The notes under the pieces are model-generated. The model was not told where the DNA came from. It saw only the letters and a list, made by a program, of their open reading frames with translations, and ran no database searches. DNA of 64,000 nucleotides from Flavobacterium sp. MC2016-06 (lineage in GTDB: Bacteria > Bacteroidota > Bacteroidia > Flavobacteriales > Flavobacteriaceae): assembly GCF_009711165.2 (NCBI RefSeq), contig NZ_WMID02000006.1, forward strand, positions 124,001-188,000, read 5' to 3'. This document shows positions 1 to 64,000 of this stretch, piece by piece. Position 1 is the first letter of the stretch; every line of letters begins with the position of its first letter. Both the position numbers and the translations under genes were made by a program.

Positions 1-153
1 TTTATCCCAAGGAAAAGGAAAAGGTTTTTCTAATTGAATTTCGTGAAAAGTGACATTTATCTCTTCTGAATTTAAGAACGGTTTTGCAATGTTTTGTGCA
101 ATCGTTTCTAGTTGCCCAGATTGAGAATAATAAATAACGAGGACGTTTTTCAT
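1..153 (-). CDS. darA: DarA-like dialkylresorcinol condensing enzyme, N-terminal fragment
   Basis: Only the first 51 codons are in the window; the gene continues off the left edge. The start is the ATG at 153. The N-terminus (MKNVLVIYYSQSGQLETIAQ) is a flavodoxin-like beta-strand and loop followed by a helix, as in the roughly 300-aa Bacteroidetes proteins annotated as dialkylresorcinol condensing enzyme DarA. DarA and DarB condense two acyl chains to make the dialkylresorcinol half of flexirubin pigments. The neighbours (ACP, ketosynthase, tyrosine ammonia-lyase) fit this. A general flavodoxin or NAD(P)H dehydrogenase is the alternative, since the diagnostic remainder is missing. Confidence 0.6.
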   Translation of the reverse strand, partial: MKNVLVIYYSQSGQLETIAQNIAKPFLNSEEINVTFHEIQLEKPFPFPWDK

Positions 154-197
154 TGGGGTTTTTGGCTTTGGTTTAGAGCAAAAATAAGTAAATTTAT

Positions 198-1838
198 TTA
201 AACGAATTTTCTGATTTTATCTGTTCGTTTTGTGTGAATCCATTCTGGCCATGTTGACGAATCTTCGGCATCATAAATTCGAACTTTTTGCTCAGGATCT
301 TCTATTAATAAATCATCTGATTTGCAGTCTAAAATTAGTGCTGCAGCAGCAAGACCAGAATAGGTTGCGCCTGCTACGCCGTGAGATAAAGTACAAGCGC
401 CGCAAAGAAATAAATTTTCTATTTCGGTTTTGTTTTTATAAGCAAAAGGACCAACTTGATTGAGCGTTTTTTCGGTTCCATATACATTTCCTTTTGTTGA
501 ATTGATATAGAATTCGTTGGTTTTGGGAGTTCCTAATTCTGCCTGAATAATATGCTGTTTAGCATTTGGAATTATTTTTTCGACATTATTAAGGAGTTTA
601 TTAGTCACTTTTTCTTTAAAGATTTTGTACGCTTCGTTATGATAATCGTCTAAACCGTTAAAATCATTTAAATGTTCGTAGTTTACATAGGTTACAATTT
701 CAAAATTGTGATACCTTCCATTAAAACTTGCTGGATCTTTAAGTGTCGTACAGCTTATAAAAACGGCAGGAAATAAATCGCCTTCTTCAATACTGCTGGT
801 CATTAAATCTTCAAAATTTGCATCATCGTTTTCGTCTTTCATCATCCAGATATTTCCAGAATCAATTTTATAAAGCGTAACATCAATATCTAATGTTAAA
901 AATAGAATTAAAGAAGTAACAGAATATTTTGTTTTTTGAAGTTTCTTGATAAGCGAATTACTTAGATGTTCTTTATCTATTAAATTTAAATAGGTAATAG
1001 AAGGATCTGCATTAGAAATAATATTTTCTGCCAGTATTTTTTCGCCATTTTCGAGTTCAATTCCAATGGCTTTTTTATTTTCAATAATAATTTTCTTTAC
1101 GTTTTGCTGTACGCGAACTTGACCGCCATGTCTTTTTACTCCGTTTGTCATGGCTTTTACAATACCACCGCCGCCACCCATAGGATAATAGCCTCCATTA
1201 AAATAATGATTCATTACAGCGCAATGCACAGGGAAACAAGCTTTGTTTGGCGGAAGTCCGTGATCACCGCATTGAATGTTAAGAACAGCTTTTAAAACGG
1301 GGTCTTTAACGTGCCAGCCGATTACTTTTTTTAAAGGGAATAAAGCAAATTTCCCGAAATGTTTCGTTCTAAAAGGAACTGTTATATTCTGCCACCAGCC
1401 TTTTAATTTTGGAATTAATTGAAGTTCATAACTTACTTTCTCGACTAAGGAAAGGTATTCGTTTATGTTTTTTTCTTCTGAAGGAAAATACGCAGCAAGT
1501 GTTTTTTTAAGATTATCAATTCCTGCTGGAAGATCAAAAGTTTCATCACCGATTAAACAATGTTCATAGGCATTTTTATTCATTCGAAAGAAAACCATAT
1601 CATTGGCAATTCCTAAACCGCGATAAAGTTCATTGGTTGACGAGCCTTCTTCCATGAGTCCTACATAATGTACTCCAGGACTAAAACGCTGTCCTTTTAA
1701 AGTAAAACTATGACTCCAGCCTCCAGGAACATAATGCTGCTCTAGAATTAAAACTTTTTGTCCGGCTCTTGCCAAACAAATACCGGCCGCTAAACCACCA
1801 ACTCCAGAACCTATTATAATCGTGTCGAATTCTTTCAT
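198..1838 (-). CDS. CrtI/retinol-saturase-like NAD(P)/FAD oxidoreductase of the flexirubin locus
   Basis: A 546-aa flavoprotein. The N-terminus has a complete Rossmann dinucleotide motif (IIIGSGVGGLAAG, residues 8-20) followed by the LEQHYVPGG segment typical of phytoene desaturase/CrtI and retinol saturase relatives. The C-terminus has the usual FAD-contacting stretch (LFLCGACTLSHGVAGATYSG, near residues 475-495). Members of this family reduce or isomerise polyene double bonds, and flexirubin and aryl-polyene loci commonly encode one. It follows the acyltransferase gene on the same strand with a 72-nt gap, so it is probably co-transcribed. The exact substrate cannot be read from the sequence; polyene-chain modification is inferred from context. 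Confidence 0.75.
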   Translation of the reverse strand: MKEFDTIIIGSGVGGLAAGICLARAGQKVLILEQHYVPGGWSHSFTLKGQRFSPGVHYVGLMEEGSSTNELYRGLGIANDMVFFRMNKNAYEHCLIGDETFDLPAGIDNLKKTLAAYFPSEEKNINEYLSLVEKVSYELQLIPKLKGWWQNITVPFRTKHFGKFALFPLKKVIGWHVKDPVLKAVLNIQCGDHGLPPNKACFPVHCAVMNHYFNGGYYPMGGGGGIVKAMTNGVKRHGGQVRVQQNVKKIIIENKKAIGIELENGEKILAENIISNADPSITYLNLIDKEHLSNSLIKKLQKTKYSVTSLILFLTLDIDVTLYKIDSGNIWMMKDENDDANFEDLMTSSIEEGDLFPAVFISCTTLKDPASFNGRYHNFEIVTYVNYEHLNDFNGLDDYHNEAYKIFKEKVTNKLLNNVEKIIPNAKQHIIQAELGTPKTNEFYINSTKGNVYGTEKTLNQVGPFAYKNKTEIENLFLCGACTLSHGVAGATYSGLAAAALILDCKSDDLLIEDPEQKVRIYDAEDSSTWPEWIHTKRTDKIRKFV

Positions 1839-1910
1839 GCCTTGTTTTATGATTTCTTAAATGTATAAAAGAATACTTATTAAAGACAGCAATAAGTGTT
1901 AGTTTATTGT

Positions 1911-2792
1911 TTATTTTTTTAATTGATTCCAAAAACCGAAATAATTAAACCATTGTAACGGGTATTTTTGCAGAATGCCTTCGACGCTTTTTACGTATTC
2001 TTTTAAAAGTGCTTTTTCGTCACGATGTTTTACAGCAGCTTCTCTGGCATATAAATGGTAATGTAAATTGGGTTCTTTCATTACATACACAAATACAACT
2101 GGAACTTTTAATCGTGAAGCAATTAAAAATGGACCTGCAGGAAAATTAGCTTCCTGGCCCAGAATTTCCTCAGAAAGGGATTTGGTTCCTTCAAAATATC
2201 GATCGCCTGTAAAACAAACCAATTCGTTATTAGTAAGTGCAGCGTTGATCTCAAAAATATGAGACAAATCGTCTCTGATAATGATAAACTTTACGGTTGG
2301 TTTTTGAGTGACGGTTTCGAGATATTTTTTAATATCGGAATGTTCTAAATCTGTAGTGACTAAATTAATTTGAAAATCAAGATCGATATCACCTAAAAAG
2401 TGTTCTGCGATTTCAAAATTTCCAACATGCGCACTAATTAAAACACCGCCTTTTTTTGCTGCCAAAAGGTCTTTTAAGACTTCGATTCCGTCAAATTCAT
2501 AGGTGAATTTGTTGCGCATTCCGGCAGAAATGGCAACTTTATCAATAATAGTCTGTCCAAAAGTATAGTAACTTTTGAAAACCATTTTTTTTGTTTTGAA
2601 ATAGGAGTATTGAAGCCTTTCTTTAAAATAATAAGAAATGGCTTTGTTGCTTTTTCTTAAAAACAAAAAATAATAGGAAGCAACAAAATAAAGTAAGACA
2701 TAAGCAGCCTTAACACCCGCTTTTTGTATTAAAAAAACGAATATTCTATAGCCTAAAACTGTTCCTTTTGATTTGCCATCCCATTGACTCAT
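1911..2792 (-). CDS. LpxL/HtrB-family lysophospholipid acyltransferase
   Basis: 293 aa with an N-terminal membrane segment (about residues 18-46) and the H(X4)E catalytic motif of the LpxL/HtrB family in SAHVGNFEIAE (H122, E127). The family transfers acyl chains from acyl-ACP to lipid acceptors at the inner membrane. In flexirubin and aryl-polyene clusters such an enzyme is thought to move the ACP-bound polyene onto its partner (dialkylresorcinol or lipid). Its ATG overlaps the ACP stop codon by one base (TAATG), indicating translational coupling with the carrier protein that would deliver the substrate. Confidence 0.8.
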   Translation of the reverse strand: MSQWDGKSKGTVLGYRIFVFLIQKAGVKAAYVLLYFVASYYFLFLRKSNKAISYYFKERLQYSYFKTKKMVFKSYYTFGQTIIDKVAISAGMRNKFTYEFDGIEVLKDLLAAKKGGVLISAHVGNFEIAEHFLGDIDLDFQINLVTTDLEHSDIKKYLETVTQKPTVKFIIIRDDLSHIFEINAALTNNELVCFTGDRYFEGTKSLSEEILGQEANFPAGPFLIASRLKVPVVFVYVMKEPNLHYHLYAREAAVKHRDEKALLKEYVKSVEGILQKYPLQWFNYFGFWNQLKK

Positions 2793-3046
2793 TAAACAGC
2801 TTTAGCTTTTAGTTTGGTTTCTATGAGGTCATAGAAGCTTTGAAAAGAAGCAATTCCAACAAAATCAGCCTCAACAAGTTTTACACCAAAATTAGATTCA
2901 ATTGAAACTACAAGATCTACGTAGTCTAAACTGTCTAACCCAAGTGTGTCTTTTAAATTAGCATCTGGCTCAATGTCATCATTGTCTACTTCAAATTCAT
3001 CAACCAAAAAACCATTAATTCGTGCTATTATATCTTCTTTATTCAT
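2792..3046 (-). CDS. Acyl carrier protein (flexirubin pathway)
   Basis: 84 aa, a complete ACP. The phosphopantetheine site is in GLDSLDYVD with the modified serine at S39, followed by an acidic helix. It lies in a tight chain with the upstream ketosynthase (8-nt overlap, 3039-3046) and the downstream acyltransferase (1-nt overlap). This is characteristic of a dedicated secondary-metabolism ACP, as opposed to housekeeping AcpP, which would sit next to fabF in a fatty-acid operon. It presumably carries the growing aryl-polyene chain started from 4-coumarate. Confidence 0.88.
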   Translation of the reverse strand: MNKEDIIARINGFLVDEFEVDNDDIEPDANLKDTLGLDSLDYVDLVVSIESNFGVKLVEADFVGIASFQSFYDLIETKLKAKAV

Positions 3047-4277
3047 CGTTCAATTTAAACTTTTTAACCACCAACGCCGAGTTGGTTCCTCCGAACCCGA
3101 AGGAATTGGACAAAAATATGTCAAATTTTTTGTTTAACGTAGTTTTAACTAAATTTAATTTTAAAGCATCTTCGTCAGGATTTTCTAAATTGATGTTTGG
3201 AGCAATAAAATCGTGCTGCATCATTATAATAGAGTAGATTACCTCACTGGCTCCTGCCATCCAGCATTCGTGGCCTGTCATTGATTTTGTAGAACTTACA
3301 TAAGGATTTTTCTCACCAAAAACTTCAAAGATTGCTTTGGCTTCATTTCCATCTCCAACAGGAGTTGAGGTTGCATGTGCGTTTATGTAGTCAATATCTG
3401 ACGCTTTTAATTGTGCGTCGTTTAATGCTCGCTGCATTGCGGTTGCTGGACCTTCTACATTTGGTGTCGAAATATGACCTCCGTTGGATGAAAATCCGTA
3501 ACCCGAAACTTCGGCAATAATAGTTGCGCCTCGTGCAATTGCAGATTCGTAACTTTCTAAAATTAAAGTTGCACCGCCGCCACTCGGAATTAATCCGTCG
3601 CGATCCGCATCAAAAGGTCTTGAAGCTTTTGCTGGTTCATCTTCTCTGTTAGAAAAAACACCCAAGCCATCAAAACTGCTCATGGCATATTTATTAATTT
3701 CTTGAGCACCACCCGTAATAATAATATCTTGAAAACCGCTTTTGATTAAAAAGTATGCTAAACCTATAGAATGCGAACCGCTTGCGCAGGCAGCACTTAC
3801 AGTAAGATTGATTCCTCTAAGTTTAAAAATCGTTGAAAGATTCATTGTTACTGTAGAATTCATCGATTTAAAAATAGCGCCAGAACCAATTAAGGCTGTG
3901 TCTTTTTTCTCTCTAACAATATCTGTAGCGTCAATTATGGCTTTAGAAACGCTGTCGTTTCCATACATAATTCCCACTTCGCGTTCGTCAAAAAAAGCAT
4001 CATCAATGTTGGCATTTTTCAGTGCTTCTATAGTTGCCATATAAGCATACTCCGTTTCTTCACCGATGCTCATACGTTGTCTGCGCGTCAATAAATTTTT
4101 CAAATCAGTTTTTGGAACCATACCAGTTAAGGCAGATTGAAAACCAAATTCTTTTCTTTCGGGATCAAACTGAATACCAGATTTTCCGTTGTATAGGGAT
4201 TCCTTTACTTCATCTAAAGAAGTTCCGATACAAGAATAAATACCCATTCCAGTAATTACAACTCTCTTATTCATCAT
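3039..4277 (-). CDS. Beta-ketoacyl-ACP synthase, FabF-like
   Basis: 412 aa, full length for a KAS I/II enzyme. The Cys-His-His catalytic set is intact: C164 in SAACASGSHS, H301 in NAHATSTPVGDG and H336 in KSMTGHECWM. Translation could start at either of two adjacent ATGs. It elongates the polyene chain by decarboxylative Claisen condensation on ACP. It precedes and overlaps the ACP gene. Being FabF-like and embedded among flexirubin genes, it is best read as the chain-elongating aryl-polyene synthase; whether it pairs with a chain-length-factor subunit cannot be seen here. Confidence 0.85.
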   Translation of the reverse strand: MMNKRVVITGMGIYSCIGTSLDEVKESLYNGKSGIQFDPERKEFGFQSALTGMVPKTDLKNLLTRRQRMSIGEETEYAYMATIEALKNANIDDAFFDEREVGIMYGNDSVSKAIIDATDIVREKKDTALIGSGAIFKSMNSTVTMNLSTIFKLRGINLTVSAACASGSHSIGLAYFLIKSGFQDIIITGGAQEINKYAMSSFDGLGVFSNREDEPAKASRPFDADRDGLIPSGGGATLILESYESAIARGATIIAEVSGYGFSSNGGHISTPNVEGPATAMQRALNDAQLKASDIDYINAHATSTPVGDGNEAKAIFEVFGEKNPYVSSTKSMTGHECWMAGASEVIYSIIMMQHDFIAPNINLENPDEDALKLNLVKTTLNKKFDIFLSNSFGFGGTNSALVVKKFKLNDE

Positions 4278-4324
4278 CTTTTTAAAGTAATTTTATTATC
4301 CTTAAAGTGTAATTTTTTTAATTT

Positions 4325-4403
4325 CGCAAAGACGCAGAGTCGCAAAGTTTTTTCTTTTTTTTAAGTTTTCTTAATAAAAACTTTGCGACTTCGCGTCTTT
4401 GCG
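4325..4403. repeat. Long inverted repeat (28-bp arms) between ketosynthase and ketoreductase genes
   Basis: Arms 4325-4352 and 4376-4403 are reverse complements except for the central three bases (AGA against GAA). The arms are built from CGCAAAGACGC and GTCGCAAAG words. The loop is AT-rich, about 23 nt. It lies between two same-strand genes and may end the upstream transcript, but it also resembles the mobile palindromic repeats found elsewhere in this window. Confidence 0.75.
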
Positions 4404-4460
4404 AGCAATTTCGTTGTTAAAGAAAAACTTTAAAAACAACTCGCAAACATACACATTGTA

Positions 4461-5192
4461 TTACGAATATATTCCTCCGTTTATATTAATAATTTCTCCT
4501 GTAATGTAGCTTGCTTTTTTAGAAATTAAAAAGCTTACTAAATCAGCTACTTCTTCGGCTTCGCCAAAACGATTTACAGGAATTAGTTTTAATAATTCTT
4601 TCTCGTCTAATTGGCTTGTCATATCGGTTCTAATAAAACCTGGGGCAACAGCATTAACTGTAATATTACGTTTTGCTACTTCTTGAGCCAACGCTTTTGT
4701 AGCCGCAACAATAGCACCTTTTGCAGCAGAATAATTGGTTTGTCCAGCGGTGCCTTTTACACCAGAAACAGAAACCATATTTACGATTCGGCCGTATTTA
4801 TTACGAAGCATTTTTTGAATGAAAAACTGTGTTACATTAAAAAATCCGTTCAAACTAGTATTTACAACACTATTCCAGTCTTCTGGAGTCATCCACATAA
4901 AAAGACCGTCTTTTGTAATTCCGGCATTATTTACAATAGCTTCAACTATAGCTTCAGGATTAGCTTCCTGCCATTTTGTTAAAACATTTTGGACTTCTTC
5001 AAAATTAGAAACATCAAAACCTAAAATTTCTCCTGTTGCACCTAATTTTTGTATTTCTTGAAGTGTTGCTTCGGCAGCAGTTTTATTAGAATGATAATTA
5101 ATCAAAATATGGTAATTGGCTTCAACAGCTAATTTTTTACAAATAGCACTTCCAATTCCTCTTGAACCGCCTGTTACTAATACACATTTCAT
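4461..5192 (-). CDS. 3-oxoacyl-ACP reductase, FabG-like SDR
   Basis: 243 aa, classical short-chain dehydrogenase length. The cofactor motif is GGSRGIG (residues 8-14), NNAG is at 88-91, the catalytic Ser is in MVSVSG (about S141-S143) and the Tyr/Lys pair is Y154 and K158 in NYSAAKG. It probably reduces the 3-keto group after each condensation during polyene assembly. It is encoded upstream of the ketosynthase on the same strand, separated by 183 nt holding a long palindrome, so it may have its own transcript end. Confidence 0.85.
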   Translation of the reverse strand: MKCVLVTGGSRGIGSAICKKLAVEANYHILINYHSNKTAAEATLQEIQKLGATGEILGFDVSNFEEVQNVLTKWQEANPEAIVEAIVNNAGITKDGLFMWMTPEDWNSVVNTSLNGFFNVTQFFIQKMLRNKYGRIVNMVSVSGVKGTAGQTNYSAAKGAIVAATKALAQEVAKRNITVNAVAPGFIRTDMTSQLDEKELLKLIPVNRFGEAEEVADLVSFLISKKASYITGEIININGGIYS

Positions 5193-5285
5193 TTATGTAA
5201 ATTTTATTATTTAGTCATATATGTTACCGCCTTTTTATTGCCGATTTCATACTATGAGAAATTTATTTTTTTAGAGCAGCAAATA

Positions 5286-6491
5286 TTATCGCTTTTTCTT
5301 TGGTGCTGGTTTTGCCGTCGGTTTTGCTTCCGATTTTGGTTTATCAGCAGCGGCTTCATTGCTGTAATTTTTCTCTCCTTTAGAAAATAGTTCAGCATTT
5401 TCAAACCATTGGTTGCCTATTACAGTTCCGTCTGGTTTAAGAAAACCCCATTTTCCTTCGTTTTTTACTCTGGCAACGCCGTCCATAAAGCCTTTATCCT
5501 GTTGTACAAACATGGCAATAAGGCCATTTGCAGTAATGCCATATTGTGTTGGAATTACTAATTTTCCTGTTTCATTGATGAATCCCCAATTGCTTTCTTT
5601 TACAGGAGCCAGACCGTTTGTACTAAAAACTTCGGCATCACTATACGTTGGCGGAATTACAAATTCTGCTTTCAAATTGATATATCCCCATTTCTTTCCA
5701 ACCAAAACCGGTGCCAAATTTTTTGAAAAAGCTTTTGCTTTGTCATATATAGGTAAAATGGCCCAATTTCCTTTTAAGTCGATGTATCCAATTTTTCCAT
5801 TCTTTTTGGCAAACGTCACATCTTGAGTTTCAAAATCCCAAATCTTTTCGGCACCATCAACAGGAATAAAATTTCCTGAGCTTACTATTCCAAAAGTTTT
5901 GTCTTTTCTTGCCCAAGTTGTGTTCTTGAAATAATTTCCAATTTCAGCATAAGCAGGTTCCACTAATTCTTTACCTGAAGTATTTATAATTCCCCAGTTT
6001 TTATTAAGTGCAACTCTTGCAAAACCATTTTCAAAAGGTTTGATTACATCATATTTAGGTTCTAAAACAACAGTCATTTTTGAATTGATTAATCCAATTT
6101 TTTCACCTTGTTTTATAAAAGCTACGCCATCATTAAAATCAAATAATTTTTCAGAAGCAGGAGCTTTCAGCACTTCTCCTTTTTGATTAATGTAAACCCA
6201 TTCTTTGTCTTTTTGCACTACAGCAATGCCACTGTTAAAATCTTTTGCATTCTCAAAAGAAGCGGGAATTACCCAAGTTCCTTTAGTGTCAATAAAACCC
6301 CATTTTCCGTTGTCTTCAACGGCAGCTAAACCTTCAGAAAAACTTTTGGCAGCTTTGTATTGAGGTTCTATTTTAAAAGAGCCGTCTTTAGTGATATATC
6401 CGATTTTCGAATTTTTCTTAACTAATGCCAGTTCCTGACTATTAACAAATTGAATAAATAATAGTGACAAAAAAATAAGTACTTTTTTCAT
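5286..6491 (-). CDS. Secreted WG-repeat protein
   Basis: About 401 aa from the preferred start at 6491, where MKKVLIFLSLLFIQFVNSQ forms a clean Sec signal peptide; an upstream in-frame ATG at 6506 would add five residues. The mature part is a series of WG beta-repeats of about 45 residues (recurring KWGFID, KWGYIN, NWGIIN, KIGYID), and the C-terminus is a short Lys/Ala/Pro-rich basic tail. WG repeats are beta-rich structural or binding modules without known catalysis. Its place between FabG and the ammonia-lyase, all on one strand, suggests co-expression with pigment genes, but its role is unknown. Confidence 0.8.
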   Translation of the reverse strand: MKKVLIFLSLLFIQFVNSQELALVKKNSKIGYITKDGSFKIEPQYKAAKSFSEGLAAVEDNGKWGFIDTKGTWVIPASFENAKDFNSGIAVVQKDKEWVYINQKGEVLKAPASEKLFDFNDGVAFIKQGEKIGLINSKMTVVLEPKYDVIKPFENGFARVALNKNWGIINTSGKELVEPAYAEIGNYFKNTTWARKDKTFGIVSSGNFIPVDGAEKIWDFETQDVTFAKKNGKIGYIDLKGNWAILPIYDKAKAFSKNLAPVLVGKKWGYINLKAEFVIPPTYSDAEVFSTNGLAPVKESNWGFINETGKLVIPTQYGITANGLIAMFVQQDKGFMDGVARVKNEGKWGFLKPDGTVIGNQWFENAELFSKGEKNYSNEAAADKPKSEAKPTAKPAPKKKR

Positions 6492-6530
6492 GTTTTTAGG
6501 ATTCAATATTAATAATGTAAAAAAGAAATC

Positions 6531-8051
6531 TTAACTGTTGATCAAATAATCTTTTACGTTTTGTACAAAAGGATACATTACTTGATCTTCTTTAAATATT
6601 GGAATGATATTTCGAACATCGTCGTACCATTTTTTAGTAACCGATGAAATTTTATCTTTCTGCTCTAAATAATCAATCGCCTGAACGATTGTGATCATTT
6701 CGATACTCAATACTTCAAATGCATTTTCGATTACTTTTGATGTAATAACGGCAGCATTTGTTCCCATACTTACAATGTCTTGATTGTCATTGTTGTTCGG
6801 GATACTGTGTACATACATTGGATTAGACAACATTTGGCTTTCGGCAGTTGTAGAAGTTGCAGTAAACTGAACGCCCTGCATTCCGAAGTTAAAACCTAAT
6901 GTTCCTAAATTTACAAATGGAGGAAGTAATTCGTTGATTTTTGAATTCAATAAATAATTCAATTGACGTTCTGCAAGCATCGTTAATTTGGTAATAACGA
7001 TTTTTAATTTGTCCATTTCAAGCGAAATATAATCGCCGTGGAAATTACCTCCGTGATAAACGTGTTTGTTTTTTACGTCGATAATTGGGTTGTCGTTTGC
7101 CGAATTAAATTCGTCTTCCAAAATAGAAGCGACATTATTTATCGTTTCTAAAACAGGCCCTAAAATTTGAGGTACACATCTTAGTGAATAATATTCCTGA
7201 ACTTTTTCTTTGAAGATTTCTTCGGTGTTTTCACCAGAATATAAGTGATCTTCTCTTTTACGGATTAAAGTACTGTCTGAAAGGTTTTTTCTCATTCTTT
7301 CAGCTACTTCCTGTTGTCCTTTATGACGTTTGGTTTGATTTAATTCTAAAGAAAAATGATCGTCGTACGCTTGAACTAATTCGTTTATCGCACAAGAACA
7401 TTTTAATGACCAGTCTAATAATTTATTAGCATGGTGCACATTTACAACGCCAATTCCTGTCATTACAGAAGTTCCGTTGATTAAAGCTAAACCTTCTCTA
7501 ATTTCTACTTGAATCGGTTTTAAACCTTCAATTTCAAAAACTTCTGGAGTTGGTCTTCTTTCTCCTTTATAAAAAACTTCACCTTCGCCAATCAAGACTA
7601 AAGCTAAATGAGATAATTGTACTAAGTCACCACTTGCTCCAACACCTCCGTGCTCAAAGATTAAAGGAGTAATGTCTCTGTTGATAAGCTCTGCCATTAG
7701 GTGAATTACTGAAGGATGTACTCCAGAATTTCCTAACGAAAGTGTATTTAATCGTGCTAAAATTGCTGCTTTTGCACAAACTGGGCTTAATGGTTTTCCT
7801 GTTCCAGAAGAGTGGCTTCTGATTAGGTTGTATTGTAACTGAATTTGGTCTGATTCTTTGATTCGGTATTGTGCCATTGGACCAAAACCAGTATTTACTC
7901 CGTATATAACTTTATTTCCAGAAAATTCTTTCAAGAAATTGAAGCTTTCATTTACTCTATTTAGAACTAGATCACTGATTGTAACTTTGTTATTTCCAAA
8001 GATAATAGACTCAAAGTCGGCTAAACTTAAATATTCATTAATTGTATTCAT
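6531..8051 (-). CDS. Tyrosine ammonia-lyase (flexirubin starter unit)
   Basis: 506 aa, with the MIO-prosthetic-group motif Ala-Ser-Gly at 139-141 (GGVGASGD). The aromatic amino acid lyase core is complete. From memory, its length and most of its sequence match the characterised F. johnsoniae tyrosine ammonia-lyase. The reaction is L-tyrosine to 4-coumarate plus ammonia; 4-coumarate primes the aryl-polyene chain of flexirubin. The SH pair at H80 is shared with histidine ammonia-lyases, so motif alone does not settle the substrate; context and overall similarity favour tyrosine. Divergently transcribed from the halogenase-family gene at 8153. Confidence 0.85.
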   Translation of the reverse strand: MNTINEYLSLADFESIIFGNNKVTISDLVLNRVNESFNFLKEFSGNKVIYGVNTGFGPMAQYRIKESDQIQLQYNLIRSHSSGTGKPLSPVCAKAAILARLNTLSLGNSGVHPSVIHLMAELINRDITPLIFEHGGVGASGDLVQLSHLALVLIGEGEVFYKGERRPTPEVFEIEGLKPIQVEIREGLALINGTSVMTGIGVVNVHHANKLLDWSLKCSCAINELVQAYDDHFSLELNQTKRHKGQQEVAERMRKNLSDSTLIRKREDHLYSGENTEEIFKEKVQEYYSLRCVPQILGPVLETINNVASILEDEFNSANDNPIIDVKNKHVYHGGNFHGDYISLEMDKLKIVITKLTMLAERQLNYLLNSKINELLPPFVNLGTLGFNFGMQGVQFTATSTTAESQMLSNPMYVHSIPNNNDNQDIVSMGTNAAVITSKVIENAFEVLSIEMITIVQAIDYLEQKDKISSVTKKWYDDVRNIIPIFKEDQVMYPFVQNVKDYLINS

Positions 8052-8152
8052 TAAATCGTTTTTGGTTGGGCTAATTTAATTTTATTAATCAAAATAAATG
8101 TAGTTATTTTGATGATGGCAAATGTAAGTTAATTAATGATAACATTTCTATT

Positions 8153-9406
8153 ATGATAAAGGAGTTTGTTGATGTTTTAGTGATTGGTGCAGGACCTTCT
8201 GGATGTGTGTCTGCATCGTTTCTTCATAAAAATAACATTAGGGTAAAGGTTGTAGAAAAAACAAAGTTTCCGAGACTTGTAGTCGGCGAAAGCCTTATTC
8301 CTCGAGTAATGGATCACTTTGCAGAGGCTGAACTTTTTGAGAGTCTTGACGCGATGAATTTTGAAAAAAAGCTTGGCGCACGCTTTATTAGAGGCGAAGA
8401 AATCTGCGTTTTTGATTTTAGTAAAAAATTTGGAGAAGGCTGGGATTGGACTTGGCAGGTGCCTCGTGCGGACTTTGACAACACAATGGCGCAGGAAGTT
8501 ATTAGAAAAGGAATTGATCTGGAATTTGAAACAGAAGTTCTGGAAGTTTCTTTTGAAGGGAAACATTCTACGACTATAGTTAAAGACAAAGACGGAAATT
8601 TAAAAGAAATTCACGCTAAATTTATTATCGATTCAAGTGGCTACGGACGTGTACTGCCAAGACTTTTAGATCTTGATACGCCGTCTAAATTAGATCCGCA
8701 TTCGTCTATTTTTACACATGTAAAAGACATTAACAGACCAGAAGGCGAGGAAGGAACCATGATTTCTTTTGATATTCTAGAAACAGAAGTTTGGTTGTGG
8801 GTAATTCCGTTTTCTAACGGAAATACAAGTTTGGGTGTTGTTGGGCCGACAGATTTTATCAATTCGCTTGCCGAAAATAAAGATACTGCCGAGGCTTTAA
8901 AAAATGCAATTCAGCTTTCAGATTATTATATAAAAAGATTTCAGGGAACTGAGTTTTTGTTTCAGCCAGTCAAGCTGGAAAATTACTCGAGAGCCGTTAA
9001 AAAAATGTACGGAGACGGTTTTGCCTTAACAGGAAATAGTTCTGAATTTTTAGATCCTGTTTTTTCATCTGGCGTTGCTTTTGCGACAGAATCTGGAATG
9101 CTTGCTGCCAAACTATATATTAAGGAGTCGCAAGGAATTGAAGTAGATTGGGAAGTTGAATTTACAGAATATATGAAAAGAGGTATTGCTGTTTTTACCA
9201 CTTACGTGAAAGAATGGTACACTGGAAACCTGCAGACATTATTCTTTTATCAGCCCGAAAATCCCGATGTAAAAGAAAAAATATGTTCGGTTTTGGCAGG
9301 TTATGTCTGGAACGAAGAAAATCCTTTTGTTAAGAAACACGACCACGTGATTCAGAATATGGCTTATTTGCTAGACATGCAAAAACGAGATTTAAATAAA
9401 GAATAG
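8153..9406 (+). CDS. Flavin-dependent halogenase-family oxidoreductase
   Basis: 417 aa. The N-terminal FAD motif is VIGAGPSGCVSASF (residues 10-23), followed by VVGESLIPRV near residue 44. The halogenase signature WxWxIP appears as WLWVIP near residues 216-221. A lysine-rich segment (EKKLGARF, about residue 70) lies where tryptophan halogenases keep their active-site Lys. It could chlorinate or hydroxylate the aryl ring of flexirubin; chlorinated flexirubins are known. Proteins of this family also act as simple monooxygenases or reductases, so halogenation is not certain. It is divergent from the ammonia-lyase gene, with 101 nt between them. Confidence 0.7.
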   Translation: MIKEFVDVLVIGAGPSGCVSASFLHKNNIRVKVVEKTKFPRLVVGESLIPRVMDHFAEAELFESLDAMNFEKKLGARFIRGEEICVFDFSKKFGEGWDWTWQVPRADFDNTMAQEVIRKGIDLEFETEVLEVSFEGKHSTTIVKDKDGNLKEIHAKFIIDSSGYGRVLPRLLDLDTPSKLDPHSSIFTHVKDINRPEGEEGTMISFDILETEVWLWVIPFSNGNTSLGVVGPTDFINSLAENKDTAEALKNAIQLSDYYIKRFQGTEFLFQPVKLENYSRAVKKMYGDGFALTGNSSEFLDPVFSSGVAFATESGMLAAKLYIKESQGIEVDWEVEFTEYMKRGIAVFTTYVKEWYTGNLQTLFFYQPENPDVKEKICSVLAGYVWNEENPFVKKHDHVIQNMAYLLDMQKRDLNKE

Positions 9407-9418
9407 TTTTGTAATAAT

Positions 9419-9447
9419 CTTTGTCAAAGTTTAAAACTTTGACAAAG
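9419..9447. repeat. Near-perfect 29-bp palindrome
   Basis: CTTTGTCAAAGTTT and AAACTTTGACAAAG are 14-bp perfect arms separated by one A. It sits just after the stop of the halogenase-family gene and before a separate terminator, so it is not needed for termination. It looks like one of the intergenic palindromic repeats of the genus. Confidence 0.8.
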
Positions 9448-9457
9448 ACAAACCATA

Positions 9458-9487
9458 AAAAAAGCCCTGATTATTCAGGGCTTTTTT
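9458..9487. terminator. Bidirectional rho-independent terminator
   Basis: AGCCCTGA-TTAT-TCAGGGCT stem-loop flanked by A-runs on one side and T-runs on the other, between the convergent genes ending at 9406 (+) and 9492 (-). It can end both transcripts. Confidence 0.9.
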
Positions 9488-9491
9488 GGTT

Positions 9492-10097
9492 TTATTTGAA
9501 TGCTTTTTTCAATAAAAGTTTAGATAATGATTTTGCTGTTTTGGCATATCCTTCTCCAATTCTTGTTTCATTGCTAAAGTTACTTCCCCATTGGTCTCCG
9601 GGAGCTTCTTCGCTTGTAATTTCCAACAATACATTTGATTTGTTTGCTGTTTCAACAAATTTTAAATTTGTAGTTACTTTTGCTGGTTGTTTCATAATTC
9701 CAGCATCCCAGCCTGGATAAACCCAAACGGTTTGTACAATTAAAGTGTAAGGCGTTTTTAATCCTTCTTGAAAGTTCACCTCTTTACCCGCTTTTGCTAA
9801 CACAATATTGCCTATTTCTAAAAATTTTGGAGTCCAGATTTGTTCTTTTGCTGCAATCCACTTCTTTTCCCAAATGTTTCCATTTCCTTTAGCTTTTTCT
9901 TCTAATTCGGCTTTGTGCTCCTTAATATACTGAGCTTCTGATTTTTTTTCTTTCATCATAGTAAAATTACTATAATCAAATTCGATGTTGATATCTTTTT
10001 GATCTTTTAAAAAATCAAAATTTCCTTTTACAACTTCCATGTCTTGTGCCGTAAGTACACTAGAAACAAATAATAATGCTAATACTAGTTTTTTCAT
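9492..10097 (-). CDS. Secreted protein of unknown function
   Basis: 201 aa with a signal peptide (MKKLVLALLFVSSVLTAQ). The mature part is mixed alpha/beta with a Lys/Glu-rich region around residues 50-75 and ends in a positively charged helix. I do not recognise the family. It has no lipobox and no membrane segment after the signal, so it is probably periplasmic. Single-gene unit: converging with the halogenase-family gene and separated from the sugar operon by 229 nt that include a terminator. Confidence 0.65.
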   Translation of the reverse strand: MKKLVLALLFVSSVLTAQDMEVVKGNFDFLKDQKDINIEFDYSNFTMMKEKKSEAQYIKEHKAELEEKAKGNGNIWEKKWIAAKEQIWTPKFLEIGNIVLAKAGKEVNFQEGLKTPYTLIVQTVWVYPGWDAGIMKQPAKVTTNLKFVETANKSNVLLEITSEEAPGDQWGSNFSNETRIGEGYAKTAKSLSKLLLKKAFK

Positions 10098-10197
10098 CTT
10101 TTTTGGTTAATTTTTTCGGCTAAATATACTTAAAATACCGAATACTGATTTTTAGTAAAAACATTTTTCTTCTAATTTTATTGTACACAAAAAAAAC

Positions 10198-10229
10198 AAA
10201 GCGAGAATACCAAACGGCATCCTCGCTTT
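10198..10229 (-). terminator. Terminator after the deoxysugar operon
   Basis: Read on the minus strand, AAAGCGAG pairs with CTCGCTTT around a partly paired 16-nt loop and is followed by a T-rich run (TTTGTTTTTT). It lies about 100 nt beyond the mutarotase stop at 10327, the last gene of the minus-strand operon. Confidence 0.75.
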
Positions 10230-10326
10230 TCTCTTCAAGAAAAATATAGTAAAAAAATATACTAACAGATTGTAAAAATGTAAAGCAGTATTTTCCTCAT
10301 GACTTGAGGTTAACTTTATTTTGAAA

Positions 10327-10662
10327 TTATAATTGAAATATTTTATCCATCAAAATCCATTTTTGTCCAGGTTTTCCCCAAGGTAAAGCTTGTTGGAATT
10401 TCCACATTAAATTTTCCCATTCCTGAACTTTTTCATTGGCAGCGTCGGCTTTGTCTTTTTTCTCAAAAGAGAAACTTTCATCACCTTCTATAATCATGAA
10501 CAATCTATTTCCGGTACAATAAATATCCAAGACTTGGATTCCAGAATCTTGAATACTTTTTTTAATTTCCGGCCAGATGTTTTCGTGTAATTCTTTATAT
10601 TCTGCAATTAAATCGACGTCGTCTTTTAAATCTAAAGCCAAACAATATTTTTGATTTGCCAT
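10327..10662 (-). CDS. L-rhamnose/L-fucose mutarotase family protein (RhaM-like)
   Basis: 111 aa, the usual size of RhaM-fold mutarotases (dimeric alpha/beta barrel). Recognisable segments are YKELHENIWPEI (residues 22-33), which carries the family His, the strand IYCTGNRLFMIIEGDE, and the C-terminal PWGKPGQKWILMDKIFQL with the conserved Trp residues. It interconverts sugar anomers to feed the dehydrogenase or isomerase step. Last gene of the minus-strand operon, 4 nt after the hydrolase. Linked genes suggest L-fucose, but L-rhamnose fits the family equally well. Confidence 0.78.
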   Translation of the reverse strand: MANQKYCLALDLKDDVDLIAEYKELHENIWPEIKKSIQDSGIQVLDIYCTGNRLFMIIEGDESFSFEKKDKADAANEKVQEWENLMWKFQQALPWGKPGQKWILMDKIFQL

Positions 10663-10666
10663 AGTA

Positions 10667-11524
10667 TTATTTTTGAGAGTAAGCTACAGCAGTTTGTTTA
10701 CTTGTACCTAATCCTTCAATTCCTAATTCGATTACGTCACCCGCTTTAATGTAAATTGGATCTGGTTTTATTCCTAAACCAACTCCCGGAGGCGTTCCTG
10801 TACTAATAACATCGCCAGGAAGAAGTGTCATAAACTGGCTTAAGTAATGTACTAAAAATGGAATTTTGAAAATCAAGTTTGAAGTATTACTGTTTTGGAA
10901 TGTTTTTCCGTTTACGGTAAGCCACATCTTTAAGTTGTTTACATCTCCAGCTTCGTCTGGTGTAACCATAGTTGGCCCAAGTGGTGCAAAAGTATCGCTT
11001 CCTTTACCTTTTGCCCATTGTCCGCCACGCTCTAATTGATATGCTCTTTCGCTGTAATCATTCAATAAACAATATCCAGCAACATAATTTGGAGCATCTT
11101 CTTCAGAAACATAGCTGGCTTTTTTACCTACTACAAAAGCAAGTTCAACTTCCCAATCTGTTTTTTCACTGTTTTTTGGGATAATCAAATTGTCGTTTGG
11201 TCCGCAAAGAGAAGTTGTAGATTTAAAGAAAATGATTGGCTCAGCCGGAATTGCTGCACCCGTTTCTTCACAGTGATCTACATAATTAAGACCAATACAA
11301 ATAATTTTTGAAGGTCTCGCAACTGGAGAACCCAGTCTAATTTCGTTACTTACTTCAGGGAAAGAAGTATTGTTTTTTATTGCTTCTTCTAATTTTGCTA
11401 AACCGTCATTTTCAAAAAAACTCTCGTTATAATCGGTTACAATAGACGAAACGTCAAATCTTTTATCATTTAGAAGAATTCCTGGTTTTTCTTTTCCTTC
11501 TTCTCCAAATCGTATAAGTTTCAT
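10667..11524 (-). CDS. Fumarylacetoacetate hydrolase-family protein (2,4-diketo-3-deoxy-L-fuconate hydrolase type)
   Basis: 285 aa. The FAH core starts around IICIGLNYVDHCEETG (residue 75 onward) and includes metal-ligand regions DWEVELAFVVGKKA and YSERAYQLERGGQWAKGKGSDTF, then PGDVISTGTPPGVG near the C-terminus. The family hydrolyses C-C bonds of beta-diketo acids. In the non-phosphorylating L-fucose route the enzyme splits 2,4-diketo-3-deoxy-L-fuconate into pyruvate and L-lactate, which fits the SDR and dehydratase encoded upstream. The neighbouring operon supports this use over tyrosine degradation. Confidence 0.75.
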   Translation of the reverse strand: MKLIRFGEEGKEKPGILLNDKRFDVSSIVTDYNESFFENDGLAKLEEAIKNNTSFPEVSNEIRLGSPVARPSKIICIGLNYVDHCEETGAAIPAEPIIFFKSTTSLCGPNDNLIIPKNSEKTDWEVELAFVVGKKASYVSEEDAPNYVAGYCLLNDYSERAYQLERGGQWAKGKGSDTFAPLGPTMVTPDEAGDVNNLKMWLTVNGKTFQNSNTSNLIFKIPFLVHYLSQFMTLLPGDVISTGTPPGVGLGIKPDPIYIKAGDVIELGIEGLGTSKQTAVAYSQK

Positions 11525-11557
11525 ATTCTTTATTTTTTAGTAATGTATTTGTTTTTT

Positions 11558-11835
11558 GCCACAGATTAAAAAGATTAAAATGATTTTTTTAAAGCTGTAT
11601 TTAATTTTTTTTGCACGCAGATTTGGCAGATTGAGCAGATTTTTTTTTAATCTTTTTAATCCTTTAATCTGTGGCTATATTTTTTTGCACGCATATTTAA
11701 GAGATTTGGCAGATTTTTTATAATCATTTTAATCTTTTATCCCGATAGCTATCGGGAGTGGATTTTATTTTATCGCCACGAATTACACAAATTTTCTCGA
11801 ATTATAAATTTGTGGAAATTCGTGTAATTCGTGGC
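11558..11835. repeat. Cluster of interspersed palindromic repeats filling the 11525-11845 gap
   Basis: Three nested palindromes fill this 320-nt gap, which holds no gene: GCCACAGATTAAA at 11558 with its inverse ending at 11676; a perfect 16-bp palindrome CCCGATAGCTATCGGG at 11741-11756; and GCCACGAATTACAC at 11775 with its inverse ending at 11835. Between them are CACGCAGATTTGGCAGATT-type words that recur at 15430-15530, 27341-27398, 37740-38060 and 42150-42190. They separate the FAH and SDR genes of the same operon. Confidence 0.8.
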
Positions 11836-11845
11836 AAAAACCTTT

Positions 11846-12610
11846 TTAGTTATTCAATTTAATAAAACCTCCATCAATAGGATAATCAGAACCTGTGATA
11901 AAAGAAGATTCGTCACTGCAAAGGAACAACGCCAAAGTTGCTACTTCGTCTGGTTTTCCCATACGTCCGATTGGTTGTGATTTTGATAATTTTTCGAAAA
12001 TCTCTTCTTCTTTTCCAGGATAATTTTTAGAAATAAATCCATCAACAAAAGGAGTGTGAACTCGCGCTGGCGAAATAGAATTACATCTAATGCTTTCGTG
12101 TAAATAATCTTTTGCCACAGACAAAGTCATTGCCATAACAGCACCTTTAGCCGTAGAATAAGCAAAACGATCCGGAATACCAACCCAGCAAGCGATTGAT
12201 GCTAAATTTAAAATCACACCCCCGCCAGAACTTTTAAGTGCAGGAATAGCAGCATGTAAACAATTGTAAACGCCTTTTACGTTTACATTCATAATACGGT
12301 CAAAATCAGATTCAGACGTTGTGTCTACTTTTCCAACATGCGCAATTCCAGCATTGTTTACCAGAATATGAATGTTTCCGATTTTCTCGAAAGCCGTTTT
12401 TACTTGTTCGTGATTCGAAACGTCGCAGGCATGAGCAAAAACAGTTCCGCCATTAGATTTTATTTCTTCAAGCGTATCTTTTGCACTTTCTTCAGTAAGT
12501 TCTAAAATATGAACTTCGGCTCCTTGTTTAGCAAATAAAACAGAAATTGCTCTTCCAATGCCGCTTCCTCCGCCTGTAATGATTGCTTTTTTATTTTGTA
12601 ATGAAAACAT
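11846..12610 (-). CDS. SDR oxidoreductase, probable 2-keto-3-deoxy-L-fuconate dehydrogenase
   Basis: 254 aa SDR. The cofactor motif is GGGSGIG (residues 13-19), an acidic residue follows beta-2 (ILELTEES), suggesting NAD preference, NNAG is present, and the catalytic set is Ser in NLASIA with the YSTAK pair. The end (GSDYPIDGGFIKLNN) is typical. It lies between the UxaA-type dehydratase and the FAH-family hydrolase, the position expected for oxidation of 2-keto-3-deoxy-L-fuconate to the diketo acid. Specificity is inferred from context only. Confidence 0.75.
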   Translation of the reverse strand: MFSLQNKKAIITGGGSGIGRAISVLFAKQGAEVHILELTEESAKDTLEEIKSNGGTVFAHACDVSNHEQVKTAFEKIGNIHILVNNAGIAHVGKVDTTSESDFDRIMNVNVKGVYNCLHAAIPALKSSGGGVILNLASIACWVGIPDRFAYSTAKGAVMAMTLSVAKDYLHESIRCNSISPARVHTPFVDGFISKNYPGKEEEIFEKLSKSQPIGRMGKPDEVATLALFLCSDESSFITGSDYPIDGGFIKLNN

Positions 12611-12647
12611 TTGATATAATTTTTTAAGTTTTTAGTTGAAATAGTTT

Positions 12648-14303
12648 TTATAATGAAACTCCGCGTTTCCACGGAATAAAATCGTCTTGATTTAATTGTA
12701 CGGCTTTCGGAATAATTTCACCGCTCGCTGCTTTAATGCAATAGTCTAAAATTTCTTCGCCCATTTCTTCAATAGATTTTTCTCCGCTGATAATTGGCCC
12801 GCAGTCAATATCTATAATATCAGACATTTTTTTAGCTAAAACAGAGTTGGTCGCTACTTTAATAACAGGACAAACTGGATTTCCGGTTGGCGTTCCTAAT
12901 CCTGTTGTAAACAAAATTAAAGTTGCTCCAGAAGCTGCTTTTCCTGTAGTTGCTTCCACATCATTTCCGGGCGTACAAACCAAACTTAATCCCGGTTTGG
13001 TAACCAATTCGGTATAATCTAAAACATCAATTACGGGTGAAGTGCCGCCTTTTTTGGCAGCGCCCGCACTTTTAATAGCGTCTGTAATTAAACCGTCTTT
13101 TATGTTTCCCGGCGAAGGATTCATGTGAAAACCAGAGCCTACTTTATGCGCCAAGGCATCGTAAGATTCCATTAAATCTATGAATTTTTTTGCTTTCTCT
13201 TCAGAAACACAACGATCAATTAAATTTTGTTCGGCACCGCATAATTCTGGAAATTCCGCCAAAAGAATTTTTCCTCCCAAAGCTACAACTAAATCTGAAG
13301 TATAACCAACCGCAGGATTTGCAGATACACCGCTAAATCCGTCGCTGCCGCCACATTTTACACCAATGCATAATTCGCTCAAAGGCGCATCAGTTCTTTC
13401 GTATTTGTTGATTTCGATTAAACCTTCAAATGTTTTTTTGATGGCATTTGTAATCAAAACTTCTTCGCTTTCTGTTTGTTGCTGTTCAAAAATAAACAAT
13501 GGTTTATCAAACGCTGGATTTTGTCTTTTTACATCGTCTACAAAATCCTGCACTTGTAAATGCTGGCATCCTAAACTCAATAAAGTAATTCCACCCACAT
13601 TGGGATGATTGGCATAAGAAGCCAACAAAGCACTCAAAGTTGAAGCATCTTGACGTGTTCCGCCGCAACCGCCTTGGTGGTTTAAGAATTTAATTCCGTC
13701 CACATTTTCAAAAACACGTTTGTTTTTTGGTGTCGGATTCAATTCAATATTAATATCGTTGATGTCATTTCCATTCAAATAACCTTCAAGCAGTTCATGC
13801 GTAAATTGATTGTATTTGTCTGTTACGGCATAACCCAATTGTTTGTGCAGTGCTTCTTTGATAACATCAAGATTTCTATTTTCGCAAAAAACAGTTGGAA
13901 TAAAAAGCCAGTAATTGGCAGTTCCAACGCGTCCGTCTTTACGTTTGTAACCTTTAAAAGTTTTGTTTTGATATTTAGAAACATCTGGCGCCTGCCATTC
14001 GTACGATGCATTTCTGTACGCGTAAGGATCTGCTGCGTGTTTTAAATTTTCGGTAGTCATTAAACTTCCTTTTGCAACATCACACTGCACTTTTCCAACC
14101 AAAACACCATACATATTTACTTCTTCTCCTTGCAGCATATTCTGCATATAGAATTTGTGTTTTGCTTTGATGAGGTCTTGCATAACATAAGATTCAGACT
14201 CAAAAGTTATGGTTTCTCCTTTTTGTAAATCAGATAAAGCGACCAGAACATTATCATCTGGATGCAATTTAACGACTAGCTTTTTTGTTTTATTCTCGGA
14301 CAT
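12648..14303 (-). CDS. UxaA-family sugar-acid dehydratase (fuconate/altronate type)
   Basis: 551 aa, full-length UxaA architecture: an N-terminal SAF domain (about 1-100, with a KHKF motif) and a large C-terminal domain with the conserved NHQGGCGGTRQD (about residue 211) and GVKCGGSDGFSG (about 316) motifs whose cysteines and aspartates bind metal. UxaA enzymes dehydrate D-altronate; in this operon, beside an FAH-family hydrolase and a mutarotase and without uxaB/uxaC, the substrate is more likely L-fuconate or a similar 6-deoxy-aldonate. First gene of the minus-strand operon, divergent from the AraC regulator. Confidence 0.75.
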   Translation of the reverse strand: MSENKTKKLVVKLHPDDNVLVALSDLQKGETITFESESYVMQDLIKAKHKFYMQNMLQGEEVNMYGVLVGKVQCDVAKGSLMTTENLKHAADPYAYRNASYEWQAPDVSKYQNKTFKGYKRKDGRVGTANYWLFIPTVFCENRNLDVIKEALHKQLGYAVTDKYNQFTHELLEGYLNGNDINDINIELNPTPKNKRVFENVDGIKFLNHQGGCGGTRQDASTLSALLASYANHPNVGGITLLSLGCQHLQVQDFVDDVKRQNPAFDKPLFIFEQQQTESEEVLITNAIKKTFEGLIEINKYERTDAPLSELCIGVKCGGSDGFSGVSANPAVGYTSDLVVALGGKILLAEFPELCGAEQNLIDRCVSEEKAKKFIDLMESYDALAHKVGSGFHMNPSPGNIKDGLITDAIKSAGAAKKGGTSPVIDVLDYTELVTKPGLSLVCTPGNDVEATTGKAASGATLILFTTGLGTPTGNPVCPVIKVATNSVLAKKMSDIIDIDCGPIISGEKSIEEMGEEILDYCIKAASGEIIPKAVQLNQDDFIPWKRGVSL

Positions 14304-14400
14304 ATAGTGTTATTTTTTACTCTAATTTTTTACTGCTTTTTAATGAATTTTAGGGCAGTTACGAATAAATAAAATTATCGCTTTTAAAGATTACTTATTA

Positions 14401-14442
14401 GTCTAATATTATCCTTGTCTAATCTTTAATTATCTTTGCAGT
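14401..14442 (+). promoter_or_regulatory. Probable regulator promoter and direct-repeat operator between UxaA and AraC genes
   Basis: Two GTCTAAT words at 14401-14407 and 14417-14423 (16-bp period) sit upstream of a perfect Bacteroidetes -7 box TATCTTTG at 14431-14438. Direct repeats are the usual binding geometry of AraC-type proteins. The box lies only 4 nt before the ATG at 14443. Confidence 0.4.
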
Positions 14443-15309
14443 ATGAAATTGGAACAAACTAAAATAACGTCGTATTTAAATACCAATGTTTCGGTTTTGA
14501 ATCGGGTGGAATCGTTTTTTCAATCGCCGTTTCATTCGCATCCAGAACTCGAATTGGTGTATGTAAAAGAGAGTTTTGGTAAAAGAATTATTGGTAATTC
14601 GGTTATGCCTTTTGAACCCGGAGATATGGTTTTTTTGGGGTCGGATATTCCGCATGTCTGGCTGAATGACGAAATTTATTATCAGGAAATAGCAGACTTA
14701 AAAGCAAACTCTATTGTAGTTTATTTTAGCAAAGATATTTTCGGACCTACTTTTTATGCATTAAAGGAAACGCAGAAAATTAATGAACTGTTTTTTCAGG
14801 CTGGAAAAGGAATTTCTATTATTGGAAAAACGAATATTTTAATAGCGAAAAAATTAGAGAAATTAGTTTTGAAAAAAGATTTCGAAGTCATTGTTGGTCT
14901 TTTTGAAATTTTGTCGATTCTTTCTGAAAGTCAAGATCAAATTTATATTAATGATGAGGTGTATTCTTTAATGAATAAAGAAGCAAAAGCAGATCGTCTT
15001 TCGGAGGTTTTTCAATTTGTAAATAAAAACTATGCGAGAAATATTGCGCTAGTTGAAATTGCCGCTGTCGCGAATATGACGCCGACTTCTTTCTGCAGAA
15101 TGTTCAAATTAAAAACGAAGAAAAACTTTGTTGATTATTTGAATGAAATCCGAATTTCTAATGCTTGTAAATTGCTTTTGGAAACAGATAAAAGTATGTC
15201 TGAGATTGCGTATTCATGCGGGTATAAAACGGCTTCAAATTTTAATAAACTTTTTAAAAAATGCAAAGGAATTACGCCGAGTGAATTTAAAAAGAATGCG
15301 GTTGTATGA
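14443..15309 (+). CDS. AraC-family transcriptional regulator
   Basis: 288 aa. The N-terminal cupin sugar-sensing domain (about 1-130) includes FHSHPELELVYV and FEPGDMVFLGSDIPHVW. The C-terminal double helix-turn-helix spans roughly 185-285, with IALVEIAAVANMTPTSFCRMFK and MSEIAYSCGYKTASNFNKLFKK. It sits between the dehydratase operon (12648-14303, divergent) and the second dehydrogenase/symporter pair, so it most likely controls both halves of the deoxysugar pathway, probably as an activator in the presence of the sugar. Confidence 0.88.
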   Translation: MKLEQTKITSYLNTNVSVLNRVESFFQSPFHSHPELELVYVKESFGKRIIGNSVMPFEPGDMVFLGSDIPHVWLNDEIYYQEIADLKANSIVVYFSKDIFGPTFYALKETQKINELFFQAGKGISIIGKTNILIAKKLEKLVLKKDFEVIVGLFEILSILSESQDQIYINDEVYSLMNKEAKADRLSEVFQFVNKNYARNIALVEIAAVANMTPTSFCRMFKLKTKKNFVDYLNEIRISNACKLLLETDKSMSEIAYSCGYKTASNFNKLFKKCKGITPSEFKKNAVV

Positions 15310-15321
15310 TTTTTTTTCACG

Positions 15322-15419
15322 CAATTTTGTCATTCTGAGGAACGAAGAATCTTCGTTTGCTGCATCCACATTGTGGAGCTACTTGTGAGGATTCTTCGTT
15401 CCTCAGAATGACAAAATTG
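15322..15419. repeat. Perfect 30-bp inverted repeat
   Basis: Arms 15322-15351 and 15390-15419 are perfect 30-bp reverse complements carrying the word TCATTCTGAGGAACGAAGAA, with a 38-nt spacer. The following bases to 15540 hold further repeat words (GCTAAATCTGCGTG twice and CTTCGACTTCGCTCAGGATG). It lies between convergent genes and could terminate both, but the arm length points to a mobile palindromic repeat. Confidence 0.85.
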
Positions 15420-15541
15420 TATAAAAAATCTGTAAAAATCCGCTAAATCTGCGTGCAAAAACTTTACAGACATTCTTTGAGAATCCTTCGACTTCGCTCA
15501 GGATGACAAAAAATCTGCTAAATCTGCGTGAAAAAAAATAT

Positions 15542-16321
15542 TTAAATTGATCTGTCCAAATGCGTGTAACCGCCATCAACATAAATAATTTGTCCCGTAG
15601 TATGGCTTGATCTTTCAGACAAAAGAAAAACAACCATATTGGCAATTTCTTCAGCAGTTGTCATTCTGTTTTCCAACGGAATATTCTGTGTGATCGAAGC
15701 TAGTTTTTCGTCTCTGTTTTCAAAAGTATTAATCCAAGTTTCGTAAAGCGGCGTAAAACATTCTGCCACAATTACAGCGTTTACACGAATTCTGTATTTC
15801 AATAATTCAACGGCCCATTCTCTCGTTAAAGCATTTCGTCCACCGTTTGAAGCGGCATAAGCAGAAGTACCGCCTTGACCTGTTTCGGCAGTTTTAGAAC
15901 CAATGTTTACAATTGCTCCTTTTGATTCGATTAAGTACGGAAGCGCGTGCTGTGCCATTAAATAATAGTGCACTAAATTTTTGTGTAAAGAAGCTGCGAA
16001 ATCTTCATAATTTCCGTTTTCCAATCCAACGCCGTCGTTTACACCGGCATTGTTTACCAAACCATCAATTCTGCCGCATTGTTTGATAACGGCTTCAATT
16101 GCTTTTTTGCAGTCTTCGGGTTTGGTTAAATCGGCTTCAACTTGAAACGCTTCTTTGCCTAATGCTTTAATCTCGTTTACGGCTTTAAGGTTGTCATCTT
16201 CGTTTCGGCCTACAATAAACGGAATGGCATCTTCATTTGCTAATACATTACAAATGCCTAAGCCAATTCCTTTTGCGCCGCCGGTTACTACAATTATTTT
16301 TTTTGTTAAGGATAACTGCAT
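15542..16321 (-). CDS. SDR oxidoreductase, L-fucose-dehydrogenase-like, with atypical YxxxN site
   Basis: 259 aa SDR with cofactor motif GGAKGIG (residues 14-20), NNAG at 90-93 and a candidate catalytic Ser at S142. The catalytic Tyr is Y155 in YAASNGGRNALTREW, but the usual Lys four residues on is Asn (N159). The genomic bases read AAC clearly, so this is not a misread. Its best contextual role is oxidation of L-fucose (or a related sugar) to the lactone. It lies 103 nt downstream of the symporter on the same strand, which suggests co-transcription with sugar uptake. Confidence 0.7.
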   Translation of the reverse strand: MQLSLTKKIIVVTGGAKGIGLGICNVLANEDAIPFIVGRNEDDNLKAVNEIKALGKEAFQVEADLTKPEDCKKAIEAVIKQCGRIDGLVNNAGVNDGVGLENGNYEDFAASLHKNLVHYYLMAQHALPYLIESKGAIVNIGSKTAETGQGGTSAYAASNGGRNALTREWAVELLKYRIRVNAVIVAECFTPLYETWINTFENRDEKLASITQNIPLENRMTTAEEIANMVVFLLSERSSHTTGQIIYVDGGYTHLDRSI

Positions 16322-16424
16322 GATTTTATATTTTAATATTTTGAAATAGGGATGCTTTTAAAATTTTACAGCCGTTGTTTTTGTCAAACAACAGCTGTAA
16401 AGTAGAGAGAATAAAACTAATTAA

Positions 16425-18143
16425 TTACCAGAATTTCACGTAAAGTGCAATAATAGATAATATTGTGATTACGATTAATACCGTAGTTTGTGGTTTAATT
16501 TTAAACATTTCGTAATCCAATTCAAATGCTTTTGGATTTACTTTTGGTCCAGCAAAACTTATTACAACCATTGTTAATGTTGTAAAGAAGAATGATAATC
16601 CCATACAAATGTGGAACGGAATTTCGTAGATTTTGCTTCCGTCAGGATAAAGTTTTCCAGTACTGTAAGCACTGTACAACAAAGTTTCGTTTCCGAACAA
16701 TGCAGGTGCATATTCGTTGAATAATACAGATAATAAGAATCCTAAAATTACACCAACAATTGCAGCAGCTCCAGTTGTTCTTTTCCAGAACATACCAAGG
16801 ATAAACATAGCAAATACTCCAGGGCTAATAAAACCTGTATATTTTTGAATGTATGTAAATCCACCAACTCCACCAATTCCTAGAAGGTCATTCCAAGTAA
16901 ATAAAACAGCTAATAACATTGCAGCAAAAACCGCAATTCTACCAATGTTTACTTGTTGTTTTTCTCCTGCTTCTTTTTGGATGTATTTTTTGTGAATATC
17001 TAAAGTATAGATTGTAGAAATACTATTTACTTTACCAGCCAAAGAAGCAACAATTGCTGCCGTTAAAGCGGCAACAGAAAGTCCTTTTAGACCTGTTGGC
17101 AAGAATGTTAATACAGCAGAATAAGCACCGTCTTTTCCTCCAACTAATTGGGGTAAATGTCCGTTTTCATATAAAACGAAAGCAGCAATACCAGGAAGCA
17201 TAACGATAAGCGGCATTAATAATTTTAAGAAACCTGCAAATAAAATACCTGTACGAGCAGTTTGTAAATCTGCTCCTAAAGCTCTCTGAGTGATGTATTG
17301 GTTACAACCCCAGTAGTTTAAGTTGATGATCCAGATACCAGCCAAATAAGATAATAATCCAGGGAAAGTTAGGTATTTGTCAATAGCAAGTTGAGAAGTT
17401 TGTGCTGTAACTACAGTATCATGTGGTTTTGGAATAATCATTTTAAAGTGCTCAGGAGCTTTTTCCATCAAAACTTTAAAACCAGCAATAGCGTCTTCAC
17501 CAACTCCAAAATATTTTCCAACAGTTGTCAATGCAATGTATGAAGTTACTAAACCTCCAATGATTAAAACAGCAACCTGAATAACGTCAGTGTAAGCTAC
17601 AACTTTCATTCCTCCAAGAGAAATAAACAAAGCAAAAACAGCCAATCCGATCATGATTACGTGCAGGTATTCTCCACCAGCTAAACCATTAATTGCAACT
17701 GCTCCTAAATATAAAATAGATGTTAAGTTTACAAATACATACAAAAACAACCAGAAAACTGCCATAATCAAAGCCGTAGATTCGTTATAACGAGTTTTTA
17801 AGAATTGCGGCATGGTATAGATCTTATTTTTAAGATATACAGGAATAAACCAAACGGCTACAATAATTAAGGCAATAGCAGCAATCCACTCGTAAGCAGC
17901 AACAGCGATTCCTAAAAAGAAACCTTCACCACTCATTCCGATAAATTGCTCAGCAGAGATATTAGAAGCGATTAAAGAAGCTCCAATAGCCCACCAAGTT
18001 AAGTTTCCTTCAGCTAGGAAATAAGCTTTTGCATCTTGTTCGTCTTTTTTACGTTTGTGGTAAATAGTATAACCGTAGGATGCAACTACGATAAAGTAAA
18101 TGATGAAAACCGCATAATCTGCGAAAGCAAGGCTCTGGTTCAT
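16425..18143 (-). CDS. Sodium/sugar symporter, SSS family (vSGLT-like)
   Basis: 572 aa with about 14 hydrophobic membrane segments. The SSS landmarks are the unwound TM1 region (GASLIASNISAEQFIGMSGEGF, about residues 54-75) and the A-xx-S-x-GKVNSISTIYTLDI sodium-site segment (about residues 361-380). It closely resembles the galactose-transporting vSGLT type. It lies between galT and the fucose-dehydrogenase-like SDR, so it could import galactose or a deoxyhexose. A -7-like TACTTTTG in the 278-nt gap upstream suggests it has its own promoter. Confidence 0.85.
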   Translation of the reverse strand: MNQSLAFADYAVFIIYFIVVASYGYTIYHKRKKDEQDAKAYFLAEGNLTWWAIGASLIASNISAEQFIGMSGEGFFLGIAVAAYEWIAAIALIIVAVWFIPVYLKNKIYTMPQFLKTRYNESTALIMAVFWLFLYVFVNLTSILYLGAVAINGLAGGEYLHVIMIGLAVFALFISLGGMKVVAYTDVIQVAVLIIGGLVTSYIALTTVGKYFGVGEDAIAGFKVLMEKAPEHFKMIIPKPHDTVVTAQTSQLAIDKYLTFPGLLSYLAGIWIINLNYWGCNQYITQRALGADLQTARTGILFAGFLKLLMPLIVMLPGIAAFVLYENGHLPQLVGGKDGAYSAVLTFLPTGLKGLSVAALTAAIVASLAGKVNSISTIYTLDIHKKYIQKEAGEKQQVNIGRIAVFAAMLLAVLFTWNDLLGIGGVGGFTYIQKYTGFISPGVFAMFILGMFWKRTTGAAAIVGVILGFLLSVLFNEYAPALFGNETLLYSAYSTGKLYPDGSKIYEIPFHICMGLSFFFTTLTMVVISFAGPKVNPKAFELDYEMFKIKPQTTVLIVITILSIIALYVKFW

Positions 18144-18421
18144 TGTTAGTAGTATTTTAAAAAATTAGTATAGGTGATTGTTTGTTTAGTTTTTAGGTTT
18201 TGAAAGTATTGGTTATGAAAAATTCAAAACTGTAATTTTATAATTTATGCTAGTTTAAAATAAGATATATGTTTTTATTCTGTTATTTTTTTATGAAAAT
18301 AGAAGCGAAAGCCAAAAGTATAATAAAAAATTATAAATTCATTGTTAACAAATGTGTTTTTTACATTTATAAATTGATTATTGTGTTAAATTTTACTTTC
18401 TCTTCGTTATAAAACGATAAT

Positions 18422-19471
18422 TTATAAACTCTTATAATGTACTTCTGATTGTTGTCTTAATATTTCGGCACTTTTTTCTGGTGTAATATCACGCTGCGAT
18501 TCTCCTAACATTTCATATCCAACCATGAATTTTTTTACCGTTGCAGAACGTAATAAAGGCGGGTAAAAATGCATGTGAAAATGCCATTCTGGATGTTCCA
18601 AACCGTCTGTTGGCGATTGATGAATTCCAGAAGAATACGGAAAAGAGGTGCTGAATAAATTATCGTATTTTATCGTTAATTGTTTCAGGATTTTAGCAAA
18701 CGAAGTGCTTTCTGCAGCAGTAAAATTGGTAATTTTATTTACCGCTCTTTTGCTTACAATCATAGTTTCGTAAGGCCAGATTGCCCAAAACGGAACTAAT
18801 GCTATAAAATCATCGTTTTCGATTACAATACGTTCTCCTGATTTTAATTCGGCTTGAACATAATCTTCTAAAAGTGTTCTTTTGTTTTTATCGTAATAAG
18901 ATTTTAGACTGTTTTGAGTTTTCTCTACTTGAGTGGGTAAAGAAGACTGTGCCCAAATTTGTCCATGTGGATGCGGATTGCTGCAACCCATTACACTTCC
19001 TTTATTTTCGAATATCTGTACGTGATTAATGTACTTGATATTTCCTAAATCTGTGTATTCTTTCTGCCAGGTTTTAATGATGTTTTCAATTCCTGCAAGA
19101 TCCATTTCTGGAAGTGTAAGATCGTGTCTTGGAGAAAAACAAACTACTCTCGAAATTCCCTGCTCAGGTTTTGCTTTAAAAAAAGTATGTTTAATATCTT
19201 CTTCAAAAATAATTTCGTCCTGCTTCATTGCAGCAAAATCATTTTCAAATACAAAACTGCCTTCATAAGCGGGATTACTTACGCCGTTAGCACGAACATT
19301 TCCCGGACATAAATAGCAGGTTGGGTCGTACTTTGGTAAAGCTTCTGTAGAAATAGTTTCGTTTTGTCCTTGCCACGGACGTTTTGCACGATGAGGTGAA
19401 ACTAAAACCCATTCATTAATTAATGGATTAAAACGCCTGTGCGGATCTTCGTTAATGTCAAAATTTTTCAT
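18422..19471 (-). CDS. galT: Galactose-1-phosphate uridylyltransferase
   Basis: 349 aa, the usual GalT length. The histidine-triad active site is in CSNPHPHGQIW (about residues 158-168), preceded by the ENKGSVMG loop; metal-ligand segments CYLCPGN (about 52-58) and HFHMHFYPPLLR near the C-terminus are present. It transfers UMP from UDP-glucose to galactose-1-phosphate in the Leloir pathway. It follows galK by 16 nt in the same operon, which also encodes extracellular galactan-cleaving enzymes. Confidence 0.95.
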   Translation of the reverse strand: MKNFDINEDPHRRFNPLINEWVLVSPHRAKRPWQGQNETISTEALPKYDPTCYLCPGNVRANGVSNPAYEGSFVFENDFAAMKQDEIIFEEDIKHTFFKAKPEQGISRVVCFSPRHDLTLPEMDLAGIENIIKTWQKEYTDLGNIKYINHVQIFENKGSVMGCSNPHPHGQIWAQSSLPTQVEKTQNSLKSYYDKNKRTLLEDYVQAELKSGERIVIENDDFIALVPFWAIWPYETMIVSKRAVNKITNFTAAESTSFAKILKQLTIKYDNLFSTSFPYSSGIHQSPTDGLEHPEWHFHMHFYPPLLRSATVKKFMVGYEMLGESQRDITPEKSAEILRQQSEVHYKSL

Positions 19472-19487
19472 TGTGTTGTGGGTGGTA

Positions 19488-20648
19488 TTAAAGTAATGTT
19501 GTTCCGTTAGAGATTTTTACATCATAGAATTTTAACTCAATCCCAAATGTATCTAAATAAAGATTTGAAAACTTACTTTTTACCTCATTTTCATGACCTT
19601 TTTTTATTAAATTAATCGTGCACCCACCAAAACCGCCGCCCATCAAACGAGAACCTATTATTGCATCGTCTGCTTTTGCTGTATCTACAAGCATATCCAG
19701 CTCTTCACAACTCACTTCATATTCTTGCGATAAACCATAATGCGTCTCAAAAAGCAACTGCCCCAAAAGCTCAATATTTCCTTTATCCAAAGCCTCACAA
19801 GCTTTTATAACTCGGTTAATTTCTTTAACCACAAAATGAACTCTGCTAAAAACCTTTTCGCTCAGTTTGTCTTTAAGACTCAAAACCTGCTCTTCTGTAC
19901 AATCTCTAAAACTTTTTACCGCAGGAAAGTTAGCTTTGATAATAGACAAACCTTCTTCACATTCTAATCTTCTAGTGTTGTATTCAGAAGTAAAAAGAGA
20001 GTGTTTTACATTACTGTCCATTAAGATCAATGAATAATCTTTAAAATCGGCATTGTGATATTCGTATTCTAAAGTATTACAATCTAGTTTTATTACTTTG
20101 TCTTCAATACCGTGAACGCTTGAAAACTGATCCATGATACCGCAGTTAATACCTACCCAGTGTTCTGCTTTTTGACCTAATAAAGAAATGTCTTTTTTCT
20201 CAATTGTTAAATCAAAAAGAGCAGCGATTCCGAAAATCATCCCGCACTCTAAAGCTGCAGAAGAGGACAATCCAGAACCAACTGGAATATTACTACTGAA
20301 AACACAATTAAAATCTTCAAAAACAAATCCGTTATCTTTCAATTGTTTAATAACGCCGCGAATATAATTCGTCCAGACAACATCGCTTAGCTGAATTTCT
20401 TCTGTTAAATCAATTTCAAAAACCTCGTTTAAATCAATAGCGATGATTTTAGATTTTTTTGTTTTACTTTTTTCAAAGGCAAAACAAATCACTTTGTCAA
20501 TTGCTGCAGGTAGTACATATCCGTCATTATAATCAATATGTTCCCCAATAATATTAATTCTTCCTGGAGAAAGAACTATTTTTTGAGGAGCAGATCCAAA
20601 AGATTTTTTGAAGAATGTAGTCGTGTTTTGTATTAAAATATCGTTCAT
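19488..20648 (-). CDS. galK: Galactokinase
   Basis: 386 aa, with the galactokinase signature GRINIIGEHIDYNDGYVLP (about residues 28-46), the GHMP ATP-binding loop PVGSGLSSSAALE (about 130-142) and the C-terminal GGGFGGCTINLI motif. It phosphorylates alpha-D-galactose at C1. Its ATG overlaps the stop of the GH2 gene by one base (TAATG), so galactose release and phosphorylation are translationally coupled. Confidence 0.95.
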   Translation of the reverse strand: MNDILIQNTTTFFKKSFGSAPQKIVLSPGRINIIGEHIDYNDGYVLPAAIDKVICFAFEKSKTKKSKIIAIDLNEVFEIDLTEEIQLSDVVWTNYIRGVIKQLKDNGFVFEDFNCVFSSNIPVGSGLSSSAALECGMIFGIAALFDLTIEKKDISLLGQKAEHWVGINCGIMDQFSSVHGIEDKVIKLDCNTLEYEYHNADFKDYSLILMDSNVKHSLFTSEYNTRRLECEEGLSIIKANFPAVKSFRDCTEEQVLSLKDKLSEKVFSRVHFVVKEINRVIKACEALDKGNIELLGQLLFETHYGLSQEYEVSCEELDMLVDTAKADDAIIGSRLMGGGFGGCTINLIKKGHENEVKSKFSNLYLDTFGIELKFYDVKISNGTTLL

Positions 20649-23002
20649 TATTTTGTAATTGTAATAGTGTTGTCTTGTAGTTTTTCGGATGTCGCTTTTA
20701 GCGTTATTTTCTTTTTTAAATCTTTAGTTTTAAGAATAATGGTCGCAATTCCAGCTTCGGCTTTAATTGAATTTTGACCAATTAATTCGGCATTTCCTTC
20801 GCTTAAAGTAAAAGTTACTTCATTTTCTGCAGTTGGAATAATAGTTCCATCAGCATCTGTAATTTTAGCATAAACAAAAACCATATCTGGAAAATCAGGA
20901 TTTATCTGTTTGGATGAAAGATCATAGCTCAATACTACTTTTGAAGCCTTTTTAGGCGTTTTTACAGTATTTGAAGCTACTTTTTTTCGACCAATAAAAC
21001 CTTCTGCACGTAAAGTTCCAGCCTTAAATTCGTTTACTTTAAAAATAAAAGGAGCATGTTCTAATTTATCGCTATTGCTGTTTACTAATGGTTTTTCTTT
21101 GGCAATTAAAACATCATTTAAGTACAAAGCAACTTCATCGCAATTGCCGTAAACCGTTATGTTTAATGGCGATTCTGGTGTCCAGAAATTGGCAATATGC
21201 ACCATTGGTCCAGAGAATAAGTTTTTATCTAAAACGACATTCGCATCACGCTGGCTTTGATAAAAATAATAAGCAAATTTTGGAATTCTAAAAATATCGC
21301 TGATTCCAGAACTTTCTAAATCGGGACTGTAACCTCGGTTGTAATCATACATAACCCAGTTGGCTTCGCCAATAGTCTGTTCTCCTTTTCGGTTAGAATT
21401 TGAAGCTTCTTGAAAGTTGTAAGCCTGCTGTAACAATCTTTTTTCACCAGCGTTTCTTAATTGACGAGAAGTTCTTTCTTCCTCTTTCAAATTAGAAAAT
21501 TCAGTCTGATTGAATCCTGCATTTTGCGCATAATATTCCCAATCGCCATATTCAGCAATAAAAATTTTACGATTTCCTTTGTTGTATTTTGTCCAATAAT
21601 CTGGTGCTTTTGCATGCTGGCGTGCTGGAATAAACAAATCATAATTTTCGTTATCAATCCAGCTTGCGCTGTAATTGTCAGCAAAAGGCAATTCTTCTTT
21701 AAGCGTTTTGGTTGCTTCTGCCATGAATTCTTTGCTCATGTCGGTTTCATTAAGCGAAGCTTCCCAAAAAATAATACTTGGGTGATTTCGATCTCTGCGC
21801 GCCATATCACGAATATCTTGATAGGCATTTTTCTGGAACGTTTCATTTCCAAAAAACTGCCAGCCCGTTAAGCTGTTCATTACCAAAATACCCAATTCGT
21901 CGCAGGCATTATAAAAAGCTTCGGCATGCGGATAATGCGATAATCTCACAAAATCAAAACCAGCATTTTTAATTTTCACCGCATCGCGATATTGTGCTTC
22001 ATCAGAAATGGCATATCCTAAATACGGATATTCTTGATGTTCGTTTGTTCCGGTAATAAATAATTTTTTATCGTTTAAATAATACCCGTCTGCTTTTATT
22101 TCAGATTTCCTGATTCCGATTTTTTCAGAATAAGAATCAATTGTTTTATCGTTTAAAATAACCTGAACTTCTATTTGATATAAATTCGGATTATTAATTC
22201 CCCACAACTCTGGATTTTTAACCGAAATTTTTTGCGTTAAAGTAAAATCAGAAAATGAATCTACGGTGAAATTCTCCGATTTAAATTCGGTTTTTTTGCC
22301 TTTATTATCCGTTAGAATAAACTTTAGAGAGGCTGTTTTAGCAATGTTAAAATCATTCTTTAAATGAACCTGAACAGTTCCCGAAGCTTCTTCTTTCGTT
22401 ATGTTTCCAAAGTTTACATAAATACCGCCGCTTGCTTTTCTTTCTGCGTGTACCGCATTTGAAATGTATAATTTTGAGGTTGTAATTATATAGACATTTC
22501 TATAAATACCGCCGTAATAATTAAAGTCTAAATCTTTTAAAGGTTTCCCCGGCAAAAAGTTAGGATTATCTTCATTGTTTACTTTTACCTTAATTATGTT
22601 TTCTTTTTCTGGATCTTGATTTAAAAATGCAGTTGCATCAATAGAAACAGGCAGATAACCGCCTTTATGATTGATGGCTTTTATGTCGTTGATCCAAACA
22701 TCTGCTTCCTGCATTATGCCTTCAAAATAGATAAATGTTTTTTGGTCTTTTGAAGGGTTGGCTTTAAACTTTTTCTGGTACCAAGAAGTTCCTTGAAATT
22801 GTTTAATAACAACCAGTTTTTCAATTTTTGCGGTATGCGGAATTGTAACTTTTTCCCAATCTGAAGAGCCGTTTTCTTCTCTTTTAAATTCCCAATCGGC
22901 ACCAAAATTTACTTTTGTGCGCGATTGTGCATAGTTTTTTCCAAAAGAAAAAACCAAAAGAAAAGAGAGTAATAGGAATGTATTTTTTGAAAGGATCTTC
23001 AT
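20648..23002 (-). CDS. GH2 beta-galactosidase, secreted
   Basis: 784 aa with a signal peptide (about 1-26, ending NYAQ). GH2 architecture: N-terminal jelly-roll sugar-binding domain (about 30-180), an immunoglobulin-like domain (about 190-300), the TIM barrel (about 300-590) and C-terminal beta domains. The acid/base Glu is E419 in WEASLNETD and the nucleophile is E484 in FIAEYGDWEYY. In this galactose operon it probably trims galacto-oligosaccharides from type-I galactan in the periplasm. GH2 also includes other activities, so galactosidase rests on context. Confidence 0.82.
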   Translation of the reverse strand: MKILSKNTFLLLSFLLVFSFGKNYAQSRTKVNFGADWEFKREENGSSDWEKVTIPHTAKIEKLVVIKQFQGTSWYQKKFKANPSKDQKTFIYFEGIMQEADVWINDIKAINHKGGYLPVSIDATAFLNQDPEKENIIKVKVNNEDNPNFLPGKPLKDLDFNYYGGIYRNVYIITTSKLYISNAVHAERKASGGIYVNFGNITKEEASGTVQVHLKNDFNIAKTASLKFILTDNKGKKTEFKSENFTVDSFSDFTLTQKISVKNPELWGINNPNLYQIEVQVILNDKTIDSYSEKIGIRKSEIKADGYYLNDKKLFITGTNEHQEYPYLGYAISDEAQYRDAVKIKNAGFDFVRLSHYPHAEAFYNACDELGILVMNSLTGWQFFGNETFQKNAYQDIRDMARRDRNHPSIIFWEASLNETDMSKEFMAEATKTLKEELPFADNYSASWIDNENYDLFIPARQHAKAPDYWTKYNKGNRKIFIAEYGDWEYYAQNAGFNQTEFSNLKEEERTSRQLRNAGEKRLLQQAYNFQEASNSNRKGEQTIGEANWVMYDYNRGYSPDLESSGISDIFRIPKFAYYFYQSQRDANVVLDKNLFSGPMVHIANFWTPESPLNITVYGNCDEVALYLNDVLIAKEKPLVNSNSDKLEHAPFIFKVNEFKAGTLRAEGFIGRKKVASNTVKTPKKASKVVLSYDLSSKQINPDFPDMVFVYAKITDADGTIIPTAENEVTFTLSEGNAELIGQNSIKAEAGIATIILKTKDLKKKITLKATSEKLQDNTITITK

Positions 23003-23013
23003 TATTGTTTAAA

Positions 23014-24057
23014 TTAATTTTCTTTAAAAGAATCTAATGCCGGCGATGGTTTTCCGTTAGAAAGCCAAGCGTTTAATTGGTAATTGCTCCAGCTTTTTTC
23101 GCCTTCTGGTTCCCAATAAATAACGCCTAAACCTTTGTTGTTGGGAACATTTTTAACTGCTTTTATCGTCGCAGTAAGCATATCTCTAGTGTTTTCGACC
23201 AATGTGTAATCGCCGCCAACTTCTACAACCATAACTTCTTTATTGTATCGTGAAGCCATGTCTTTTAAGTTGTTTTCTAAATCGGCTATACTTGCTTTGT
23301 AATCGCTTTTTAACCAATACGGATAATAAGACATTCCGATTACATCGTATTTTACATTATTGGCTGTGGCTTTGTCAAAAAACCATCTGAATTTTTCGTT
23401 TTTATTTCCTTCGTCTAGATGTACAATTACTTTTATTTTAGAGTCAATTGCTTTTACAGCATCATAACCTTTGTTTAGTAATTGTGCCAATTGCGCAAAG
23501 TTGTCTGTGCTTCCTTCCGGCCAAAGCATGCCGCCCGGAATTTCGTTTCCAACCTGAACCCATTCTGGAGTAACGCCAGCATTTTTTAACAAGGTTAAAA
23601 CAGCGTACGTATGGTTGTAAACATCTGTTAACAAATCTTGAAAAGAATGAGCTGCCCAAGCTGCAGGTTTGTTTTGTTTTGCAGGATCTGCCCAAGAATC
23701 GCTGTAATGAAAATCGATCATAATACGCATGCCCAATTTTTGAGCTCTTACTGCCATAACAACAGTTTCTTCGGGACTGCAGTGTCCGCTTGCTTTATCG
23801 TTAGAAGGATTTACCCAGACTCTTAATCTAATGGTATTAATTCCTCTGTCTTTTAACAATTGTAAGCAGTCTTTTTGAGAACCGTCTGTATCGTAAAATT
23901 TATATCCCGTTGCTTCCATTTGAGGTAACCAGCCCACATCGGCTCCTTTTGCGAAACCAGTCTGCTCGACTTTAGAATCTGAAGTATCTTTTGAGGTACT
24001 GCAGGAAACCAAAACAAGAAGAGCTGAAAAGAGGCTTATTAGAGTTGCTTTTTTCAT
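23014..24057 (-). CDS. GH53 endo-beta-1,4-galactanase lipoprotein
   Basis: 347 aa. Lipoprotein signal with lipobox LVSC (Cys19). The GH53 barrel begins FAKGADVGWLPQMEATG; the acid/base is E172 in QVGNEIPGGMLWP and the nucleophile is E279 in MVVEVGGDY. GH53 is specific for beta-1,4-galactan, the backbone of type-I arabinogalactan in pectin, so this enzyme defines the operon's substrate. It lies 11 nt upstream of the GH2 gene. It has no SusC/SusD of its own nearby; the nearest pair belongs to the arabinan locus. Confidence 0.9.
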   Translation of the reverse strand: MKKATLISLFSALLVLVSCSTSKDTSDSKVEQTGFAKGADVGWLPQMEATGYKFYDTDGSQKDCLQLLKDRGINTIRLRVWVNPSNDKASGHCSPEETVVMAVRAQKLGMRIMIDFHYSDSWADPAKQNKPAAWAAHSFQDLLTDVYNHTYAVLTLLKNAGVTPEWVQVGNEIPGGMLWPEGSTDNFAQLAQLLNKGYDAVKAIDSKIKVIVHLDEGNKNEKFRWFFDKATANNVKYDVIGMSYYPYWLKSDYKASIADLENNLKDMASRYNKEVMVVEVGGDYTLVENTRDMLTATIKAVKNVPNNKGLGVIYWEPEGEKSWSNYQLNAWLSNGKPSPALDSFKEN

Positions 24058-24063
24058 AAACCG

Positions 24064-25119
24064 TTAATTTAAATTTTCAAATCTATAAACGGTTCTTTGC
24101 GTGTATTCCTCGTCTTTTCTTAAAACAGCATTCGGAAAATGTTCGTGATTTGGAGCGTCTGGAAAGTTTTGAGTTTCAAAACAAATGCCGCTTTGTGCTT
24201 TATAATCTGTGTTTTCTTTTCCTTTTAGAGTATCAAAACAATTCCCGCCAACATATATGTGCACGCTTGGCTGATCCGTATAAACGCTCATTTGTAAATT
24301 GTTTTTTGAACTGATTAGTTTTGCGACAACTTCTGTTTTAGAGTTAATTACAAAAGAATTATCGATCGGGAACGGACATTTTTTCTCCGTTCTAAAATCA
24401 AATACATGATTGGTAAGATCTACAAAATTTCCGGTTGGGATATTGTTATCATCTGTCTCTAACATTTTAGCCGATTTGATAAACATTTCCTGATCTAAAA
24501 CCAAAGCATCATGACCTTCAAGATTGAAATAACTATGATGTGTTAAATTAATAACTGTATCTTCTGTTGTAGTTGCGCTGTAGTCTAGTTTTAATTCGTT
24601 CTCTTCCGTCAAAGTATACGTTAAATAAACGTGCATTTCGCCTGGGAAACTTTCGTCTAAGTTTTCGCTTAAAAGACCCAATGTAATTGACGGATTTTCA
24701 CCTCCTGTTATATCGGTTACATTCCAAACCTTTCTTCCAAAACCAAAATCACCGCCGTGCAAAGTATTGCCGTTGTTGTTGCCTAGAAGTTTAAAAGTTT
24801 TATTATTTATAGTAAAAGAAGCATTATGAATTCTTCCGGCATAACGGCCGACAGTTGTCCCAAAATAAGGAGCACTTGGCAGACTGTAAGAATCTAAATA
24901 AGCTTGCAGGTTATCAAAACCCAAAACAACATCTACCAGTTTTCCATTAGATAATGGTATTTGTAATGAAGTTACAGTTGCACCATAATTGATAATCTGA
25001 ACTTTCATTCCGTTTTTATTTCTTAATTCAAAAGAATAAATTTCTTCGTTATCAGGCATTAAACCAAATAATTTGCAACCAGATAGGTTCTGAAAATGCG
25101 ATATGTGTTTTATTTCCAT
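24064..25119 (-). CDS. galM: Aldose 1-epimerase (galactose mutarotase), cytoplasmic type
   Basis: 351 aa from the ATG at 25119; an in-frame ATG at 25158 would add 13 hydrophobic residues that overlap the presumed promoter, so the shorter form is preferred. The galactose mutarotase fold is shown by VGRYAGRIHNASF, NTLHGGDFGFGRKVW, the catalytic His in THHSYFNLEGH and the catalytic Glu in SGICFETQNFPDAPNH. First gene of the galactan/galactose operon, divergent from the GntR regulator. A second, lipoprotein-like GalM is encoded at 48621. Confidence 0.9.
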   Translation of the reverse strand: MEIKHISHFQNLSGCKLFGLMPDNEEIYSFELRNKNGMKVQIINYGATVTSLQIPLSNGKLVDVVLGFDNLQAYLDSYSLPSAPYFGTTVGRYAGRIHNASFTINNKTFKLLGNNNGNTLHGGDFGFGRKVWNVTDITGGENPSITLGLLSENLDESFPGEMHVYLTYTLTEENELKLDYSATTTEDTVINLTHHSYFNLEGHDALVLDQEMFIKSAKMLETDDNNIPTGNFVDLTNHVFDFRTEKKCPFPIDNSFVINSKTEVVAKLISSKNNLQMSVYTDQPSVHIYVGGNCFDTLKGKENTDYKAQSGICFETQNFPDAPNHEHFPNAVLRKDEEYTQRTVYRFENLN

Positions 25120-25143
25120 GCTATTTTTACCAAATATGAAATC

Positions 25144-25151
25144 CAAAAATA
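25144..25151 (-). promoter_or_regulatory. -7 box of the galactan/galactose operon
   Basis: Read on the minus strand the bases are TATTTTTG, a full match to the Bacteroidetes TAnnTTTG consensus. They lie 25 nt upstream of the galM ATG at 25119 and about 20 nt downstream of the TACCAGT repeats, a normal promoter layout. Confidence 0.55.
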
Positions 25152-25172
25152 GAAACATTTAATACAATTACA

Positions 25173-25189
25173 TACCAGTACCTACCAGT
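25173..25189. promoter_or_regulatory. Direct-repeat operator candidate for the GntR-type regulator
   Basis: TACCAGT occurs at 25173-25179 and again at 25183-25189, exactly one helical turn apart, in the 102-nt gap between divergent galM and the GntR-family gene. Both copies would lie on the same DNA face near the -33 region of the galM promoter. Confidence 0.45.
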
Positions 25190-25221
25190 TTTTTGTATCT
25201 TGCACAAAAAATATATTTTTT

Positions 25222-26220
25222 ATGAACGTAATTTCTGTACAAAACAACATTGGGCTTCCAAAATATAAGCAGATAATTCTTTCAATTGAGAAAGCAATCG
25301 AAGAAGAAAAATTAATAAAAGGCGACCGGCTTCCATCGGTCAATAAAGTTTGTCTGGCGTTTTCTTTATCTCGAGATACGGTTTTGCTGGCGTATGAAGA
25401 ACTGAAAAAAAGAGGGATTATTTATGCCATTCCTGGAAAGGGTTATTACGTGAAAAGTATTGAAATCACTATAAAACAGAAGATTTTTTTATTGTTTGAT
25501 GAATTAAATATTTTTAAAGAAGACATTTATAATTCGTTTTTAAAACACATTGGAAAAAATGTTCAGGTGGATATTTTCTTTCATCATTTCAATGTCGATG
25601 TTTTTAAAAAGCTCGTAAATGACAGCAACGGAAATTATACGAAATACATAATTATGCCGACGAACTTAAACGATGTAGCTGATTGGATAAAAACCCTACC
25701 AGTAAATGACGTTATCATACTAGATCAGACAAATCCTGAGTTGAAATTATATCCTGCAATTTATCAAAATCATAGAAAGGATATTTTTGAAGGTTTGCTA
25801 AAAGCAAAAACACGTTTAAATAAATACAAGAAATTAATTCTGATTTTTCCAGGTTTTAGAGAGCCGCTTGGAATGAAATTGGGTTTTGAATCGTTTTGTG
25901 AGATGTATAATTTTGATTCTGAAATTATAACAGAATTTACCAACCGAGAAATAACACAAGGAGATCTTTATATCATTCCGAACGATCGTGATTTGGTTCG
26001 TGTAATTGAAAATGCAGGAAATCAGAACTTAAAATTAGGAACTGATTTTGGAATCATTTCGTACAATGAAACGCCTTTAAAAAAGATTGTTGCAAATGGA
26101 ATCACGACGATTTCTACTCATTTTGAATTGATGGGAAAAATCTTAGCAGATATGGTTTTGAAAGGAACTAAAGAACAGATCGAAAATAAATCATCTTTAA
26201 CAATGCGAAGATCATTGTAA
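25222..26220 (+). CDS. GntR-type regulator with LacI-like sugar-sensing domain
   Basis: 332 aa. The N-terminal GntR winged helix (residues about 10-75) has KGDRLPSVNKVCLAFSLSRDTV and GIIYAIPGKGYYV. The C-terminal part (about 80-332) resembles the periplasmic-binding-protein fold of LacI/AraR regulators (VIILDQ, GTDFGIISYNETPLKKIVANGITTIST). Such GntR-LacI hybrids sense sugars. Divergent from the galactan/galactose operon, which is therefore its likely target. Confidence 0.82.
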   Translation: MNVISVQNNIGLPKYKQIILSIEKAIEEEKLIKGDRLPSVNKVCLAFSLSRDTVLLAYEELKKRGIIYAIPGKGYYVKSIEITIKQKIFLLFDELNIFKEDIYNSFLKHIGKNVQVDIFFHHFNVDVFKKLVNDSNGNYTKYIIMPTNLNDVADWIKTLPVNDVIILDQTNPELKLYPAIYQNHRKDIFEGLLKAKTRLNKYKKLILIFPGFREPLGMKLGFESFCEMYNFDSEIITEFTNREITQGDLYIIPNDRDLVRVIENAGNQNLKLGTDFGIISYNETPLKKIVANGITTISTHFELMGKILADMVLKGTKEQIENKSSLTMRRSL

Positions 26221-26325
26221 ATTGCTGGAATTACTTTTTTGAGACATTTCTGTTTATATCACATTTAAAATTCTTTTTGTTTAGTAAATCGTTAATTTAT
26301 TAGTAAAAAAAATAAGGAAACAATT

Positions 26326-26380
26326 TTTTGTTTTTGTGGAATTATTTTGCATACATTTGCAAATGTAAATTTTACACTTA
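26326..26380 (+). promoter_or_regulatory. Promoter and AraR-type operator before the transaldolase gene
   Basis: A T-rich -33 element (about 26326-26330), a perfect -7 box TACATTTG (26352-26359) and, right after it at 26361-26380, the operator AAATGT-N7-ACACTTA. The operator covers the expected transcription start, so its ligand would act as a repressor here. The same motif recurs at five other places in the arabinose locus. Confidence 0.65.
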
Positions 26381-26535
26381 TTAATTATTTCGCTTTGACT
26401 TCAAATTGATAGAACGAGCTCTATTTTGAAATTGGGTTAAAACAAATAAAAAAACCACTTACTGACTTAAGCCAAATCCTCTTCTAATTGAACTTAGAAG
26501 AAAACAATTTTAACTTATTAAAATATACAAAAGAC

Positions 26536-27192
26536 ATGAAATTTTTTATAGATACAGCAAATTTAAAAGACATTAAAGAAGCCAACGATTTAGGAGTTTT
26601 AGATGGAGTTACGACAAACCCATCGTTAATGGCAAAAGAAGGAATTACGGGCGCTCAGAACATTTTAGATCATTATATAAAGATCTGTGATTTGGTTGAC
26701 GGGGATGTAAGCGCTGAGGTTATTGCGACAGATTTTGAAGGAATGATTGCTGAAGGTGAAAAACTGGCAGCGCTGCATCCGCAGATTGTGGTAAAAATTC
26801 CGATGATAAAAGATGGCGTAAAGGCTATTAGATATTTTTCTAATAAAGGAATTAGAACCAATTGTACTTTGGTGTTTTCTGTAGGGCAGGCTTTATTGGC
26901 TGCAAAAGCGGGTGCAACTTATGTGTCTCCGTTTATCGGTCGTTTAGACGATGTGTCTACAGACGGTATGGTTTTAATTGAAGATATTAGATTGATTTAT
27001 GATAATTACGGTTATGAAACGCAGATTTTGGCTGCTTCTGTGCGTAATGTGATGCACATTATCAATTGTGCTAAAATTGGTTCAGATGTTATTACGGGTC
27101 CTTTGAGCGCGATTGAAGGTTTATTAAAACATCCGTTAACAGATATTGGTTTAGCTACATTTTTAGCAGATTACCAAAAAGGAAACAGCTAA
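26536..27192 (+). CDS. tal: Transaldolase, small TalC/FSA type
   Basis: 218 aa from the ATG at 26536 (MKFFIDTANLKDIKEAN), the canonical start of the small transaldolase family; upstream in-frame codons to 26488 are ignored. The Schiff-base lysine is in VVKIPMIKDG (about K86); DGVTTNPSLMAKEG and YVSPFIGRLDD are conserved substrate segments. In pentose use it connects D-xylulose-5-phosphate from the arabinose pathway to glycolysis through the non-oxidative pentose phosphate reactions. It is preceded by an AraR-type operator. Confidence 0.9.
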   Translation: MKFFIDTANLKDIKEANDLGVLDGVTTNPSLMAKEGITGAQNILDHYIKICDLVDGDVSAEVIATDFEGMIAEGEKLAALHPQIVVKIPMIKDGVKAIRYFSNKGIRTNCTLVFSVGQALLAAKAGATYVSPFIGRLDDVSTDGMVLIEDIRLIYDNYGYETQILAASVRNVMHIINCAKIGSDVITGPLSAIEGLLKHPLTDIGLATFLADYQKGNS

Positions 27193-27240
27193 AAACAAGA
27201 ATAATTTTAGTTTTTTTTAAATAGTAGTTTTATTGAAGAA

Positions 27241-27279
27241 AAAACCCTGAAAGTGTGCAGCTTTCAGGGTTTTGTTTTT
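27241..27279 (+). terminator. Rho-independent terminator of the transaldolase gene
   Basis: AAAACCCTGAAAG and CTTTCAGGGTTTT form a 13-bp stem around a 7-nt loop, followed by GTTTTTT, 48 nt after the transaldolase stop. Confidence 0.9.
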
Positions 27280-27340
27280 TCAGAAAATATTTTTTTTCAC
27301 ACAGATTTATTTTTTATAATTTTTTGGTAAAAGGTTTTTT

Positions 27341-27398
27341 CACGCAGATTTTGCAGATTTAGGGGATTTTTATCTGCTTAATCTGCAAAATCTGCGTG
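27341..27398. repeat. 19-bp inverted repeat of the GCAGATT family
   Basis: CACGCAGATTTTGCAGATT (27341-27359) and its exact reverse complement (27380-27398) around a 20-nt loop. The same words appear in repeats near 11618, 15440, 37740, 38010 and 42160. Confidence 0.85.
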
Positions 27399-27449
27399 AA
27401 AAGAATTATAAGGTTTTGATTAAAGAAAATTTAAATCTGTGTCCAAATA

Positions 27450-28139
27450 TTAAAGATTTAATACAAAATCATTAAGTAATTTTTCTTCGTATTTTTCTTT
27501 GTTGAAAGTATAGAGGTACGATCCTTTTCGAGAAGACTGCATGTCTTTTTCGTCTAATTTATTTAGAATTTCCAAAGAATTAATTTTACTGATAAAGTTT
27601 CGTTTGTCTAATTCTTTACTTAAAATGGCTTCGTATAATTCTAATAATTGGCGCATTGTAAATTTTTCTGGCAGTAATTCAAAACCAATTGGTTTTATAG
27701 AAGTTCTATAACGGAGTCTTCTTACCGCATGATGCACCATTTCGTTATGGTCAAAAATTAATTTGGGCATATCATTAATACTGAACCATTCTGCGTGATA
27801 GTTTTGTATCATTTCGGCATTATGATTCTCAATATTAATTAAAGCATAATACGATACCGAAATAGTTCTTTCTACAGGATCACGATCAATATCACTGTAA
27901 GCATATAACTGCTCCATGTAAATATCGTTTAAACCAGTATAGGTATTTAAAATTCTAATAGCAGCATTGTCTAGTACTTCATCACGTTTTAAAAAACCTC
28001 CAATCAAAGACCATTTTCCCTTTTCAGGTTCAAAGTCCCTTTTGATTAAAAGTATTTTTAATCCTTGGTGGTCGAATCCAAAAATGATGCAATCTACTGC
28101 CAATAGCGCTTTATCAGCAGAGCTATAACTGTTTAGCAT
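27450..28139 (-). CDS. araR: AraR-type regulator of the NrtR (Nudix-related) family
   Basis: 229 aa. The N-terminal Nudix-like domain (about 10-145) has GGFLKRDEVLDNAAIRILNTYTGL where a Nudix box should be, but the catalytic REUXEE core reads RILNTY, so hydrolysis is probably lost and the fold serves as a sensor. The C-terminal region (about 150-229) is a winged helix. In Bacteroides thetaiotaomicron the NrtR-family AraR represses arabinose genes and is released by L-arabinose. Its position beside an arabinan locus and an operator 53-73 nt upstream of its own start support the same role and autoregulation. Confidence 0.82.
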   Translation of the reverse strand: MLNSYSSADKALLAVDCIIFGFDHQGLKILLIKRDFEPEKGKWSLIGGFLKRDEVLDNAAIRILNTYTGLNDIYMEQLYAYSDIDRDPVERTISVSYYALINIENHNAEMIQNYHAEWFSINDMPKLIFDHNEMVHHAVRRLRYRTSIKPIGFELLPEKFTMRQLLELYEAILSKELDKRNFISKINSLEILNKLDEKDMQSSRKGSYLYTFNKEKYEEKLLNDFVLNL

Positions 28140-28191
28140 ATTCTGTTTTTTGATGTAAATATATAAACTTCCACATTCGTTTCATAATTTA

Positions 28192-28212
28192 TTAATGTTG
28201 TTTTTACACTTA
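28192..28212. promoter_or_regulatory. AraR-type operator 1 (upstream of araR)
   Basis: TTAATGT-N7-ACACTTA, one of six copies of the motif in the window. It lies 53-73 nt upstream of the araR start codon, suited to autoregulation. Confidence 0.6.
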
Positions 28213-28478
28213 AAACGAATAACTATCCAAAAATAGAGTTAAAAAAATGAGTTTTTACATAAAAATAACATACAATTTTTGTTTTTATGATTTTTTTAAG
28301 ATGAAAACAGGATAGTTACAGGATGGTTTTTTGAAAAAAGTTGTAATAGATTATGAAAATCTGACATCAAAAATAGGGTTTTATTTACAAAATAAACACA
28401 TTTATGTTTCCGAAATCGATGTAAAACAGCTTTTTTATTAACAAACAATTTTTTGATTAAAAAGAGGCTTTTTGATTA

Positions 28479-28499
28479 AAAGTGTAGTTTTTACACAAA
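28479..28499. promoter_or_regulatory. AraR-type operator 2 (araR-susC gap)
   Basis: AAAGTGT-N7-ACACAAA, matching the AGTGT-N7-ACAC core with a variant right flank. It lies in the 560-nt gap between araR and susC, which holds no gene. Three copies of the motif are spaced about 66-100 bp apart before susC. Confidence 0.5.
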
Positions 28500-28544
28500 T
28501 AACTCGTAAAAAAAGCCATTTTTTTTGTAAAAACCATCAAATTT

Positions 28545-28565
28545 TAAATGTTGTTATTACACTTA
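28545..28565. promoter_or_regulatory. AraR-type operator 3 (araR-susC gap)
   Basis: TAAATGT-N7-ACACTTA, the second of three copies upstream of susC; it lies about 80 bp before the copy at the promoter. Confidence 0.6.
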
Positions 28566-28633
28566 ATTTACGATATGCGTTTTTTTTCAAGCCTTTTTTT
28601 GTGATATTAATTTGTTTATGAGGTTTTTTTTTA

Positions 28634-28664
28634 GTTAAATTTACAAATGTAGAATTAACACTTA
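28634..28664 (+). promoter_or_regulatory. susC promoter region with AraR-type operator 4
   Basis: TAAATTTA near 28636 resembles a -7 box, preceded by a T-run ending TTTTG near 28611. Overlapping its downstream edge is the operator CAAATGT-N7-ACACTTA ending at 28664, followed by a 35-nt leader to the susC ATG. The layout matches that upstream of the transaldolase gene. Confidence 0.55.
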
Positions 28665-28699
28665 TAATTATACACTAACTAACTTAAACAAACCACAGT

Positions 28700-31600
28700 A
28701 TGACAAACCAACGATTATTTTTTTATTGCAATTTTTTATTGCCAAAAAAAGAATGGCTTATAGCATTAGTAATGCTATTATTTTCTGTTAATGAAATGTC
28801 GGCTCAAGACAAAGTAATTAGCGGAGTTGTTACTTCGGCACAAGACAATCTGCCGCTGCCGGGAGTAAACGTTATGATAAAAGGAACCAAAACTGTTTCT
28901 ACAACAGGTTTTGACGGAGAGTATTCTATTAAAGCATCACCAAACGATGTTTTAGTTTTTTCATTTATAGGATTTCAGATTAAAGAAGCAGCGGTAGGAA
29001 CTCAATCTAAAATAACAATCGCTTTAAGTGAAGATACTAATAAACTTAATGAAGTAGTAGTAGTAGGATATGGAACACAAAAGAAATCAGATCTTACAGG
29101 TTCTATTAGTGTTGTTGATATGGAATCTGCTAAAAAAACAGTTACTTATGATCCTGCAAAAATGCTTCAAGGGCAGGTTGCAGGTGTAACAGTACAATCT
29201 TCTGGAGAACCAGGAGGTTTTGTAAACGTAAAAATTAGAGGTATAAATTCATTTACAAACAACAATCCTCTTTTTGTTATTGACGGAATGATCGTAGACA
29301 ATCCTAACGATTTTGCACCAGGAGATATCGAGTCAATGCAAGTTTTAAAAGACGCATCTTCGGCCGCTATTTATGGTGTTCAAGGAGCTAATGGAGTTGT
29401 AATTATTACGACTAAAAAAGGTAAAAGCGGTAAATTAGACATTAAATTCAAATCTATTGTTGGTCTTCAAAATGTGGCTAAAAAATGGAATCTAACAGAT
29501 AGAGAAGGATATCAAAAAATTACTACTGCCGCAGAATTAAACGCGGGCTTAACTGTAGCTCCAGGGAATGACCCGACTAGTCCTTCTTATATTAATAATG
29601 TAAATACAGATTGGCAGAAAGAAGCCTTTCAAACAGGAGTTATTCAAAACCAATCGCTTACAATGAATGGTGGAGCAGAGAATTTAGGATATAATTTGAA
29701 TGTAGATTACTTTAAAAATACAAGTTATTTAAACTCTCCTCAAGACTACGAGAGAATGTCTACTAATTTGAATTTATTTGGTAAAAAAGGAAAATTTAAA
29801 TACGGTGCAAAAATTGGATTTACACAATCTGACAAAGAAAACTTTAACGAATACAATGCTGGAGAATCTGCAATTGTTGATTTATTAGGTGCAATTCCAA
29901 CCATGAAAGTGTACGATCCAAATAGACTTGGAGGTTACGGAGGAACAGACAATTTAACGCAGAGAGCAATCTCAATGAACCTTATAGGATACAATAATTT
30001 ATTGACTAATAACGGAAAAAGAAACCGTTTTATTGGTGATATCTGGGGAGAACTAGAAATCGTAAAAGGTTTAAAATATAAATTGGACGCGAGTTTTGAT
30101 AGATTAGATTTTCAAAACAGAAAATTTATTCCACCAAGTGATTTAGGATGGTATTATATTACTACAAATGATGAAGCTTCTTTAGATGTATCAACAGGAA
30201 GTCAGTCTAGAACTTTCTTAAACAATTTATTGACGTATGAAATCACGCTTGGTAAACATAAAATTGATGCTTTAGCAGGATGGATTCAAGAAAGAAAAGA
30301 TTACTACAATCACTGGTCTAGAGGTGTAGGATATACGCCGGGAGAAATCAGCCAGATTCAATATGCTGATGCTACAAGTGCAGGAGAAAACAAAAACACG
30401 GTTGCTAACATTTCGTACTTAAGCAGATTAAATTATTCTTATGATGATCGTTATTTTGTTACAGGAAACTTTAGACAAGATAAAACATCACTTTTCAGCG
30501 AACAAAACAATACAGGTAATTTCTACTCTTTTTCTGGAGCTTGGAAATTGAGCAACGAACATTTTTTAAAATTACCAGATTGGTTTAATACTATTAAATT
30601 TAGAGGAGGTTACGGTATTTTAGGTAACAATACAATTGGTGTATACGCTTATTCTCCAACAATCAATTCTTTTGCGGGATATGATTTTAATAATGCATTG
30701 GCACCAGGAACTACAGTTGTAAGTGCAATTGATCCAAATGTGCATTGGGAAGAAACTAAGACTTCTAACGTTGCGGTAGAATTAGGATTTTTTGATAATG
30801 ATTTGCAGGTTACAGCAGAGTATTATCAAAAAAAATCAACAGATCTTTTAATTGGTGTTCCATTACCATATTCAACCGGAGCATTTCCAGCAAGTATTAC
30901 AACAAATGCAGGAGCAGTTAAAAACAGTGGTTTAGAGTTTTCTGCAACATATAATAACAATCACCATAAATTTAAATATACTATTTCTGGAAATGTAGGA
31001 ACTTTAAAAAATGAGGTTCTACAAATTGGTCTTAACGGAAATCCTATTTATGGAGCAGCTTCAAAAACGGAAGTAGGTAGATCTATTGGTGAAATTTATG
31101 CGTATCAAACGGCAGGAATTTTTCAAAATGCAGCAGATTTAGCGGCGTCGCCAACTCAAACCAATGCAGGAGTTGGAGATGTTAAATTTAAAGACGTTAA
31201 CGGAGACGGTCAGATTACAGATGCTGATAGAACATACCAAGGCGTTACTATTCCAAAATACAGCTACGGATTTAATTTTAGTGCAAACTATAAAAACTTC
31301 GACTTCTCAATGTTTTGGCAAGGGAGCGGTGGTAACAAAGTATTTAACGGATTGTATCGTAACTTAATGGCTGGACAATATGGAAACAGCAGTGTTGACG
31401 AATTAAATTTCTGGACACCAACAAATACAAATACAGACGTTCCACGTCCGATTATTGGAGATCCAAACGCAAACGCAAGAGATTCGAACAGATTTATTGA
31501 AAGCGGCGATTACATTAAGCTGCAGACCATGGAAATAGGATACAATATTCCAGTTCCTAAAGACCTATTTATTCAAAAAGCTAAGGTATATATTAACGGT

Positions 31601-31741
31601 CAAAACTTATTGATTATTAGTAAATACAGAGGTTACGACCCTGATTTTAACTACAACGATGGATTATTTTCTAGAGGATATGACGCTGGATCTTTTCCAA
31701 ACCCAAGAACAATTTCTTTGGGTGTTGAAGTGAACTTTTAA
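28700..31741 (+). CDS. susC: SusC-family TonB-dependent outer-membrane receptor (arabinan)
   Basis: 1013 aa. After the signal sequence (about 1-36, ending MSAQ) there is a carboxypeptidase-D-like regulatory domain (KVISGVVTSAQDNLPLPGVNVMIKGT...), the TonB box/plug region (NEVVVVGYGTQKKSDLTGSISVV, about 112-135) with the SusC-specific PLFVIDGMIV and KDASSAAIYGVQGANGVVIITTKKG segments, and a beta-barrel ending in NPRTISLGVEVNF with the terminal aromatic. It would import arabino-oligosaccharides across the outer membrane using TonB energy, with SusD as lid. First gene of the polysaccharide utilisation locus, behind three operators. Confidence 0.93.
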   Translation: MTNQRLFFYCNFLLPKKEWLIALVMLLFSVNEMSAQDKVISGVVTSAQDNLPLPGVNVMIKGTKTVSTTGFDGEYSIKASPNDVLVFSFIGFQIKEAAVGTQSKITIALSEDTNKLNEVVVVGYGTQKKSDLTGSISVVDMESAKKTVTYDPAKMLQGQVAGVTVQSSGEPGGFVNVKIRGINSFTNNNPLFVIDGMIVDNPNDFAPGDIESMQVLKDASSAAIYGVQGANGVVIITTKKGKSGKLDIKFKSIVGLQNVAKKWNLTDREGYQKITTAAELNAGLTVAPGNDPTSPSYINNVNTDWQKEAFQTGVIQNQSLTMNGGAENLGYNLNVDYFKNTSYLNSPQDYERMSTNLNLFGKKGKFKYGAKIGFTQSDKENFNEYNAGESAIVDLLGAIPTMKVYDPNRLGGYGGTDNLTQRAISMNLIGYNNLLTNNGKRNRFIGDIWGELEIVKGLKYKLDASFDRLDFQNRKFIPPSDLGWYYITTNDEASLDVSTGSQSRTFLNNLLTYEITLGKHKIDALAGWIQERKDYYNHWSRGVGYTPGEISQIQYADATSAGENKNTVANISYLSRLNYSYDDRYFVTGNFRQDKTSLFSEQNNTGNFYSFSGAWKLSNEHFLKLPDWFNTIKFRGGYGILGNNTIGVYAYSPTINSFAGYDFNNALAPGTTVVSAIDPNVHWEETKTSNVAVELGFFDNDLQVTAEYYQKKSTDLLIGVPLPYSTGAFPASITTNAGAVKNSGLEFSATYNNNHHKFKYTISGNVGTLKNEVLQIGLNGNPIYGAASKTEVGRSIGEIYAYQTAGIFQNAADLAASPTQTNAGVGDVKFKDVNGDGQITDADRTYQGVTIPKYSYGFNFSANYKNFDFSMFWQGSGGNKVFNGLYRNLMAGQYGNSSVDELNFWTPTNTNTDVPRPIIGDPNANARDSNRFIESGDYIKLQTMEIGYNIPVPKDLFIQKAKVYINGQNLLIISKYRGYDPDFNYNDGLFSRGYDAGSFPNPRTISLGVEVNF

Positions 31742-31770
31742 AATTAGCTAATCAATTAAAACGAATTAAA

Positions 31771-33333
31771 ATGAAATATAAAATATTTAATTATATAACA
31801 GTTTTCTTTTCACTAGCAGTTGTAACAACAAGCTGTGTTGAAAATGAAGATTTGCTTCAAGTTGATCCAAATGTTGAAACAGCGGGTTCATTTTGGAAAA
31901 CAGATCAAGACGCAATAGAAGGTGTAAATGCAGCTTACGGAAGTTTATTAACAGATGGTACTTACATGCGTAGTACACCATTATTATTAGACGCAAGATC
32001 AGACGATGCTCGTACCAACAGCCCTTGGGGATCTATGTATAATGCGGGTAGATTTAACTCAAATGTAGCAGATCCGTCTATTTACGGATGGGCTTATGAA
32101 ACGTATTATCAAGGTATTTATCGCGCAAATCAAGTTTTAGCTAATGTGCCAGCTATCGAAATGACAGATGCGGCGCTTAAAAATAGAATTTTAGGACAGG
32201 CTTATTTCTTAAGAGGTTTATTTTTATTTCATGCCGTAAACATGTTTAAAAATGTACCGTTACCAACAGAAATTGCGGTATACTATCCACAAAAAACAAA
32301 TGACGAAGGCTGGGCTCAAGTTATTGCAGATTTTAAAGCTGCTGCCGAATTATTACCAACTTCTTATGATGGTATTTCAGGTTTAGATGCAGGACAAAAA
32401 GGACGTGCTACAAAAGGTGCTGCTTTAGGATACCTAGGAAAAGCCTATTTGTTTACCAAAGATTTTGCAAATGCTAAAACCACTTTTAAACAAGTTATAG
32501 ATTTAGGAGTTTATTCTTTAGTATCCAATTACAGAGACAACTTTACAACAACTAATGAAAACAACTCAGAATCTCTTTTTGAAGTACAATTTAGCAGAGA
32601 TGCTGGCGGTGTAGATTTAGGCTGGGGCGGTGCTCCTGCTTCAGGCTGGGGGAAAACATCGGCACGTGCGATTACATACGCACCAAGAGCTTTTGGATGG
32701 ACAGACGTGCAGCCTTCTTGGGCATTGTTTAACGAATTTCATGATGAGAAAACAAAAACGGGAGATCTTGACCCACGTTTAGATGCTACTATTTTTTACA
32801 ACAAACCAGGCGGCATGCAATTGTATGGTAAAGATTTTGCCATTTTTTATGCCGCAAGTCCAGCAGATTTAAGCGATATCTTTTGTAGAAAATACCAAAA
32901 TTCTGACGGACAATTTGCAGATGAATACGATTGGCGTTCTGGTATCAACGAGCGTTTGTTACGTTATGCAGATATTCTTTTAATGTATGCAGAATGCTTA
33001 AACGAAACAGGAGATACACCGGGAGCTTACACTTATATTCAAATGGTAAGAGACAGAGTGGGCATGCCAAATTTAGCAACTGCAAAACCAGGATTAAGTC
33101 AAACTGCAATGAGAGAACAAATTGGTCATGAAAGATTTTTAGAGTTCCCTCTGGAAGGACACCGTTTTGATGATATTCGTCGTTGGGGATGGCTTCAAGA
33201 TGCAACAAAATTAGCATGGTTAAAATCTAGAGACGCAGAATTTAATTCGTATGCGCCGGGAAGAGAATATTATCCAATTCCGCAATTAGAAATGGATAAT
33301 AATCCAGGAACCATTCAAAATGACAGTTATTAA
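31771..33333 (+). CDS. susD: SusD-family surface glycan-binding lipoprotein
   Basis: 520 aa. Lipobox TTSC with Cys22 followed by VENED, whose acidic residues suit surface export. The helical tetratricopeptide-like scaffold of SusD/RagB is visible (YQGIYRANQVLANVPAIEM, LGQAYFLRGLFLFHAVNMF, KGAALGYLGKAYLFTKDFANAKTTF), and the C-terminal region has NERLLRYADILLMYAECLNE, FLEFPLEGHRFDDIRRWG and GREYYPIPQLEMDNNPG. It caps the SusC barrel and binds oligosaccharide. 29 nt after susC. Confidence 0.93.
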   Translation: MKYKIFNYITVFFSLAVVTTSCVENEDLLQVDPNVETAGSFWKTDQDAIEGVNAAYGSLLTDGTYMRSTPLLLDARSDDARTNSPWGSMYNAGRFNSNVADPSIYGWAYETYYQGIYRANQVLANVPAIEMTDAALKNRILGQAYFLRGLFLFHAVNMFKNVPLPTEIAVYYPQKTNDEGWAQVIADFKAAAELLPTSYDGISGLDAGQKGRATKGAALGYLGKAYLFTKDFANAKTTFKQVIDLGVYSLVSNYRDNFTTTNENNSESLFEVQFSRDAGGVDLGWGGAPASGWGKTSARAITYAPRAFGWTDVQPSWALFNEFHDEKTKTGDLDPRLDATIFYNKPGGMQLYGKDFAIFYAASPADLSDIFCRKYQNSDGQFADEYDWRSGINERLLRYADILLMYAECLNETGDTPGAYTYIQMVRDRVGMPNLATAKPGLSQTAMREQIGHERFLEFPLEGHRFDDIRRWGWLQDATKLAWLKSRDAEFNSYAPGREYYPIPQLEMDNNPGTIQNDSY

Positions 33334-33477
33334 TATTTTATTGAGTTAGTTATAATACCTAATATCATTTGGCAGGTTAAATATAAAATCTGCCATGTGG
33401 TATTTTAATATCTTAAAGAAGAAGTGAAATAGCAGAGGAGATTAATTATTTATAAACAATACTAAAATTATATCACA

Positions 33478-34485
33478 ATGAAAACAATAACAAGTTTGGT
33501 TTTATTAGCAGTATTATTAGGAAGTTGTCAAAATGAAGATCCCATAGTTTCTTCCAATGAAGGAGCAAGTGCAGTAACTCAGAATTCAGAAATTAAAAAC
33601 AATACAACAGCAAAAACAGTTACAGGAACAGTTGCATCACACGATCCAAGTACAATAGTAAAAAGCGGTGTTAATTATTATGTTTTTACAACAGGAGATA
33701 ATATCCCAATGACGTATTCTACTAATTTAGTTAATTGGACATGGGGAACATCAGTTTTCACGTCAACACCAAGTTGGATAACAGGATACGTTCCCGGTTT
33801 TGTAAAAACATTTTGGGCTCCAGATGTAGCTTGGTTCAACAACCGCTGGAACATGTATTATTCGTGTTCAACATTTGGTTCATCCACATCGACAATTGGT
33901 TTAGTAACCACATCGGCAATTTCGCAAAGCGCAGGAACAACCTGGACCGATAGAGGTGTAGTTGTTTCTTCAACATCAGCGTCAGATGTAAATGCAATAG
34001 ATCCTTCAATTTTAGTAGACGGCGCAAATGTATATATGGCGTATGGTTCTTGGCATGCAGGAATTGGTGTTGTATCAATTAATGCCTCTACAGGAAAACC
34101 AAGCGGAACAAGAACAATAGTTGCTGGAGGAAACAGCGCTTCATGGGAAGCTCCTTGTTTAATAAAAGAAGGCAGTTATTACTATATGTTCGTTAACCGA
34201 GGTACTTGCTGTAACGGTGTAAACAGTACCTATTATATTGTAGTCGGACGTTCGACAAGTCCGTTTGGACCTTTTGTGGATAAAAACGGAACAGCATTAA
34301 CAAGTGGCGGCGGCACAACAGTTTTGGCAACGCAAGGAAACTATATCGGGCCAGGACATTTGTCTCGAATTGTTGGAACTCAAAAAGGATCGGTACATTA
34401 TTATGATGGAGCCGACAGCGGGAATCCAAAACTTGAAATTGTATATTTTACATGGTCATCAGGATGGCCTACATTATCTTATTAA
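33478..34485 (+). CDS. GH43 endo-1,5-alpha-L-arabinanase lipoprotein
   Basis: 335 aa. Lipobox LGSC (Cys17) followed by QNEDP, acidic residues consistent with surface display. A five-bladed beta-propeller with the GH43 triad: D56 (SHDPS), D175 (AIDPS) and E224 (WEAP). The FWAPDVAWFNNRWNMYYS and YGSWHAGIGV segments are typical of endo-arabinanases. It would cut linear 1,5-arabinan at the cell surface to feed SusC/SusD. First enzyme gene after susD. Confidence 0.87.
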   Translation: MKTITSLVLLAVLLGSCQNEDPIVSSNEGASAVTQNSEIKNNTTAKTVTGTVASHDPSTIVKSGVNYYVFTTGDNIPMTYSTNLVNWTWGTSVFTSTPSWITGYVPGFVKTFWAPDVAWFNNRWNMYYSCSTFGSSTSTIGLVTTSAISQSAGTTWTDRGVVVSSTSASDVNAIDPSILVDGANVYMAYGSWHAGIGVVSINASTGKPSGTRTIVAGGNSASWEAPCLIKEGSYYYMFVNRGTCCNGVNSTYYIVVGRSTSPFGPFVDKNGTALTSGGGTTVLATQGNYIGPGHLSRIVGTQKGSVHYYDGADSGNPKLEIVYFTWSSGWPTLSY

Positions 34486-34497
34486 AAATTAAAATTT

Positions 34498-34523
34498 AGA
34501 GGAAAGCCTTAAAACTTTCCTCT
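34498..34523 (+). terminator. Hairpin between the GH43 and GH51 genes
   Basis: AGAGGAAAG and CTTTCCTCT form a 9-bp stem around an 8-nt loop with a short T-run after it. It may be an attenuating or processing hairpin within the operon, not a full stop. Confidence 0.5.
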
Positions 34524-34540
34524 TTATAACATAAACCACT

Positions 34541-36088
34541 ATGAAAAAAGCACTTATAATTACCTTTCTTTTTACCCTTTGTAATCAGGTTACTTTCGCA
34601 CAAAATCAAACTACAGTAGTTGCTATAAAAAACACTGCAGACGCTCCAACGATCAATAAAAACATCTACGGACATTTTGCTGAGCATTTAGGACGCTGTA
34701 TTTATGGAGGATTTTTTGTTGGAGACACCTCAAAAATACCAAACACAAAAGGAGTTAGAAATGATATTGTTAAGGCTTTAAAAGAGTTAAAAATTCCAAA
34801 TTTAAGATGGCCGGGAGGTTGTTTTGCAGATACGTATCACTGGAAAGACGGTATTGGTCCTCAAGAACAAAGACCAACTATTGTAAACAAATGGTGGGGC
34901 GGTGTAACAGAAGACAACAGCTTCGGGACACATGACTTCTTAAACATGTGCGAATTACTTGGAGCAGAACCGTATTTGTCTGGAAACGTAGGAAGCGGAT
35001 CTGTTCAGGAATTGGCAGACTGGGTTCAGTACACCAACTTTAGCGGTAAAAGTCCGATGAGTGATCTTCGTAAAAAAAATGGAAGAACAGAACCTTGGAA
35101 AGTTAAATTCTGGGGAATTGGAAATGAAGCTTGGGGTTGCGGTGGTAATATGACAGCAGAATATTATGCTAATGAATATCGTAAATACGCCACTTTTATG
35201 TCTGATTGGGAAAATACAGGTGGTATCACTCGTATTGCATCTGGATCAAACAGCGCCGATTATAATTGGACAGAAGTTTTAATGAAAAATATTCCAATCA
35301 ATATGCTGGGCGGACTCGGTGTTCACCATTATGCCGTTATCGATTGGGCTAAAAAAGGAGACGACAGAGATTTTTCTGAAGAAGGTTATTTCAAAACCAT
35401 GCAGTCTGCTCTAAAAATGGAAGAATTGGTTACCAAACATGCAGCGATCATGGACAAATATGATCCTGAGAAAAAAGTAGCGATGATTGTTGACGAATGG
35501 GGAGGCTGGTATGAAGTAGAAAAAGGAACAAATCCAGGTTTCTTATATCAACAAAACACAATGAGAGATGCAGTTTTAGCAGGAGCAACATTAAATATTT
35601 TCAATAACCATGCAGACCGAGTTCGTATGGCAAACTTAGCACAATGTGTAAACGTTTTGCAAGCTGTAATTTTAACCGATAAAGCAAAAATGGTTACCAC
35701 GCCAACGTATCATATAATGAAAATGTACAGTGTACATCAAGATGCTAAATTACTGCCAGTAAGTTTTACATCACCATTATATACGCTTAATGGAGAAACA
35801 CTTCCAGCAGTATCAGCATCAGCATCAAAAGATAAAAGTGGAGCAGTACATATTTCATTAGTAAATGTAGATGCAAAAAACAAAAACAAGATAGAAATAG
35901 ATATTAATGATCTAGGCGTTAAAAATTTCACAGCAACAGTTTTAACAGCGTCAAAATTACAAGATTACAATTCATTTGATACTCCGAACAAAATTGTACC
36001 AACAGTTTTTAAAGGATTTGAAAACAAAAAAGGAAAACTTGAAATTACAATTCCTCCTTTCTCAGTAGTTGTTTTAGAAGGAAAATAA
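34541..36088 (+). CDS. GH51 alpha-L-arabinofuranosidase
   Basis: 515 aa with a signal peptide (about 1-20, ending TFAQ). GH51 barrel plus C-terminal beta-sandwich. The acid/base is E196 in WGIGNEAWGCGG and the nucleophile is E319 in MIVDEWGGWYEV; NLRWPGGCFADTYHW is the conserved early barrel segment. It has the compact form typical of intracellular or periplasmic GH51 acting on arabino-oligosaccharides; the signal peptide places it in the periplasm. A second, longer GH51 is at 42304. Confidence 0.92.
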   Translation: MKKALIITFLFTLCNQVTFAQNQTTVVAIKNTADAPTINKNIYGHFAEHLGRCIYGGFFVGDTSKIPNTKGVRNDIVKALKELKIPNLRWPGGCFADTYHWKDGIGPQEQRPTIVNKWWGGVTEDNSFGTHDFLNMCELLGAEPYLSGNVGSGSVQELADWVQYTNFSGKSPMSDLRKKNGRTEPWKVKFWGIGNEAWGCGGNMTAEYYANEYRKYATFMSDWENTGGITRIASGSNSADYNWTEVLMKNIPINMLGGLGVHHYAVIDWAKKGDDRDFSEEGYFKTMQSALKMEELVTKHAAIMDKYDPEKKVAMIVDEWGGWYEVEKGTNPGFLYQQNTMRDAVLAGATLNIFNNHADRVRMANLAQCVNVLQAVILTDKAKMVTTPTYHIMKMYSVHQDAKLLPVSFTSPLYTLNGETLPAVSASASKDKSGAVHISLVNVDAKNKNKIEIDINDLGVKNFTATVLTASKLQDYNSFDTPNKIVPTVFKGFENKKGKLEITIPPFSVVVLEGK

Positions 36089-36100
36089 AAGATAAAAAAG

Positions 36101-37720
36101 ATGAAAAAATCAAATACGATTTTAAAAATAACATCCTATATCAGTTTCTGTTTGGCAGCGCTAACCGTTGTCAGCTGTTCGAGCGATGATCCAGCAAAAG
36201 AAACAACAGATCCTGTAGTGACACCGCCAGTTGTGGTAACGCCTACATTTGCGGGTCCAACTTATGCCGATAATTATACCGGAATCGCAAGCTGGGAAAG
36301 CAGAGCACAATGGAATTTAGCCAACGTACACGATCCAACGGTAGAGAAATCTGGAGACTATTATTATATGTACCAAACCGATGCTTCTTATGGAAATGCA
36401 ACAGACGGTCATGGGCATTTTTTCTACAGAAGATCAAAAGATTTAATCAATTGGGAATTCATGGGATCATCAATGACTCAGGCACCAGCTTGGGTAAAAG
36501 ATTCTTTAAACAATAAAAGAGCGAGAATGTCGCCAGCCTTACCTCCTATCGATAATCCAACGTATGGATATTGGGCGCCATGTGTGCGTAAAGTAGGAAA
36601 CAAATTTAGAATGTATTACAGCATTGTAGTAACCAACCCGATTATAGGTACAGATACCAATACTTCTTGGACAGAGCGTGCTTTTATTGGCTTGGCCGAA
36701 ACAGATGATTTGGCTTCAAACAATTGGGTAGACAAAGGAATGGTGGTTTGTTCTGAACCAGACGGTGTAAAAAGTTACGTTAGAAATGGAGGAAATGATT
36801 GGGATGCTTATTTTAAATTCAATGCCATCGATCCAAGTTTTATACAAACTCCAGAAGGAGATCAATATTTAATTTATGGTTCTTGGCATTCTGGAATTGC
36901 AGCGTTAAAATTAAATCCAGATACAGGAAAACCATATCAATTAAAAACAATTGACGATTATGGAGTACGAATTGCTGGGCGCGGTAATGTAAACACAAAC
37001 CGCTGGCAGGCACTCGAAGGACCAGAAATTATCTATAATGCAGACACACAGTATTATTATTTGTTTTTGGCTTATGACGAATTATCGGTGGCATACAATA
37101 CTCGTGTAGCGCGCTCAAAAAGCATTTTAGGCCCTTATGTTACCAACACCGGAATGAGTATTACTAACGGAGCAGAATGTTTCCCAATGTTAACGCATCC
37201 TTATGCCTTTAAAAATCATACAGGCTGGGTTGGTTTTTCACATTGTGGTATCTTTCAAGATCCGACATCAAAAAAATGGTATTATGCATCGCAGGCGCGT
37301 TTGCCAGAAGGAGTTGCCGGAATCAATGTATCAAATGCTGTTATGATGGGACATGTTCGCGGTATTCAATGGACAGAAGACGGCTGGCCTGCGGTAGAAC
37401 CAGAACGTTATGCCGGCGTACCAACAACAACTTTTACAGAAGCAAGCTTAATAGGAACTTGGGAACAAGTAACAATGAATTATCAATATAAAACCATACA
37501 AAAAGCAGTAACCATTTATCTAACTGCTGATAAAAAAGTGAGCGGTGATGTTACAGGAACTTGGTCGTACGACAGTACGCAAAAAGCAGTAACCATAAAC
37601 GGAGTAAAATGTAATGTAGTTGATGCTTGGGATTGGGAAACAGCAACACGAAAAGTAACCTTAAGTTACACCGGAATTAATAGTGCAGGATTACCAGTTT
37701 GGGGTAAAAAAGTCAATTAA
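36101..37720 (+). CDS. GH43 arabinanase lipoprotein with C-terminal beta-domain
   Basis: 539 aa. Lipobox VVSC (Cys26) followed by SSDDP, a strong surface-type acidic signal. The GH43 triad is D78 (VHDPT), D244 (AIDPS) and E306 (LEGPE). Residues about 445-539 form a separate beta-rich domain (LIGTWEQVTMNY, GTWSYDSTQKAVTI) like the C-terminal domain of the larger Bacteroides endo-arabinanases. Length and domains distinguish it from the simple GH43 genes at 33478 and 39118. It probably works outside on branched or long arabinan. Confidence 0.85.
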   Translation: MKKSNTILKITSYISFCLAALTVVSCSSDDPAKETTDPVVTPPVVVTPTFAGPTYADNYTGIASWESRAQWNLANVHDPTVEKSGDYYYMYQTDASYGNATDGHGHFFYRRSKDLINWEFMGSSMTQAPAWVKDSLNNKRARMSPALPPIDNPTYGYWAPCVRKVGNKFRMYYSIVVTNPIIGTDTNTSWTERAFIGLAETDDLASNNWVDKGMVVCSEPDGVKSYVRNGGNDWDAYFKFNAIDPSFIQTPEGDQYLIYGSWHSGIAALKLNPDTGKPYQLKTIDDYGVRIAGRGNVNTNRWQALEGPEIIYNADTQYYYLFLAYDELSVAYNTRVARSKSILGPYVTNTGMSITNGAECFPMLTHPYAFKNHTGWVGFSHCGIFQDPTSKKWYYASQARLPEGVAGINVSNAVMMGHVRGIQWTEDGWPAVEPERYAGVPTTTFTEASLIGTWEQVTMNYQYKTIQKAVTIYLTADKKVSGDVTGTWSYDSTQKAVTINGVKCNVVDAWDWETATRKVTLSYTGINSAGLPVWGKKVN

Positions 37721-38076
37721 AAAAGAGAGTCGCAGATTAAAAATAAATCAGCTTAATTTCCTAAATCAGCGTGCAAAAAAAATACGCCACTAATTGCACC
37801 AATTTCCACCAATTTATAATTCGTGAAAATTCGTGAAATTCGTGGCAAAAAAAATTAAACACATAGAAACATAGATTTTTAAAACGAATAAAAAGAGTTA
37901 ATACAAATCTAGATTTGACACATAGCTATGTGAATTTGGACAAATGAAATGCCTTTTTAAGCCAAAGAAAAACTATGTTCCTATGTGTTAAAAAATAAAT
38001 CCGCTCAATCAGCAAAATCTGCGTGAAAAAAAATGTAGCCACAGGTTACAGGATTAAAAAGATTAAAAATTAATTC
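37721..38076. repeat. Repeat-filled gap between GH43 genes
   Basis: This 356-nt gap has no gene. It holds GCAGATT-family words at 37733 and 38010, a CACGAATT-family block (about 37790-37845), an inverted pair AACACATAGAAACATAG (37858-37874) and its one-mismatch inverse (37973-37989), a 14-bp palindrome CACATAGCTATGTG (37919-37932), and GCCACAGG plus AGATTAAAAAGATTAAAA words near 38040. All are families found in other gaps of this window. Confidence 0.75.
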
Positions 38077-39033
38077 ATGATGAAAAACATAACTATAAGC
38101 CTATCGTTTCTGATTGTATGTCTGTCTGGTTTTGCGCAATCTGCAAAAGTGGCTAAAAATAATAATCCGATTATAACAGACAAATACACAGGCGATCCAG
38201 CAGCGCTTGTTTACAAAGACAAAGTGTATTTGTACGCAGGACATGATGAAGCACCAAATGATTTTCATTTTTATAAAATGAACGAATGGCTGGTGTATTC
38301 CTCTTCAGATATGAAAAAATGGGAGTCACATCCAGTACCGTTAAAAGTAACCGATTTTAAATGGGCTTCTGGCGATGCATGGGCTTCACAGGTAATAGAA
38401 AGAAACGGAAAATTTTATTGGTACGTAACCGTTCATCATGCAACAATTCCAGGAAAATCGATTGGAGTTGCCGTTTCAGACAGTCCGACAGGACCTTTTA
38501 AAGATGCTTTAGGGAAAGCCCTAATTACAAATGATATGACAAAATTTACCGATATAAGCTGGGACGATATTGATCCAACGGTTTATATTGATACTGATGG
38601 ACAAGCTTATTTATTTTGGGGAAATACCTCTTGTCATTATGCTAAATTAAAAGAAAATATGCTCGAAATAGACGGAGAAATTCATCATATAGAACTTCCA
38701 AATTATACCGAAGCGCCTTGGATTCACAAACACAAAGACTGGTATTATTTGTCTTATGCTTATGAGTTTCCAGAAAAAATTGCCTACGCGATGAGTAAAT
38801 CAATAACAGGGCCTTGGGAATACAAAGGAATTTTAAACGAATTGGCAGGAAACAGTAATACCAATCATCAATCGATAATTGATTTTAAAGGACAATCGTA
38901 TTTTATTTATCACAACGGAGCATCAAAGCCCGACGGAGGAAGTTTTAGAAGATCGGTTTGTGTCGACAAATTATTTTACAACAAAGACGGAACAATGAAA
39001 CGAGTAATTATGACTTCCGAAGGAATTCAGTAG
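38077..39033 (+). CDS. GH43 exo-acting arabinofuranosidase/xylosidase-type enzyme
   Basis: 318 aa with a signal peptide (about 1-21, ending GFAQ); either of the two initial ATGs could be used. The GH43 triad is D40 (TGDPA), D166 (DIDPT) and E212 (YTEAP). The DEAPNDFHFYKMNEWLVYSSSD and GDAWASQVIERNGKFYWYVTVHH segments resemble exo-acting GH43 subfamilies more than endo-arabinanases. Likely periplasmic removal of arabinofuranose from oligosaccharides. It comes after a repeat-filled 356-nt gap. Confidence 0.82.
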   Translation: MMKNITISLSFLIVCLSGFAQSAKVAKNNNPIITDKYTGDPAALVYKDKVYLYAGHDEAPNDFHFYKMNEWLVYSSSDMKKWESHPVPLKVTDFKWASGDAWASQVIERNGKFYWYVTVHHATIPGKSIGVAVSDSPTGPFKDALGKALITNDMTKFTDISWDDIDPTVYIDTDGQAYLFWGNTSCHYAKLKENMLEIDGEIHHIELPNYTEAPWIHKHKDWYYLSYAYEFPEKIAYAMSKSITGPWEYKGILNELAGNSNTNHQSIIDFKGQSYFIYHNGASKPDGGSFRRSVCVDKLFYNKDGTMKRVIMTSEGIQ

Positions 39034-39117
39034 TTTTCAGTTTTAACTTATATGATTTAAAAATTTTTAAGTTAGAAATTTCAGAACAGCCAAACTTAAA
39101 TATCTTATATCACTTAT

Positions 39118-40098
39118 ATGGTTTATAAAAACATAAAATATGCATTTTTACTGCTAATCGTATTGATTGGTTCCGTTTCTTCTGCACAAGAAATAGTTGT
39201 TCATGATCCAGTTATGATCAAACAAAAAGACACTTACTACTTGTTTTGTACAGGTCACGGAATTAGTGTTTTTAGTTCGAAAGATTTAAAAAAATGGAAT
39301 CCAGAACCACAGGTTTTCAAAGATAAACCTGTTTGGGCAGACGGTGTTGCAGCCGATTTTAAAAATCACATTTGGGCACCAGACGTTAGTTTCCATAACA
39401 ACCAATATTATCTGTATTATTCGGTTTCCGCTTTCGCGAAAAACACATCTGCAATTGGCGTAGCGGTCAATACAACCTTAGATCCAAAAGACAAAAATTA
39501 CAAATGGGTCGATCAAGGAATTGTGATTCAATCACAACCAAATCGCGATATGTGGAATGCGATTGATCCGAATTTAATCTTCGACGAAAACAATACACCT
39601 TGGTTAGCATTTGGTTCTTTTTGGGAAGGATTAAAAATGGTAAAACTAAATCCAGATTTAAAATCGATTGCACAGCCTCAAGAATGGCATACGATTGCAA
39701 AACGCAAAAGAAGTTTTGAATTAGCCGATTCAGATCCAGGCGATGGCGCACTTGAAGCTCCATTTATCTTTAAGAAAAACGGATACTATTATCAATTTCT
39801 TTCTTGGGATTTATGCTGCCGCGGAGAAAAAAGCACCTATAAAGTTGTTATTGGAAGATCTAAAACAGTAACAGGACCTTATTTAGATAAAGAAGGAAAA
39901 TCATTGGCAGAAGGTGGCGGAAGTATTGTAGTACAAGGTGATGAAAATTACTTTGGAGTTGGACATAACAGCGCTTATACTTTTGATGGAAAAGATTATA
40001 TCATCTACCACGGTTACGAAAAGAAAACCAATGGAACGCCACGATTAATTATTAAAGAAATGAGTTGGGATGCAGATTTGTGGCCCGTTTTAAAATAG
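39118..40098 (+). CDS. GH43 endo-1,5-alpha-L-arabinanase, soluble
   Basis: 326 aa with a signal peptide (about 1-23, ending SSAQ) but no lipobox. The GH43 triad is D30 (VHDPV), D150 (AIDPN) and E213 (LEAPF). HIWAPDVSFHNNQYYLYYSVSAF and AFGSFWEGLKMVKL are typical endo-arabinanase segments. It is smaller than the two lipoprotein arabinanases and presumably periplasmic, breaking imported oligosaccharides. 13 nt before the GH127 gene, so the two are probably translated from one message. Confidence 0.87.
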   Translation: MVYKNIKYAFLLLIVLIGSVSSAQEIVVHDPVMIKQKDTYYLFCTGHGISVFSSKDLKKWNPEPQVFKDKPVWADGVAADFKNHIWAPDVSFHNNQYYLYYSVSAFAKNTSAIGVAVNTTLDPKDKNYKWVDQGIVIQSQPNRDMWNAIDPNLIFDENNTPWLAFGSFWEGLKMVKLNPDLKSIAQPQEWHTIAKRKRSFELADSDPGDGALEAPFIFKKNGYYYQFLSWDLCCRGEKSTYKVVIGRSKTVTGPYLDKEGKSLAEGGGSIVVQGDENYFGVGHNSAYTFDGKDYIIYHGYEKKTNGTPRLIIKEMSWDADLWPVLK

Positions 40099-40111
40099 AA
40101 TATCCATAATA

Positions 40112-42091
40112 ATGAAAAAATACACTTTCCATACCATTACAATTTTCTTATCATTTTTGGTTTTCATTTCCTGTAAAGAAACCAAAAATGATGAGGTACA
40201 ATCAAATAAAACTTCGGCAACAAAAGCAGGTTATGAAATTGAACCCGTAAACATTCAAAACGTAAAATTGTCTGATTCATTTTGGCTGCCAATTATTAAA
40301 AGAGTACAAGAAATTACGATTCAATATGCGATTCAGAAATGTAATGAAGAAGGACGTTTTGAGAATTTCTTAATTGCTGGAAAACAAAAAACAGGAACCG
40401 TAAGAGGCGAAATGCCTTTTGACGATACTGATGTTTATAAGATTATCGAAGGCGCTTCAAACACCTTAATCAGCGCACCAAATCCTAAACTAGACCGTGT
40501 TTTAGATTCGCTGATTGCGATTGTAAAAATCGGTCAGGAAAAAGACGGTTACTTGACAACTTGGAGAACTATAAATCCTGCAAAACCGCCCTGTACTTGG
40601 GTTCCAGTTATTGAAGGAAAACGTTGGGAATCACTTCAAATCAGTCACGAATTATACAATTCTGGACATTTAATAGAAGCTGCGGTAGTGCATTATGAAG
40701 CAACAGGAAAAAGAAACTTCTTAGACATTGCTATCAAAAATGCCGATATGTTAGTACGCACTTTTGGCGATGAACCAGGTCAGGTAAAAGGCGTTCCGGG
40801 ACACCAGATTGTAGAAACAGGTTTATTGAAATTGTATCAGGTTACAGGAAATAAAAGCTACTCAAAACTCGCTAAATATTATTTAGACAATCGCGGGAAT
40901 CCAAACAATCATAAATTATATGGAGAATATGCGCAAGATCATATTCCGGTTATACAACAAAACGAAGTTGTTGGGCACGCAGTTAGAGCCGTTTATATGT
41001 ATGCTGGAATGACTGATATTGTAGCATTAACAAAAGACAAATCATATGAAAATGCCGTAAAAAATTTATGGAGTAATATGGTAAACAAAAAAATGTACAT
41101 CACCGGAGGAATTGGTTCAAGACACGACGGAGAAGCTTTTGGAGCCAATTACGAATTACCAAACTTAACAGCTTACAACGAAACCTGTGCTGCAATAGGC
41201 GATGTATATTGGAATCACAGATTACATAATTTATACGGAAAATCAGAATATTTTGATGTGATCGAACGCACGATGTACAACGGATTAATTTCTGGAATTT
41301 CGCTTGACGGAAAACAATTTTTCTATCCAAATGCATTAGAATCTGATGGCGTTTTTAAATCGAATCGTGGTTCTTGCACACGTCAGGCTTGGTTTGATTG
41401 TTCGTGTTGTCCGACGAATTTAATTCGTTTTATTCCATCAATTCCGGGATTAATTTATTCTAAAACAAATGATGTTTTGTATGTGAATTTATACGCTTCA
41501 AACACCGCTTCTTTCACGTTAGGAAAAACCGATTTACAGATTTCACAGCAAACAGGTTATCCTTGGAACGGAAAAGTTGCTCTATCGGTTAATCCAAAAA
41601 AAGAGTGCCAATTCACGATTAAACTTCGCGTTCCGGGCTGGGCAAGAAATGAAGTTTTGCCAGGCGATTTATACAGTTATAAAAAAGCAACAGCTCAAAA
41701 ACCTAGACTTACCATCAACGGAGAATCTGCTGGAATCGAAATTGAAAACGGTTATTACAGCATTAACAGAAGCTGGAAAAAAGGAGATAAAATCGCCATC
41801 AATTTTCCAATGGAAGTTCAGGAAGTACAAACAAATGCTAAAGTAGAAACCAACAAAAATAAGGTTTCGCTAGAATACGGTCCGATAGTTTATGCAGTTG
41901 AAGAAGTTGACAACAAAACTAATTTCGACAAAATTGATATTGAGGCAAATGATACATTCAAAGTAAAAAAAGAAGCCAATTTATTAAACGGAGTAAATGT
42001 TATCGAAAATTCAAAATTCAAGGCAATTCCTTATTATTCTTGGTCAAACAGAGGCGTAAATAAAATGAAAGTTTGGTTGGACTATAAGTAG
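40112..42091 (+). CDS. GH127 beta-L-arabinofuranosidase lipoprotein
   Basis: 659 aa. Lipobox FISC (Cys21). The GH127 (formerly DUF1680) zinc site is intact: E357 and C359 in YNETCAAIGD, and the Cys pair C432-C433 in DCSCCPTN, matching the Glu/Cys3 set known from HypBA1, where one of the paired Cys acts as nucleophile. An alpha/alpha barrel with C-terminal beta-sandwiches. It would remove beta-linked L-arabinofuranose, a linkage of plant glycoproteins and some pectin side chains, which widens the locus beyond alpha-arabinan. Confidence 0.9.
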   Translation: MKKYTFHTITIFLSFLVFISCKETKNDEVQSNKTSATKAGYEIEPVNIQNVKLSDSFWLPIIKRVQEITIQYAIQKCNEEGRFENFLIAGKQKTGTVRGEMPFDDTDVYKIIEGASNTLISAPNPKLDRVLDSLIAIVKIGQEKDGYLTTWRTINPAKPPCTWVPVIEGKRWESLQISHELYNSGHLIEAAVVHYEATGKRNFLDIAIKNADMLVRTFGDEPGQVKGVPGHQIVETGLLKLYQVTGNKSYSKLAKYYLDNRGNPNNHKLYGEYAQDHIPVIQQNEVVGHAVRAVYMYAGMTDIVALTKDKSYENAVKNLWSNMVNKKMYITGGIGSRHDGEAFGANYELPNLTAYNETCAAIGDVYWNHRLHNLYGKSEYFDVIERTMYNGLISGISLDGKQFFYPNALESDGVFKSNRGSCTRQAWFDCSCCPTNLIRFIPSIPGLIYSKTNDVLYVNLYASNTASFTLGKTDLQISQQTGYPWNGKVALSVNPKKECQFTIKLRVPGWARNEVLPGDLYSYKKATAQKPRLTINGESAGIEIENGYYSINRSWKKGDKIAINFPMEVQEVQTNAKVETNKNKVSLEYGPIVYAVEEVDNKTNFDKIDIEANDTFKVKKEANLLNGVNVIENSKFKAIPYYSWSNRGVNKMKVWLDYK

Positions 42092-42303
42092 TTATGAATT
42101 ATGAGTTATAAGTTATGAGTGAGAAGTGAATAGTAAAAAGTAAGAAGTAAAAAAATCTGTGCAAATCGGCTTAATCTGCCAAATCTGCGTGTAAAAAACA
42201 CATACCTACAAGGTTTTAGAAACCTTGCAGGAAAATAAAAAATCAGTTTAATCAGTGAAATCTGTGGCAAAAACAAAACCACCACACATAAAACAAAAAA
42301 TAA
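42092..42303. repeat. Repeat-rich spacer before the second GH51 gene
   Basis: The 212-nt spacer contains short tandem words (TTATGAGTTATAAG-like, 42095-42130), GCAGATT-family words read in inverse (about 42160-42187) and a hairpin CCTACAAGGTTT / AAACCTTGCAGG at 42205-42231. No gene is seen. Confidence 0.65.
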
Positions 42304-44289
42304 ATGAAGTCCAATTTAATTACAAAAGCTACCGTTTACGGATTGTTGTTGAGCAGTTTTTTAGCTTCGGCACAAAAAAATAATCTTCAGGTAGATGTTG
42401 CAAAAACAGTAACCAAAATTCAACCGACAATGTACGGAGTGTTTTTTGAAGACATCAACTTTGCGGCCGATGGAGGTTTATATGCCGAAATGATCAAAAA
42501 CAGATCATTCGAATTTTTGTTTCCAATGATGGGATGGAACGAACCCAACAGCGACCGTCATAAATTGAATGCACAATCTGGAATTGCAACTGTAGTTCAA
42601 TATTCTAAACAAGGAACAAACCATAATTATTGCCGCGTTACCATTAAAGATGCTTCAGGATATGAATTGATAAATGAAGGTTTCAGAGGAATGGGAATCA
42701 AGAAAGATCTGAAGTATAATTTATCATTAAAAGCATCAAATGTTTCAGGGAATATTTCGAAAATAAAAATCCAGTTTATTGATAAAGACAATAAAGTTTT
42801 AGGGGAAACTTCGATTGTACCAACATCAAAAGACTGGACTAATTATACGGCTCAATTAACATCGTCTGCAACAGAAGCAAAAGGGAAATTAAAAATCACT
42901 TTTGAAGGAAACGGAGTAATTGATTTAGATAATATTTCGTTGTTTCCAGAAGATACTTGGAATGGCAGAAAAAACGGTTTGCGTAAAGATTTAGTACAAT
43001 TATTATACGATTTAAAACCAGGTTTTTTACGTTTTCCAGGAGGATGTATTGTTGAAGGAAGAACTTTGGCAGAACGTTACCAATGGAAAAAATCAGTAGG
43101 AAAAGTAGAAGACAGAGAAACGGCAGTAAACCGCTGGAATATGGAATTTGCACACAGACCAGCTCCAGATTATTTTCAGAGTTTTGGTTTAGGATTTTTT
43201 GAATATTTTCAGCTTTCAGAAGATATTGGTGCTTCTCCACTTCCAATTTTAAGCTGTGGAATGGCTTGCCAATTTAATACTGGAGAATTAGTGCCAATGG
43301 ATCAAATTGATCCGTATGTACAAGATGCTTTAGACTTAATTGAATTTGCAAACGGAGGATCAGAAACGGCTTGGGGAAAAGTGAGAGCCGATATGGGACA
43401 CCCAAAACCATTCAATTTAAAAATGATTGGAGTAGGAAACGAGCAATGGGGACCAGATTATATCGAGCGCTTTAAAGTCTTTGAAAAAGCCATTAAATCA
43501 AAATATCCAAACATCACGATTGTTTCTGGAGCAGGACCATTTCCTGACGGAGATTATTACGATTATGGCATGACCGAACTTAAAAAACTAAATGCAGAAA
43601 TAGTCGATGAGCATTATTATAAAAACCCAGAATGGTTTAGAAAAAATGTAACACGTTACGACAATTATGATCGTAAAGGGCCGAAAATTTTTGCAGGAGA
43701 ATATGCAGCGCAGAGTGTTGCCATTGCAAGTCCAGATAATAAAAACAATTGGGAATGTGCTTTCTCTGAAGCTGCTTTTATGACGGGAATGGAACGCAAT
43801 GCCGAGGTGGTTCATTTGACATCTTATGCGCCTTTATTAGCTCACGTAGAAGGCTGGCAATGGACTCCAGACATGATTTGGTTTAACAATTTAGAGTCTT
43901 ACGGAACGCCAAACTATTATGTTCAAAAGTTGTTTTCGAACAATAAAGGAACAGATTTAATTACCATTTCCAAAGACGGAAAAGCTGTAATTGGGCAAAA
44001 TGATTTGTTTGCATCGGCAGTAAAAGATGTCAATTCTAAAGAAGTAATTCTAAAAATTATCAATACATCGGCATCAGCTCAAAATGCTGCTATTGATTTA
44101 AAAGGAGCAAAATTAGACGTAAAAGGAACGGCAATTACGTTAAAGGGAGATGGAATAAATGACGAAAATTCTTTTGCAAATCCAACTAAAATAAGTCCAA
44201 AAGAAAGTGAATTTAAAGTCAAAGGAAGTCAAGTTCAATATGATTTTCCAGCTTACTCTGTTACGGTTTTGAAAATTAAGATGAAATAA
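42304..44289 (+). CDS. GH51 alpha-L-arabinofuranosidase with N-terminal carbohydrate-binding insert
   Basis: 661 aa with a signal peptide (about 1-23, ending ASAQ). Residues about 85-215 form a CBM4/9-like beta-sandwich between the first strands and the barrel, as in the larger GH51 type. The acid/base is E380 in GVGNEQWGPDY and the nucleophile is E466 in FAGEYAAQS. It is about 145 residues longer than the GH51 at 34541 and not closely similar, so the two probably attack different arabinan structures. Last hydrolase before the sugar-catabolic genes. Confidence 0.9.
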   Translation: MKSNLITKATVYGLLLSSFLASAQKNNLQVDVAKTVTKIQPTMYGVFFEDINFAADGGLYAEMIKNRSFEFLFPMMGWNEPNSDRHKLNAQSGIATVVQYSKQGTNHNYCRVTIKDASGYELINEGFRGMGIKKDLKYNLSLKASNVSGNISKIKIQFIDKDNKVLGETSIVPTSKDWTNYTAQLTSSATEAKGKLKITFEGNGVIDLDNISLFPEDTWNGRKNGLRKDLVQLLYDLKPGFLRFPGGCIVEGRTLAERYQWKKSVGKVEDRETAVNRWNMEFAHRPAPDYFQSFGLGFFEYFQLSEDIGASPLPILSCGMACQFNTGELVPMDQIDPYVQDALDLIEFANGGSETAWGKVRADMGHPKPFNLKMIGVGNEQWGPDYIERFKVFEKAIKSKYPNITIVSGAGPFPDGDYYDYGMTELKKLNAEIVDEHYYKNPEWFRKNVTRYDNYDRKGPKIFAGEYAAQSVAIASPDNKNNWECAFSEAAFMTGMERNAEVVHLTSYAPLLAHVEGWQWTPDMIWFNNLESYGTPNYYVQKLFSNNKGTDLITISKDGKAVIGQNDLFASAVKDVNSKEVILKIINTSASAQNAAIDLKGAKLDVKGTAITLKGDGINDENSFANPTKISPKESEFKVKGSQVQYDFPAYSVTVLKIKMK

Positions 44290-44389
44290 TCGCAGCATTA
44301 TAAATGTAAAACAAACATTTGTTTTTTGATTATTGCCGAAATCTTTGTTTTGATGCATTATTTGTAAAAATTAAAGAGCTTATTTTTAT

Positions 44390-44410
44390 TAAGTGTTTTT
44401 TATACACTTA
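44390..44410. promoter_or_regulatory. AraR-type operator 5 (araBDA), perfect palindrome
   Basis: TAAGTGT-N7-ACACTTA, a perfect inverted repeat and the best of the six copies. It overlaps the -33 region of the araB promoter, so binding should block transcription. Confidence 0.7.
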
Positions 44411-44425
44411 TGAGTTAATTATATT

Positions 44426-44433
44426 TATATTTG
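44426..44433 (+). promoter_or_regulatory. -7 box of the araB-araD-araA operon
   Basis: TATATTTG, a perfect match to TAnnTTTG, 26 nt upstream of the araB ATG and 15 nt after the AraR-type operator. Confidence 0.65.
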
Positions 44434-44458
44434 TCAACATTATAAAAACGAATTTAGA

Positions 44459-46150
44459 ATGAAAAATTACGTAATAGGATTGGACTACGGAACAGATTCT
44501 GTTCGAGCGGTGCTAATAGACACTGAAAATGGGCAAGAGCTGGCATCAAATGTTTCTCATTATAAAAGATGGAAAAACAAACAATATTGTGACGCATCAA
44601 TAAATCAGTTTCGTCAGCACCCGTTAGACCATATTGAAGGTTTAGAAATTACAATTCAGACCGTTGTAAAAGAAAGTAAAGTAGATCCTTCGTTAGTGCG
44701 AGGAATTTGTATTGATACAACAGGATCTTCTCCTGTACCGGTAACTAAAGAAGGAATTCCACTGGCCTTGACAAAAGGTTTTGAGGAAAACCCAAATGCA
44801 ATGATGGTTTTATGGAAAGATCATACAGCAATAAATGAAGCAAACGAAATCAACGAATTGGCAGTAAGCTGGGGCGGAGAAGACGTTACAAAATATGTTG
44901 GAGGAATTTATTCTTCTGAATGGTTTTGGGCAAAAATTCTACACATTGCAAGAGAAGATGAAGCCGTAAGAAATGCAGCGCACACTTGGATGGAGCACTG
45001 CGATTTAATGACGTATTTATTAGTTGACAATAAAGATTTAAAAACATTCAAAAGAAGCCGTTGCGCAGCTGGACATAAAGCAATGTGGCACGCAGACTGG
45101 AATGGTTTACCGCCAGCAGAATTCTTAGAAAAATTACATCCGTATTTGGCAGCACTTCGTGGCAACTTATACGATGAAACGTATACATCAGATTTATCAG
45201 CTGGAAAATTAAGCCAAGAATGGGCAGATCGTTTAGGACTTTCTACAGACACTATTATTGCTGTTGGAACTTTTGACGCGCATTCTGGAGCTGTTGGAGC
45301 AAAAATTGGAGAGAATACTTTAGTTCGTGTAATGGGAACTTCAACTTGCGATATTTTAGTGGGTTCTTATGATGAAGTTGGAACAAAAACCGTTCGCGGA
45401 ATCTGCGGACAAGTTGACGGATCTGTAATTCCAGGATTTATTGGTTTGGAAGCTGGACAATCTGCTTTTGGAGATTTATTGGCTTGGTACAAAGAACTTT
45501 TAATGTGGCCTACTGAACATTTATTAAGTGCTTCGACTGTTTTAAATGATGCTCAAAAAGAACAATTAAGAGAAGAATTCAGCGATAAATTAATTGTTGA
45601 ATTGACAAAAGAAGCAGAGAAAATTCCAGTTTCAGAAAGTCTTCCAATTGCTCTTGACTGGATTAATGGAAGAAGAACTCCAGATGCCAATCAGGAAGTA
45701 AAAAGTGCGATTTCTAATTTATCATTAGGAACAAAAGCGCCACATATATTTAAAGCTTTAGTAAATGCAATTTGTTTTGGAGCAAAGAAAATCGTTGATC
45801 GTTTTGAAGAAGAAGGAGTAAAAATCGACAGTGTTATCGGAATTGGAGGCGTTGCTCGTAAATCTCCTTTTATCATGCAGACTTTAGCGAATGTATTAAA
45901 TAAACCAATTAAAATTGCAGCTTCAGATCAAACACCAGCTTTAGGCGCGGCGATTTATGCAGCAGTTGCAGCAGGAATTTATCCGAATGTAATTGAAGCA
46001 AGCCAAAAAATAGGAAGTGATTTTGACGGAGAATATTTCCCTCAATTAGACAAAGTCGCAGCGTACAACAAATTGCTGCTTGCTTACGATCATTTAAGTG
46101 CTTTTGAAGATCCAACTATTAAAATTTCTCAAAATGAGTTCTCAATATAA
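44459..46150 (+). CDS. araB: Ribulokinase
   Basis: 563 aa, the usual AraB length. FGGY-kinase N-terminal ATPase motif GLDYGTDSVRAVLID (about residues 5-19), substrate region CIDTTGSSPVP, and the C-terminal IGIGGVARKSPFIMQTLANVLNKPI with TPALGAAIYAAVAAG. It phosphorylates L-ribulose to L-ribulose-5-phosphate in the cytoplasm. Its last 17 bases overlap the start of araD. Confidence 0.95.
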   Translation: MKNYVIGLDYGTDSVRAVLIDTENGQELASNVSHYKRWKNKQYCDASINQFRQHPLDHIEGLEITIQTVVKESKVDPSLVRGICIDTTGSSPVPVTKEGIPLALTKGFEENPNAMMVLWKDHTAINEANEINELAVSWGGEDVTKYVGGIYSSEWFWAKILHIAREDEAVRNAAHTWMEHCDLMTYLLVDNKDLKTFKRSRCAAGHKAMWHADWNGLPPAEFLEKLHPYLAALRGNLYDETYTSDLSAGKLSQEWADRLGLSTDTIIAVGTFDAHSGAVGAKIGENTLVRVMGTSTCDILVGSYDEVGTKTVRGICGQVDGSVIPGFIGLEAGQSAFGDLLAWYKELLMWPTEHLLSASTVLNDAQKEQLREEFSDKLIVELTKEAEKIPVSESLPIALDWINGRRTPDANQEVKSAISNLSLGTKAPHIFKALVNAICFGAKKIVDRFEEEGVKIDSVIGIGGVARKSPFIMQTLANVLNKPIKIAASDQTPALGAAIYAAVAAGIYPNVIEASQKIGSDFDGEYFPQLDKVAAYNKLLLAYDHLSAFEDPTIKISQNEFSI

Positions 46151-46835
46151 AGATTTAAAACAAGAATGTTACGAAGCCAATATGCAGTTAAATGCATTGA
46201 ATTTGGTGGTGTATACATTCGGAAATGTAAGTGCGGTTGACAGAGAAAACGGAGTTTTTGCTATTAAACCAAGCGGCGTTCCTTACGAAGATTTAAAACC
46301 TGAAGATATTGTAATCGTAGATTTTGATAACAATATTATAGAAGGAACAATGCGCCCGTCATCAGACACAAAAACGCATGCTTATTTATACAAAAATTGG
46401 CCAAATATAGGCGGTGTAGCACACACGCACGCAACGTATTCTGTGGCTTGGGCACAATCGCAGCGAGATATTCCGATTTTTGGAACAACGCATGCCGATC
46501 ATTTAACTTCAGATATTCCGTGTGCGCCCCCGATGGCAGATTCGCTTATCGAAGGAAATTACGAACACAATACTGGAATCCAGATTTTGGATTGTTTTAA
46601 AGAAAAAAATCTTTCATACGAAGAAGTAGAAATGATTTTAATTGGAAATCACGGTCCGTTTGCTTGGGGAAAAAATGCGGCGAAAGCTGTTTATAATAGT
46701 AAGGTTTTAGAAGTTGTTGCAGAAATGGCATACTTGACTTTGCAAATAAATCCAAATGCACCAAGACTAAAAGATTCCTTAATAAAGAAACATTACAATC
46801 GTAAACACGGAAAAGATTCGTATTACGGACAGTAA
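46134..46835 (+). CDS. araD: L-ribulose-5-phosphate 4-epimerase
   Basis: 233 aa from the ATG at 46134 (MSSQYKDLKQECYEANMQL), which overlaps araB by 17 nt; upstream in-frame codons lie inside araB. Class-II aldolase-type fold with zinc histidines in AHTHATYSVAW (about residues 95-105) and the later HGPFAWG. It converts L-ribulose-5-phosphate to D-xylulose-5-phosphate. Middle gene of araB-araD-araA. Confidence 0.95.
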   Translation: MSSQYKDLKQECYEANMQLNALNLVVYTFGNVSAVDRENGVFAIKPSGVPYEDLKPEDIVIVDFDNNIIEGTMRPSSDTKTHAYLYKNWPNIGGVAHTHATYSVAWAQSQRDIPIFGTTHADHLTSDIPCAPPMADSLIEGNYEHNTGIQILDCFKEKNLSYEEVEMILIGNHGPFAWGKNAAKAVYNSKVLEVVAEMAYLTLQINPNAPRLKDSLIKKHYNRKHGKDSYYGQ

Positions 46836-46841
46836 AGAATA

Positions 46842-46996
46842 GTTTCAGGTTTCAGGTTTTTTTTGTTTCAAGTTATTGGAACGTAAAACTTGAAACTTGA
46901 AACAAAGAAAACGTGAAACAAAAACAAAAATAACAAATTAGAATTTTCTGCGGTTCAAGAACTTGAAACCTGAAACAAAGAAAACCTGAAACAAAA
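46842..46996. repeat. Direct and inverted repeats in the araD-araA spacer
   Basis: Two 36-nt direct copies with two mismatches (46888-46923 and 46961-46996), built from TGAAAC and AAAGAAAAC words, preceded by a reverse-complement version (about 46842-46873, GTTTCAGGTTTCAGG). The arms can fold on each other just before the araA ATG at 47006. Confidence 0.75.
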
Positions 46997-47005
46997 TAAA
47001 AAAAG

Positions 47006-48514
47006 ATGATTGATATCTCTCAAAAAGAAGTTTGGTTTGTAGTAGGAAGCCAAGAATTATACGGACCGGAAACATTAAAATTAGTTGCTGAACATGCTGC
47101 AATTATGGCAAAAGGATTAGACGCTTCAAGTCATATTCCAGTAAAAATTGTTTGCAAAGACACTTTAAAATCACCAAAACAAATTTTAGATTTATGTTTA
47201 GAGGCGAATTCGGCTAAAAACTGTATCGGAATTATCGCTTGGATGCACACTTTTTCACCAGCAAAAATGTGGATTGGCGGATTAAGTATTTTGAAAAAGC
47301 CATTATGTCATTTACATACACAATACAACGCTGAAATTCCGTGGGGAAGCATCGATATGGATTTTATGAATTTGAATCAATCAGCTCACGGAGATCGTGA
47401 ATTTGGTTTTATCATGTCTAGAATGCGTAAAAAACGTAAAGTTGTTGTTGGACACTGGGAAGATCCTCGCGTTTTAAACAAATTGGGCGTTTGGACAAGA
47501 GTTGCTTTGGGTTGGGACGAACTTCAGAACTTAAAAGTAGCTCGTATTGGTGACAATATGCGTGAAGTTGCCGTTACAGAAGGTGATAAAGTTGAGGCTC
47601 AAATTCGTTTCGGAATGTCAGTTAATGGTTATGATTCATCAGATGTTACCAAACATATTGAGAAAGTAACTGATGCGCAATTAAATGATTTATTAGCAGT
47701 TTATGCTTCTTCTTATAATTTGACAGAGCAATTAAAAGAAGGCGGAGCGCAAAGAAGTTCATTAGTTGAAGCAGCAAAAATAGAATTAGGTTTAAGAGCT
47801 TTCCTTGAAGAAGGAGGTTTTGGAGCTTTTACAGATACGTTTGAAAATCTTGGCGTTTGGAAACAATTACCAGGAATTGCAACACAAAGATTAATGGCAG
47901 ACGGATACGGTTTTGGTGGAGAAGGAGACTGGAAAACGGCTGCAATGGTAAGAGCATTAAAAGTAATGAATGTTGGTCTTGAAGGCGGAACTTCTTTCAT
48001 GGAAGATTACACGTATCATTTTACACCGCAAAAATCATACGTTTTAGGATCTCACATGTTAGAGATTTGCCCGTCAATTGCAGATGCAAAACCTTCTTGC
48101 GAAGTGCATCCGTTAGGAATTGGAGGAAAAGAAGATCCAGCGCGTTTGGTGTTTAATTCGCCTGCGGGAGAAGCAATCAATGTTTCTTTGGTAGATATGG
48201 GAACTCGTTTCCGTTTAATCGTAAACGAAGTTATAGCGGTAAAACCAATGGCAGAATTGCCAAAATTACCAGTTGCCCGCGTTTTATGGGATTGTAAACC
48301 AAACTTAGATATCGCAGCAACAGCTTGGATTTTAGCTGGTGGAGCGCACCATACCGTTTACAGCCAAGCAATAACAACAGAATACATGGAAGATTTTGCT
48401 GATATCGCTGGAATCGAATTATTGGTTATTGACGAAAGAACTACAGTAAGAGATTTCAAAGATAAAATCAATGCTAACGAAGCTTATTTCCATTTGTTTC
48501 AGCATGGATTGTAA
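47006..48514 (+). CDS. araA: L-arabinose isomerase
   Basis: 502 aa, standard AraA length. The start [17 protein letters not shown] is the conserved family N-terminus; [12 protein letters not shown], the catalytic Glu region [14 protein letters not shown] (about 297-310), ATNDGT-equivalent [10 protein letters not shown] and the metal-ligand His in GGAHHTVYS are present. It converts L-arabinose to L-ribulose, the first step of catabolism. Last gene of the araBDA unit, which ends at a strong terminator. Confidence 0.96.
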
Positions 48515-48529
48515 GCTGAGATTATAAGA

Positions 48530-48568
48530 TTAAAAGTAGCAAAAATGATAAGTTTTTGCTACTTTTAA
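48530..48568 (+). terminator. Strong terminator after araA
   Basis: TTAAAAGTAGCAAAAA and its exact complement form a 16-bp stem around a 7-nt loop, followed by a T-run. It ends the araBDA operon. Confidence 0.9.
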
Positions 48569-48620
48569 TTTTTTTACACTTTACTTCTAACTATTTTACA
48601 ACATTAAAAAACCACAATTT

Positions 48621-49805
48621 ATGAATGTATTAAAACGTTGCCTCTTTGTATCAAGTTTATTGAGTTTATCTATAATCATGGTCGAATGTAAAAGAGATCA
48701 AAAAGCAGATACAGAAAAAGTTGCTTCGGCTGAAAAAGCTTTGGTAACTATTGACAAATCTGAATATGGAACAACTGCTAAAGGTGAAAAAGTTGACAGT
48801 TACAAGCTGAAAAACCAAAATGGGATGGAAGTAGATATCATCACTTTTGGAGGAAGAATTACAGATTTAAAAGTACCAAATAAAGCTGGAGTTTCAGAAA
48901 ATGTCGTAATCGGATTTAGTTCTTTGGCACAATACGAAAAAGAAAATCCATTTTTTGGAGCTTTGATCGGAAGATACGGAAATAGAATTGCTAAAGGTAA
49001 ATTTTCGCTTGACGGAAAGAATTATCAATTGGCAATCAACAATGCGCCAAATGCTTTACACGGTGGACCGCAAGGTTATTTTAATGTGGTTTGGAAAGCC
49101 GATGAGGTAAAATCTGGCGAAACAGCTTCTTTAAAATTATCGTATTTAAGTAAAGATATGGAAGAAGGTTATCCTGGAAATCTAAAGGTTACTGTAACGT
49201 ATACTCTAACAAATGACAATCAGCTTGAAGTGCTTTACGAAGCAGATACAGACAAAAAAACGGTTGTGAATTTGACACAGCATTCGTACTTCAATTTATC
49301 TGGAGATTTTACAAAAACAATCTTAGATACAGAATTGACGTTAAATGCTGATAAATTAGTTCCGGTTGATGCGACTTTAATTCCGACAGGGAAATTAGAA
49401 GATGTTGCGAATACTCCGTTTGATTTCAGAAAACCAAAATTAGTTGGAAAAGACATCGAATCTAAGAACGAGCAGTTAGAAAGAGGAAAAGGTTACGATC
49501 ATTGCTGGGTGTTGAACAATCCTGAAAAAGGAAAAACAATCATTGCAACAGCGTATCATCCTGCAAGCGGAAGAGTTCTTGAAATGACAACAGACGAACC
49601 TGGAATTCAGTTTTACTCTGGAAATTTCCTTGACGGAACTTTACCAATGCGCAACGGCGGAACGTACGCACACAGAACTGGTTTTTGTTTAGAAACAGAA
49701 CATTATCCAGATTCACCAAACCAAAAAGATTTCCCAACGACAGAGTTAAATCCTGGAGAACATTATAAAACGAAAACTACTTTTAAGTTTTCGGTTAGAA
49801 AATAA
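48621..49805 (+). CDS. galM: Aldose 1-epimerase, probable lipoprotein
   Basis: 394 aa. The N-terminus (MNVLKRCLFVSSLLSLSIIMVEC) looks like a lipoprotein or secretion signal, followed by a linker to residue 45 that cytoplasmic GalM lacks. The mutarotase core has GRYGNRIAKGKF, NALHGGPQGYFNVVW, catalytic His in TQHSYFNLSGD and Glu in GFCLETEHYPDSPNQ. It probably equilibrates arabinose or galactose anomers in the periplasm before uptake. It has its own terminator and follows araA by 106 nt. Confidence 0.9.
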   Translation: MNVLKRCLFVSSLLSLSIIMVECKRDQKADTEKVASAEKALVTIDKSEYGTTAKGEKVDSYKLKNQNGMEVDIITFGGRITDLKVPNKAGVSENVVIGFSSLAQYEKENPFFGALIGRYGNRIAKGKFSLDGKNYQLAINNAPNALHGGPQGYFNVVWKADEVKSGETASLKLSYLSKDMEEGYPGNLKVTVTYTLTNDNQLEVLYEADTDKKTVVNLTQHSYFNLSGDFTKTILDTELTLNADKLVPVDATLIPTGKLEDVANTPFDFRKPKLVGKDIESKNEQLERGKGYDHCWVLNNPEKGKTIIATAYHPASGRVLEMTTDEPGIQFYSGNFLDGTLPMRNGGTYAHRTGFCLETEHYPDSPNQKDFPTTELNPGEHYKTKTTFKFSVRK

Positions 49806-49842
49806 TTTCGTTAGAATTTGTTTAGTTAATTCTAATTCTCTG

Positions 49843-49876
49843 AAAAACCTCGAAAGTGATGCTTTCGAGGTTTTTT
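49843..49876 (+). terminator. Rho-independent terminator after the second galM
   Basis: AAAAACCTCGAAAG and CTTTCGAGGTTTTTT form a 13-14-bp stem with a 4-nt loop and a T-run, 37 nt after the epimerase stop. It marks the end of the arabinan locus. Confidence 0.9.
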
Positions 49877-50000
49877 GTTTCTTATATTTGATTAATTGGA
49901 AACTGATTTTTTTTAATCTATTATCCGTTTATTGTCCGAATTTTGCTTTGAGAACAACAGAATTTATTTTCAATTTTCCTAAACTAACTAAAAAAAATAA

Positions 50001-50819
50001 ATGACAGCAATCTTATCGTGGTTTAATAAAGAAAAGGGGACGTTACCATATATAATGACGGTTGGCGACACAAAAATATCTAATGGTGAAGACACGTTAA
50101 CATTAGAAGGCGCAAAAATTCTAGAGCTTCCTATTAGATGTAAAGATCTTTCTACTCCATATCAAGAGGTTTATTTTACCTCTTCGTTAAGCTTTTCATA
50201 TGCAGGTAGTGCATTGGTAGGATTTAACGTCTATTGCGCGTTGCAAACGATGTTTTCTAATATTGGAGGTTTAAAAAAATATAATCAACTACCAGATTAT
50301 GTTAGTCTTTGTGAAAAAGCGAAAGATGTTCTTTTCTTTTATTCAACAGGTATTAGAAGCCCTTCAGAACTTGTTCTTTCAGGATTTTGTCCTAAATCCG
50401 AGGTTCCATTTATTACTACAATTAAACCCGTTTTAAAAGATGATGTTCTTGATTATAATATTTTTTGCAAAACTGATTTTTCTGACCTTGTTGATGTAAT
50501 AATTATTGGGGACAAAAAAACAGAGATATTAGAAGAAATTGATGTGCAATTATCTAATCAAAATAAAGATGATTCCACAAAATATTGGAGAACTCCAATA
50601 AAAGTTTTGAATAGAATTATTAAAGAAAAACAATTTGCTACAATTGGAGGCGGTATGCAAATGACGACAGTTAATCTTTTTAGGTTTGAGACTTATTCTT
50701 TTTTTGCGGATATCGAAGGAAGAGATTTTGCAATGAAATATCGAAACATTGATATCTTTGAAGATTTAGGAAATAATTTAGGCGATTGTCGTATATCAAT
50801 CACTTGTCTGGAGGTTTAA
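50001..50819 (+). CDS. Proteasome-like (Ntn-hydrolase fold) protein, hypothetical
   Basis: 272 aa, not recognised with certainty. Several features fit a proteasome/HslV beta-subunit-like Ntn fold: Met is followed at once by Thr2, which would become a free N-terminal nucleophile; GDTKIS carries D23 and LEGAKILEL carries K39, the same 16-residue spacing as Asp17-Lys33 in HslV; and FSYAGSALVGFNVYCALQTMF resembles the GSALVG helix. No signal peptide. It stands alone between the arabinan locus and an OsmC-like gene. It may be an inactive relative or an independent peptidase. Confidence 0.45.
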   Translation: MTAILSWFNKEKGTLPYIMTVGDTKISNGEDTLTLEGAKILELPIRCKDLSTPYQEVYFTSSLSFSYAGSALVGFNVYCALQTMFSNIGGLKKYNQLPDYVSLCEKAKDVLFFYSTGIRSPSELVLSGFCPKSEVPFITTIKPVLKDDVLDYNIFCKTDFSDLVDVIIIGDKKTEILEEIDVQLSNQNKDDSTKYWRTPIKVLNRIIKEKQFATIGGGMQMTTVNLFRFETYSFFADIEGRDFAMKYRNIDIFEDLGNNLGDCRISITCLEV

Positions 50820-50870
50820 AGTCAATATATGAGTGGATATTTTAAAATTCGTTGAAAAAATAAATAAAAA

Positions 50871-51338
50871 ATGACTTTCAAACATATATTCAAAGTAAAC
50901 GCAAACTGGATTTCCAATCCAAATCCAGAACAGTCAACTTCTAGATTCTACAGCAAAAGCCATGAAGTTACAATTGAAGGAAAACTTATTTTAGATGTTT
51001 CGGCAGCGAAAGCTTTCAAAGGTGATCCAGCTTTATACAATCCCGAAGATTTATTATTGAGCAGTTTGGTTTCCTGCCACATGATGTCGTATTTATATGT
51101 CTGCTCTCAAAACGGAATAGAAGTTTTATTATATTCCGACGATGCCGAAGCAACACTCGAAGTAAACTCAGACGGCAGCGGACGTTTTACAGAAGTTAGA
51201 TTAAACCCTAAAGTTACAATTGTAAACTCAGATAAAATTGAATTAGCATTGGAACTGCATAAAAAAGCAAATCAATTGTGTTTTATAGCCAATTCGTGCA
51301 ATTTTCCTGTTTTGCATAATGCGAGTTGTGAGGTTTAA
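50871..51338 (+). CDS. OsmC-family peroxiredoxin-like protein
   Basis: 155 aa, OsmC/Ohr fold. The two redox cysteines are in LVSCHMMSYLYVC (Cys69) and in the C-terminal NQLCFIANSCNFPV segment; NPEDLLLSSLVSCH is the conserved helix start. The family reduces organic hydroperoxides using dithiol reductants. Monocistronic, 51 nt after the Ntn-like gene. Confidence 0.82.
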   Translation: MTFKHIFKVNANWISNPNPEQSTSRFYSKSHEVTIEGKLILDVSAAKAFKGDPALYNPEDLLLSSLVSCHMMSYLYVCSQNGIEVLLYSDDAEATLEVNSDGSGRFTEVRLNPKVTIVNSDKIELALELHKKANQLCFIANSCNFPVLHNASCEV

Positions 51339-51543
51339 ACCAAATTAAGTTTTTCACGTAGAAAAACAATGTTTTTTGTGATTTAAAATATTAAAATATA
51401 TCGTATAAAATTAATATTAATTGTTTCTTTGCAAAACTTCAAAATGTTCTATTTAGAAGATAAATAAAATATTAAAGATTATCTCTTCGGAGGCTTTAAG
51501 TTTTATATGATTAATAGTAATTAAATTTCTTGATATACCCTAA

Positions 51544-52689
51544 ATGAATACTTTAAATCCATTATTTGCAATTGTTGTGTTTTTAATTGCTTATGCTACC
51601 TCTTATGTGATTAATTTAAAATATAAAGTAAATAATTTATCCTCACGATATGAATCTATTGATGGTCTTAGAGGATTTTTAGCGATAGGAGTGTTTATTC
51701 ATCATTCAAGTATATGGATTCAATATCTTCAAACAAATAAATGGGATGCTCCTAAATCCAATCTTTATGCGCAGCTTGGGTCTACAAGTGTTGCTTTCTT
51801 TTTTATGATAACAAGTTTTTTGTTTATTTCAAAACTTTTAAATTTAAAAGAAAAGGAGTTTAACTGGAAGGCATTTTTTATTTCAAGATTTTTTAGATTG
51901 ACTCCAATGTATTATTTTTCAGTTAGTATAATTATATTGTTTGTAATGATTATTAATGATTGGAAGTTAAAGGTTGGAATATTTAGATTTTTTGGACAGA
52001 TTTTAATGTGGGGTACATTTACAATTGTGCGTAATACGAGTATTAATGGTTATTATTTAACTAGTAGAATTAATGCAGGAGTCGTTTGGTCTCTTCCTTA
52101 TGAATGGCTGTTTTATTTCAGTCTGCCTTTAATTTCTTTATTAATCTTAAAAAAGAAGCCATCTAATTTGTATATCTTGATTAGTTTTGTTTTTATCATT
52201 CTTTATTTTTTTGTAAACAACTTCGACTTTCATCATATTTTGTCTTTTGTAGGAGGGGCTATAGCTGCAATTGTGGTGAAATTTAAACCTTTTAAAACAG
52301 ATAAAAATTCTTTTTTTTCAAGTATCTTAATTTTGCTTTGTTTTGTATTAATTGGGCAATTTAAAAATTCTGATAATGTTATTTGTAAAATTCTAATTAC
52401 AATTGTTTTTGTTTTGATTGCATCAGGAAATACATTGTTTGGAGTTTTAAAAAATGCAACATTAAAATTTTTGGGTGAAATATCATATAGTACGTACTTG
52501 ATGCATGGCATAATACTCTTTGCCGTATTTTACTTTGGGTTTGGGTTTGAAAAAATAAAGAGTTTTACTCCATTAGAATTTTGGGGACTTATTTTTTTAA
52601 TTACACCAGTTGTAGTAATTTTTAGCTTTTTGGGTTATAAATTTATTGAAAAGCCATTTATGGAAATATCAAAAAAGATAAACAAATAG
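51544..52689 (+). CDS. Acyltransferase 3 family membrane protein (OafA/YrhL-like)
   Basis: 381 aa with about ten hydrophobic segments. The family motif is in SIDGLRGFLAIGVFIHHS (about residues 38-55), including the conserved Arg and His; the C-terminal SYSTYLMHGIILF and GYKFIEKPF motifs are also typical. It O-acylates exported polysaccharides or lipids at the inner membrane. It stands alone, with a terminator 20 nt after the stop. Probably the last chromosomal gene before the genomic island. Confidence 0.88.
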   Translation: MNTLNPLFAIVVFLIAYATSYVINLKYKVNNLSSRYESIDGLRGFLAIGVFIHHSSIWIQYLQTNKWDAPKSNLYAQLGSTSVAFFFMITSFLFISKLLNLKEKEFNWKAFFISRFFRLTPMYYFSVSIIILFVMIINDWKLKVGIFRFFGQILMWGTFTIVRNTSINGYYLTSRINAGVVWSLPYEWLFYFSLPLISLLILKKKPSNLYILISFVFIILYFFVNNFDFHHILSFVGGAIAAIVVKFKPFKTDKNSFFSSILILLCFVLIGQFKNSDNVICKILITIVFVLIASGNTLFGVLKNATLKFLGEISYSTYLMHGIILFAVFYFGFGFEKIKSFTPLEFWGLIFLITPVVVIFSFLGYKFIEKPFMEISKKINK

Positions 52690-52706
52690 AAAATTTAAAG
52701 CATAAA

Positions 52707-52734
52707 AAAACCTCTTCCGTTAAGAAGAGGTTTT
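52707..52734. terminator. Bidirectional terminator beside a tRNA 3' remnant
   Basis: AAAACCTCTTC and GAAGAGGTTTT form an 11-bp stem with a 6-nt loop. It serves the acyltransferase gene on the plus strand and, on the minus strand, directly follows the tRNA-like sequence at 52738-52758, as expected for the original tRNA terminator. Confidence 0.85.
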
Positions 52735-52737
52735 ACG

Positions 52738-52758
52738 TACCCGGAGCCGGAATCAAAT
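52738..52758 (-). other. tRNA 3'-end fragment, presumed attachment site (island left edge)
   Basis: On the minus strand the bases read TTTGATTCCGGCTCCGGGTA: a T-loop, a T-stem 3' strand (CCGGC) and an acceptor 3' strand plus discriminator. The 5' side does not pair, so only the 3' end of a tRNA is present. An integrase gene starts 290 nt away. This is what an integrating element leaves when it recombines into a tRNA gene. Isotype not determinable. Confidence 0.6.
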
Positions 52759-52925
52759 CTTCTCTAGGTTATGATTTTTTACTTAATTTATAAACAAAGA
52801 GTTACATTATAAACTCTTTTAAATTCAATGAATTATAAATTGTTCTTAATTAAACTGAGGTGGAATAAAATTGAATGAAATTGAAGAAGAATGAAGAGCG
52901 GTTTGGCAATGGTTTGACAAACTTA

Positions 52926-52941
52926 TATGGTTTAAACCATA
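52926..52941. repeat. 16-bp perfect palindrome upstream of the integrase
   Basis: TATGGTTTAAACCATA, with a related ATGGTTTGACAAAC (GTTTG-A-CAAAC) just before it at about 52909-52922. They lie between the attachment site and the integrase gene, where arm-type recombinase sites or an autoregulatory operator would be. Confidence 0.6.
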
Positions 52942-53045
52942 GAATTTCTTTACAGAAGTTTGAAAGCATTAGCTTATTTAGAATCTTTTTAAGTAAACTT
53001 TTCAAATGAATTTGCCTATAATACTATAATCAATTTTAGAATATA

Positions 53046-54317
53046 ATGGCAGCAGTGAATTATCGAATTAGAAGTAAAGAAAATAAAGATGTCCCTATTA
53101 AAGTTTATCTTTCATTAGGACGCAAAAATTTTATTGAGGTTAATACTGGATTTACAATTAATCCGAAGGACTGGAGTGATAAAACAAAGAGCCCAAAACA
53201 AAATACAGCTGTAAACAAGCAAACTTTTAACAACCTTAAAAAATTAGAATCATTCATTTTCGATTGCCTTAATTCAACTGACAGTTTTTTAATAGACAAA
53301 CTGTGGTTAAAAGCTAAAATAAACGAGTGTTTTAGCCGCATTGAAAAAACAGATATAGGCCTTGTGGCAAACTACATACAAGAAGTAATCGACACTGCAA
53401 ATACTCGAAAAATTAAAATAAAGGGTGGTTACAAATTAGGCTTGTCACAAAGTCGTGTAAATAGTTTCATATCCACGCAAAATGTAATTAAAGAATATCA
53501 GATTAAAATTAAAAAGCAAATTCATTTTATTGATTTTACAGAAACCTGGATTGATAAATTTGGCAGTTGGTTGATTGATGATAAAAAATATGCAATCAAT
53601 ACTGCATCAAAACATTTAGCAAATCTTAAAACGCTATGCATTGAAGCAGAAAGGAAAGAAATTGTTGTTAATCCATTTGCTAAGCATATAATAGTTTTTG
53701 CAGAAGCAGATGAAGATAGATATATACAAACGTTGTCATTTGAGGAATTAGAAGTGATTAGAAAGACAGAATTAACAAGAGAAGCACACAGGAATGCTCG
53801 AAATTGGTTGTTGATTGGTTGCGATTTCGGGCAACGGGGAAATGATTTATTGAATGCATTACCCTCTAATATTCGTCTAAAGGACGGTCGCATTGCTTAC
53901 ATTGACATCTTTCAGCAAAAATCTCAAAAATGGGTAACCGTTCCGATTGTAAAACCGTACGTAATTGATATCGTTCAAAATAATTTCCCTTACAAAATTA
54001 GTGCTCAAAAATTAAATGACTACATCAAGGAAGTTTGTGAAATCGCAGGGATCAACCAAATTTTAGAGGGGAAGATTATGAATGCTGAAACCGGACGCAA
54101 AGAATTGAAATTGCTAGAAAAGTATAAATTAATTACGACTCATTGTTTTAGACGCTCATTTTGTACTAATTACTATAAAAAAATATCAACTCCGACTCTA
54201 ATGGGAATCTCTGGCCATACTAAAGAGTCGATTTTTCTAAAATACATTAATAAACATGAAGATAAAGATGCGAATGCTGATTTATTTATAAAACTTTACG
54301 GTGAAATATATAATTAA
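53046..54317 (+). CDS. int: Tyrosine recombinase / integrase
   Basis: 423 aa. An N-terminal arm-type DNA-binding region (about 1-90), a SAM-like core-binding domain (about 105-205) and a C-terminal catalytic domain. The catalytic set is intact: Arg in GCDFGQRGNDLL, Lys in FQQKSQKWVTVP, His-x-x-Arg in THCFRRSFCTN, His in ISGHTKES and the nucleophile Tyr in IFLKYIN. Bacteroidetes mobile islands use this type. It lies between two different tRNA-like fragments, as integrases of tRNA-targeting elements do. Confidence 0.92.
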   Translation: MAAVNYRIRSKENKDVPIKVYLSLGRKNFIEVNTGFTINPKDWSDKTKSPKQNTAVNKQTFNNLKKLESFIFDCLNSTDSFLIDKLWLKAKINECFSRIEKTDIGLVANYIQEVIDTANTRKIKIKGGYKLGLSQSRVNSFISTQNVIKEYQIKIKKQIHFIDFTETWIDKFGSWLIDDKKYAINTASKHLANLKTLCIEAERKEIVVNPFAKHIIVFAEADEDRYIQTLSFEELEVIRKTELTREAHRNARNWLLIGCDFGQRGNDLLNALPSNIRLKDGRIAYIDIFQQKSQKWVTVPIVKPYVIDIVQNNFPYKISAQKLNDYIKEVCEIAGINQILEGKIMNAETGRKELKLLEKYKLITTHCFRRSFCTNYYKKISTPTLMGISGHTKESIFLKYINKHEDKDANADLFIKLYGEIYN

Positions 54318-54846
54318 AGCTACAAATTGCATTGTAATTAAAACAGTAAACCGTGATTGATAAACGTTCTAGGGTTTTACCTTAAATACCATAACGGGAG
54401 TTGAATCCGTGACCTCAGGGTTATGAAAACTGTTTTATTCAATTCTTAATTTTGTAAAACAATGATTTTAAGGTATTTGTGTTTTTGTTGAAATTTGGTT
54501 TTTTGCTGTTTTTTAGGTTTCCCTCACTGAAGTTCCTCACTTGAGCAATATTTGCTTACTTATGTTTTTCCATATTGCAAGTTAGAAATATAATGGAATA
54601 CATTTTTGTTTGATTGGATAAAATATAATTGTTAATTTTAGTATTTTTTTTATGAAATACTATTGTATTGTTTTGATTGTCAATTATTTACTGATTATGT
54701 TGCTTAATTTTGTAAATTTGTTATAGAGATCATTGATGTACAAAATATAAAATTTTGTAGAATCGTTTAATAATTAAACTTGTGACATGAAGCGTAAACT
54801 TTAATGATATCACTATGTGTTTGTATTAATTTTAATAGAATTTAAA
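54318..54846. other. AT-rich gap after the integrase with tRNA-Met-like remnant
   Basis: 529 nt without a gene. At 54387-54426, on the minus strand, is the 3' half of a CAT-anticodon tRNA: loop TTCATAA, anticodon-stem strand CCCTG, variable AGGTC, T-stem/loop ACGGA-TTCAACT-CCCGT and acceptor strand TATGGTA. The anticodon 5' stem pairs at only 3 of 5 positions, so it is not a working tRNA. The rest is AT-rich sequence in which I see only promoter-like stretches. Confidence 0.5.
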
Positions 54847-55407
54847 ATGAAAAAAAACTTACTAATACTTGCAATTGCTGTTTCTTTAACGGCAATTATG
54901 GCATTTTCAGGTTTAGACAATAAATCTGTTGGAGCTATTGGAGATGTAAAATATTCAGTTTTAATACCTGACAAATTCCGAGAGGAGAACGGGGATGGTT
55001 GGGTGCAAATGGATGATAAGATTCCTTTACAAGGATCAGAATTAAATATTAAACATGGAATAACATCAGTTCCTGATGTAAGAGGTTTGTTTATTCGATC
55101 TCTTAATGGCTCAAGAAATGATGACAAAAGAGATATGTTTAATACAGAAAACAATCGAGATAGATTAGTTTTAGAGTATCAGCCAGATGCTATAAAAAAG
55201 CATACTCATAATTTGTCCAATAAATTAGGTTTTTTTTGCGGTTGGACTACTGGAAATCAATGGTCAGGAGGGCAAAGAGGGAATCCTATGTCTGCAAATG
55301 ATCCCGAATGTTCAATTACAATCTTAGAATCGGGAACAAATCTTTCTGGCGATGAAACAAGACCTAAAAATATTTCACTATATACTTATATTAAAATAAA
55401 TGAATAG
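54847..55407 (+). CDS. Secreted phage-tail-collar-like protein (copy 1)
   Basis: 186 aa from the ATG at 54847, where MKKNLLILAIAVSLTAIMAFSG makes a good signal peptide. The mature part opens GAIGDVKYSVLIPDKFREENGDGW, then IPDVRGLFIRSLN-like collar motif VPDVRGLFIRSLNGSRND, KHTHN and the ending GDETRPKNISLYTYIKINE, all typical of tail-collar/microcystin-dependent-like domains. Such domains normally trimerise at the tip of phage tail fibres; a Sec signal on one is unusual and points to secretion. A paralogue at 58224 is inverted relative to it. Confidence 0.75.
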   Translation: MKKNLLILAIAVSLTAIMAFSGLDNKSVGAIGDVKYSVLIPDKFREENGDGWVQMDDKIPLQGSELNIKHGITSVPDVRGLFIRSLNGSRNDDKRDMFNTENNRDRLVLEYQPDAIKKHTHNLSNKLGFFCGWTTGNQWSGGQRGNPMSANDPECSITILESGTNLSGDETRPKNISLYTYIKINE

Positions 55408-55408
55408 A

Positions 55409-55488
55409 ATATTTTTCTTCATATAATATTTTATTTTTTTTAAACATCTTCAAGGTGAAAAATTAAAATATTATATGAAGAAAAATAT
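55409..55488. repeat. Perfect 25-bp inverted repeat abutting two convergent stop codons
   Basis: Arms 55409-55433 and 55464-55488 are exact reverse complements around a 30-nt loop. The left arm begins 2 nt after the stop of collar copy 1 and the right arm ends 2 nt before the stop of the convergent 910-aa gene. It probably acts as a shared terminator, but the stem is unusually long and AT-rich. Confidence 0.88.
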
Positions 55489-55489
55489 A

Positions 55490-58222
55490 TTATTCGTTTT
55501 TTGTTTTTGTGCTATAATAATATTTAAATTTTTCTATGGTTGAAGGAGGTGACAGGTTTTTTGTAAAGGTTAAATCTATCAGCTTTGAATTTATTTTCTG
55601 TCTGCTGTCCATTAAAGTATAAAGTGCTTCGGAATTTATCATCTTATTTTCCAAAATAGTTAAAAATTCGGGACAAAGAATAGTTATTTTTTGTCCTTCC
55701 CTATTAAAGGTTAATTTTAGTTTTTGATTATTGGCATCAATCTCAAACTTAATATCATTTAATGTTATTAGGGAGTTCAAATTTTCCAATGATTTGGTAT
55801 CGACTGATGCTGTATTATAAAGACTTTGAACTTTAAGTTTGTCTGTGAGATCTACGTTTTTATTAATAAGGTAAATAGAAAAGTTTGTTGCTAACAATTT
55901 GTTATTATTTAAAACCTTTATTGCTAGATTTTTTGCTTCCACATCAGTTGAATAATTAAATAAAGTTGCATATATAGGATCAAGCATTAAATTGCCAGAG
56001 AGCATCGATTGTTGAGCAACGGAGTATTGTATTAATTCGAGTATTTTAAGTAAACGGTTTTCCTGAAGTGTTTGATTGTTTTTATTAAGTTTATTATTGA
56101 TTAAATATTCATTTATAGATTGGGGTTTAAAATCAGAACTGTTGCTTTGTACTATGAAAAATGGAGAAAACGTAATTAAATTATTTGTAAATTCATTAAT
56201 TAATTGATAATTGTAATATTCATTAAGTACAATTTCATTATCAATTTCTTTTAAATAGTCCATCTTATTTAAATAATAAAGAGACTTATTGGTATCACTT
56301 GTTAAAGAAAAAGGAAACATTAATGCATAAATTGCTTTTGATGAAGGACTGGGGTAAAATATAGTAAATAATTGATTAGTAGGTTTGTAAATATCGTTTA
56401 TTTCAAAATCAATTACATCAATGTTTTTATAATTTGGGTTTGCTGAAAGGAAAAATGGTGCTTGAATTGATTCGCCAGCTAAAAAATCATTTAATCCATC
56501 TAAGCATTTTTTGCAAACAGGATTAAAACTATTCGTTATATCAGAATATGTAGTAATAGTGTTTATGTTTGTTTCCCAAACTTTTGTTTGGTCTAAGCAA
56601 TTTTTATAGTCTTTGAATATTAGGTAAGAACTATGGTTTAAGAGATAGTCATTCTTTCTATTAATTCGTTCAATTTGATTGCCAGTATATTGAAAGGACA
56701 AAGCCATAGACTTATGCATATCAAGAGTTATATTTGAAAGTGTATCTATCTTAGTTTCAATAATACTCAAGTGATGGTCAATACTATCAAACCTTATTTT
56801 CATATAAGTGTGCATCTGCTTAAGTATTTGACTTTCAGGGCTATCTTGAGGTTTGCTGAATAATCCTCCTAAACCAGTGACAACGCTCATTAAGCCAGAG
56901 GCATCGCCTGCATAAACTCTTGCAGCCCCTGTAAGAACAGAAACGCTATTAATAAATATTCCTACATTTTTAGAATCTTCTCCTTTAAGAATTCCTGTAT
57001 TTACTAAACCACTATAAACTGCCTTTGAATAATTTTCAATATCATTTGAAACGCTAATAATAGTTTCCTTGTTTTTAATTTCTTTTAATTCATTAAGTAA
57101 CTTATTTTTTTTTATTTTATCGTCATTTGTGCTAAAAACATGGTCGAAATCTCCTTTTTCAAGAGCATTTATTTTTTCTGTAGTATTTAGATTCTGAAAC
57201 ACATAACCGCTTAAAATATCAATTTGTAATGAGTTTTGAATGATTAATTTGCTATGTTCATCTTGAATAGTTTTTAGTTGAACAATATCATCTTTAAAAA
57301 GAATCATATTTTTTTCTAAAGTAGAAATTCTACTTTCATTCTCTTTGACTCTAACCTGAATATTATCTAATGTTTTAAATATTCTTTTTTGGCCCTCTGT
57401 TAATTTTACAATTGAATTTCCTAATTCTTTTAATTTCGAGTCTAAATCATCTGTTATTTGTTTTTGAAAATCTTCAATTTTGGAATTTACTTGTAATTTT
57501 ATGTCTTCATATTGCTTAGTTGTTCTTAAATCTAGAAGCTGAATTTGTTCTCTATTTGAAGAGATAAAATCATATGCTCTTTTTGTAAGTTCTTTATTAA
57601 ATATTGCATATTGTTCTCTATTTAATGCAGGAATTTCTCCATGTGCCAAAGCAAACATGTCTTCAAAAGCTTTCTTATCAGTGGAGGTGGTCAGGTCTAT
57701 ACCATTTGTGTATAATAAGTTGATTCGGTCTTTTATAATCTTATCAATTTCGTCTTTATGCAGATCCATTCCTTTTTGTATTTCATTATCTACATAAAGT
57801 TCATAGCCTTGTTCTATCGCAGGCATCAAAAAGTTGGTTAAATGTTTAGTAGGCAAGGCCTGTGCATAATTTCCTAAAACACTCAAGCCATATTTTCCAA
57901 TTTCTTTTCCTGTTTTCCAAAGAAATTCTTGAGATTCATAACGTTTTTTTGTTTTGTCAAGCGTCACATTAAAGTCGTTTATAAATCCATCAATGCTATT
58001 CTGTGTTTGAAGAGGATATTTAATCTGTTGGTTTTTTCTTAGTGATGAAAATCCATTATTATAAGAGGGGCCCTCAAGTTCTATGTTAAGAGAATTAAAG
58101 ACTTCACATGAAGAATTTCTAATATCAAACATTTTGAAATTATTAACTGTACTTTGGGCACAGATAATATTCACGATTAACAAAAGAATAATACTAAAAA
58201 AAAAGTTAGTTATTTTTTTCAT
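55490..58222 (-). CDS. Large secreted coiled-coil protein, unknown
   Basis: 910 aa with a signal peptide (MKKITNFFFSIILLLIVNIICAQ). Not a family I recognise. Visible parts: an N-terminal helical region (about 80-260), a long coiled coil (about 240-350, IEDFQKQITDDLDSKLKEL and later KVRENESRISTLEKN-type heptads), a glycine- and hydrophobic-rich stretch (about 425-465, VGIFINSVSVLTGAARVY and SGLMSVVTGLGGLF), a second coiled coil (about 475-530), and a mixed C-terminal part with few charges. Coiled coils around a hydrophobic hairpin recall alpha-helical pore-forming proteins, but this is only an analogy. It starts 1 nt after the collar copy 2 stop, so the two are one operon. Confidence 0.7.
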   Translation of the reverse strand: MKKITNFFFSIILLLIVNIICAQSTVNNFKMFDIRNSSCEVFNSLNIELEGPSYNNGFSSLRKNQQIKYPLQTQNSIDGFINDFNVTLDKTKKRYESQEFLWKTGKEIGKYGLSVLGNYAQALPTKHLTNFLMPAIEQGYELYVDNEIQKGMDLHKDEIDKIIKDRINLLYTNGIDLTTSTDKKAFEDMFALAHGEIPALNREQYAIFNKELTKRAYDFISSNREQIQLLDLRTTKQYEDIKLQVNSKIEDFQKQITDDLDSKLKELGNSIVKLTEGQKRIFKTLDNIQVRVKENESRISTLEKNMILFKDDIVQLKTIQDEHSKLIIQNSLQIDILSGYVFQNLNTTEKINALEKGDFDHVFSTNDDKIKKNKLLNELKEIKNKETIISVSNDIENYSKAVYSGLVNTGILKGEDSKNVGIFINSVSVLTGAARVYAGDASGLMSVVTGLGGLFSKPQDSPESQILKQMHTYMKIRFDSIDHHLSIIETKIDTLSNITLDMHKSMALSFQYTGNQIERINRKNDYLLNHSSYLIFKDYKNCLDQTKVWETNINTITTYSDITNSFNPVCKKCLDGLNDFLAGESIQAPFFLSANPNYKNIDVIDFEINDIYKPTNQLFTIFYPSPSSKAIYALMFPFSLTSDTNKSLYYLNKMDYLKEIDNEIVLNEYYNYQLINEFTNNLITFSPFFIVQSNSSDFKPQSINEYLINNKLNKNNQTLQENRLLKILELIQYSVAQQSMLSGNLMLDPIYATLFNYSTDVEAKNLAIKVLNNNKLLATNFSIYLINKNVDLTDKLKVQSLYNTASVDTKSLENLNSLITLNDIKFEIDANNQKLKLTFNREGQKITILCPEFLTILENKMINSEALYTLMDSRQKINSKLIDLTFTKNLSPPSTIEKFKYYYSTKTKNE

Positions 58223-58223
58223 T

Positions 58224-58742
58224 TTATTGATTTATTTTCACATAAATATATAAAGCAATGTTTTTAGGACGAGTTTCAACACCGCCAGTTGGTTTAGAAG
58301 TATATTCTTGAGGATCCCAGGCGAATTGAGATGCCGAGCCTTTACCACTGACTTGATTAAATTTTCCAGATGTATAATTATGAGTATGTTCCTTTAACAT
58401 ATCTGTCTGATAGTCCCCTACTAATCTCTCTATATTATTTTCTCTTAAGTATGGATCAGCTTTTTCATCATTCCTTTTCAAATTTAATCCGCGAATGAAA
58501 AGCCCTCTTGCATCCGGAAGTAATGATATACCGTGCTTTGTGTTTAAATCGCAATTTTGTAAAGGAATTTTATCATCCATTAAAACCCAACCGCTACCGT
58601 TTTCTTCTTTAAACTTATCTGGAGATAAAACGGAATATTTTACATCTCCAATAGCTCCAACAACTTTATCGTCAGGCTTAGAAAATGCCATAATTGTTAG
58701 GAATGCCCCAGTAATAATAAATGTTATTAATGTCTGTTTCAT
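58224..58742 (-). CDS. Secreted phage-tail-collar-like protein (copy 2)
   Basis: 172 aa with signal peptide (MKQTLITFIITGAFLTIMAFS). A paralogue of the protein at 54847: shared GAIGDVKYSVL, DKIPLQ, KHGI, PDARGLFIRGLN, EHTHN and the GVETRPKNIALYIYVKINQ ending. The DNA is identical over about 28 bases in the region coding VGAIGDVKYS. The variable middle (about 120-150) differs completely, as expected of a receptor- or partner-facing tip. Overlaps nothing; the 910-aa gene follows at once on the same strand. Confidence 0.75.
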   Translation of the reverse strand: MKQTLITFIITGAFLTIMAFSKPDDKVVGAIGDVKYSVLSPDKFKEENGSGWVLMDDKIPLQNCDLNTKHGISLLPDARGLFIRGLNLKRNDEKADPYLRENNIERLVGDYQTDMLKEHTHNYTSGKFNQVSGKGSASQFAWDPQEYTSKPTGGVETRPKNIALYIYVKINQ

Positions 58743-59360
58743 TTTTATTTTTTTTAGTTAGTAATGATGTTTCAGTTTATATTGAAAATCTTTGAGTATT
58801 TGATTTTTAAAATGTATCCTTGATATTTAACTTGAAGAAATCATAGAAGTAAATAGCTAATTTTATAAATCTGTTATATTTAAGTTTGATGTAAAAAAAA
58901 TGTTATTAAGATTCAGTATTTTAAAAACAATATCAATAGTTGTAGGATAAATATATACATATATATTCTTTATTTAATACGTATTTATACCTGTTTTAAT
59001 AATTTATTGTTTTGTTTGCTAAGTAGTTATGGTTTTTTAGCTAAGTTTTAATTATTACGCAGTTCTATCTTTGATAAATGCAATTTTAGAGTATATTTTA
59101 GCGCTTTTAAATTTGATCTTGCACTGCTATGATCAAAGAAAGTTAAATATATAAGATGTTTCTTATAGTTAAGATTCCCTTATAAATAGCGCTTATAGAG
59201 ATGAATTTGGATTAAACGTTAGCAATCAATCTAAAGTGAAGAATGGTGATTAGTTTTGTCAGAAAGTGGCTATCACTTTATTTTGAAAAAATTTGATTGG
59301 TCAAAACGTTTTCCCAGAGGAATTTTATCATTATAGAATTGTCTTTTTTATTCTCTCGAG

Positions 59361-59382
59361 AAAAAACTGGTGTTGCCACCAG
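59361..59382 (-). terminator. Terminator of the 50-aa peptide gene
   Basis: Read on the minus strand, CTGGTG-GCAA-CACCAG followed by TTTTTT: a compact, classic rho-independent terminator 9 nt after the stop codon of the small gene. It is strong support that the small gene is expressed. Confidence 0.85.
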
Positions 59383-59391
59383 AAAACAGAA

Positions 59392-59544
59392 TTATTTTTT
59401 TGCTTCTAGACGGAGTACGCCTAGTAAATCAAGGTTAATTACCCTGTAATCGGTGGCAACAAGTACCAGAACTATTACTATCGCAGCAAAAAGGATTATT
59501 GCTAAGCCAATCAGTGTTTTAGTATTTCCAATGTGAATAGACAT
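59392..59544 (-). CDS. 50-aa single-pass membrane peptide
   Basis: 50 codons from ATG at 59544 to TAA at 59392. Residues 1-10 are hydrophilic (MSIHIGNTKT), residues about 11-30 are one strongly hydrophobic helix (LIGLAIILFAAIVIVLVLVA), and the tail ATDYRVINLDLLGVLRLEAKK is amphipathic with a basic end. No signal-cleavage site, so probably inner-membrane anchored with the C-terminal tail exposed. The tight terminator and the 17-bp palindrome before it support a real gene. Function unknown; small membrane peptides in islands include toxins, antitoxin-linked peptides and membrane modulators. Confidence 0.65.
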   Translation of the reverse strand: MSIHIGNTKTLIGLAIILFAAIVIVLVLVATDYRVINLDLLGVLRLEAKK

Positions 59545-59567
59545 ATCGGTAGTTTTTATTTGGTTAT

Positions 59568-59584
59568 GTTCGTACAGGACGAAC
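59568..59584. promoter_or_regulatory. Palindrome upstream of the 50-aa peptide gene
   Basis: GTTCGT-ACAGG-ACGAAC, a 6-bp perfect inverted repeat 24 nt before the ATG of the small gene. It could be an operator or a leader hairpin that controls the peptide's translation. Confidence 0.4.
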
Positions 59585-59899
59585 TATCCCTCTTCCAAAG
59601 TGACGCTACTTCATCAATGGACGCCAGTTAAAAAGTTACTCAATTCTATTGCTAGTATTAAGGTAGCTACTTTTTAAATCACTAATATATAAGAACATTT
59701 TTTTAATTGGGAGTGCAAATATAATCAAATTGAAAATATCACATATAGAAATTATAATTTCTGAAAAGAATAATAAGGTTTAATCTTCATGAAAATTTAG
59801 ACTAGGGATATTATTAATAAAGATATGTCAAATAAGCCTGAGTTATAAGTAAAAGATTTAAAGAATCAAAAAAAAAGGGTCATAAAATAAATTAATCTT

Positions 59900-59933
59900 A
59901 AAGGTTGGCAATTTCAAGTTGTTAACCTTTTTT
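59900..59933 (+). terminator. Orphan terminator-like hairpin
   Basis: AAAGGTT and AACCTTT form a stem (with extra GCAA/TTG pairing) followed by TTTTTT on the plus strand. No upstream plus-strand gene is visible, so it may end a small RNA or be a relic. Confidence 0.4.
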
Positions 59934-60042
59934 ATATGTTTAAGATAACCAAATATACTTGAAAGAGATTATATTTTGTCTTTTTTATTTATCAAGGGAT
60001 CCCATTAGCTTTGTCATTTGCCTATTTAATCCATTCTAATTT

Positions 60043-60187
60043 CTAATCTTTCAAATTCTTATAATAAATTGCGTGTTGCTGCTCTGCTTTTATATATTCT
60101 CGAAAATAAGAAAGGCAGTAGGTTTTGGAAATTAGTTTTTCAGGAGTTTTCTTTTTAACTCGTTGGGTGTAATTACATTTAGTTATG
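60043..60187 (-). pseudogene. Decayed protein-coding remnant
   Basis: On the minus strand about 48 codons with protein-like composition (ending SYFREYIKAEQQHAIYYKNLKD then stop at 60043), but with no ATG and a stop just upstream. It looks like the C-terminal end of a lost gene. The reading is only suggestive and its identity is unknown. Confidence 0.3.
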
Positions 60188-60336
60188 GTAATTCAACTTT
60201 TGTATAACCTAAGGTTGTTGATTTTGTTGTTTTGAAGGATGAAAAATCTCATAATTAGATTTTTTTTATGCGATTCCTCCTTTATCCAAATAATAAAACA
60301 ACGAATATTTTCCATTTCAAATAATTGCACCCAACG
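60161..60336. repeat. 176-nt imperfect palindrome with 15-bp ends (MITE-like)
   Basis: CGTTGGGTGTAATTA at 60161-60175 and its inverse with one mismatch at 60322-60336 bound the segment; near the centre AAAAATCT and AGATTTTT form a further stem. The word TCTTTTTAA lies near both ends outside. The layout resembles a small non-autonomous transposable element or a long structured RNA. Confidence 0.5.
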
Positions 60337-60746
60337 GGTCTCTTTTTAATAAATTTCGATTAAATGATTTAATTGAGTTTATCTAACTAGAATTTATATG
60401 GGTACTATGATTTCTCTAATTATTTTAATGAGACTATTTATTACTTTAGTCGATTAAATTTGATGTTTTTGGCTAATAAGGCAGAAGTTAGATTTTAAGA
60501 TTAATAAAATAATCAATAAATGAATACATTGACTAATTATGAAAGAATTATATTCAAATCATTTTGTAAACTCGCTGTTTAATCATGTGTAACTCTAATA
60601 TCTTGCACTTTAATAAACAGATGTAATAGTACCAAATATCCTGGTAGTGGCTGGGTAGGTTTAAAAAGTTAATTGTTCAGAGAACTACATAAAGAGATTG
60701 TGGTTTCTAAATAAAAATAGACCTCTAAAATAAGTAAATTTGAAGG

Positions 60747-61319
60747 ATGAATGTAGCAGAGATTGTGAACGTACTAATGACAAATGCAAAACCATTTAAT
60801 GAACATTTAGATTTTCCAACTTGCCCAGGAATTTATTCTTTTATTTTGAAGAAAAATTCTAATTTGAAAGAATTTGGTGCATCAGATCAGGTCCTCTATG
60901 TTGGAATTGCAAAAGATAGTTTAAAGAAGAGAGATCTAGGTAATCATTTTAATAATATGGGCACGGGAAGATCAACATTAAGACGATCTCTTGGAGCCAT
61001 ATTAAAAAAGGACTTAGGTTTGACTGCTTTTTCTAGAAATGGAAAAAATAGCAAACGTGAGATAATCAATTACACTTTTGATGTTAATGGCGAAGTCGCA
61101 CTAACTAAATGGATACTTCAAAATCTAAATATTGGATATTGGAAAGATGAGCAATCATTTCCCTATTCAAAATTGAGAGAATTAGAGGAAGAGGTTATAA
61201 AACTTTTGAGACCTACACTTGATTTAGATGCACGAACCAAAAAGTATAACATTCTTGGAGTTAAGTTAGATGAGTTGCGACTAATATGCAGATTAGAAGC
61301 TGAAAATGCCTTTAAATAG
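60747..61319 (+). CDS. GIY-YIG nuclease domain protein
   Basis: 190 aa, one compact domain. GIY is at residues 28-30 (CPGIYSFIL) and the YIG equivalent YVG at 51-53 (LYVGIAKDSL). A basic residue after it (R62 in KKRDLG), the STLRRSLGAIL helix (about 76-86) and the catalytic-Glu helix LEEEVIKLLRPTLD (about 165-178) complete the nuclease fold. It would cut DNA with a divalent metal. First gene of a three-gene run, 18 nt before a DUF262 gene and 5 nt after a TAAATTTG -7-like box. Confidence 0.8.
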   Translation: MNVAEIVNVLMTNAKPFNEHLDFPTCPGIYSFILKKNSNLKEFGASDQVLYVGIAKDSLKKRDLGNHFNNMGTGRSTLRRSLGAILKKDLGLTAFSRNGKNSKREIINYTFDVNGEVALTKWILQNLNIGYWKDEQSFPYSKLRELEEEVIKLLRPTLDLDARTKKYNILGVKLDELRLICRLEAENAFK

Positions 61320-61337
61320 AAAATAAAAACTAATAAC

Positions 61338-62756
61338 TTGGAGAAAATAACTGCTGAAATTAAAAAGGTCAATAAAATATTGAATGACCAGATGGAAATC
61401 CCAAACTACCAAAGACCGTACCGCTGGACAGAAAATAATGTCCGTTTACTGTTAGAAGATATTACAAGTAGTTGGAAAGAGGGTAAAAGTTCGTATAGGA
61501 TTGGTAGTATCATACTTAACAACAATGCTTCAAAACTCAATATTGTAGATGGTCAACAGCGCATCACAAGTATTTTGTTGGTGTTAAAATCGCTGGGGAG
61601 CAAAGTAGGTTCTGGCTTGCGAAATTCGTTGCAATACAAACATCAAGATTCGATAAATGCTATCATTCGCAACAAGAGTTTTATTGACTCTTGGCTGCAA
61701 GAAAATATTGGAAACGATGTAGATGGTTTTGAAAAATATATTTTAGAATACTGTGAGTTTGTAGAAATTAAAGTGAGTAATCTTTCAGAAGCATTCCAAA
61801 TGTTTGATTCGCAAAATGGACGTGGTAAAGAGTTAGAAGCCTATAATCTTTTGAAAGCTTATCATATTCGGGCAATGGAAAGTAATACGTTTGAAGAGAA
61901 GATAGTTTGTGACAAAACTTGGGAAGGTGCAGCCAGATATCAATCGAACAAGGATAGTAATCAGGTCTCAGATTTATTAAGACAGCTTGTTAATGAGCAA
62001 TTATACAGAACTCGATTGTGGAGTCGCAAAGAAACGGCATTGGAGTTTAATAAAAAGCAAATAAAAGAATTTAAAGGAATCACTGTTAATAAAAATCACC
62101 CAATCGATTTTCCTTATCAGAATAGAGAATTGTTACAGTACGTGATGCAGAATTACTTTAAATCACTGGGTGTTGCTGTAAATGGTGTCAAATCAAGATT
62201 CAAACAATTATCGCCTGAGAATATCAGTCCTTTCGCTTTAATCAACCAAAATATCGTCAATGGGAAAGATTTTTTTGATTATACAGAAACCTATGTTGAA
62301 ATTTACAAAAGGCTTTTTAATTCTGAGTATGATGACATGAAAGAATTTAAAAAGTTTATTCAGAAAAATTGCAAATATTCAGGTTCACATCGTGATGGAG
62401 ACAAGTATCTTTTTGAACTTTATAAATCGTTAATTATGTTGATGTTTGATAAGTTTGGAGAAGAAGGTATAGAAAAGTATCATAAAATTTTATACCTATT
62501 AGTGTACAGGCTTCGTCTAGAAAAAGAACAGGTACGTTACACCAGTGTTGCTGATTATCCAATTCAGAACAAAGCCTTTAATATTATTGAAAATGCACAA
62601 AACTATTCTGATTTAACCCAACTGGAAAAAATGGCGAATAAAAAAGTAATTTGTAAAAAGGATGTAGACTTTATAATTAGATATTTTATGGAACAAAAAG
62701 TTCCTTTGAAATCAGGAGATGAAAAGAAAGTGGATTCTACTAAATATAACTTTTGA
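61338..62756 (+). CDS. DUF262 (GmrS-like) protein without a visible HNH domain
   Basis: 472 aa from a TTG start at 61338; the first ATG, at 61392, would remove a helix normally present before the motif, so TTG is preferred. DUF262 hallmarks: IPNYQRPYRW (21-30), DGQQRITSI (71-79) and the FDSQNGRGKELEAYNLLKAY segment (about 155-174). DUF262 proteins (GmrSD, SspE) bind or hydrolyse nucleotides to license an attached HNH/DUF1524 nuclease. Here the C-terminal half is helical and no HNH motif is seen, suggesting that the neighbouring GIY-YIG protein may provide the nuclease. The next gene starts 3 nt after the stop. Confidence 0.85.
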   Translation: MEKITAEIKKVNKILNDQMEIPNYQRPYRWTENNVRLLLEDITSSWKEGKSSYRIGSIILNNNASKLNIVDGQQRITSILLVLKSLGSKVGSGLRNSLQYKHQDSINAIIRNKSFIDSWLQENIGNDVDGFEKYILEYCEFVEIKVSNLSEAFQMFDSQNGRGKELEAYNLLKAYHIRAMESNTFEEKIVCDKTWEGAARYQSNKDSNQVSDLLRQLVNEQLYRTRLWSRKETALEFNKKQIKEFKGITVNKNHPIDFPYQNRELLQYVMQNYFKSLGVAVNGVKSRFKQLSPENISPFALINQNIVNGKDFFDYTETYVEIYKRLFNSEYDDMKEFKKFIQKNCKYSGSHRDGDKYLFELYKSLIMLMFDKFGEEGIEKYHKILYLLVYRLRLEKEQVRYTSVADYPIQNKAFNIIENAQNYSDLTQLEKMANKKVICKKDVDFIIRYFMEQKVPLKSGDEKKVDSTKYNF

Positions 62757-62758
62757 TA

Positions 62759-64000
62759 ATGGAAGTACAGAATTTAAATAAAACCTTACAGGAAATATTT
62801 CAAAGCAAATATATAGTTCCTCTTTATCAGAGAAATTATGCTTGGGCACAAGACGAAATAGAAAATTTACTTCAGGATTTATATGAGAATTTTAAAAAGT
62901 CTGAGACAAATACAACTTTAAATTACTTCATAGGTAGTTTGGTCGTTTTGAAAAGAAAAGACGGACTGTATGAAGTGATTGATGGACAACAGAGATTAAC
63001 GACATTGTCACTTTTACTAAAAATATTGGAACAGGTAAAAGAACCAAAACTATTTTATGAATCGAGACCCGAAGTAGAAGCATTTTTCGATTCTTACTAT
63101 AGAAATGGGAGCACAAAAGATGTTACTTTCAATTATAAGGTTTCTCATCTGATTAATGCGGTAGATATGCTAAAACAATCTGTGGTAAATCCGGATGAAA
63201 TTAAAGAAAAAAGGCTCTTTGATATTGAAGATTTTGATAGATTTAAAAAGTTTGTTTTTGAGAACGTAGTTCTTGTTCGTGTAGAAATTCCTCAGGATAC
63301 AGATGTTGCCAATTATTTTGAAATAATGAATAATAGAGGTGAGCAATTGCAAAAACACGAAATTCTGAAATCTTATCTAATAGAAACCTTGAAAGATAAG
63401 GATGATAATTATTTTGAGAAACAACAAGATGAGTTTTCAAAAATATGGGATGCTTGTTCACAGATGGATACACATATTCAAAAACTTTTTTCGGCTGAAG
63501 ACAGGCGGAAATATTTTGGAGACAACTATGACGAGATAAATCAGATAGATTTTGAAAAAGAAGAAGCACAAGTTAGAAGCGGATTTTCTATCAATAAAGC
63601 ATTGAGAAATCTAGGTAAAAAAGTCGATTCGTTTCAAATTGATGATATAGATGATGCAGGCAAAGACCAATCAATTATTGACTTTCCCAACTTTTTGATC
63701 CACATTTTTAAAGTAAAGTATCAAACCTATGTTGATAATGGGAATAAAATTGAGATTCCTTTGAATGAGAAAGATTTGATTGCTGTATATGAAAATTTAA
63801 AAAACATAATCGATGCCAAAGATTTTATAAATGACCTACTTTATTATCGAACTGTTTTTGATAGATTTATTGTAAAAGCAACGGATGATGAAAAGGATGA
63901 AGAAAGTTATAAATGGACATTGAAAAAGCCTTATCGATATGATTATTCTAAAGCAGAGAATAAAATTTCCACAAGTTTAAAATATAAAAATTCTTTTGAT
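62759..64000 (+). CDS. Second DUF262 protein, truncated by the window edge
   Basis: At least 414 codons; the reading frame stays open to the end. DUF262 motifs: VPLYQRNYAW (20-29), IDGQQRLTTLSLL (74-86) and NYFEIMNNRGEQLQKHEILKSYLI (about 182-205). It is clearly diverged from the first DUF262 protein, so the pair is not a recent duplication. Any DUF1524/HNH domain would lie after residue 414, outside the window. Two DUF262 genes in tandem after a nuclease gene suggest subunits of one complex. Confidence 0.87.
   Translation, partial: MEVQNLNKTLQEIFQSKYIVPLYQRNYAWAQDEIENLLQDLYENFKKSETNTTLNYFIGSLVVLKRKDGLYEVIDGQQRLTTLSLLLKILEQVKEPKLFYESRPEVEAFFDSYYRNGSTKDVTFNYKVSHLINAVDMLKQSVVNPDEIKEKRLFDIEDFDRFKKFVFENVVLVRVEIPQDTDVANYFEIMNNRGEQLQKHEILKSYLIETLKDKDDNYFEKQQDEFSKIWDACSQMDTHIQKLFSAEDRRKYFGDNYDEINQIDFEKEEAQVRSGFSINKALRNLGKKVDSFQIDDIDDAGKDQSIIDFPNFLIHIFKVKYQTYVDNGNKIEIPLNEKDLIAVYENLKNIIDAKDFINDLLYYRTVFDRFIVKATDDEKDEESYKWTLKKPYRYDYSKAENKISTSLKYKNSFD

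What the first reader, a model, noticed from the sequence alone, without database searches (positions are those of the whole stretch)
60747..64000. Candidate defence operon: GIY-YIG nuclease plus two different DUF262 proteins
Three co-directional genes with gaps of 18 and 2 nt lie in a mobile island. DUF262 is known in GmrSD type IV restriction and SspE phage defence, where it is fused to an HNH/DUF1524 nuclease. Here the first DUF262 protein has no visible HNH motif and is preceded by a separate GIY-YIG nuclease, and a second, diverged DUF262 protein follows. A split system in which nucleotide-dependent sensors control a nuclease in trans would be a variant I cannot match to a named system.
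Basis: partly seen in the sequence, partly recalled or inferred. Interest (0 to 1): 0.75.

Follow-up and report, generated by a model that had tools for sequence, protein, structure and literature searches.

The report
TgvAB-like restriction operon with extra nuclease
Three adjacent genes on a mobile island look like a known two-protein bacterial defence that cuts phage DNA carrying unusual modifications, here preceded by an additional DNA-cutting enzyme whose link to it is rare and unproven.

Summary
In detail: three co-directional genes (gaps 18 and 2 nt) on a ~33.6-kb island at a tRNA-Leu 3' end. The window cuts the third gene short. Read in the whole genome, the second DUF262 protein (615 aa) ends in an HNH-type (GmrSD_C) region with an invariant EHH...GN...N signature. 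The first has no HNH and ends in DUF7834. They form a conserved pair: the genes touch or overlap in 25 of 27 loci. The pair matches the published TgvAB system, a two-protein GmrSD-like type IV restriction system, in gene order, domains and catalytic motifs. So this is not an unnamed split system. The GIY-YIG gene is the unusual part. It keeps its catalytic residues, but its four closest relatives with known context sit in type III R-M loci before a Tiamat-like gene, a slot that two of DUF262a's three nearest relatives occupy in other genomes. A GIY-YIG gene directly before a DUF262 gene was seen in 3 of 30 tabulated loci. Best reading: a TgvAB-type modification-dependent restriction module with an optional accessory nuclease, a new variant of a known kind.

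The parts
52733..52751 (.). left end of the island: 19-bp direct repeat of the 3' end of a tRNA-Leu gene (other copy at L005:10342-10360, outside the window)
   Evidence: tRNA by Rfam RF00005, 51.5 bits, and ARAGORN
53046..54317 (+). tyrosine recombinase (island integrase)
   Evidence: Pfam Phage_int_SAM_5 40.5 bits, Phage_integrase 27.6 bits
60747..61319 (+). GIY-YIG nuclease, GIY_YIG_2 family, 190 aa; G28-I-Y30, Y51-V-G53, R62, H67, E147, N168
   Evidence: PF20815 72.8 bits; R62, H67 and E147 in 30 of 30 aligned sequences, N168 in 29 of 30
61338..62756 (+). TgvA-like protein: DUF262 (ParB/Srx-type NTPase) + DUF7834, 472 aa, no HNH; QR 25-26, DGQQR 71-75, FxxxN 156-160
   Evidence: PF03235 and PF25202 over cutoffs; motif residues invariant in 37 of 37 aligned sequences
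62753..64000 (+). TgvB-like protein, N-terminal 416 of 615 aa: DUF262, QR 26-27, DGQQR 77-81, FxxxN 189-193. The gene continues to the equivalent of 64600; its HNH-type (DUF1524/GmrSD_C) region lies outside the window

Best explanation
A TgvAB-type, two-protein, GmrSD-like type IV restriction module with a GIY-YIG nuclease gene in front, carried on a tRNA-Leu genomic island. Proposed working: DUF262a (TgvA-like) and DUF262b (TgvB-like) act as NTP-binding ParB/Srx-type sensors of modified bases in incoming phage DNA, jointly gating the HNH-type nuclease at the C-terminus of DUF262b, which cuts or nicks that DNA. The GIY-YIG protein is an accessory nuclease from the same operon-like cluster. It may add a second cut or act alone, and is not needed for the core activity. 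Shown here: gene order, domains, catalytic residues, conservation of the pair, island context. Inferred from the published TgvAB experiments: dependence on both proteins, dependence on the DGQQR motifs, targeting of hypermodified cytosines. Inferred only from position: co-expression with, and any role of, the GIY-YIG protein.
Against: No V. cholerae TgvA/TgvB sequence was compared directly. No NCBIfam model matches. PADLOC's best hits are HEC-06, Orf5 and SspE, none named TgvAB in the rows shown. R-M labels of relatives rest on weak BLAST to one plasmid's HsdR/M (39-82 bits), and the HsdS calls partly on reading by eye. The GIY-YIG link is rare: none of the 15 genomes with DUF262a in the family of G532 is among the 7 with GIY-YIG. 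The window's GIY-YIG branch is about five times longer than its sister's (0.45 against 0.094), so it may be drifting.
Confidence: 0.8

Rival explanations
1. TgvAB-like pair plus an unrelated neighbour: the GIY-YIG gene is a leftover from a type III R-M accessory slot that travelled with the pair and has no part in its action. (This and the next rival differ from the best reading only in the role of the GIY-YIG gene.)
For: The four closest GIY-YIG relatives with known context (L006, L007, L008, L163) all lie between mod and a Tiamat-like gene in type III loci. Two of DUF262a's three nearest relatives with context (L139, L140) lie in the same slot of the same type III locus without GIY-YIG. Upstream of DUF262a the gene differs from locus to locus. 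Long branch of the window's GIY-YIG.
Against: Catalytic residues kept. A GIY-YIG gene directly before DUF262 genes also occurs in L164 and L166, in a different GIY-YIG subgroup and with different DUF262 types. Co-location on contigs of Chryseobacterium.
Confidence: 0.5
2. Three-protein system: the GIY-YIG protein is a working effector gated by the DUF262 NTPases.
For: Operon-like spacing; three GIY-YIG/DUF262 neighbourhoods (window, L164, L166), although L164's DUF262 gene is broken; other putative nucleases in the same upstream place: HNH-like 260/283-aa proteins in L140 and L151 (31.6% identity, E 5e-35), PD-(D/E)xK-like 192/197-aa proteins in L041 and L042 (both are my motif readings, Pfam gave no nuclease family), and an annotated PD-(D/E)XK protein in L120.
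Against: 26 of 27 TgvAB-like loci have no GIY-YIG gene upstream, and TgvAB protects without one (PMC11411939).
Confidence: 0.3
3. Self-mark-sensing effector of the SspE/DndI kind, gated by a host DNA modification (phosphorothioate or methylation) rather than by phage modification.
For: SspE and DndI are the best fold matches of DUF262a and among the nearest solved sequences; relatives sit inside R-M loci next to methyltransferases; a DndB/DpdB-like gene precedes the pair in L139; a methylase-like ORF (by eye) lies at the far end of the island.
Against: No res or Snf2-like partner of the type III locus was found in this genome (empty answers without a positive control), and no modification gene is adjacent here. 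tgvAB alone protects in E. coli, though 10- to 100-fold less than the whole five-gene cluster against several phages (PMC11411939).
Confidence: 0.12

Closest known systems
[quoted passage not shown] cholerae VPI-2; PMC11411939: abstract, passages and section 9 seen)
   Same: Two adjacent genes in the same order; A = DUF262 without nuclease domain, B = DUF262 + DUF1524-type HNH; QR, DGQQR, FxxxN and His-Me motifs; relatives embedded in type I R-M between hsdS and hsdR
   Different: Here not inside an R-M operon; GIY-YIG gene directly upstream; 29-33% identity to the best plasmid relatives in other phyla
GrwAB (V. cholerae WASA VSP-II; PMC12137116 and PMC12409362, passages seen)
   Same: Two-protein GmrSD-like system needing two DUF262 proteins, one with DUF1524
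   Different: Order reversed and partner with a long C-terminus; the L166 pair (597 + 730 aa) looks like this one, the window's pair does not
SspE / DndI (PMC11662687, passages seen)
   Same: Best fold matches of DUF262a; DUF262 NTPase controlling an HNH nuclease
   Different: Single protein; sense phosphorothioate in host DNA
GmrSD / BrxU (PMC4619093 and PMC10952713, passages seen)
   Same: DUF262 + DUF1524, type IV restriction
   Different: Mostly single proteins; no DUF262 partner needed
Type III R-M locus with GIY-YIG + TmtA (Tiamat; the name's meaning is recalled)
   Same: Same GIY-YIG family, 62-67% identity for L006-L008
   Different: GIY-YIG followed by an HSP90/sacsin-like TmtA-type gene instead of DUF262 genes

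Membership tests
TgvAB | two adjacent co-directional genes, A then B | tested here: met
   window and 24 further loci of 27 with a gap of -25 to +3 nt
TgvAB | A: N-terminal DUF262, no DUF1524 | tested here: met
   PF03235 + PF25202, no GmrSD_C match; C-terminus mostly helical in the model
TgvAB | B: N-terminal DUF262 and C-terminal DUF1524/His-Me nuclease | tested here: met
   PF03235 over cutoff; PF07510 19.3 bits against cutoff 23 in the window's own protein, over cutoff in 5 of 5 relatives scanned and recorded for 101 of 120; EHH/GN/N invariant
[quoted passage not shown]
   motifs as listed in PMC11411939 section 9
TgvAB | sequence relationship to VC1767/VC1766 | not tested
   no V. cholerae sequence was fetched; indirect: the same families occur in the M-S-A-B-R arrangement
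TgvAB | restriction of phages with glucosylated or arabinosylated hydroxymethylcytosine; both proteins required | not testable with these tools
   needs phage assays
GmrSD / BrxU (single protein) | one protein sufficient | not testable with these tools
   the pair is conserved in 25 of 27 loci, which argues against it
GrwAB | nuclease-bearing DUF262 protein first, partner with long extra C-terminus second | tested here: not met
   nuclease-bearing protein is second, partner is 472 aa
SspE / DndI | coupled to phosphorothioate modification genes | not tested
   no dnd/ssp search of the genome was made; none was recognised by eye among the island ORFs listed
GIY-YIG nuclease superfamily | GIY...YxG, R, H, E, N catalytic set | tested here: met
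   (residue roles recalled)
   1 of 27 pair loci; 3 of 30 tabulated GIY-YIG loci have any DUF262 gene directly downstream

The most novel reading that the evidence does not exclude
Two-protein GmrSD-like systems (TgvAB-like and GrwAB-like) have an exchangeable third gene directly in front, filled by small nucleases of unrelated folds (GIY-YIG in the window and L166, HNH-like in L140 and L151, PD-(D/E)xK-like in L041 and L042), so that two DUF262 NTPases gate both a built-in HNH nuclease and a separate one. In Bacteroidota this cassette shares a swappable slot in type III R-M loci with Tiamat.
Probability: 0.27. Interest if true: 0.65.

Novelty: new variant of a known kind. Interest (0 to 1): 0.4.

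Why it matters
It places an apparently unnamed DUF262/DUF262 operon with a characterised phage-defence family; the TgvAB paper already reports 1,341 tgvAB homologues, Bacteroides fragilis among them, and here relatives turn up in type III R-M loci and on many Klebsiella plasmids as well. If the extra nuclease proves functional, it would bear on the question left open in the TgvAB paper of why TgvB alone is not enough, by showing DUF262 proteins as a shared gate for several effectors.

Tried and rejected
Rejected: the first DUF262 protein as a degenerate HNH protein (no DUF1524 match; the profile match to DUF262b stops after the DUF262 domain). Rejected: the 457-aa gene after DUF262b as a fourth member (243-nt gap; no alignment to the 442-aa gene that follows the pair in Vibrio L121; no family). 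Rejected: remains of the type III locus beside the triplet (tblastn of genes from L006-L008 against the window, L004 and L005 found only the GIY-YIG gene). The viral-contig scan for GIY-YIG confirmed no relative; the phage collection held 2 partial DUF262a matches. PF25202 also hit one weak single DUF262 protein (L028, below cutoff), left out of the pair count. The GIY-YIG protein has one weak PADLOC match (PDC-M57B, 14.6 bits), not pursued. Two short GIY-YIG loci, L034 and L036, were left out of the 30 tabulated; the same profiles show no DUF262 gene in them. The contig-length comparison used 120 DUF262a, 99 of 120 DUF262b and 83 of 85 GIY-YIG rows; equal lengths are a proxy, and the C. gambrini contig is a whole chromosome. 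A first, poorer model of DUF262a (pTM 0.40; Foldseek E 8e-6 to 1e-4 to DndI and SspE but TM-scores of 0.30 or less) was replaced by the second; a Foldseek search with the second did not run, only the second look by VIA-align. In print: no paper holds DUF7834. Papers holding DUF262, GIY-YIG and defense (3) or GmrSD and GIY-YIG (7) were seen as listings, with passages read in two (PMC4619093, PMC10952713); no GIY-YIG/DUF262-pair operon appears in those passages. PMC10853773 (passages) reports exchangeable endoDNases, GIY-YIG-type and HNH among them, beside Dnd modification genes, a parallel in another system. This covers only the held open-access library.
Full report
Check of the observation. 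The window is C6:124001-188000 of a 6.17-Mb, 121-contig genome and cuts the third gene; read on, it ends at L004:8600 and encodes 615 aa. Pfam: the 190-aa protein is GIY_YIG_2 (PF20815, 72.8 bits); the 472-aa protein is GmrSD_N/DUF262 (110 bits) plus DUF7834 (161.3 bits); the third starts with GmrSD_N (117.9 bits). The full third protein has a sub-threshold GmrSD_C match at its C-terminus (19.3 against 23 bits); PF07510 is recorded for 101 of the 120 listed relatives but not for the six closest. In 25 aligned sequences E519, H520, H521, G535, N536 and N545 are invariant. The two DUF262 profiles align only over the N-terminal domain. In the GIY-YIG family R62, H67 and E147 are identical in 30 of 30 aligned rows, N168 in 29 of 30, and the GIY and YxG positions are kept in all 29 rows that cover them, apart from I/V/L exchanges at the middle position.

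Island. A 19-bp direct repeat lies at 52733-52751 and at L005:10342-10360. The second copy overlaps the 3' end of a tRNA-Leu(CAA) gene on the minus strand (Rfam tRNA 51.5 bits; ARAGORN). The tyrosine integrase at 53046 lies just inside. The island, about 33.6 kb, also holds an LRR-Roc-COR protein and an Avs3a-like protein (PADLOC 1547.9 bits; NCBIfam 1665.4 bits, below its cutoff of 2800). One relative's locus (L006, Flavobacterium sp. IB48) reappears as a 'same genus' hit at the same contig position (L171), so the genus is most likely Flavobacterium (inference).

The pair. In 27 loci examined (the window, 19 genome stretches, 2 viral contigs, 5 plasmid stretches), DUF262b starts between 25 nt before and 3 nt after the end of DUF262a in 25, by longest-ORF starts. 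In L143 the A gene is broken, and in L122 the B gene is in pieces. The 19 genome stretches are the 15 hits and 4 of the 5 other hits (the weak L028 left out); the two viral contigs were taken from 79 loci because both genes had been seen there; the 5 plasmid stretches are 5 of the 15 best rows. Six more plasmid regions show the second DUF262 gene next in 5 of 6; in L177 an IS element lies between. Five A/B pairs tested, from type I, type III-like and plasmid settings, all have PF03235+PF25202 followed by PF03235+PF07510, over cutoff. In 37 aligned A proteins QR 25-26, DGQQR 71-75, and F156, Q159 and N160 are invariant. Distribution: PF25202 in 6 of 296 genomes of the phylum, 5 over cutoff; DUF262a at E 1e-30 or better in 15 of 320 genomes of the family of G532 and 4 of 395 of the order, where only the top candidates of the first look were scored; tblastn matches in 1,007 of 72,556 plasmid records, 914 of them Klebsiella, 870 covering at least 80% of the query.

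What it is. Vizzarro et al. (PMC11411939; abstract, passages and section 9 seen) describe TgvAB: two genes between hsdS and hsdR, TgvA with DUF262, TgvB with DUF262 and DUF1524, both needed, with DGQQR of both and H571/N602 of TgvB essential, acting on phages with hypermodified cytosines. The pair here meets every sequence-level feature that I tested. The M-S-A-B-R order occurs in L145 and L156, and with extra genes inside in L151, L154 and L155; these labels rest on weak BLAST matches to one plasmid's HsdR and HsdM, and the HsdS calls partly on reading by eye (one search finds HsdS similarity for L145 and L151 only). I did not compare the pair with the V. cholerae proteins themselves.

The GIY-YIG gene. 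Its four closest relatives with context (L006, L007, L008, L163; 293-300 bits) all lie in one arrangement: res, mod, GIY-YIG, a TmtA-type gene, an HKD/Snf2-type helicase, DUF4391; L008 has two more genes, one DpdB-like, after mod. The TmtA model was run on L006's protein only (737.9 bits), the others are similar to it by BLAST; in L163 that gene is in two pieces. Of the three closest DUF262a relatives with context, L139 and L140 occupy the same slot of the same locus type: res, mod, a hypothetical gene, a DndB/DpdB-like gene, [HNH-like gene in L140], A, B, the same helicase, then a DUF4391 gene (by eye in L140) (families run on L139). The third, L141, is outside such a locus. So both halves of the triplet have close relatives in one exchangeable slot of a type III R-M locus. 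No res, Snf2-like or TmtA relative was found in the window's own genome (empty answers without a positive control).

How regular is the triplet? Of 30 GIY-YIG loci tabulated (31 taken, L022 without a called gene; several are short), a DUF262 gene is directly downstream in 3: the window, L164 (one DUF262 gene, broken) and L166 (two DUF262 genes, 597 aa with an HNH-like C-terminus by eye and 730 aa, the GrwAB order); L008 has a weak DUF262 match four genes downstream. Two further short loci, L034 and L036, show none. None of the 17 GIY-YIG loci from the genome collection has the TgvAB-like pair in its held flank. In the family of G532 the 7 genomes with GIY-YIG and the 15 with DUF262a do not overlap. 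GIY-YIG matches occur in 8 of 395 genomes of the order and 5 of 269 of the genus, the window's own included in both. In the protein database three longest-contig lengths are shared by relatives of all three proteins, two of them with matching organism names; adjacency could not be read. The GIY-YIG tree does not group TgvAB-sharing apart from TmtA-linked members (4 changes, shuffled mean 3.3; the sharing label rests on the contig-length proxy), as expected of an accessory shuffled between partners.

The place directly before DUF262a. It holds HsdS-like proteins in several type I loci, and elsewhere a GIY-YIG protein (window), HNH-like proteins (L140 and L151, 31.6% identical, E 5e-35, in a type III and a type I locus), a protein annotated as PD-(D/E)XK (L120), and 192/197-aa proteins with a D...ExK pattern (L041, L042); many loci have something else or nothing there. 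Pfam recognises no nuclease in either small group (run on L140, L151 and L041), so their nuclease nature is my reading of motifs. Exchangeable endoDNases beside Dnd modification genes are described in print (PMC10853773, passages).

Mechanism. Core: DUF262 domains of A and B bind NTP through DGQQR, sense base modification, and license the HNH region of B. These steps are supported for TgvAB or its kin in print and inferred here. The GIY-YIG protein is probably an active nuclease; whether it works with the pair is open. I put 0.8 on the TgvAB-type core, about 0.5 on the GIY-YIG gene being a mere fellow traveller and about 0.3 on its being a working third part.

Noticed in passing
window 52733 to L005:10360: Island of about 33.6 kb at a tRNA-Leu(CAA) 3' end, with a 19-bp direct repeat and a tyrosine integrase.
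   Followed up: yes
L004:13505-19780: Avs3a-like STAND protein of 2091 aa in the same island (PADLOC 1547.9 bits; below the NCBIfam equivalog cutoff).
   Followed up: partly
L004:10384-13083: LRR-Roc-COR protein of 899 aa between the triplet and the Avs3a-like gene.
   Followed up: no
L004:8844-10217: 457-aa protein without any family match, possibly phosphoribosyltransferase-like by eye, 243 nt after the pair.
   Followed up: partly
L006, L007, L008, L163, L139, L140: Type III R-M locus with a swappable slot between mod and an HKD/Snf2 helicase: GIY-YIG + TmtA-like, or DpdB-like + TgvAB-like pair.
   Followed up: yes
L140:10982-11764 and L151:8634-9485: Related HNH-like (by eye) 260/283-aa proteins directly before the TgvA-like gene in a type III and a type I locus; no nuclease family in Pfam.
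   Followed up: partly
L041:7375-7950 and L042:7360-7953: IMG/VR contigs with recombinase-like genes (by eye) carry a TgvAB-like pair preceded by a PD-(D/E)xK-like 192/197-aa protein.
   Followed up: partly
L175, L176: TgvAB-like pairs at about 27-29% identity on conjugative IncFIB/IncFII Klebsiella plasmids; 914 Klebsiella plasmid records match DUF262a.
   Followed up: partly
L166:5344-10390: Type III-like locus in which a GIY-YIG gene is followed by a GrwAB-like pair (597 + 730 aa).
   Followed up: partly
window 54817-55407, 55490-58222, 58224-58742: Two related 196/172-aa secreted-looking proteins flank a 910-aa coiled-coil secreted-looking protein without a family over cutoff; a 2-kb stretch without long ORFs follows, before the triplet.
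   Followed up: no
L005:5355-6953 and 6957-8879: At the far end of the island, a phage Gp37-like/ParB-like ORF and a methylase-like ORF with an NPPY motif (assignments by eye, no family search).
   Followed up: no
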